From positions 1 through 25,318 of the IMG/VR virus record IMGVR_UViG_3300020119_000002: a stretch of 25,318 nucleotides of DNA; one strand, 5' to 3'. The notes beneath the pieces were generated by a model, which searched no databases, was not told the DNA's origin, and was given only the letters and a program-made list of their open reading frames with translations. The translations under genes were made by a program, and so were the position numbers. The DNA comes from a virus. Of the stretch, positions 1-25,318 are shown piece by piece (position 1 is the stretch's first letter; each line of letters begins with the position of its first letter).

Positions 1-114
1 GAACACTACAACGAATGGCATCCGCATAGTGCACTGGGATATCGTTCGCCACGGGAATATCTGCGGCGGCGAACCAGTAATGGGTTAAGTGATAAAAAGT
101 GTATGGAAATATAG
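1..114 (+). CDS. IS2-like transposase OrfB (InsD-like), C-terminal fragment
   Basis: This is a partial frame that enters from the left edge and stops with TAG at 112-114. The 37 residues visible contain the C-terminal signature of IS2-subgroup OrfB, including [18 protein letters not shown], which lies after the last catalytic Glu of the DDE integrase core. Compared with IS2 InsD as remembered, the final dozen residues differ at several places (for example RRRTSNG and KKCMEI), so this is a relative and not necessarily IS2 itself. The upstream catalytic part is outside the window, so whether the element is active cannot be judged. Confidence 0.85.
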
Positions 115-125
115 GGGCCAATCCA
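1..125 (+). mobile_element. Right end of an IS2-like insertion sequence (IS3 family)
   Basis: The left edge of the window carries the 3' end of an IS3-family element of the IS2 subgroup. It includes the last 37 codons of the transposase and a short terminal sequence whose final bases (GGGGCCAATCCA, 114-125) differ by one base from the IS2 right end as I recall it. The element ends at about 125, inside a tail gene on the other strand. CTGAC at 126-130 would be one copy of the 5-bp target duplication; the other copy lies outside the window. The exact boundary rests on memory of IS2 and could be off by a few bases. Confidence 0.85.
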
Positions 126-2377
126 CTGACCTTGTAATTGGTGCCTGATTCGAATATCAGATTTTCTGATGTTGTGAATGTATTACCGGATATCTGCAAT
201 ATTTCACCGCTGGCCACGGCTTCATCATATACATCTGCCCAGCGAACCCGATCACCAATCTGAACCATGTTGGCGTCGCTCAGGGCTACGTCTTCAACGG
301 ACATGCGCTGATATATAAGACGCCTTGCCTCAAGCTGTGCCCGGTTCATTGCCTGCTCTTTATTGCGGCAACCTGCCAGTTGGATCTTATAAGGTCGCAC
401 TGCACCTTCTTCGAGTATCTGCTTACTAGCGGCATCAACCCTCAGCCTGATATAGGCTTTCTTGTCTGTTCCGTCGTCATTCGTATCTGTCGCATCCACC
501 CACTCAAGCTCTACGCCGTCATAACTTGTCGGCAGATGCCCTTTATACTGGAGCGTTCCGCCTGTATCGTCGTTAGCGAGGTTTCTGGCGTCGAACTGAG
601 CTGATACCAACCCTTTCTTTTCCTCACGCACAAACCGCCATTTGAGACCGTCCCTGAACACCTTTACCCGAGCGGCGTTGCAGATGCTTTGCAGGCGCTG
701 GCCGAGGCTGATGTCCATATCATCGAAAGAGAAGTCGAACCAGCCGAGCCGCTCATTGTTCGCTTTAATCGACGCACTGATAGAGTAGAGTTCGTCCAGA
801 TCCAGTTCACTAGCATCACGGCCAGCGATGACCACAAACGAATGCAGGATAGCGTCTGCGAAATCCCGGCTTGGGTTGAGGGTGTTGACTACCGAAGAAC
901 CGTTCCACGTGACCGTCTTGCGAGTCACTTCCGCATTAAACTTGCGGTCTTTGATACCCGTCGCCTGCTCGGTGGCGGTAGTGACGCAGCGAATTAGTGT
1001 GTCACCGGCCACTACGTTATTTCGCACCTGAACAGAGTAGACTTCCTCCAGTTTGGCCTGGTCTGTTAACTGGTCTGAGCCATTATTCGTTCTGATAATG
1101 CGAAACGCATATCGGCCCCGCCCGGCTGCAGGAGTTATCTTGCGCGTGAAATACTGCCCTTCATAGGTATCCGCGCTGTACGTGAATGATTCGCTTTGAT
1201 TGGTACCCGGTATTTCATCGTTGTTGGCATCCACCTGCCACCACTCAGCAGTCAGGTCAGCATGCCCGTTCAACCCGCGCTGAAAAATGATGTTGTACCA
1301 GATCTGGTCAGACTCAGATGCCATGATGAATGGCCCGACATACAGCGCCTCCATATCCTCAACTTTCAGATACGTTGACTGCACGACGCCATCAATGGGG
1401 TAGTCATTCCCCGGGCTAATTCCATTGACGCTCATGTCGTAGTATTGAACGGGGTTAACTACTGCGCCGTCATCGCTGATCCCCATCCCAACCAGGATGC
1501 CACTAAGCTGGAATTGCCCCTCCTCATCCGAAGTGGTGCCGTTCGGGTTCGCAACTTTATACTTCACATTGACAGTGAAGCGGATGTTGATCGGCTTCGA
1601 CTTGTCATAGAAATAATCAAAGTCATCATTCTTGATGATGCGAATAGTTGCCACAGTCCCACTGTACGAAAGCGAAACCACGTTTGATGTCTCTGCGGTG
1701 TACAGAACGGAATCACCCAGGTTAGGCGGGGTAATCTCCTGTCCATCCACATCTGGTGATTCAGCTGCGTCATAGATTGTGGGGATGACATCTCCCGGGT
1801 TAAACACTTCGTAGGATGCGCCGTTAATCGTGCTCAGGAGCGTGTCAGCGTATTTAACATTCTCGATAAGGTAATTGCCGACGCCGATGCACATCACCTC
1901 AGTGATGTTTTTGACGTTGTCTATGTACTCGGAAAGCGATGGTTCGACCAGGTCAGGGAATGCGCGTATTTTCCCGTAAATATCGGGGATTGCCTGGTAT
2001 AAGCGAGCGGTGTTTGTTTGCCCTGTCAGGTCGTTATTCGGTGAGTCTTTTTGCGATCCAAGGCTATTAGGTATTGTTGGCTTCGGCATTAATGCAACAA
2101 CAGCAATCGCGGCGACAACGGCGATAACGGCCCCGATCGCCAGCTCCACTCCCTGTTGGCGGATGATAATTTCTATCCGGTCGAAGTGGCTCGCGCAGCG
2201 CGACAAGTCAACTTCCAGAGGGTTAATTTTATCGCCATTTAACGTGATGGCTGCTGTGTTCGCATCGAGACCGCCGGGGAAGTGTCGCGCTATGTTCTGC
2301 TGTAGTGAAATGGTCGTATCGAGTTCGTGAACATCCTTTCCCAGGACACCGCGCGGATCACGCCAGATTATAAGCAT
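126..2377 (-). pseudogene. Tail tip / host specificity protein (TipJ, lambda gpJ-like), truncated by the IS
   Basis: This frame starts at 2377 and stays open for 750 codons until the IS boundary at 125/126. It then continues open in the antisense strand of the IS to the window edge, so no native stop is present. The protein begins MLIIWRDPRG, has a hydrophobic segment at about residues 79-97 as in gpI-like N-termini, and then a TipJ-like region (QAIPDIYGKIRAFPDL near residue 130). The central tail-tip protein sits at the end of the tail tube, and in lambda its C-terminus binds the host receptor. The start is chosen at 2377 because GAGGG lies 6 nt upstream; an ATG at 2383 is also in frame but abuts that site. 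It overlaps the end of the NlpC-like gene. The missing 3' part should hold the receptor-binding region, so the gene is probably inactive. Confidence 0.85.
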
Positions 2378-2796
2378 CTGCATCCCTCATACTTATAAAA
2401 GACCATCTCACCGCGATGGAACCGCCTGAACACATCAAGCCGATCACATCGCACCTGCCCCTCATAATCAGCATTTCCGGCTGAGTGGAGCGCGTGCTTG
2501 CCATCAACAATTACGCCCACATGAGAAGCGACACCCTGCTTAAAAAGCATGAAGGCTATGCAGTCACCGTCAGGGTTATCAACCCGTCGCCACTTGCCGC
2601 TATCAATCTGAGATTTGAACCCGTCGATAATCGAGGTTTCACACGTGTGATAACCCTCCACACACGGCAATTCTTCGCCATAGACGTAGCGGAAATACAT
2701 CACTACTACGCCCCAGCAGTCCATCGCGTCCCAGTTACAGGCGCGGTCAATCCACGGCAGGCCAACCGAACGGCGTATAAATTCATTCTTATTCAT
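2368..2796 (-). CDS. NlpC/P60-family tail assembly protein (lambda gpK-like)
   Basis: This 142-aa protein has the NlpC/P60 layout: a catalytic Cys candidate at C27 in MDCWG, a His candidate at H92 in SHVGV, and a third polar position near H101/H104. In lambda-like phages this domain belongs to gpK, a tail-tip assembly protein thought to have peptidoglycan hydrolase activity. It is shorter than lambda gpK because the Mov34-type N-terminal domain is absent, as is common in phages with a TipJ protein. AAGG lies 7 nt before the ATG. It follows the DUF1833-like gene by 9 nt, and its 3' end overlaps the start of the tail-tip gene. Confidence 0.85.
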   Translation of the reverse strand: MNKNEFIRRSVGLPWIDRACNWDAMDCWGVVVMYFRYVYGEELPCVEGYHTCETSIIDGFKSQIDSGKWRRVDNPDGDCIAFMLFKQGVASHVGVIVDGKHALHSAGNADYEGQVRCDRLDVFRRFHRGEMVFYKYEGCRCL

Positions 2797-2805
2797 GCGG
2801 GAACC

Positions 2806-3303
2806 TTACATGTAGGAAAGGCCTGGGTAGCGGTCCAGATCGTAAACCTGCGACATGTTGAGAATCATCGGGTTGTCATCCGAGGCCTGCACCTCAAGCG
2901 TGTCTCGACTCAGGCGCACTCCATCCTCAGTGACATATAGGGTCCAGTCCTGAATGGGCGTGTTGGGGTCATCTTCGGTGAATTGCTGCAGCGTCATCGT
3001 GATAGGGGAAGCAAGCCAGTCGAACGGGTCCATCGCCCTTATGATTGTTTTGAAATCATCACCAACCTGAGGTCTCGCGAACTTCACCGCAATGGAGCTT
3101 ACCGGGTCCTTCCCTTGCTCCGGCTTGTTTATCTCCATTGAACATGCCCTGTACTGGTTGCCGGCAAACGTCATATCGCTATAGACGTTTGCAACCAGGC
3201 GCACAGGAGAACTAAACGCCGGGTGGTTAAGCGTGATGGTGTCGAATTCAGCTGCGGGGTTCTTCTGGCTCCAGAATGCTCTCTGTTCGTCTGTGATAGG
3301 CAT
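2806..3303 (-). CDS. DUF1833-family minor tail protein (gpL position)
   Basis: This 165-aa protein resembles the DUF1833 family, found in siphoviruses between the tape measure gene and the NlpC/P60 gene. That is the gpL position, so a tail-tip ring role is likely. The sequence is a mix of beta-rich segments with no signal peptide or membrane segment. The start ATG shares its A with the stop of the preceding gene (TAATG at 3301-3305), which suggests coupled translation. Function is inferred from position and family resemblance only. Confidence 0.7.
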   Translation of the reverse strand: MPITDEQRAFWSQKNPAAEFDTITLNHPAFSSPVRLVANVYSDMTFAGNQYRACSMEINKPEQGKDPVSSIAVKFARPQVGDDFKTIIRAMDPFDWLASPITMTLQQFTEDDPNTPIQDWTLYVTEDGVRLSRDTLEVQASDDNPMILNMSQVYDLDRYPGLSYM

Positions 3304-3776
3304 TACGGGTCCTTAGGCCAGTACCAGTTAACGGCAGGGTCGAGAATGTTGCGTTGCTTAAAGATATCGGGGTCAACCCAGATATCGTCAGGATACCAGT
3401 CAGGAATGATGAGCTTGCGAGCCAGCACCTGCGCTGAATAGGTGAACACGTCGCTTTCTTCACTCACCGGTAACAGGCTGTCAGGCAGAAACATCACTTC
3501 ATGGTCTACCAGTTCGAACTCAGTGCGGATCGGCAGGATGAAGTTTTTGCGGCCTTTATCGATGGCGTTCTCGAACCACGACCAGAAGATGGTGGCATCG
3601 TCGCCTTTGAACTTGAATGTGACATCCCAGATAACAGGAACGTCGTCACTCAGTCGCTTACGATAAGGCGGCCCGCTTCTCGGGTCGGCCATCTGGAATG
3701 CGGCAAGCTGATTACGAGCCTTGCCACTTGTGAGGATGGTTTGCAGCCCTAACGGCCACTTGATGTCTGTTGCCAT
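3303..3776 (-). CDS. Minor tail protein downstream of the tape measure (gpM position)
   Basis: This 157-aa protein lies directly after the tape measure gene, where lambda gpM and equivalent tail-tip proteins are encoded. The sequence is rich in Trp and aromatic residues (IWDVTFKFKG, FWSWFENAI, WYPDDIW) and has no membrane segment. Its start overlaps the tape measure stop as TAATG (3774-3778), and its own stop overlaps the next start in the same way. A tail-tip role is inferred from position; I do not recognise a named domain with certainty. Confidence 0.65.
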   Translation of the reverse strand: MATDIKWPLGLQTILTSGKARNQLAAFQMADPRSGPPYRKRLSDDVPVIWDVTFKFKGDDATIFWSWFENAIDKGRKNFILPIRTEFELVDHEVMFLPDSLLPVSEESDVFTYSAQVLARKLIIPDWYPDDIWVDPDIFKQRNILDPAVNWYWPKDP

Positions 3777-6700
3777 TATTGGGATTTCCCTGTTGTGTTC
3801 CAGCCTTCTCCGAGCGCCCTCGACACGTCCCCGGTTCTGGTGCGCAACTGCCTGGCGACCTCTTTCACGGCCAGCGTGATTGTCTTCGTATCTGGGTTAT
3901 ACCCCTGATTCTCGACAGTCGTACCGTTCGCCATATTATTGATGACTACGTTTACCGGTGCAGAAGAACCTCCACCACCAACATCACTCGCCGGAACGAC
4001 CTTTCCGCTGGTTGTGGGCATCATGTACTGCTTGCCACCGCTGGACTGGAACATCTCAGGCTCACCGGATTCGTTAACCCGGTACATATTTCCGGAAGAG
4101 GTGGTGCCGCCGTATCGACGACCTCCGCTATAGCTAATCCCGCTAATAGTGGAAGCTATCTGTGCGCCAGCTGCTGCTGCGGATGCCATTGCTGGGATGT
4201 TCGCCGGGAACGGAAGAGCGAGGGCATTCGATACTGCGGTCATCATATTTAATGATGCTTGCGCAATGGAGAAGCCCTTACTGATAGCGAATATCGCTTT
4301 ATATGCAGCGCTGGTTTTGCCACCAGATGCCGCTATTACACTCGCCAGTGAGTCAAAGCTAGATGCTGCGATGCCGATCAACTGGCTGGTCTGCATGGCC
4401 TGTTTGTTGGACTCATCCAGCAGTATCTTTTCGCGCTCGGCTGATGCTCTGGCCTGAATTGCGGTTTTGGTGTCTTCATACAGCTGTGTGTTCTGTACAT
4501 CCAGCGCCTGGTACTTAGCAACTGTCGCGAGCTTTTGCTGCTCCTGAAGGTCTATTGCAGCGGTAGGGTTCGCCACCTCACCAGTTAACGGGTCGGCAGT
4601 GGATTGCGTCTGTGCTATTTCCTGCTTGGCGAACTTCTGCCCCTGCTCTGCTTCCTGCCTTGCTTTAAGGGCATTAGCTGCATCCCATGTTTTGGCCGCA
4701 TATTCTCCTGCCAGTTTTATCTGCTCTTCCGTAGCCGCGTTACCCAGTGATTGCTGGGCTGCCAAGATGGATTGCTCTTTGCTCAACTCTTTAGTTGAAT
4801 CGGCAGACACTTCGGATTTCTGGCGAAGTTGTTCCAGTTTTTGGGTGATCGAAGCTTGTTCCCTGGCGGCTTTGCTCGCCGCACTCCCAGAAGCTTTTGA
4901 AGACGACGAGCGTGCTTTCTCTGCTTGTTGAAGGTCATAAACTGCCGCAGCCTGAGCCTCTATCTGTTTGAGCTGTTCTGAACCTGCGGCAACCCCAGCA
5001 TTAAGTGCCTTCTGTCTGGCATCGGTTACTGCACGCTGTCGCTTATCGGTAATTTGAAGAAGATTACTTTCTTCTTGCAATTGCTTAAGGAGTTTATCCC
5101 CGTCAGCGCTCCGTGACTCAACTGGAGTTTGGGAAATGGCGGCGAGATCCGACTGAAGCTGTTGAGCCTTCAGGGAAAGAATGTCCAGTCCGCCAGCAAG
5201 CCGCTCATTTACTTTTTCAAGCAAGCCGCCTGTTTTCGCCAGTTTCTCTTGAGCGGTATCCAGGTCAGCTACAGCGACTTTGTTTTCTCGCACGGCCTGT
5301 TCGTAATTCTGCTGAGCCCGAGTATATGTAGGACTATCCTGACTCGTGTTGTCCAGGACCTTCTTATAGATATCCATAACCCGAGCGGTGTCATCGACCG
5401 TATCCCTAAGGTCTGCTACCGCATCTTTCTGGGCAAGAACGGAACTTTCTAGCTTGGCCTGTGTACCCTCAAGCTGAGCATGGTTAAGTTTGGTATAGGA
5501 TTCCGTCAGGGAGTCGACATTATCAGCCAGTGCGATAGCTTCTTCTTTGGCCTGCTGAGCGCTCTGATACCACGAATAAAGAGCGGCGGCAGCAATCATT
5601 ATGATTCCGGCTGGACCGCCAAGAATCGCCATTGCCCCCTTAAGCGCATTCATAGCAACCGACGCGCCGCGGGCGGCAGTAGCTGACGTAGCCATGGCTG
5701 CTCCCTGAGCTTTCTCAGCAACCACAAGATCAGCCGAAGCAGCGGTGGCTGCAGATTTTTTCGCGATGAGGTTATCCAGTGCGGTCGCTTCAGCAAGAGA
5801 ACCTTTTGCTACGTTGTATTCAGCCTGGGCGAGATTCATCGCTGATATCGCAGCTTCTTTGTCTGCTATTGCCTTTCTTGTCGTACTCGCGGCTGCAACT
5901 TCAGCGGCCTGAGCCTCCTGCGCATAAGCCTTGGCTTGCGCCGCTGACGCTATAGCATTTTTTGCCATGGCTGTTGTTGCTGCAGTTAATCCGCCAAGGA
6001 ATCTTGACCCCATGACAGCAGCCAGCGCCACAAACACATTCGAAAGAGTGTCGAGATTCTCACTCACGGTTACAACTGCTGAGCTGATACCCGCAACAGT
6101 GGATTGGACTGTAGAAGACTCACCAACAAATTTAGTGATGTTGTTCGTTGCAACGGTGAATGCCTGGCCGATAGTTTGAGTGGTTTTGGCGAACTCTTCG
6201 CCGATCTGATTGCCCTGTTTCAGGAGCCCATCGACAACTACCTTTGTGGTTAACTGCCCGGCGGCGGCCATGCCTCTAAGCTGACCGATATCAACCCCGA
6301 GAGAATCGGCCAATGCCTGCGCAATGCGGCTTCCGTTCTCAGTAATTGAGTTAAACTCTTCACCGCGAAGCACGCCTGATGCGAGCGCCTGCGATAACTG
6401 CACTGTAGCCGATGAGGCTTCCTCGGTAGTGGCACCGGAGACGATCAGACCTTTGTTTATTGTGCTTGTGAGCTGAGTCATTTGCTCAGCAGATAAATTG
6501 TATTTGCGGGTTGCTCTTTCCAGCCTGCCGTAGAGTGTGGCCGTAGCTTCTACGCTGGTTCTTGTCTGCTGAGAAATATCGAATACGCGATTTGTTACAT
6601 CGATTAACTGCTCATTTGCTCCAACGGAGTTAACAAGTTTGTTGTTCAGCGTCGTCCATGCGTCAGCATATCTGAGCACTTCATTAGCTGATAAAGCGGC

Positions 6701-6886
6701 CATGACTCCTGACGCAACAGAACTGAGCTTGCCAAATGAGCCGGTCAACGTAGTTACTGAGGCATCGGTCCGATCAAAAGAGCGTTGCATATCATTGCTG
6801 ATGGAACCCACTGAACGCCCGGCAGTAAGTAATGCCGCTGTATCCGCTTTGACTGTGTACTCAATAGTGCCGACGTTCTCAGACAT
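3776..6886 (-). CDS. Tail tape measure protein
   Basis: This is the largest gene (1036 aa from the chosen start) and sets tail length in siphoviruses. Residues 1 to about 240 look like the conserved tape-measure N-domain (GTIEYTVKAD near the start, GEEFNSITENGSRIAQALA near 175). Long Ala/Gln/Lys-rich coiled-coil stretches follow, with hydrophobic segments at about 281-300 and 416-440 and a Gly/Ala-rich hydrophobic region near 875-930. The C-terminus is Gly/Ser-rich (GGRRYGG onward). The start is taken at 6886 because GGAG lies 5 nt upstream; the earlier ATG at 6901 sits in the T-run of a terminator. At about 1.5 angstrom per residue the tail would be roughly 150 nm, a rule of thumb rather than a measurement. 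Confidence 0.95.
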   Translation of the reverse strand: MSENVGTIEYTVKADTAALLTAGRSVGSISNDMQRSFDRTDASVTTLTGSFGKLSSVASGVMAALSANEVLRYADAWTTLNNKLVNSVGANEQLIDVTNRVFDISQQTRTSVEATATLYGRLERATRKYNLSAEQMTQLTSTINKGLIVSGATTEEASSATVQLSQALASGVLRGEEFNSITENGSRIAQALADSLGVDIGQLRGMAAAGQLTTKVVVDGLLKQGNQIGEEFAKTTQTIGQAFTVATNNITKFVGESSTVQSTVAGISSAVVTVSENLDTLSNVFVALAAVMGSRFLGGLTAATTAMAKNAIASAAQAKAYAQEAQAAEVAAASTTRKAIADKEAAISAMNLAQAEYNVAKGSLAEATALDNLIAKKSAATAASADLVVAEKAQGAAMATSATAARGASVAMNALKGAMAILGGPAGIIMIAAAALYSWYQSAQQAKEEAIALADNVDSLTESYTKLNHAQLEGTQAKLESSVLAQKDAVADLRDTVDDTARVMDIYKKVLDNTSQDSPTYTRAQQNYEQAVRENKVAVADLDTAQEKLAKTGGLLEKVNERLAGGLDILSLKAQQLQSDLAAISQTPVESRSADGDKLLKQLQEESNLLQITDKRQRAVTDARQKALNAGVAAGSEQLKQIEAQAAAVYDLQQAEKARSSSSKASGSAASKAAREQASITQKLEQLRQKSEVSADSTKELSKEQSILAAQQSLGNAATEEQIKLAGEYAAKTWDAANALKARQEAEQGQKFAKQEIAQTQSTADPLTGEVANPTAAIDLQEQQKLATVAKYQALDVQNTQLYEDTKTAIQARASAEREKILLDESNKQAMQTSQLIGIAASSFDSLASVIAASGGKTSAAYKAIFAISKGFSIAQASLNMMTAVSNALALPFPANIPAMASAAAAGAQIASTISGISYSGGRRYGGTTSSGNMYRVNESGEPEMFQSSGGKQYMMPTTSGKVVPASDVGGGGSSAPVNVVINNMANGTTVENQGYNPDTKTITLAVKEVARQLRTRTGDVSRALGEGWNTTGKSQ

Positions 6887-6901
6887 GTTATCTCCGGGCA
6901 T

Positions 6902-6922
6902 AAAAAAAGCCCCGAAGGGCTT
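6902..6922 (-). terminator. Intrinsic terminator between the DUF6246-like gene and the tape measure gene
   Basis: In minus-strand RNA a 6-bp stem, AAGCCC paired with GGGCTT, closes a UUCG tetraloop and runs directly into seven U. The stop codon of the upstream gene forms the left foot of the stem, and the tape measure ribosome site lies just past the U-run. It is one of several terminators of the same design in this late unit. Confidence 0.8.
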
Positions 6923-7565
6923 AATGTTTTCTGTTGTTGTCGCGCTGCATTAGCTTTTCTGCCCAATCCATCGTCTGGTCATAGTTCTTCTGAGATGGGA
7001 TTTTGGCTTTAGGCGGTGGAGGATATTTCGCTTCCATGGCGGCACGGAAACTGGTCATTGTCATGTTCCATGCTTCGGACTCACTCATGCTCAGGTGGGC
7101 CACAGCAAGGTAAACGAATGACCGGGCATCAAAGCGGTTTGTGTACTCGCCGTCTTTCGCTACGTCTTCATTGTCCTGATCGCCCATTACTCCGTGTTTA
7201 ATCAGGTGACGCGCCAGCGTGAGCACATCTTCAAGGGGCATGAATCCCTTCTTCATGACGAGCTTGCCGCGCGGCGTGTAGGCATACCCACCGACCAGGT
7301 GCGAAATGTCTTCCTCACAGCACGACTGAACTATTAGCGCAGCAGCCTTGACCATTCTGGCAAAGCATACCGCGCGCGTATCCTGTAACAGCTGCTCGTT
7401 GCGGATCACATGTTGAGGATAGTGACCACCGTGGACATGCACCATCGCAGTAACGACTTCTTCAGGCGTACCGATGCGTGTCATAGCCAGGAATGACGGA
7501 TTCAGAAAATACGTGTGGCCGACGAGTTTTATCTCCGCCTGGCCGATGTCTGTTATTGCTGCCAT
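6921..7565 (-). CDS. DUF6246-like protein in the tail assembly chaperone position
   Basis: This 214-aa protein lies between the major tail protein gene and the tape measure gene, where siphoviruses encode the tail assembly chaperones (lambda gpG/gpGT) that hold the tape measure before tube assembly. The sequence resembles the DUF6246 family. It is mostly helical with no membrane segment and ends in a basic, polar tail. Unlike lambda, there is no room for a frameshifted T extension: the stop is followed at once by a terminator and the tape measure gene. AGGG lies 5 nt before the ATG. The chaperone role is inferred from position. Confidence 0.65.
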   Translation of the reverse strand: MAAITDIGQAEIKLVGHTYFLNPSFLAMTRIGTPEEVVTAMVHVHGGHYPQHVIRNEQLLQDTRAVCFARMVKAAALIVQSCCEEDISHLVGGYAYTPRGKLVMKKGFMPLEDVLTLARHLIKHGVMGDQDNEDVAKDGEYTNRFDARSFVYLAVAHLSMSESEAWNMTMTSFRAAMEAKYPPPPKAKIPSQKNYDQTMDWAEKLMQRDNNRKH

Positions 7566-7572
7566 ATCATCC

Positions 7573-7614
7573 CTGCATTATAGGGGCCGAAGCCCCACCG
7601 TAAACCAGTGTCAA
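7573..7614 (-). promoter_or_regulatory. Stem-loop between consensus-like -35 and -10 hexamers before the DUF6246-like gene
   Basis: On the minus strand TTGACA (7609-7614) and TATAAT (7577-7582) both match the sigma70 consensus but are 26 bp apart, too far for a standard promoter. Between them GGGGC-TTCG-GCCCC forms a very stable UUCG hairpin with no U-run. A weaker -35 (TTTACG) 16 bp from the TATAAT is possible. The region may be an RNA processing or stabilising hairpin, or a weak internal promoter. Confidence 0.35.
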
Positions 7615-7922
7615 GTAGCAGGATCCACAACTATATGCATGGCCGGACTTTTAACACTATTTCCCTCTGTATCAGTCACGGTGACTGTGACAGCGTAATA
7701 ACCGGCAGCGGTAGGGGTACCCGCCACCTGCAGCTTAGACGAGGTTAACCCACCCAACACCGAGAGGCCAGCCGCTGAAGACGGTGAAAACGTCCATAAG
7801 TACGAGTACGTTCCATCATCTGGCTGAGTTAGGTTAGGAGTTACCGTGACGCTGTATGCAACGCCAACATCCGCAGAGGACGGAGTGTTAAGAGTTGCCT
7901 TTGTTATTACGCTTGCTACTCC
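7611..7922 (-). CDS. Second Ig/PKD-like domain of the major tail protein, in the -1 frame
   Basis: Directly after the major tail protein gene, the -1 frame is open for 103 codons and ends with TGA at 7611-7613. It has no plausible ATG, GTG or TTG start near its beginning. The encoded residues read as a beta-sandwich domain: alternating V/T strands, DDGTYSYLWTFSPSS, TAAGYYAVTVTVTDTEGNS, typical of Ig/PKD-like repeats. The natural way to express it is a -1 slip at the G-run (GTG GGG GAG TAG) just before the stop, giving a tail protein of about 345 aa. Ig-like extensions on phage structural proteins made by frameshifting are known (Fraser, Maxwell and Davidson). An alternative is that the stop arose by a recent indel. 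Confidence 0.65.
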   Translation of the reverse strand, partial: GVASVITKATLNTPSSADVGVAYSVTVTPNLTQPDDGTYSYLWTFSPSSAAGLSVLGGLTSSKLQVAGTPTAAGYYAVTVTVTDTEGNSVKSPAMHIVVDPAT

Positions 7923-8647
7923 CCCACGGTCACAGTTGCCACGTCTGAAGTCGCGCTACCCGCAGTAGTGGAGGTCACTACCACAGTGTAATCTCCAGCG
8001 TCGGTGGAGGTTGTGCTCGGCTTGGTGTACGTCGCTGAAGTTGCGCCAGATACAGCACTAGAGCCTTTCTTCCACTGATAGGTCAGCGCAGACCCATCAG
8101 TAGCATGAGCCGCTACAGACAGAACCAGTGTCTGCCCTGCAGTCAGGCTCTGATTGACCGGCTGGGTGTCGATTAGAACTTCATCCGGCACATCGCGCAC
8201 GTCGACCAGTCCAGCACTGGACGCTTCCAGAGACCATGTTGCGACGTCATCGTGTGGGGCTTCATCTTCCCACGAGGTAACGAGGAAAGGCCCTTCGGTG
8301 ATGTCGTTCGGAGATACAATTTTAAACCAGACGAAAGGCTGATTGCTTGTATCAACTGGTGGATTGTAAATGTGACGCTTAAGCGCGTTCTGCGCATACG
8401 CATCTTCTTTACGTGTTACACCGTCTCCAGAGAATGATACGTCTTTATACGTGGTCAGATTCTCTTTTGTGTAAGACGCGCTCATGTCGCCGGTCGCATC
8501 AGCGGTGTCCCACTCTACTGACGTGGTTTTGCCGCGCATCATGCCGAGGCGCTTATATTCACTTGCTGTAGGTTGTGCTTCCGGGCATGCAATCGCGTAA
8601 TAAACGACGACGTCACGACCAGTAAAAGCACCTGATTCACATGCCAT
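7916..8647 (-). CDS. Major tail tube protein with C-terminal Ig-like domain
   Basis: This 243-aa protein has a tail-tube core at about residues 1-150 (ESGAFTGRDVVVYYAIACPE at the start, then DATGDMSASYTKENLTTYKD) and an Ig-like domain at about 155-242. The latter has the usual signs: TQPVNQSLTAGQTLVLSV, ALTYQWKKGSSAVSGATS, DAGDYTVVVT and a closing VATVTV strand. Tube proteins stack as hexameric rings around the tape measure; such Ig domains sit on the tail surface. GGAG lies 9 nt before the ATG. The stop TAG (7916-7918) directly follows a G-run, and a second domain is encoded in the -1 frame. Confidence 0.9.
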   Translation of the reverse strand: MACESGAFTGRDVVVYYAIACPEAQPTASEYKRLGMMRGKTTSVEWDTADATGDMSASYTKENLTTYKDVSFSGDGVTRKEDAYAQNALKRHIYNPPVDTSNQPFVWFKIVSPNDITEGPFLVTSWEDEAPHDDVATWSLEASSAGLVDVRDVPDEVLIDTQPVNQSLTAGQTLVLSVAAHATDGSALTYQWKKGSSAVSGATSATYTKPSTTSTDAGDYTVVVTSTTAGSATSDVATVTVGE

Positions 8648-8661
8648 AGTATTTTGCTCCG

Positions 8662-9048
8662 TTAGCGAGAGATTATGGTCTGAAAATTAATATCGAAGAG
8701 GTAACGACCTTCTTCGGTGAGAATTGAAGTGATGCCACCGATGGGTTGCATCGATACGAGGCATTCAGTTTTGTATTCGTCGATCATCGCCTGCCGGATA
8801 GCATCAGCACGGCTTTCAACGTCATCGGGTGCTGCGTCGTTTTGCGCAGAGAGAAGGATGAGCCTGAAATAGTCACGGGTTAACGCTTCTTCCGTGCTGC
8901 CACCGCCGTTCTGTTGAATGATTAGAAATCGGTCGGCCTTCTGCGCCGTCTGCTCGTTCCAGAATCGTTTCTGGACGCGATAGCCAGTATCAAAACCGTG
9001 CGCCTGCAACCACGCCCGTAGCGCGTCATAAACCTCTGCTCGGGTCAT
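8662..9048 (-). CDS. Probable tail terminator protein (gpU-like)
   Basis: This 128-aa protein begins MTRAEVYDALRAWLQAHGF and resembles small tail-terminator proteins that cap the tail tube and join it to the head. Its place just before the major tail protein and after the gp10-like gene fits the usual order (connector, closure, gp10-like, terminator, tube). Its ATG overlaps the preceding stop as ATGA (9045-9048). The assignment rests on size, position and general similarity. Confidence 0.6.
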   Translation of the reverse strand: MTRAEVYDALRAWLQAHGFDTGYRVQKRFWNEQTAQKADRFLIIQQNGGGSTEEALTRDYFRLILLSAQNDAAPDDVESRADAIRQAMIDEYKTECLVSMQPIGGITSILTEEGRYLFDINFQTIISR

Positions 9049-9440
9049 ATGCTATAGCCTCGCTTAATGACTTCCTTGATATCGTCGATGCCGTCTCGCT
9101 CAAAGCCTTTGCGGAGGAAATCAGGCTCACCGTTAGGGTCCCAATAGTAACCATTTCCATCAGGGCGCTGAGTGTGGGCCAACTCCCCGCTGGAGTCATT
9201 TACGTATTGGGCATAATTTGCAACATATCCAACCTTGCCAATGAGTCCTCCAGTAGCAGGAACCAGATTGCGATATTGGCTATTGATGAGAGTTGATGTA
9301 TCAATGGGTGTGATTGCTGCCGCGTATGCCTGCCCTGTGATCAAAACCTCGACCATGGTTTTCTCAGTGATTGGCCCACTAATATTGGCTAATAGCTTCG
9401 TGACATTCTGCTGTACCTGCTTCATCCCTTTAACTGGCAT
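9045..9440 (-). CDS. HK97 gp10-like neck/tail completion protein
   Basis: This protein is 131 aa from the ATG at 9440. It resembles HK97 gp10-like proteins: a helical N-terminus, a central segment around VGYVANYAQYVNDSSG where family members have a conserved YA.YVE-like motif, and a C-terminal helix (KGFERDGIDDIKEVIKRG). Such proteins act in head-tail joining or tail completion. GGGAG lies about 9 nt before the ATG; a TTG at 9449 is in frame but abuts that site and is less likely. The 5' flank is where the antisense HNH gene has been inserted. Confidence 0.65.
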   Translation of the reverse strand: MPVKGMKQVQQNVTKLLANISGPITEKTMVEVLITGQAYAAAITPIDTSTLINSQYRNLVPATGGLIGKVGYVANYAQYVNDSSGELAHTQRPDGNGYYWDPNGEPDFLRKGFERDGIDDIKEVIKRGYSI

Positions 9441-9462
9441 GGATTGCAACTCCCATAAAGGT

Positions 9463-9468
9463 TATAAT
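9463..9468 (+). promoter_or_regulatory. Possible -10 element for the antisense HNH gene
   Basis: A perfect TATAAT lies on the plus strand about 95 bp before the HNH start codon. The -35 region 16-18 bp upstream is poor (TGGATT or similar), so this is only a candidate for independent expression of the endonuclease. Confidence 0.3.
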
Positions 9469-9495
9469 TTAACCGCTCGGATAGGCTGATCACCG

Positions 9496-9518
9496 AAAAG
9501 GCGCTCACCTGATGCGCC
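9496..9518 (-). terminator. Weak terminator-like hairpin beside the HNH gene
   Basis: In minus-strand RNA GGCGC pairs with GCGCC around a 9-nt loop, followed by only four U. It lies in the insert between two neck genes. It could lower read-through into the tail genes, but the short stem and U-run make this uncertain. Confidence 0.35.
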
Positions 9519-9561
9519 CTTCCGAGCACCAATTAAATCAGGATTCTCAGAGGGTAGAGAC

Positions 9562-10053
9562 ATGGTTACCGCCGAATTTTTACGAGAGATTCTTTCTTAC
9601 GATCCAGAAAGCGGCATCTTTCACTGGAAAAAAACGTTATCGCATCGCAATAAAGCAGGCAATATTGCCGGAACCATTACGGATAGGGGTTATGTAGTAA
9701 TCACCATTAAGAGGAGTCGACTTATGGCTCATCGTCTTGCCTGGCTGTATTTCTACGGTTCTTATCCAGATGGGGTTATTGACCATATCGATGGTGAGAA
9801 GGCCAATAACGCTATTGCAAATCTCCGCGATATCTCTCAAGTAATTAATACTCGAAATAACTGCCTATCAAAAAACAATACCAGCGGATATCCCGGCGTA
9901 TACCTGAATAAAAAGACGGGCAAGTGGGCCGTGCAGATATGGCATGGGATGAAACGCAAGTGTCTAGGCAGTTATGAGTTAAAAGAACACGCCATACAGG
10001 TAAGAAAGCAGGCCGAAGCTGAGCTTGGGTACAAGGTCAGATTTACGTCATGA
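9562..10053 (+). CDS. HNH homing endonuclease with AP2 DNA-binding domain, antisense to the late operon
   Basis: This 163-aa protein has an HNH domain (AHRLAW at 56-61, IDHIDGEKANN at 73-83, ANLRD at 86-90) and a C-terminal AP2-like domain at about 107-150 (SGYPGVYLNKKTGKWAVQI). This is a frequent design for free-standing phage homing endonucleases, which cut DNA lacking the gene and so spread it. It is the only phage gene on the plus strand. It sits between two neck genes, and its 3' end overlaps the 3' end of the convergent 121-aa gene by 11 bp. GAGGG lies 7 nt before the ATG. No intron is evident around it. Confidence 0.9.
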   Translation: MVTAEFLREILSYDPESGIFHWKKTLSHRNKAGNIAGTITDRGYVVITIKRSRLMAHRLAWLYFYGSYPDGVIDHIDGEKANNAIANLRDISQVINTRNNCLSKNNTSGYPGVYLNKKTGKWAVQIWHGMKRKCLGSYELKEHAIQVRKQAEAELGYKVRFTS

Positions 10054-10408
10054 CCTTATAATCTGGGTCTTCGCCAAATGGTGACATGTCCCATTCTTTA
10101 ACCGCCTTAACCTTGTCAGCACCTGCTGCAATCGGTTCTGTCTGTGCTGTCTGGTCGCCTTTCTGGATATAGTCATCACGCGCCGGTAGTCGAACGCCAG
10201 CCCCCTGATATTTCGACTCGGTGAAGAAAATCAGGTTGGTGGTGAACTCTTTGCCGGTGTCGTCGATGGCTATTTCGTTATTTGCTTCCCAGGTGCAGGC
10301 GATGAGATAAGGCGCACCGTAAGTTTGCTTCCCCGTCCAGTCGTCGAATGCACCGAGAGGCCAGATGGTTGCGACATTGGTATAGACCCACTCACTTGTT
10401 GCGCTCAT
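10043..10408 (-). CDS. Neck/connector-region protein, 121 aa
   Basis: This protein of unknown fold lies in the head-to-tail connector cluster, after two small genes and before the gp10-like gene, so it is a candidate head closure or joining protein. It has no membrane segment; the sequence contains WPLGAFDDWTGKQTYGAPY and an acidic C-terminus (DMSPFGEDPDYKVMT). Its start lies inside the end of the 53-aa gene, and its last 11 bp overlap the convergent HNH gene. Confidence 0.6.
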   Translation of the reverse strand: MSATSEWVYTNVATIWPLGAFDDWTGKQTYGAPYLIACTWEANNEIAIDDTGKEFTTNLIFFTESKYQGAGVRLPARDDYIQKGDQTAQTEPIAAGADKVKAVKEWDMSPFGEDPDYKVMT

Positions 10409-10553
10409 GGCTCCACCTCACTACCGTTTCAGCCGCTTTGCGAGCTTTCGGGCACAGCAGATACCACTCCCCGGACTGAGTGACATAAGCCGTGGTTACT
10501 CGCCCTGTATCGGTTGTCACCCATACCCGCGATAACGGTTCTGGTTTACCCAT
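10392..10553 (-). CDS. Small basic protein, 53 aa
   Basis: This small frame starts with an ATG that overlaps the preceding stop (TGATG, 10551-10555) and ends inside the start of the 121-aa gene. A second ATG three bases upstream is in frame. The product begins MGKPEPLSRVWVTTDTGRV, is Arg/Lys-rich and has one Cys (C34). I do not recognise it. Tight overlaps on both sides support a real gene in the connector cluster. Confidence 0.65.
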   Translation of the reverse strand: MGKPEPLSRVWVTTDTGRVTTAYVTQSGEWYLLCPKARKAAETVVRWSHERNK

Positions 10554-10825
10554 CATTTGCCACCAACCACTACAAAGCCACGCAATCTCATTTCATCATC
10601 ATAAGATGCCGCAGCCTTCCCTGTGTCATGAGCAACCAGCGCATTCATGAAACCAATTGGACCCATAATCAGCGTCCCGGAGCCATTTCTACTGCAAACA
10701 AACGGAACATCTGATTGCGCCAGAGCCTCATTGCACTCTACGCGATGTCCGACAAGCATTTCTGCCGCCTTAGGGTCGAGCTCGAATAAAGCATTGAGCG
10801 AATCTACTAATTCTTGCGCTGTCAT
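10553..10825 (-). CDS. Small phage protein in the connector cluster, 90 aa
   Basis: The ATG at 10825 is chosen because it overlaps the preceding stop as TGATG and has GGGGGA about 8 nt upstream; an in-frame ATG at 10834 abuts that site. The protein begins MTAQELVDSLNALFELDPKA, has two Cys and a Gly-rich C-terminus (FVVVGGK). The family is unknown to me. Its place between head-connector genes suggests a minor structural or assembly role. Confidence 0.6.
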   Translation of the reverse strand: MTAQELVDSLNALFELDPKAAEMLVGHRVECNEALAQSDVPFVCSRNGSGTLIMGPIGFMNALVAHDTGKAAASYDDEMRLRGFVVVGGK

Positions 10826-11208
10826 CAGCAACATCCCCCTACCACGTCAAAGAAGCCCACTGAGTTACCCGCAGTTATCGGAAGAACTTCGGTGCAGCCG
10901 TTGGTATCCAGTGAAGACAAAGAGTCACGCAGCCATGCTATCGAATCATCACCGTAATCGAACGATCGAGATGCACCGTTAGGCGCACCCTGAGATTTAA
11001 TGCGTCGGCCCCCGGACGAGGCCGACATTAGAGCAGCTGCGTACAGCAAGATTAATTGCTGCGTACAGTCGTCATATCCGGCCCCGTCCATGCATTCGAT
11101 GATTGAGTTAACGCGACACAGGATAGGCGCCAGAAGAGCGTCAGGAATCGAGTAGCCCAACTCAGCGAGGAAGGCCTTTACGTCTGCTGCTGTAATTGGG
11201 GCTACCAT
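10825..11208 (-). CDS. Probable head-tail connector (adaptor) protein
   Basis: This 127-aa, mainly helical protein begins MVAPITAADVKAFLAELGYSIPD. The pattern of a first helix, several short helices (LLAPILCRVNSIIECM, CTQQLILLYAAALMSA) and a C-terminal tail matches gp6/gp15-like head-tail adaptors, which bind the portal ring. It is the first gene after the capsid block, the usual place. AAGGA lies 9 nt before the ATG, inside the end of the preceding gene. Its Cys-rich C-terminus (VVGGCC) is unusual. Confidence 0.55.
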   Translation of the reverse strand: MVAPITAADVKAFLAELGYSIPDALLAPILCRVNSIIECMDGAGYDDCTQQLILLYAAALMSASSGGRRIKSQGAPNGASRSFDYGDDSIAWLRDSLSSLDTNGCTEVLPITAGNSVGFFDVVGGCC

Positions 11209-11210
11209 GA

Positions 11211-11579
11211 TTACTTGTCCTTTTTGGTCGCTGCTGCCAGTGCTGCTTCTGCTTCTTCGGCTCGCTTCGCCTCTGCTGCCAGATCGGCTGCGTGGGCCTT
11301 ATCTTTCTCTTCTGCTTCGTCGGTGAGCGTCTTCACTTGTTCTAAAGCTTCATCGAGCTTCTTCTGAAGGCCAGATACTTCTTTACTGGCTGTAATTGAT
11401 GGGGTTGCCACTTCGAACACCAATTTTTCACCTTTCTTTTCGGTCGATTTTTCAGCCCTGCCTTGTTTAACCCACTTATCAGCAACAGAATCATCAACGT
11501 CATAAACCTGACCAACCTCCAGTTTCTGGAAGTTGGCACCGGCAAAAAGGTTTGCTGCCAAAACTTTTACGAGTGCCAT
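11211..11579 (-). CDS. Coiled-coil structural protein downstream of the major capsid gene
   Basis: This 122-aa protein has an N-terminal globular part (ALVKVLAANLFAGANFQKLE) and a strongly charged Glu/Lys/Ala-rich coiled coil from about residue 65 to the end. Proteins of this kind occur between the major capsid and adaptor genes in several siphoviruses. Function is unknown; a minor head or assembly role is inferred. AAGGA lies 6 nt before the ATG. Confidence 0.6.
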   Translation of the reverse strand: MALVKVLAANLFAGANFQKLEVGQVYDVDDSVADKWVKQGRAEKSTEKKGEKLVFEVATPSITASKEVSGLQKKLDEALEQVKTLTDEAEEKDKAHAADLAAEAKRAEEAEAALAAATKKDK

Positions 11580-11588
11580 TTTATTTCC

Positions 11589-12662
11589 TTAGCTTGATGC
11601 GTGAATTACTGAGAATTTACCGGCGATGTCTGTTTTAACCATTAATCCAGCGGCACCCCAGGTGCGCCAGACGTAATCGCTGTTATACAGAGGACGAGGG
11701 TCTGCAACGGTGCCGAACGCCTGCCCAACGATGGGGGCAACAACGCCAGCCGTTAAAGGGATGATCAGAATTTCATTACCGCTTAATTGCGCATCTTCTT
11801 TAATCGCTGAAATACCAGTTAATTTCAGCAACTCCTCAAGCACGGTGCGAGTCTGATTAACGTCGAAATACTGCTCGAGGTTAGACATAATTTCACCCGA
11901 GACATACCAGGTTTGCGGGGCGTACTGATTGTTCGTTACGCGCACTGTGTCACGTAACGCGATAGCGTTTTTACGAATCGCAACCGGATCAGTGCTGGTA
12001 GAGAAATCGAAGGTCAGCGTAACCTGAGCCACGCGTTCATCATTGCGCAAGCCTTTCCAAGTTTTCTCATCGAATGATACATAGTTACCTTCGCTATCCT
12101 TGTAACCGTCGTACATGAACTTAACGTACGTGCGCTTCACGGTAGCCGTTGATTCAACGTTGGCATCAGAGATGATGTCAAACGCGTCAGGGTTGTTTAA
12201 GCGCGGATCACGCCAGTTGAATTTAAATCCAGTGTCATGCACAGGAACCATAGTGCCGTCGTACGCGTAGACAGTTGCATCCAACGCCGCGCCTACCTGC
12301 CCAGACATCGACGTATGGCCCCACATACGCCCACCCTTTTTAGCGTATTCGTACACAGTCTGATTGATGCGAGCTGAGCGTGAGTACTGTTGCAGGTCGT
12401 TGAACAGCACAAACTCATTAGGGTTTTGGAATTCATCCAAAACAGTCTGGTCAAAAGCCTTATACAAATCAGCTGGTGAACGTACAGCATTGATGCCGTT
12501 CAGGCTGTTAATCATGTTCACGCGATCTGCAATCTCCTGCATCACGTTTACACCTTTGCTATTGATTGCGGCTTCTCGCTCCTGGTTGAGCATTTCGAAC
12601 TGGAAGGTATTCACCTCCAGATTTCGGGTTTCCGTCGCCAGCTTTGTGGAATATACAAACAT
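11589..12662 (-). CDS. Major capsid protein
   Basis: This 357-aa protein follows the protease-scaffold and decoration-like genes, the normal place of the major capsid protein. Its size and pattern fit an HK97-fold shell protein: a helical N-terminus (TFQFEMLNQEREAAINSKG), a central beta-rich part and a C-terminal segment around YNSDYVWRTWGAAGLMVKTD. It would form the icosahedral shell around the scaffold. GGAG lies 6 nt before the ATG. There is no long N-terminal delta domain, which fits the separate scaffold encoded upstream. Confidence 0.85.
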   Translation of the reverse strand: MFVYSTKLATETRNLEVNTFQFEMLNQEREAAINSKGVNVMQEIADRVNMINSLNGINAVRSPADLYKAFDQTVLDEFQNPNEFVLFNDLQQYSRSARINQTVYEYAKKGGRMWGHTSMSGQVGAALDATVYAYDGTMVPVHDTGFKFNWRDPRLNNPDAFDIISDANVESTATVKRTYVKFMYDGYKDSEGNYVSFDEKTWKGLRNDERVAQVTLTFDFSTSTDPVAIRKNAIALRDTVRVTNNQYAPQTWYVSGEIMSNLEQYFDVNQTRTVLEELLKLTGISAIKEDAQLSGNEILIIPLTAGVVAPIVGQAFGTVADPRPLYNSDYVWRTWGAAGLMVKTDIAGKFSVIHASS

Positions 12663-12672
12663 TCAGTGCTCC

Positions 12673-13107
12673 TTACTTAATGACAACGCGCAGCAGATTG
12701 CCAGCTGTTGAAATGGTGTATGCATCATCTTCCTCGACATGTGCGCGGACTGATTCGCCAGAGGCAGCAGCCTTTACGCGACCATTGGCAACTGAAAGAG
12801 GATCGCCTTTTTTGTATGTGCCAGCGGCCGCTGGAATGTTGAGAAACATTCCAGGCATTGGGTGGATGCCGACAACCAACGCACCCGCAGGGATTTCATC
12901 GTCAACTGTCTTGCAGCGCAGGTAGTCCATATCCGCCACATACAAAATTTCTGATTCATTACCATCAACTGACGCTGTGAATTTCCCAGCGATGAATGTG
13001 CCGATAGTTCCAGGCGTTGTTGCCGCAGCAGCAGAACCCTCTCGATTCAGGAATGGGTTAGGGAACACGCCGCCAGCGTGAATTACGTGCTTTCCGTCTT
13101 TAGCCAT
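12673..13107 (-). CDS. Head decoration / DUF2190-like structural protein
   Basis: This 144-aa Gly/Ala-rich, beta-rich protein lies between the DUF2213 protease-scaffold gene and the major capsid gene, where lambda gpD-like decoration or DUF2190-type proteins are encoded. It contains PAGALVVGIHPMPG and YKKGDPLSVANGRVKAA, segments typical of such small capsid proteins. GGAG lies 9 nt before the ATG, inside the end of the protease gene. The exact family is uncertain. Confidence 0.65.
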   Translation of the reverse strand: MAKDGKHVIHAGGVFPNPFLNREGSAAAATTPGTIGTFIAGKFTASVDGNESEILYVADMDYLRCKTVDDEIPAGALVVGIHPMPGMFLNIPAAAGTYKKGDPLSVANGRVKAAASGESVRAHVEEDDAYTISTAGNLLRVVIK

Positions 13108-13113
13108 CTTTGC

Positions 13114-13560
13114 TTACTCCGGCATGTTTGAAATGGATTCGGTGGTTTTGTTCTGGAATCGGCTATTCAGGCCGAGAGTGGTCTGACATTGAGAGAACAT
13201 CTCTTTCAGCGGCTCGTCTGCCATTGCGTTTACAGCGGTATCAGACAGGCCGAATTTAGCCTTCACTGCGTCGCGCATCTCTTTGCGCTCGGTGTCGGCG
13301 TTAGCCTGTAGTTGCTCTTTCAGTGGCGCGACCGCTTCGTTGACTGCGGAGGAGATAAGCGCCTTAAGCTCATCAGAGTTGGTAGTCGACTCTTTCTTCT
13401 TTGGCTTACCTGTTTCCGGATCGATATCTTCATCGTCTTTCTTCTTGGCGGTGGCTTCGTCGGCCTTCATCTGGTTGTAGGCGTCCATCAGTTCGGCATC
13501 GGTCTTGCCGTCAGTCGGCTTACCAGCGGCCTTGAGCGCGTTGATAATCAGGTCTTTCAT
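13114..13560 (-). CDS. Possible separate scaffold protein from an internal in-frame start
   Basis: ATG at 13560 is codon 315 of the protease-scaffold gene and has AAGGA about 11 nt upstream. It would yield a 148-aa protein beginning MKDLIINALKAAGKPTDGKT that is exactly the acidic/basic helical scaffold-like part. Lambda makes Nu3 scaffold from within gene C in the same way. The spacing of the ribosome site is a little long, so the level of internal initiation is uncertain. Confidence 0.5.
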   Translation of the reverse strand: MKDLIINALKAAGKPTDGKTDAELMDAYNQMKADEATAKKKDDEDIDPETGKPKKKESTTNSDELKALISSAVNEAVAPLKEQLQANADTERKEMRDAVKAKFGLSDTAVNAMADEPLKEMFSQCQTTLGLNSRFQNKTTESISNMPE

Positions 13561-14502
13561 TGGTGATTGTTCCTTATTGGTTTGAACTTCTTCGTACTCG
13601 GTAGGTTTGCGCACGACTTCTACGGGTTCGCCGACAAAGACAGCCTTGCCGTCATCATCGATGAGGTACTTCTGTTGCAGGTATTTACCGTCTTCTTCGT
13701 AAACGAACCGGTCAGGCCATAACCCATCCGGATAGAAGTAATAGTTTTCAGGCTTGCCTTCGCTCATCTTGTTTCGGATGGCGGCGCAGATTTCTTCGAA
13801 GGAGTAGTTGGATGCGTTGGTCAGGTAGAATTTCGTTTTCTCCCACCAGTTAACCTTCATGTAGTTAATTGCTTCACTCAGGTTTACCTGCTCAATCTCG
13901 ATTTTCTCGCCATCAGAGTTTACGAAGATGCCCACTCCTTCTTCCGGCGTGGCGGCACCCGGCTCATCAAGCAAAATGGCGACATGGTCGAAATTCATGT
14001 TGCTTGCCACCCATGAGTATTTCTTACCCTTGGATTCGCCAGACTTCGTTTTCTTATTCAGGAGGAGGCCGGTACTGATATGGATTGGATCGGTGCTTTC
14101 ACCCTTCTCCATTTCCTCCAGACGGTTGACGAGTCGCTGCCCACCCTCTGTGGCTTCCGCGTATCGCACATCAACGTGCATATCGAGAGTGACTCGACCG
14201 TTAACCTTGCGGACGTTCTGCGCATACACACCGACATGAAAGTTATGCACCGCCTCCGGGTCATTCGCGCTGATGTACTGACCATCGACTTTCGGATGGC
14301 TCAGCGGCATGAGCTTTCGCTCCATGCTTGCGTAGCTTTGGTTTATTTCTGCTGCCGGATACAACCCGCCATTCATGACGACGTCGTCAACAATCGGCAC
14401 GACGTCTTTAATGACGATGTGCTCGCGCCCGTTAACTGTTTCGCGGTAGATGTTTGAAGCGGAGTTGATGACGGTCAGCACGTTTACGCTCTTGCGTGAC
14501 AT
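13114..14502 (-). CDS. DUF2213-family prohead protease with C-terminal scaffold
   Basis: This 462-aa protein has a DUF2213 protease domain at about residues 15-200. Candidate catalytic residues are H69 (PLSHP), S143 (IHISTG) and H173 (FDHVAIL), arranged as in the assemblin-like serine proteases of phages. A middle region (about 205-310) contains YYFYPDGLWPDRFVYEED. Residues 315-462 are charged, Lys/Glu-rich and predicted helical, as expected for a scaffold. The protease would cut scaffold and capsid proteins during prohead maturation. AGAGGG lies 6 nt before the ATG. An internal start at residue 315 may make the scaffold separately, as in lambda C/Nu3. Confidence 0.85.
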   Translation of the reverse strand: MSRKSVNVLTVINSASNIYRETVNGREHIVIKDVVPIVDDVVMNGGLYPAAEINQSYASMERKLMPLSHPKVDGQYISANDPEAVHNFHVGVYAQNVRKVNGRVTLDMHVDVRYAEATEGGQRLVNRLEEMEKGESTDPIHISTGLLLNKKTKSGESKGKKYSWVASNMNFDHVAILLDEPGAATPEEGVGIFVNSDGEKIEIEQVNLSEAINYMKVNWWEKTKFYLTNASNYSFEEICAAIRNKMSEGKPENYYFYPDGLWPDRFVYEEDGKYLQQKYLIDDDGKAVFVGEPVEVVRKPTEYEEVQTNKEQSPMKDLIINALKAAGKPTDGKTDAELMDAYNQMKADEATAKKKDDEDIDPETGKPKKKESTTNSDELKALISSAVNEAVAPLKEQLQANADTERKEMRDAVKAKFGLSDTAVNAMADEPLKEMFSQCQTTLGLNSRFQNKTTESISNMPE

Positions 14503-14513
14503 GCTGTGCCCTC

Positions 14514-14687
14514 TTAATTGAGTTTATTCTTACGAGCTTTACGAAGTTGCTTCTTGGTTGGCTTGGCAGGGAAGAAGTGGCATAGGCGCACTCTCTCAGT
14601 ACTTCCAGTGTCCCATCGCATTTCTAAAGGCTTTGAGTACACCCAGCCCCTGATGGGGAAATTAAGATCGTAGAATAGTTGCCACAT
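14514..14687 (-). CDS. Small basic protein, 57 aa
   Basis: From the ATG at 14687 (AGGGGA 4 nt upstream) the frame encodes a short basic protein with a Lys/Arg-rich C-terminus (KPTKKQLRKARKNKLN). An in-frame ATG at 14762 would add 25 residues but would lie upstream of the terminator inside the previous gene. Family unknown. It follows a terminator and precedes the protease-scaffold gene. Confidence 0.5.
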   Translation of the reverse strand: MWQLFYDLNFPIRGWVYSKPLEMRWDTGSTERVRLCHFFPAKPTKKQLRKARKNKLN

Positions 14688-14716
14688 AGCGTCCCCTATG
14701 TCGGATTTCAGGCAAT

Positions 14717-14738
14717 AAAAAAGGCCGCCGTGGCGACC
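14717..14738 (-). terminator. Intrinsic terminator after the MuF-like gene
   Basis: In minus-strand RNA GGTCGC pairs with GCGGCC (one G-U pair) around a CACG loop, followed by six U. It begins right after the stop codon of the MuF-like gene and lies upstream of the capsid block. Confidence 0.75.
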
Positions 14739-15721
14739 TATGCTGGTTCTGTTTCTTTCCACGCCTCACGCTGCTTCGTCATTTTGTCTATCAACTTCTG
14801 GCTCCGTGGTTTGCCTGAGTCGTCGACCAGAATGGATTGCTGCGAGCAATAACATCGATATCTGTTACCGTCTTTCGCGTAGAAATCTTTTACCTCTTCG
14901 CGAGTGTAGACATTCCCATGTCGTGAGGCGTGCCACGGTCGGGTTGTGGGCTTGAGCGCAGATAGCCAGAGGAGGCGTGACTTAATACCCAGCCGCTTCT
15001 CAGCATCCTCATCTTCATCCCACTGCGCCTTACGATAAGCGCCTACCTGCTCGGTCTGCGCTATGTTCTTTGCTTTCGACATCGACACATCAAGACGCTG
15101 GCTGATTATCTTCGCCGTCTCGCGCGGGTTGATTCCTCGAGCGACTGCATCGGATATCACATTAGCCAGGTCAGAGCGTGCAGTATCAGACAACCCTTTC
15201 CAGTCGCTGTACGTCTGCGCGTAGGCTATACCGATGCGTGTCTGATATGGCTGGCTGAAAAGGAGTTGGGATAGCGTCGTCTGCTGCGCGTAAACGTCAC
15301 TCTGCGATGAGAGGTTAGTGAAGGCGTACTGTGTCCCGCGCTGATACTCTTGTGCAACGTACTCACCTGACCATATTTGCGTCGGGCCGCCCTCAAGCAG
15401 CCAATCATCCAGTATCTGCTGAATGCGCGTGAACAGGTTCGCCAGTTGCATAGCGTCGAGGTCATAAGAATACGCGTTGACCGTCACCCAATAGAGCGAC
15501 GGGTCTGCGTCTTCGTTATTGCAGACCATTGCACCGCGCTGTGCGTTAGTCTGCGTTTCGAGCCCGGTCAGATACGGAATGATGTAGTCAGCTAAATCCT
15601 TCTTGATGCCGTAATACCGTTCTTCGATATCACGCTGCATCCGGTTGACGGCTTTGCTGCTCTGCGTCGGATCCTTTTGGTTGCGTGGTAGCAGCGGCAT
15701 CTTCGCTTGTTGTGTCGACAT
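14738..15721 (-). CDS. Phage head morphogenesis protein (SPP1 gp7 / Mu gpF-like)
   Basis: This 327-aa protein follows the portal gene, as MuF/gp7 proteins do. The N-terminal part (QKDPTQSSKAVNRMQRDIEE) is typical of the family, and the C-terminal MuF core is seen at about 225-300 (AQTEQVGAYRKAQW, RPWHASRHGNVYTREEV, CYCSQQSILV). These minor head proteins bind the portal or are ejected with DNA. The first 92 bp overlap the end of the portal gene in another frame. The start at 15721 has only a distant GGAGG (15 nt); ATG at 15700 is an alternative. Confidence 0.85.
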   Translation of the reverse strand: MSTQQAKMPLLPRNQKDPTQSSKAVNRMQRDIEERYYGIKKDLADYIIPYLTGLETQTNAQRGAMVCNNEDADPSLYWVTVNAYSYDLDAMQLANLFTRIQQILDDWLLEGGPTQIWSGEYVAQEYQRGTQYAFTNLSSQSDVYAQQTTLSQLLFSQPYQTRIGIAYAQTYSDWKGLSDTARSDLANVISDAVARGINPRETAKIISQRLDVSMSKAKNIAQTEQVGAYRKAQWDEDEDAEKRLGIKSRLLWLSALKPTTRPWHASRHGNVYTREEVKDFYAKDGNRYRCYCSQQSILVDDSGKPRSQKLIDKMTKQREAWKETEPA

Positions 15722-17126
15722 CTAATGGATTACCAGCCTCCGCTTCTGTTGGCCTTGCTCGTTCATTCTCAGCGTCAGGAAGTGGCTCCAGTTCGCCAAC
15801 CTCACGAACCTCATTCGGCTCAATTGCTGGGGTTCCGTATGCCTGTTGAGTTTTGTAAGCAACGTCTGCCATTGATGCCATGTTGGCAATCTTGTCCTTC
15901 TCGCTTGGTGCAAGCAGGTCAGGCCATGACACGGTAATCTCACCAGACTTCGGCGGCTCTATGATGCCGATAGTCCAGAAGCGCTCAATCAGTGCACTGA
16001 TGCGGTCGGACAAGAAGGTGTTACGGCGCTGATTTCTGCGGATTGCCCAATCTTCCTTATCCTCATCACTCGCCAGCCGCCCGGTCTGCTGACCAAACAG
16101 GATAGTGAAGGGGATCTGGATTGAAGCAGCAAATTCGTTAGCCGTGACGTTCCACGTTGGCCCCGGGTCGCCAGGGGTGACTGAGAGGACGTTTAACCTC
16201 CCCGCCTGCATGACCGCCGCCGCATCAGTGCCGCGATTAAGTTTGTTGACCTTGTCGCCCATAGCCTCGCCGAGGTCTTTGTAGCCTGACTTCTTCGCCA
16301 TGTCGTCGAGGGTTTGCATGTTGGTGTCTTTGTCGAACTCAACACCAATCTGACGAGATGCGTTTTTGAGGAAGCCCTCCGCAGCGCCACCAGATACTTT
16401 TTCGAGGTCCTGAGCTTTGTTGTACCCAGCCTCAAGCAATGGAATGCCCGAGAAGATATCGTCATCCTCAGCGCCTTCGCAGAAGATGATTACCCTGTCG
16501 GGGTGTACTCGCTCATAACGCGCTGGACCATGCACATCTTCATTCCCAACCGGCTGCTCGCTGAAGTTGTACATCTTCGGCATGCCGTAGGTTTTGGAAT
16601 TGATGTTGTCGTCCCACTCAGCAACAGTGAGTTGTGGCTCCCAAACGGGGATAAGCTTAATCAGCGCGAGCTCCCCCTGTGCCTTCACCGTCGACTCATT
16701 AACTGACTCGCTCCATGCAGTGGAGTCATTAAGCTGGATAAGCAACGCTGAATAACGTCCGACCATGTTTCGGCGATCAGCATCTTTGAGTTTGGCCCAC
16801 TGCTTTTTCATCAGTTTCGCAACTGACTTTTCCCACTTGGTGGTCTTCTTCGATTTCTTGCTTGAATCACCATCAACGATGTCAGGCGTATCCTGCCAAC
16901 AGCCATCAAGCAGGCGATGTACCGCAGCAAAGGCAGCCGCATTGCGACGGTAGGTTTCGTAGAAGTCACGAAACAGGATCTGCTTCGGATAACCAAACTC
17001 TTCGTACAGATGCGGGCGCTTGGTGTTACTTCCACCGATGCCAATCGCCCGGAGGTAGGTATTTCGCCGCATTTCAGTGGCGAGATTGTTCACAGCCATT
17101 TCCAGGCTGTTAGATTGTTCGCTCAC
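15630..17126 (-). CDS. Portal protein (DUF1073 type)
   Basis: This 498-aa protein lies directly after the large terminase gene. It contains portal-like features: RDFYETYRRNAAAFAAVHRLLDG near the N-terminus, a central region around HPDRVIIF, and FGQQTGRLASDEDKEDWAIR, typical of the DUF1073 portal family. The portal forms the dodecameric DNA gateway of the capsid. The start is GTG with AAGGAG 8 nt upstream. The C-terminal about 60 residues are acidic, Ala/Gln-rich and probably disordered, and their coding sequence overlaps the next gene. Databases sometimes label this family as anti-CBASS Acb1; no HxT/HxS phosphoesterase motifs are seen here. Confidence 0.9.
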   Translation of the reverse strand: MSEQSNSLEMAVNNLATEMRRNTYLRAIGIGGSNTKRPHLYEEFGYPKQILFRDFYETYRRNAAAFAAVHRLLDGCWQDTPDIVDGDSSKKSKKTTKWEKSVAKLMKKQWAKLKDADRRNMVGRYSALLIQLNDSTAWSESVNESTVKAQGELALIKLIPVWEPQLTVAEWDDNINSKTYGMPKMYNFSEQPVGNEDVHGPARYERVHPDRVIIFCEGAEDDDIFSGIPLLEAGYNKAQDLEKVSGGAAEGFLKNASRQIGVEFDKDTNMQTLDDMAKKSGYKDLGEAMGDKVNKLNRGTDAAAVMQAGRLNVLSVTPGDPGPTWNVTANEFAASIQIPFTILFGQQTGRLASDEDKEDWAIRRNQRRNTFLSDRISALIERFWTIGIIEPPKSGEITVSWPDLLAPSEKDKIANMASMADVAYKTQQAYGTPAIEPNEVREVGELEPLPDAENERARPTEAEAGNPLDVDTTSEDAAATTQPKGSDAEQQSRQPDAA

Positions 17127-17138
17127 TGGCGATGCTCC

Positions 17139-18611
17139 TTAGAAGTAAACGAAACCGACTTGTTTGTGGTTATTCTTCGCTACTGCAAAGTAACGGAAGC
17201 CGTCAGCGCCGTGTGATGTGAAGTCGTGAAGGGGTTTGTCTTTCCAGCAGCCGCGCTTGTCGTCCCACTCCTTTCTGTAGCCTTCGAGATGAGAGATACC
17301 TTCTGAGCATTTCTCTTCGTCAAAGACGCAGGACGGGAGTATTTCGCGCACCGACTCAATGCCGGTATCGACACCTGTTTTAGGCACAACGTTGAAGGTC
17401 ATCGAGTACACCTGGCCGTCTATTTCGTAGCCTTCCTGCGCAAGCTCCTTACGCGATTTGGCATCAGCACCGAACTCGCGGTTCTGGATGTCATGCGGAC
17501 CCCAATGCTCGCCATACTCGTAACCCCGGTCTTTCAGCACCTTCATGTAGTGCCTCAGGCCCTCACCAGAGTTTTCGTAGTAGTCGATGATGTGGAACTC
17601 GTTGCCAACCTCGCGAACGAACCAGATAGCCGTGGAGTCGCCCACGCCGATATCCCAGAACGTGTGCACTGGAAGATGTGAGTTGTCGGGAATTTTGCCG
17701 ATCCGCTTGTTGGTGTAGAGCCAGCGGAACTGTTTAGCGTAGTACGCGCCCTCGACCGATTGCTGGAATGCCTCTGCCGGAATGGTCGGATATTCGCGCT
17801 TCATGTCGTCGCCGAGAGTTTTCTCTTTGGCGTAGTACCAGGCTTTCTGGCGCTCATTGACGACTACGCCGTGCTTCGCTTCCATCTCAGCGAAGTAATC
17901 AACCAGGCGCTGCGGCAGAGGCTCTACCGGGTCGATTGCATACTGCGGATTCTTCCACCAGGAGAAGAAGAAAAACTTCCAGTCCAGCGCGGATAATGGC
18001 TTACCCTGTAGCAGTGCTTTCTCTGCTGTCTGGCAGTAATCGAAGAAGTAACCAGCCCGGCCCTCTGCCGTGCTCTCGATAGTAGCGAAGCATCCAGTCG
18101 ATACCGCCTCAAACGCACCAGTGACGATTTCACGGGCTTTGTCTGGATACTTGGCGCATATCTTGCCGAACTCTGAAACATGCAGGTAGCGCAGCGTACC
18201 GCCACGAAACGACGTACTGACGTAGAGCGATCCGCCCTTCTTAAAGACGAGCTCACCAGACGAATCGTTGCTCGCCGGGTTGGCCGCCTTTATCTCTGCT
18301 GGAAGCTTGTCGTATGCGTACTTCACCTTTTCGCGGAACAGGCGCTTTGCGTCATTCAGCGTGTGGGCAATCAGCGCACACTTCGCCGACTCGAACAGGG
18401 CCGCGTCGAGCTGGATGATGCACACCTCTGTGGTGAACCCGAGCTGGCGAGCTTTCAGAATGATGTTGCGGGTGTGGATCCCCTCGAAGTATTCCCGCTG
18501 CTCAGGTGTCATCCTGAACCGCGTAGGCTTTCCCTCTTTGTCGGTGATCCAGTAAAGGTTGTTCAGCCGCCAGTCTTTGTCGGCCAGCAGCTTGATGTGC
18601 TCAGGTTTCAT
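17139..18611 (-). CDS. terL: Terminase large subunit
   Basis: This 490-aa protein is the DNA packaging motor. The ATPase part has a Walker A-like KARQLGFTT at 53-61, a Walker B-like LHVSEF at 143-148 with E147, and a coupling motif TIEST at 177-181. The nuclease part has acidic residues at D320 (TFWDIGVGDS), D374 (WGPHD) and D470 (HGADGFRY), matching the RNase H-like terminase nuclease. It begins one base into the stop of the small subunit gene (TAATG), with GGGGG upstream. Whether packaging is cos or headful cannot be told from the sequence. Confidence 0.95.
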   Translation of the reverse strand: MKPEHIKLLADKDWRLNNLYWITDKEGKPTRFRMTPEQREYFEGIHTRNIILKARQLGFTTEVCIIQLDAALFESAKCALIAHTLNDAKRLFREKVKYAYDKLPAEIKAANPASNDSSGELVFKKGGSLYVSTSFRGGTLRYLHVSEFGKICAKYPDKAREIVTGAFEAVSTGCFATIESTAEGRAGYFFDYCQTAEKALLQGKPLSALDWKFFFFSWWKNPQYAIDPVEPLPQRLVDYFAEMEAKHGVVVNERQKAWYYAKEKTLGDDMKREYPTIPAEAFQQSVEGAYYAKQFRWLYTNKRIGKIPDNSHLPVHTFWDIGVGDSTAIWFVREVGNEFHIIDYYENSGEGLRHYMKVLKDRGYEYGEHWGPHDIQNREFGADAKSRKELAQEGYEIDGQVYSMTFNVVPKTGVDTGIESVREILPSCVFDEEKCSEGISHLEGYRKEWDDKRGCWKDKPLHDFTSHGADGFRYFAVAKNNHKQVGFVYF

Positions 18612-19126
18612 TACGCCCCCTGAGACAGTGAATCCATCAGGTTAGACAGGTCATCAACCGTCTTATTGCCTTCTTCGGTGTCAAGGTTATACGCCTTGCG
18701 CTCAGCGTTTATCACTTTGATTTGAGCATCAACACCGGCTGTAATCGAACGAGACATTGAGGCGTGATTTTCTTCCGTGATATCTGCATCTTCGAGGAAG
18801 TCGCGGAGCTTATTGGTGATGCCGCGCCATGCCGCCAAACTTTCCCGATGAGCCATGACTACAGCGGCCGCCTCATCGGATGCCTGGTCAATAATCTGCT
18901 CATCAGTAACCACTGGTGACTGGTTACTGTCTTTGGTTACCGACTTGGTTACCTTGGCCTTGGTTGCCGCCCTGACCTTTTCTGTCAGGTCGCGCTGCCA
19001 TCCTTCTTTGTTCGCTCTCTTCAGGATGGTAGCGTGGTTAACGCCATGCTTTTCACCGATGGCCCTCACTGACAATGAACCAGCCCGGTAAGCCGATTCG
19101 ATGGCCTCCCAATCTGGTTTGGTCAT
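18611..19126 (-). CDS. terS: Terminase small subunit
   Basis: This 171-aa protein precedes the large subunit gene with a TAATG overlap. Residues about 10-43 form a helix-turn-helix (SVRAIGEKHGVNHATILKRA), the DNA-recognition part that selects the packaging start. The rest is helical with a Lys/Thr-rich linker (ATKAKVTKSVTKDS) and an oligomerisation region. GGAG lies 6 nt before the ATG. Confidence 0.9.
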   Translation of the reverse strand: MTKPDWEAIESAYRAGSLSVRAIGEKHGVNHATILKRANKEGWQRDLTEKVRAATKAKVTKSVTKDSNQSPVVTDEQIIDQASDEAAAVVMAHRESLAAWRGITNKLRDFLEDADITEENHASMSRSITAGVDAQIKVINAERKAYNLDTEEGNKTVDDLSNLMDSLSQGA

Positions 19127-19129
19127 TCG

Positions 19130-19348
19130 TTACTCCGTTGTTTGTTCTTCTGGCTGTTCAGTCTGCTCTTCCGGTACAGGCGTGAACTCCACGCGCTTTA
19201 CATCAGCAGGAGCGAAATACAGCCACTGTCCCGTTTCCGTCGCCAGCGGCACAAAGCCGTTCACCAGCTCAGGCTGTCGGCGTGACATCTTGCCCGTGAA
19301 GGTTTCGCCTGTTTGGGTGGTTAGCGTGATTTGGTAGATGTCGGGCAT
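19130..19348 (-). CDS. Small protein upstream of terminase, 72 aa
   Basis: The protein begins MPDIYQITLTTQTGETFTGK and ends in a Glu/Gln/Thr-rich tail. GAGG lies 5 nt before the ATG. It is located three bases before the small terminase gene, where unrelated small proteins are common. No domain is recognised. It starts the packaging block after a 150-bp gap that contains an RNA hairpin. Confidence 0.6.
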   Translation of the reverse strand: MPDIYQITLTTQTGETFTGKMSRRQPELVNGFVPLATETGQWLYFAPADVKRVEFTPVPEEQTEQPEEQTTE

Positions 19349-19467
19349 GATTACCTCTTTACCTTGTCGCAGCGGTTGCCCTGCTTCTCAGAAGTGCTTA
19401 GCCACTTACGGCTTACCCGTCAGCAAGATGTGATCACCATCCTTGCGGGGTTACACAGATCATTATC

Positions 19468-19490
19468 GAAGCCCCTCAGTGAAGAGCTTC
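19468..19490 (-). promoter_or_regulatory. RNA hairpin before the packaging genes
   Basis: In minus-strand RNA ten bases pair across an ACT loop (GAAGCTCTTC with GAGGGGCTTC); two pairs are G-U, so the hairpin is complete only in this strand. No U-run follows, so it is more likely a structural or processing element than a terminator. Confidence 0.45.
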
Positions 19491-19499
19491 TGTAATGAA

Positions 19500-19931
19500 T
19501 CACAACTCAACGATGTGCCCTGTCAGTTCTTCGAACTTGTCTCTGCCGACCGAATTGAGCAGCGTTACAAAGCCACACGCCAGGATGTAAAACAGCGACG
19601 TGAATACCCATCCGGAATAAGACAACATGACGAAGATGGCCGCCATAGTCACAAGTCCAATGAACTTTCTGATCGCGCCCTTTCGTTTGTAGTAGTCCTT
19701 CAGAGGGATAAGCATCTTGGCTCGCTCCATGGGATCGCTTTCTTTCCCGGCCATGAATACAACTACAAGGAATAGAGGCGAGATGAAGCATGCAAGAGCG
19801 ATAATTGCCCAGTATGCAGCCACGACGATGCTCATCAATGAATGGTCTCCCTGTAAAGTCGCGTAGACCAGCAGGCCAAACAGTCCCCAGATCAGCACGA
19901 ATACAAAAGCAGCAGTCATCAACTTCTTCAT
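19500..19931 (-). CDS. Membrane protein between lysis and packaging genes (moron candidate)
   Basis: This 143-aa protein has about four hydrophobic segments: residues 5-26, 34-60, 90-108 and 109-126, with a basic loop (KDYYKRKGAIRK) between the second and third. No family is recognised. It is bounded upstream by a terminator and a gap with inverted repeats, and downstream by an RNA hairpin. That is the arrangement of morons, accessory genes added to prophages. AGGTGA lies just before the ATG. A lysogen-expressed role is possible but not shown. Confidence 0.65.
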   Translation of the reverse strand: MKKLMTAAFVFVLIWGLFGLLVYATLQGDHSLMSIVVAAYWAIIALACFISPLFLVVVFMAGKESDPMERAKMLIPLKDYYKRKGAIRKFIGLVTMAAIFVMLSYSGWVFTSLFYILACGFVTLLNSVGRDKFEELTGHIVEL

Positions 19932-19949
19932 AATTCACCTATAAGTTGC

Positions 19950-20003
19950 GAGCCTGTTCGCATAGATAAGCCGCCCCGAGAGATAACGATTTATCTCAGG
20001 CTC
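19950..20003. repeat. Nested inverted repeats in the gap before the membrane protein gene
   Basis: GAGCCTG (19950-19956) and CAGGCTC (19997-20003) are inverted copies. Inside them GATAA and TTATC (19982-19995) form a smaller palindrome with loop CGAT. The region between the Rz terminator and the membrane protein gene would be the place for a moron promoter or operator, but no clear -35/-10 pair is seen. Confidence 0.4.
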
Positions 20004-20044
20004 GCTTCCTATAGGCTCTCGGTTGGTAATGCGCTGCGATGCGC

Positions 20045-20068
20045 ATAAAAAAGCCCCGCGGATGCGAG
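20045..20068 (-). terminator. Intrinsic terminator after Rz/Rz1
   Basis: In minus-strand RNA GCCTCGC pairs with GCGGGGC (one G-U pair) around ATCC, followed by six U. It closes the lysis cassette. Confidence 0.8.
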
Positions 20069-20072
20069 GCCG

Positions 20073-20540
20073 TTATTTGAGGCACTGCTCTCTGATGTAT
20101 TCCTGCAGCGCACTCAATGCTGTTTGGTCGCTGAGGATTCCGGATCGGATACCGAGAACGTTTCGTCCAGCAACGTCAGAGAGTTCGACGGTGGCATCAT
20201 TGCCCATGCTGGGGGAGCCGGTGGTTTGGGTTGAGGCTGGCACTGGACAGCGGCCTTTGACGAGCACCCGACCACCATTATCAAGCTTACGCTGCAGAGC
20301 ATCATTTTCAGCTTTTGCATCGGCGAGTTCCTTCGTGTATTTGGCGTCCAGTGCAGCGACATCGCGCTGCCGGGTTGTCATGTCTTTGATGGTGGCGTTA
20401 GCCAGGCTGAGTTTCTCAGTGGCCTTATCACGCTGGTCTTTATAGGTGATGGCGTTGTCACGGTAGTGGTTAATCGCCCAGGCCATCGAGACCATCAGGC
20501 AGATGATTACTGCGCAGATAATTGCTTTCAGGCGACTCAT
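20073..20540 (-). CDS. Rz: Rz inner-membrane spanin
   Basis: This protein is 155 aa from ATG 20540, which overlaps the endolysin stop as ATGA. It has an N-terminal membrane anchor at about 5-22 ([18 protein letters not shown]) and a periplasmic coiled coil at about 25-90, the typical i-spanin layout. With Rz1 it fuses inner and outer membranes in the last step of lysis. An upstream in-frame ATG at 20552 would start inside the endolysin gene and is less likely. The Rz1 gene is embedded in another frame. Confidence 0.9.
20114..20320 (-). CDS. Rz1: Rz1 outer-membrane lipoprotein spanin, embedded in Rz
   Basis: Within Rz in a second frame, ATG 20320 has AAGGA 8 nt upstream and encodes 68 aa. It has a lipoprotein signal ([19 protein letters not shown], cleavage before C19) and a Pro-rich mature part ([11 protein letters not shown]), the hallmarks of Rz1 o-spanins. 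It is lipid-anchored in the outer membrane and binds Rz across the periplasm. The embedded architecture is the same as in lambda. Confidence 0.9.
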
Positions 20541-21031
20541 TTCTGGCCCCATTCACATACTTCGCGCTCGATATCACGCCGGGTGATCAGCCCCTTCCAT
20601 TGCTTCCCACCGGCATACGTCCAGCGCTGCAGTTCTTTGCATGCTCCTGGCACGTCACCGGAGTTAAGCTTCTTCAGCAGCGTGGAGCTGGCGAAAGCGC
20701 CAGATCCAACGTTGTAAGTAAAGGAGTAAAGCGCGGCGCGGGTAGGCTCCGGGATGCGAACCTTGATCAGCGGGTCGATGGCGTTTGCCACCTTTTGCAG
20801 ATCTGCCTTCAACAGGTTGTCGCACTCTTTATCCGTATAGCGATGACCCCGGCGGATATCGCTTCCAGTGTGACCATCACAAACCGTCCACACGCCGACC
20901 ACGTCCTGATATGGGTAATAGCGGCGGCCTTCCAGCCCATCAGCGTTTCCCAGCATGACAGCGGCGATAGTAATCGCGCCTGAGCCACCAACAATCGCGC
21001 CCACCAGTTTATTCCTGAGTGTCGGGTTCAT
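20537..21031 (-). CDS. SAR endolysin, phage 21 R-like lysozyme (GH24)
   Basis: This 164-aa protein has the T4-type lysozyme triad at the standard spacing: E34, D43 and T49 in [18 protein letters not shown]. The N-terminal segment (about 10-28, rich in Gly/Ala) is a weakly hydrophobic signal-arrest-release domain, as in phage 21 R. The enzyme is exported by the Sec system, stays tethered and inactive, and is released when the pinholin depolarises the membrane. It then cleaves the glycan strands of peptidoglycan. It overlaps the holin gene start-to-end and the Rz start. Confidence 0.92.
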
Positions 21032-21233
21032 CGTTGCTCCTGCTGCGTCGATTGTCTTCGCGGATCTTAAAATAGAGATTGGTCAGGTATGTGAGTACGG
21101 CAATGACTATACCCACAAGGACACCGATAGCGTTCCACTGCTCCGGGCTGTAGGCGTTAAGCATGCCGTTAAGGATGCTACCGGCGGAAGCGCCATAGGC
21201 CGCACCAGTGGTTAGTTTTTCCATTCGATACAT
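21009..21233 (-). CDS. Pinholin, phage 21 S-like
   Basis: This protein is 74 aa from ATG 21233. It matches the S21 pattern: a start [18 protein letters not shown] with a second Met at position 4 (compare MKSMDKISTG in S21), a weakly hydrophobic first segment that acts as SAR, and a second segment ending [14 protein letters not shown]. The two Met codons suggest a holin/antiholin dual start. It makes small heptameric pores that depolarise the inner membrane and trigger the SAR endolysin. AGGTGA lies upstream of the first ATG; a longer frame start at 21287 has no support. Confidence 0.9.
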
Positions 21234-21334
21234 ACTCTCACCTCGCGTCGTTAGCGGGTGCTGTGTGTCATAGGGAAAGCGCCTCACCCAATGCGATCAA
21301 AGGTAAGTGGTTAGCTGTATGGATGGGCGCGAAT

Positions 21335-21357
21335 AAAAAAGCCAGCGACAGGATGGC
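21335..21357 (-). terminator. Terminator-like hairpin upstream of the pinholin gene
   Basis: In minus-strand RNA GCCA pairs with TGGC around a 9-nt loop, followed by six U. The stem is short, so it is probably weak, but the GGCTTTTTTATT end is shared with other terminators of this unit. Confidence 0.5.
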
Positions 21358-21419
21358 AATGTGAGGGTATGGCATTGAGCTTTCGCTCTTATAGTCCCGG
21401 GTAGGGGATTTGGTGCAAT

Positions 21420-21447
21420 AAAAAAGCCACCGCATGGCGCGAGGCTT
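21420..21447 (-). terminator. Terminator after the HNH gene in the lysis leader
   Basis: In minus-strand RNA GCC pairs with GGC and an inner CGC pairs with GCG, with a small internal bulge, followed by six U. It lies about 20-45 nt past the HNH stop codon. Confidence 0.5.
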
Positions 21448-21465
21448 GTAACTTAGCTTTGGGAG

Positions 21466-21948
21466 TTAAAAACAAGAATACTCCCCATGCAAATCAGCTC
21501 TTTTTTTATCCATCCATTCCACCAGTGATGGAATATCTCGTGATGATTTTGTGAGTTGCTTGCCGTTTATTCCAATGCGAGCCATGTAGTATCCTGGCGA
21601 TCGCTCATTGATGCCTTTTGGGAGCCCGTTAAGATTCCTTCTCCGACTGTTGAAAGTGTTTTGACTCCTGGTGGCAGCTCTGAGGTTCTCAATGCGATTA
21701 TCAGTCCTAACATGATTGACGTGGTCTACTTCCATTCCCTCGCCAATCTCGCCATTACATACCTCGTAAACGATGCGGTGAGTAAGAAGCAACTTCCCAA
21801 AAAATCGTGTTTGCAGGTAACCGTCATTGTTTATCGAAGCGCCGGGTACTTCACCTTTCTTTGCTTTTCCCCTCTGAACTTTATTCCTCAGGAGGCATGG
21901 GCTTGTTTCGTCATAGTAAAAATAATCGCTTAGTGCGATGGTTTTCAT
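21466..21948 (-). CDS. HNH homing endonuclease with AP2 domain in the lysis leader
   Basis: This protein is 160 aa from ATG 21948, with AAGGA 7 nt upstream; an in-frame TTG at 21963 overlaps that site and is less likely. It has an HNH core (LTHRIVYE at about 55-62, MEVDHVNHVRTDN at 72-84, IENLRAATRSQN at 86-97) and a C-terminal AP2-like region at about 105-150 (GLPKGINERSPGYYMARIG). It is divergent from the other HNH gene in this window. It sits between the Q-like gene and the lysis genes as the first gene after the late leader, and is bracketed by terminator-like hairpins, which suggests a mobile insert. Confidence 0.88.
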   Translation of the reverse strand: MKTIALSDYFYYDETSPCLLRNKVQRGKAKKGEVPGASINNDGYLQTRFFGKLLLTHRIVYEVCNGEIGEGMEVDHVNHVRTDNRIENLRAATRSQNTFNSRRRNLNGLPKGINERSPGYYMARIGINGKQLTKSSRDIPSLVEWMDKKRADLHGEYSCF

Positions 21949-21961
21949 GGTGATTTCCTTC

Positions 21962-22033
21962 AAAAAAGAGCCCTCAGTTCACGCAGGAAAGCCAGCACCC
22001 GAGATTCACCATATCTGGAGATCCTCTGAGGGC
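21962..22033 (-). terminator. Large stem-loop with U-run upstream of the HNH gene
   Basis: In minus-strand RNA GCCCTCAG (22033-22026) pairs with CTGAGGGC (21977-21970) across a 48-nt loop, followed closely by six U. The closing stem is perfect over 8 bp, and the loop can form small internal hairpins. It could be a terminator or a structured RNA; the large loop is unusual for a plain terminator. Confidence 0.45.
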
Positions 22034-22100
22034 ACTTTTGTGAATGGACTCGGGTTATCGCGCTCGTGACAGCGCTTGATTCGATTGGATGGCAGAAATG

Positions 22101-22125
22101 AAAAAACCTCGCAGAAACGAGGTTT
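22101..22125 (-). terminator. Strong leader terminator, tR'-like
   Basis: In minus-strand RNA AACCTCG pairs perfectly with CGAGGTT around a 6-nt loop, followed by six U. It lies about 50 bp after the late-promoter candidate and before the lysis genes, the place of the tR' terminator that Q proteins override. Confidence 0.8.
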
Positions 22126-22171
22126 ATAGAGGAAGGCCGCTCTTCGTCAGGTACGTCCGAGCATATACTGA

Positions 22172-22215
22172 ATTATGCACTTCTATTTCGCGAAATCAAT
22201 ATATTTGGCAAATAT
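22172..22215 (-). promoter_or_regulatory. Late promoter candidate (pR'-like) with upstream palindrome
   Basis: On the minus strand TTGATT (22194-22199) and CATAAT (22172-22177) are separated by 16 bp and directly follow the Q-like gene. Transcription would start near 22165 and meet the strong terminator after about 40-65 nt, as in phage 21-type late leaders. A perfect palindrome, ATATTTG-G-CAAATAT (22201-22215), abuts the -35 element and could be a regulator site. Confidence 0.6.
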
Positions 22216-22222
22216 TTTTTCA

Positions 22223-22846
22223 TTACGCCGCAATGAGAGCATTCTCATTCTCCATTTCACGCTTAAGAGCATAAAAGATTTCTGCCTCGAATACTTTTTC
22301 ACACCACACTACCCGGCGGCGGCATGCCTGGATATCTGCGCCCGTCATTCGACTGATAGCTGAGGCGATATGTTGAGTGCAGTTGCGTTCGCAATAACGT
22401 TTAATGGCGTAATCGCGAACCGGGCTTTCACGATGGAACAGCTTTACGATCACCTTTTCCACGAAAGCAGCATCATCTGATTCTTTGGCGAGATCGATGA
22501 TGTTGCTGGCTGATGACTGAGGGATGACCAGTTCGCGAGCCTTCTTATACAGCTCCTCACCTCTAAGCGACCCTCCCTCATCGCTATAAAGCCAGTTGAC
22601 CATTCTCTCTATATGCCCACCCATATCAGGACTCCATGAAGTTCGAATCATCAGGCGGCCTATCACGTTGATTGCACCGGCTGGCGAATCGTCGCCTCGA
22701 TTAATACGCCCCCAGACTGTCATCATGTACTGGACCCAAGCGCGTTGCTTTGGCGTGATGGTCTTCTTCGGGTGCTTCCAGACGCGGCGGAAATGCGCGT
22801 CATCGACAAAGTTAACCATGGAGTAGATTGGTGTTAGCTTTCTCAT
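22223..22846 (-). CDS. DUF1133-family protein in the Q antiterminator position
   Basis: This 207-aa protein resembles the DUF1133 family of lambdoid phages (FVDDAHFRRVWKHPKKTITP, QRAWVQYMMTVWGRINRGDD, SPAGAINVIGRLMIR). The family is usually found at the end of the nin region where lambda has Q, and is thought to control late transcription. Two Cys residues and an HTH-like C-terminal region (about 165-190) are present, but no classic Zn motif is clear. AGGAG lies 7 nt before the ATG, and the start overlaps the stop of the 38-aa gene. A pR'-like promoter follows immediately, which supports a late-gene role. Confidence 0.7.
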   Translation of the reverse strand: MRKLTPIYSMVNFVDDAHFRRVWKHPKKTITPKQRAWVQYMMTVWGRINRGDDSPAGAINVIGRLMIRTSWSPDMGGHIERMVNWLYSDEGGSLRGEELYKKARELVIPQSSASNIIDLAKESDDAAFVEKVIVKLFHRESPVRDYAIKRYCERNCTQHIASAISRMTGADIQACRRRVVWCEKVFEAEIFYALKREMENENALIAA

Positions 22847-22959
22847 GCTGCGGCTCCTAATGGCTGGTTGGTTTTGGTCTGGCTGTGCTTTGCAATAGGC
22901 GGCAGGCTGGCTCGCCTGATGCTTTCATACTGGTAGCGGAGGAAGTCGGAGAAGGTCAT
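22843..22959 (-). CDS. Small protein in the nin region, 38 aa
   Basis: This short frame begins MTFSDFLRYQYESIRRASLP. Its ATG overlaps the Lar-like stop as ATGA, and its stop overlaps the ATG of the Q-position gene in the same way. The perfect chain of overlaps and the dense gene block support translation. The product is basic with no recognised domain. It may also serve to couple translation into the regulator gene. Confidence 0.6.
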   Translation of the reverse strand: MTFSDFLRYQYESIRRASLPPIAKHSQTKTNQPLGAAA

Positions 22960-23153
22960 GATGGCCTCCGATTCCAGGCGCGTATTGCGTCTCGTTTTGT
23001 TGGGTATGTGTCGGTTATTGGCTTAATCAGGCACTTCTTGGTAGCGCATCCGGCATAAACACCATCGCCATCGCCAACCAGCTCTGCCTCACCACCACAG
23101 AATGGGCAGCTCAATAGAGAAGCCCAATGCGGAAGTTTGAGGTCGTAAATCAT
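22956..23153 (-). CDS. Lar-family restriction alleviation protein
   Basis: This 65-aa protein has the zinc-ribbon motif CPFCGG (C16, C19), a second Cys pair at C36 and C41, and the closing AWNRR at 59-63, which together mark the Lar family. Lar of the Rac prophage lowers type I restriction by favouring modification of unmodified DNA. The ATG overlaps the NinG stop as ATGA. It probably helps the phage escape host restriction; specificity is not known. Confidence 0.85.
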   Translation of the reverse strand: MIYDLKLPHWASLLSCPFCGGEAELVGDGDGVYAGCATKKCLIKPITDTYPTKRDAIRAWNRRPS

Positions 23154-23761
23154 GCGGCCTCCCGCTGTTTCAGCGCGCGAAGGTCTGCCCTGGCCTTGGC
23201 GCGAATGCCGTCCAACTCTTCACGGGTGTATCGGTGAGTTTCGTTGTTGGACTCCAGCGCCAGCACGCGCCCTTCACCGATCAGAGCCACCAGCGCCGCA
23301 CGATAAGCTTCGATATTTCCTGATTTATGGACGTTGCATGCAGAGCATTGAAGCCACAAATTATCGGGATTGAAGCGGAGTTGCGGAGCGGCGGCCGTGG
23401 TGCGGTAATGTCCTGCATGCCACGCAAACGCGGACTTGGTTCCGCAAGAGATACAGCCATGTCCGGCGGCCAGCAACATTTCACGCCGCCAGTCGTTGAA
23501 GGCACGCTGAGTCATCTGTATCCAGTGACGGACCGGCTTTAACTCATTACGACGTGCAGCGCGCCGTTGGCGACCCGCCTTCTCTTCGGAGCGCTGGCGT
23601 TGCACTTCCTTCTGCTTAGCTGCTTCACGGGCTTTTGCCGTCTGTTCTTTGCCGATCGCGCTGGCGCACTCGAATGAGCAAACCACCTGTCCGTTACGTA
23701 CTGGGTGGAACCACTGGCGACATGCTTTATGGGCGCACTTGCGGCGCGGTAACTTAGCCAT
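23150..23761 (-). CDS. ninG: NinG (Rap) recombination protein
   Basis: This 203-aa protein has an N-terminal Cys cluster (C9, C14, C28, C32), a basic coiled region (about 40-75) and a C-terminal HNH-like treble clef (C103, C106, H115/H118, C139, C142 in HGCISCGTKS to LQCSACNVHKSGN). This is the layout of lambda NinG/Rap, a Holliday-junction nuclease acting in Red and RecBCD recombination. It overlaps the NinE-like gene by 8 bp and the Lar gene by 4 bp. Confidence 0.92.
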   Translation of the reverse strand: MAKLPRRKCAHKACRQWFHPVRNGQVVCSFECASAIGKEQTAKAREAAKQKEVQRQRSEEKAGRQRRAARRNELKPVRHWIQMTQRAFNDWRREMLLAAGHGCISCGTKSAFAWHAGHYRTTAAAPQLRFNPDNLWLQCSACNVHKSGNIEAYRAALVALIGEGRVLALESNNETHRYTREELDGIRAKARADLRALKQREAA

Positions 23762-23924
23762 GCGCCCTCCGTGCCGCGAGACGCAGCCATTTCTGATCCA
23801 CCAGGCGGGCGGTGTAGCCTTTCATGGTCGGGATGTCGGACGGCTTAACCGCGGGCTTACGCTGGCGGTGCGCCGGAACGCGAAAGATTTCATTGGTGAT
23901 GACGCGGGAAAGTGGGGTAGACAT
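23754..23924 (-). CDS. NinE-like protein, 56 aa
   Basis: This frame starts with ATG 23924, with GGAGG 4 nt upstream, and overlaps the NinB stop as ATGA. The C-terminal half (KPSDIPTMKGYTARLVDQKW followed by LRLAARR) matches the NinE pattern of lambda (DVKTFNYTAHLWDIRWLR), with basic residues ahead of it. The N-terminal Cys pair of lambda NinE is absent. Function of NinE is unknown. Confidence 0.65.
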   Translation of the reverse strand: MSTPLSRVITNEIFRVPAHRQRKPAVKPSDIPTMKGYTARLVDQKWLRLAARRAHG

Positions 23925-24379
23925 CAGGCCTCCTGCTTATCGCGCAGCTGCTGGAACTCACAGTTGCTCGGGATAGTCAGCGCCAGGCCGAACTGAGCGC
24001 ACCATGCTTCGACTTTGCACATGAAGATATGCATTTCACCAGTGTCGAGTTGCGACGTGTGGCGAGGCTCCCAGGTGGATTCCTTTTGGCCGGTGATAAA
24101 GTCGGTATAGGTGACTTCTTCGCAGCCGAGATAGGTCTTTTTGAGGTTGCGTTTAACCCACTCAGGGGTGGCGTCAGTGCGACCGGATTTAACCAGGTAT
24201 TCGCTGATTTCACCGAGCCACAAATGAAGAAGTGAATTTTGAGACAGGCTGCGTTTCTCTCGCCATTCCTTCACCTGCAAACGGAGTGGTTTACCGGTGG
24301 CTAGTTGCTCTTGCAGAAGCTTGCCGACAGCCGCAAAGTTGCCAGCGTGCAGCTTAATGCCGCACTGAGGGATATTCAT
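23924..24379 (-). CDS. ninB: NinB (Orf family) recombination mediator
   Basis: The protein is 151 aa from ATG 24379, with GGAGG 4 nt upstream; lambda NinB is 146 aa. It contains KRSLSQNSLLHLWLGEIS at 42-59, equivalent to RSLDQN...LGDVS in lambda. NinB/Orf binds single-stranded DNA and can replace RecFOR functions in phage recombination. The longer in-frame start at 24490 would run through several inverted repeats and has no support. Confidence 0.88.
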   Translation of the reverse strand: MNIPQCGIKLHAGNFAAVGKLLQEQLATGKPLRLQVKEWREKRSLSQNSLLHLWLGEISEYLVKSGRTDATPEWVKRNLKKTYLGCEEVTYTDFITGQKESTWEPRHTSQLDTGEMHIFMCKVEAWCAQFGLALTIPSNCEFQQLRDKQEA

Positions 24380-24632
24380 AAGACCTCCAGAACGGAGAGC
24401 GACAAATGCAGAAAGTCGCAGGTGCATTTCTGCATCTGTGACGGGTGATTTGATGTGTTCTTTGTGTGTAGCATGCGATTTCCCAATCACATGCAGAGGT
24501 CTTACCGCCGGGCGTTCAACTCCGACGGCAAGACTAGTTTGCCAGGATGTATAAATTAATCAATCGTTGCTTGACGTTGAATTTGGTACCCTCATTGACG
24601 AGGGTACCATCAGTTGGCGAATGGGTTAGGCA
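24380..24632. promoter_or_regulatory. 253-bp gap before ninB with three inverted repeats
   Basis: No convincing gene is seen here. The gap holds three inverted repeats: ATGCAGAAA and TTTCTGCAT (24406-24414, 24427-24435), GCATGCGATT and AATCACATGC (24471-24494, one G-U pair in minus-strand RNA) and GGTACCCTC and GAGGGTACC (24585-24608, perfect, 6-nt loop). None is followed by a U-run on the minus strand. They may be operator sites or RNA structures; a clear promoter is not visible. Confidence 0.5.
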
Positions 24633-24872
24633 TCACCCTAGATATGGCTTTTTCCAACCCTCGCTGGTAGCAAGCTTCTCGATGGCAAGCAAAATCGGCA
24701 GATTTGATTCATCCGTGCGCTTCATTATTTCCCAGTGAAGCCGTTTTAACTCGTGAACCAGTTGGTCTCTGTTTGTTTCCGCATCATTGCTGGCAAGCAT
24801 CAAGCAGCACTCGCCAACAATGCGACACGCTTCCCGATACAGGTCTTCTGAATCCTTTTCGTACTCTGACAT
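24633..24872 (-). CDS. Small helical protein, 79 aa (possible YmgB/AriR-like)
   Basis: The start at 24872 is preceded by GGAGGGG at good spacing; an ATG at 24887 lies inside that ribosome site region. The product begins MSEYEKDSEDLYREACRIVG and is helical and acidic. The pattern of two amphipathic helices around a QLVHEL-type motif recalls the YmgB/AriR biofilm-regulator family, but the match is weak. The ribosome site lies in a hairpin. Confidence 0.6.
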   Translation of the reverse strand: MSEYEKDSEDLYREACRIVGECCLMLASNDAETNRDQLVHELKRLHWEIMKRTDESNLPILLAIEKLATSEGWKKPYLG

Positions 24873-24876
24873 AATT

Positions 24877-24899
24877 AACCCCTCCAACTTTAAGGGGTT
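24877..24899 (-). promoter_or_regulatory. Hairpin covering a ribosome binding site
   Basis: In minus-strand RNA AACCCCT (24899-24893) can pair with AGGGGTT (24883-24877), which includes most of the GGAGGGG ribosome site of the 79-aa gene. This could lower its translation until a ribosome or factor opens it. On the plus strand the same repeat with its T-run looks like a weak terminator. Confidence 0.5.
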
Positions 24900-24904
24900 T
24901 TATA

Positions 24905-25087
24905 TCACATTACCTCAATGCACTGGATGTTATTAACTGCCGGGCTCACATCTGTCCATGCGCGTTTTTCTTCTGCGATACTTATTGCTTTGATCGCAGC
25001 TTGGCATTGCTCCATGCTCTGCATTGGCTCAACCTGCATATTGGAAGAACTACTGGTAACAACCATAACCAGGAATACGTAAGTCAT
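24905..25087 (-). CDS. Small, possibly exported protein, 60 aa
   Basis: The ATG at 25087 overlaps the stop of the upstream gene as ATGA. The first about 12 residues are hydrophobic (MTYVFLVMVVTS) and could be a short signal or anchor; the rest is polar with two Cys residues (near 28 and 56) that might form a disulfide outside the cytoplasm. Family not recognised. Confidence 0.55.
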   Translation of the reverse strand: MTYVFLVMVVTSSSSNMQVEPMQSMEQCQAAIKAISIAEEKRAWTDVSPAVNNIQCIEVM

Positions 25088-25318
25088 TCAGCCTCCTGCC
25101 GCGGTGCTGCTCCGAGCATTGCTTTGTATACTCGTGTAACTTTGTCCATTCCAGAATCAAAGGCTTGCATTCCGGCAGCCCATTGGTTCGTTGTCGGCTC
25201 AACCGGCACCATCACCCACCCATCTTTCACTGCGCCAGACTGCATGGCGGCACAGAAAGTGTTATGCATCCACTCAGCCCCGCTGAGCCAGTGAAGCCTT
25301 TTCTCTCCGTTCAACCAC
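25084..25318 (-). CDS. Unknown phage protein, C-terminal part, cut by the right edge
   Basis: The frame is open to the right edge; the only early start inside the window is a TTG at 25314, so the gene probably begins outside. The visible 77 or so residues include DGWVMVPVEPTTNQWAAGMQ and VTRVYKAMLGAAP, a pattern shared by many small phage proteins of the early right operon that end in an AMLAAAP-like tail. Function unknown. Confidence 0.6.
   Translation of the reverse strand, partial: WLNGEKRLHWLSGAEWMHNTFCAAMQSGAVKDGWVMVPVEPTTNQWAAGMQAFDSGMDKVTRVYKAMLGAAPRQEAE

Follow-up and report, generated by a model that had tools for sequence, protein, structure and literature searches.

Ig-like domains on phage tails are believed to promote adhesion to host surfaces or mucus. 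That such domains are appended to tail and head proteins by frameshifting is established for SPP1 gp17.1*, Listeria phages PSA and A118, Lactobacillus phage A2 and T3 gene 10 (PMC5009743, PMC9022992), in which a short structural protein is followed, behind its stop codon and in another frame, by an Ig-like domain that has no start of its own. It has been proposed that Ig domains spread by non-homologous recombination and that chance decides whether they end up in frame (PMC5009743). In the Yersinia phages PY54 and P840 (L090 and L091), a -1-frame Ig domain follows the tail tube gene, and in both a C_CCA_AAG heptamer adjoins the stop codon in the overlap. We found the same general arrangement in the sequence analyzed here (the window), which comprises the 25,318 bases of IMGVR_UViG_3300020119_000002 and carries the minus-strand late genes of an ES18/Oslo-like siphophage: a second Ig domain lies one base out of frame behind the stop codon of the major tail gene, a genuine domain gain of a familiar type.

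Features around the 3' end of the major tail gene in the window
Feature	Position	Strand	Basis
Major tail (tube) protein gene, 243 aa	7916..8647	-	phrog_853, Phage_tail_2
Overlap in which the frame change must occur, 40 nt / 13 codons	7916..7955	-	stop-to-stop frames
GGGGG run, holding the sole Z_ZZN tetramer (G_GGG) of the 13-codon overlap	7921..7925	-	sequence
-1-frame extension, 103 residues + TGA, He_PIG/PKD Ig-like	7611..7922	-	frame analysis, Pfam
Inserted segment, 327 nt	7597..7923	-	blastn vs L009-L012
-1-frame ATA, candidate weak internal start, 13 nt past the GGGGG run	7905..7907	-	sequence
GGGGCTTCGGCCCC, terminator-like hairpin conserved 3' of the tail gene in relatives	7583..7596	-	comparison with relatives
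DUF6246 gene (ES18 gp17 position), intact, next downstream of the tail gene	6921..7565	-	Pfam PF19759, 186.6 bits

The 243-aa protein belongs to the ES18-like major tail protein family, as shown by the conserved gene order and by a full-length match to phrog_853 in a profile search (E=1.5e-81, residues 1-241); the Pfam family Phage_tail_2 scored 39.5 bits. A tube domain (approximately residues 1-150) is followed by a single C-terminal Ig-like domain (residues 159-241), which matches Ig_3, Ig_2 and PKD slightly under the Pfam cut-offs and corresponds in alignment to the one Ig domain that the relatives have. The gene ends in GTG GGG GAG TAG (7927-7916, minus), the five G being those at 7925-7921. 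Farther downstream, the tape measure gene starts only ~20 nt past the DUF6246 gene, and the record for ES18 gene 17 (L003:3838-4491, the homologue of 6921-7565) mentions a +1 frameshift that may occur at its 3' end. Elsewhere in the window there are two HNH_3 endonuclease genes (Pfam PF13392), at 9562-10053 (+), on the strand opposite to the neighboring late genes, and at 21466-21963 (-), as well as an Rz/Rz1-like spanin pair, in which a small lipoprotein-like ORF (20114-20362, -; ...VVGCSS...) is nested in another frame within an Rz-like gene (20073-20552, -).

The -1 frame is open from stop to stop between 7955 and 7611 (minus). Read from the GGA at 7922, it encodes 103 residues beginning G-V-A-S, and a slip after GGG would give a protein of 242 + 103 = 345 aa with the junction V-G-G-V-A-S. 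The extension scores above the Pfam cut-offs for both He_PIG (26.1 bits; cut-off, 24) and PKD (25.3 bits; cut-off, 23.5), and its codon score is positive in the -1 frame only, which together rule out a chance open reading frame; 0.9% of base shuffles reached an open frame of 103 codons. There is no ATG, GTG or TTG in the first 53 codons, and the extension overlaps the stop codon of a structural gene in another frame, as is characteristic of an Ig domain appended by frameshifting. Stop codon readthrough is ruled out, since the zero frame continues TAG CAA GCG TAA TAA. A single-sequence AlphaFold prediction of the extension was uninformative (mean pLDDT, 43.6). The first-pass annotation had thus described the end of the tail gene, its completed Ig domain and the 103 open codons correctly in every detail, and the second Ig/PKD-like domain that it had proposed behind the stop, with no start of its own, is borne out and is complete.

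To place the extension among its relatives, we compared the locus with the contigs that carry the nearest IMG/VR relatives of the tail protein (L009-L012; 88-91% protein identity). In these contigs the protein ends after the first Ig domain and is followed by a GGGGC...GCCCC hairpin and the DUF6246 gene. In blastn comparisons the homology broke off at 7924 and resumed at 7596, so that the window differs by a segment that follows the final strand of the first Ig domain and precedes the terminator hairpin. Nearly all of this insert is a single complete domain whose edges fall at sensible places, a pattern suggestive of selection for display. Its codon usage ranks at the 2.6th percentile among native 103-codon windows, or at the 4.1th when only synonymous codons are considered, and this atypical usage suggests a recent gain. 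Together with L009-L012, the gp16-type tail proteins of ES18, Oslo and SPN3UB are closest to the 243-aa form and share its gene order and terminator hairpin but, unlike the window, have one Ig domain only and no extension. Across related tail proteins we found three in-frame architectures: no Ig domain (mEp021-like, 158 aa), one Ig domain (ES18-like, ~241-248 aa) or a pair of Big_2 Ig domains (phi297-like, 329-331 aa). An out-of-frame Ig domain was found in none of these related tail proteins, and among the contigs compared the extension was seen in the window only.

Is there a signal that could direct ribosomes into the -1 frame? No efficient slippery sequence, either an X_XXZ_ZZN heptamer or a shifty tetramer such as A_AAG, occurs in the 40-nt overlap, in keeping with the earlier description of the site as nonstandard; it contains only the G_GGG tetramer. 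As a control, we looked at the same 13 codons in relatives without an extension and found a Z_ZZN tetramer in 22 of 38 distinct gene ends and a heptamer in none, from which we concluded that the G_GGG of the window is at the level expected by chance. A systematic assay of all tetramers and heptamers in Escherichia coli placed G_GGG at background (Sharma et al. 2014; PMC4066793); G_GG.G gave no slippage there even with a pseudoknot, and the signal that it did produce was put down to Shine-Dalgarno (SD)-like initiation at an AUA 7 nt downstream. Downstream RNA folds in the window, modelled as pseudoknot-free structures, were not significant (z = -1.4, -0.4 and -1.1), and no SD-like stretch was seen by eye 8-14 nt upstream. 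These results lend no support to the suggestion in the first-pass annotation of a programmed site at the G run that yields a fixed fraction of long subunits.

A close search of viral contigs with the extension itself returned no close relatives, and a profile search returned one convincing viral relative, L202 (IMGVR_UViG_2917518688_000001, 1045-2375; 43% identity; He_PIG, 42.4 bits). There, as in the window, the domain occupies the -1 frame immediately after the stop codon of a structural gene, which it overlaps; unlike in the window, the gene is that of an SU10-type major capsid protein and a canonical C_CCT_TTC heptamer stands four codons before its stop, making L202, judged by its sequence, a strong candidate for a capsid protein extended by frameshifting. 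The principle invoked at the outset, that phages append Ig domains by frameshifting, thus finds support both in the literature and in the closest viral relative of this domain. A homologous junction between the window and L202 through the shared AGCGTAAT was considered and rejected: the shared bases are out of register in the protein alignment, nucleotide identity is 49%, and only 12 of the 44 identical residues have identical codons. Other matches to the extension were weak and came from plasmids (mostly Pantoea and Cronobacter adhesins) and one Acidobacteria metagenome-assembled genome (MAG). Gordonia and Rhodococcus phages also have weakly similar domains at the end of their major tail proteins; in Gordonia phage Elinal the domain is in frame.

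We give about even credence to the reading that this is a recently landed out-of-frame Ig domain, displayed at best at a low level by -1 slippage. An ES18/Oslo-like siphophage would recently have gained a He_PIG/PKD domain through recombination that placed it after the end of the major tail gene and ahead of the terminator hairpin, in the -1 frame and downstream of a stop codon that still works. Almost every ribosome would then terminate, giving the 243-aa tube subunit with one Ig domain, and the 345-aa form with two would arise only when glycyl-tRNA occasionally slips by -1 on G_GGG before GAG UAG. The rate of slippage is probably at or below ~1%, and the extra domain would decorate the outside of at most a few subunits per tail, where it may have an adhesive role. 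A lambda-sized tube has ~190 subunits, so that even with slippage at 0.1-1% a tail would contain between zero and two long subunits. The complete, clean-edged domain was also weighed in favor of expression by frameshifting; selection for display would, however, call for an in-frame fusion or a mechanism more efficient than background slippage, and this counts against the low-level reading. The likelihoods that we attach to this reading and to its rivals are judgements and were not computed.

A serious rival, which we consider unlikely but by no means negligible, is a one-base indel: the true gene would encode an in-frame, two-Ig tail protein (GTG GGG GGA GTA...) from which one G was lost in the run, through either assembly error or recent mutation. 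One added G would indeed join the two frames into a continuous 345-aa frame, the run is the only homopolymer of at least five in the whole two-domain gene, and the locus has no credible programmed slip site. Against this, 32 of the 32 contig genes checked are intact despite ~50 other runs of five or more, so the contig is not error-ridden, which favors the low-level reading; moreover, the stop codon sits where the one-Ig protein of close relatives ends (...VTVE* in L011, ...VTVGE* here), a match that an accidental shift would produce only by luck. The first-pass annotation had named close relatives with both domains in one frame as the sign of a simple indel, and in this respect the comparison was divided: distant relatives in Pseudomonas phages do have two C-terminal Ig domains in frame (329-331 aa), of another Ig class, whereas close relatives have one domain only. 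A further possibility is that an added G arises in some mRNAs by transcriptional slippage on the run, restoring the frame and fusing the domains. A run of only five G is short for slippage by bacterial polymerase, and we regard this explanation as exceedingly unlikely.

Programmed frameshifting at the tail gene is possible but unproven, and we consider it improbable that the G run supports an efficient version of it, with a tuned fraction (several per cent) of two-Ig subunits. Such frameshifting is known for Ig extensions of tail proteins, in PY54 and P840 the major tail protein itself is extended by a -1-frame Ig domain, and the closest viral relative of the domain, in L202, likewise forms a -1 extension; but G_GGG does not slip in E. 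coli even with a pseudoknot (PMC4066793), significant downstream structure is absent from the folds examined, and the overlap has no heptamer to set beside the C_CCA_AAG of PY54 and the C_CCT_TTC of L202. The assay that argues against slippage also raises the alternative of independent initiation, in which the purine-rich GGGGGAG would act as a ribosome-binding site for a -1-frame AUA start (7907) and yield a free Ig decoration protein without any fusion. The SD-like element and AUA that Sharma et al. 2014 (PMC4066793) invoked for the G_GG.G signal are both present in the window, but AUA is a very poor start codon, the spacing of 11-13 nt is longer than in their construct, and the first 53 codons offer no conventional start, making initiation of this kind very unlikely.

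Returning to the reading of a recent, out-of-frame landing, we suggest tentatively that the window may have captured an early stage in the gain of a frameshifted Ig domain, in which a foreign domain has just landed and is shown only through a minimal, single-tRNA G_GGG slip beside the stop codon, an efficient site not yet having evolved. A fresh, precise, out-of-frame domain combined with a poor slip site would be a direct test case for the chance-landing idea. Should the locus instead be an in-frame fusion that assembly has altered by one base, it would encode an ordinary two-Ig tail protein.

Compared with the SPP1, PSA, A118, A2 and T3 systems, the window differs in that its short form already has an Ig domain, the second being of the He_PIG/PKD type, and in that it lacks a canonical slip site, making its frameshifting a candidate only. 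The phi297-like Pseudomonas phages (L095-L175) likewise have related tail proteins with two C-terminal Ig domains but, unlike the window, both are in frame and of the Big_2 type; PMC9022992 describes tail tube proteins as having one C-terminal Ig domain each, and these phages have two. PY54 and P840 resemble the window in having a tail tube gene with a -1-frame Ig domain that begins at the stop codon. In PY54, however, the zero-frame gene has no Ig domain, the tube protein is not of the ES18 type, and the overlap contains the most efficient E. coli heptamer, C_CCA_AAG. Taken together, L202, the Gordonia and Rhodococcus phages, and PY54 and P840 show that this class of domain serves as a virion decoration and that placement in the -1 frame is a real phage habit, in agreement with the literature (PMC5009743, PMC9022992).
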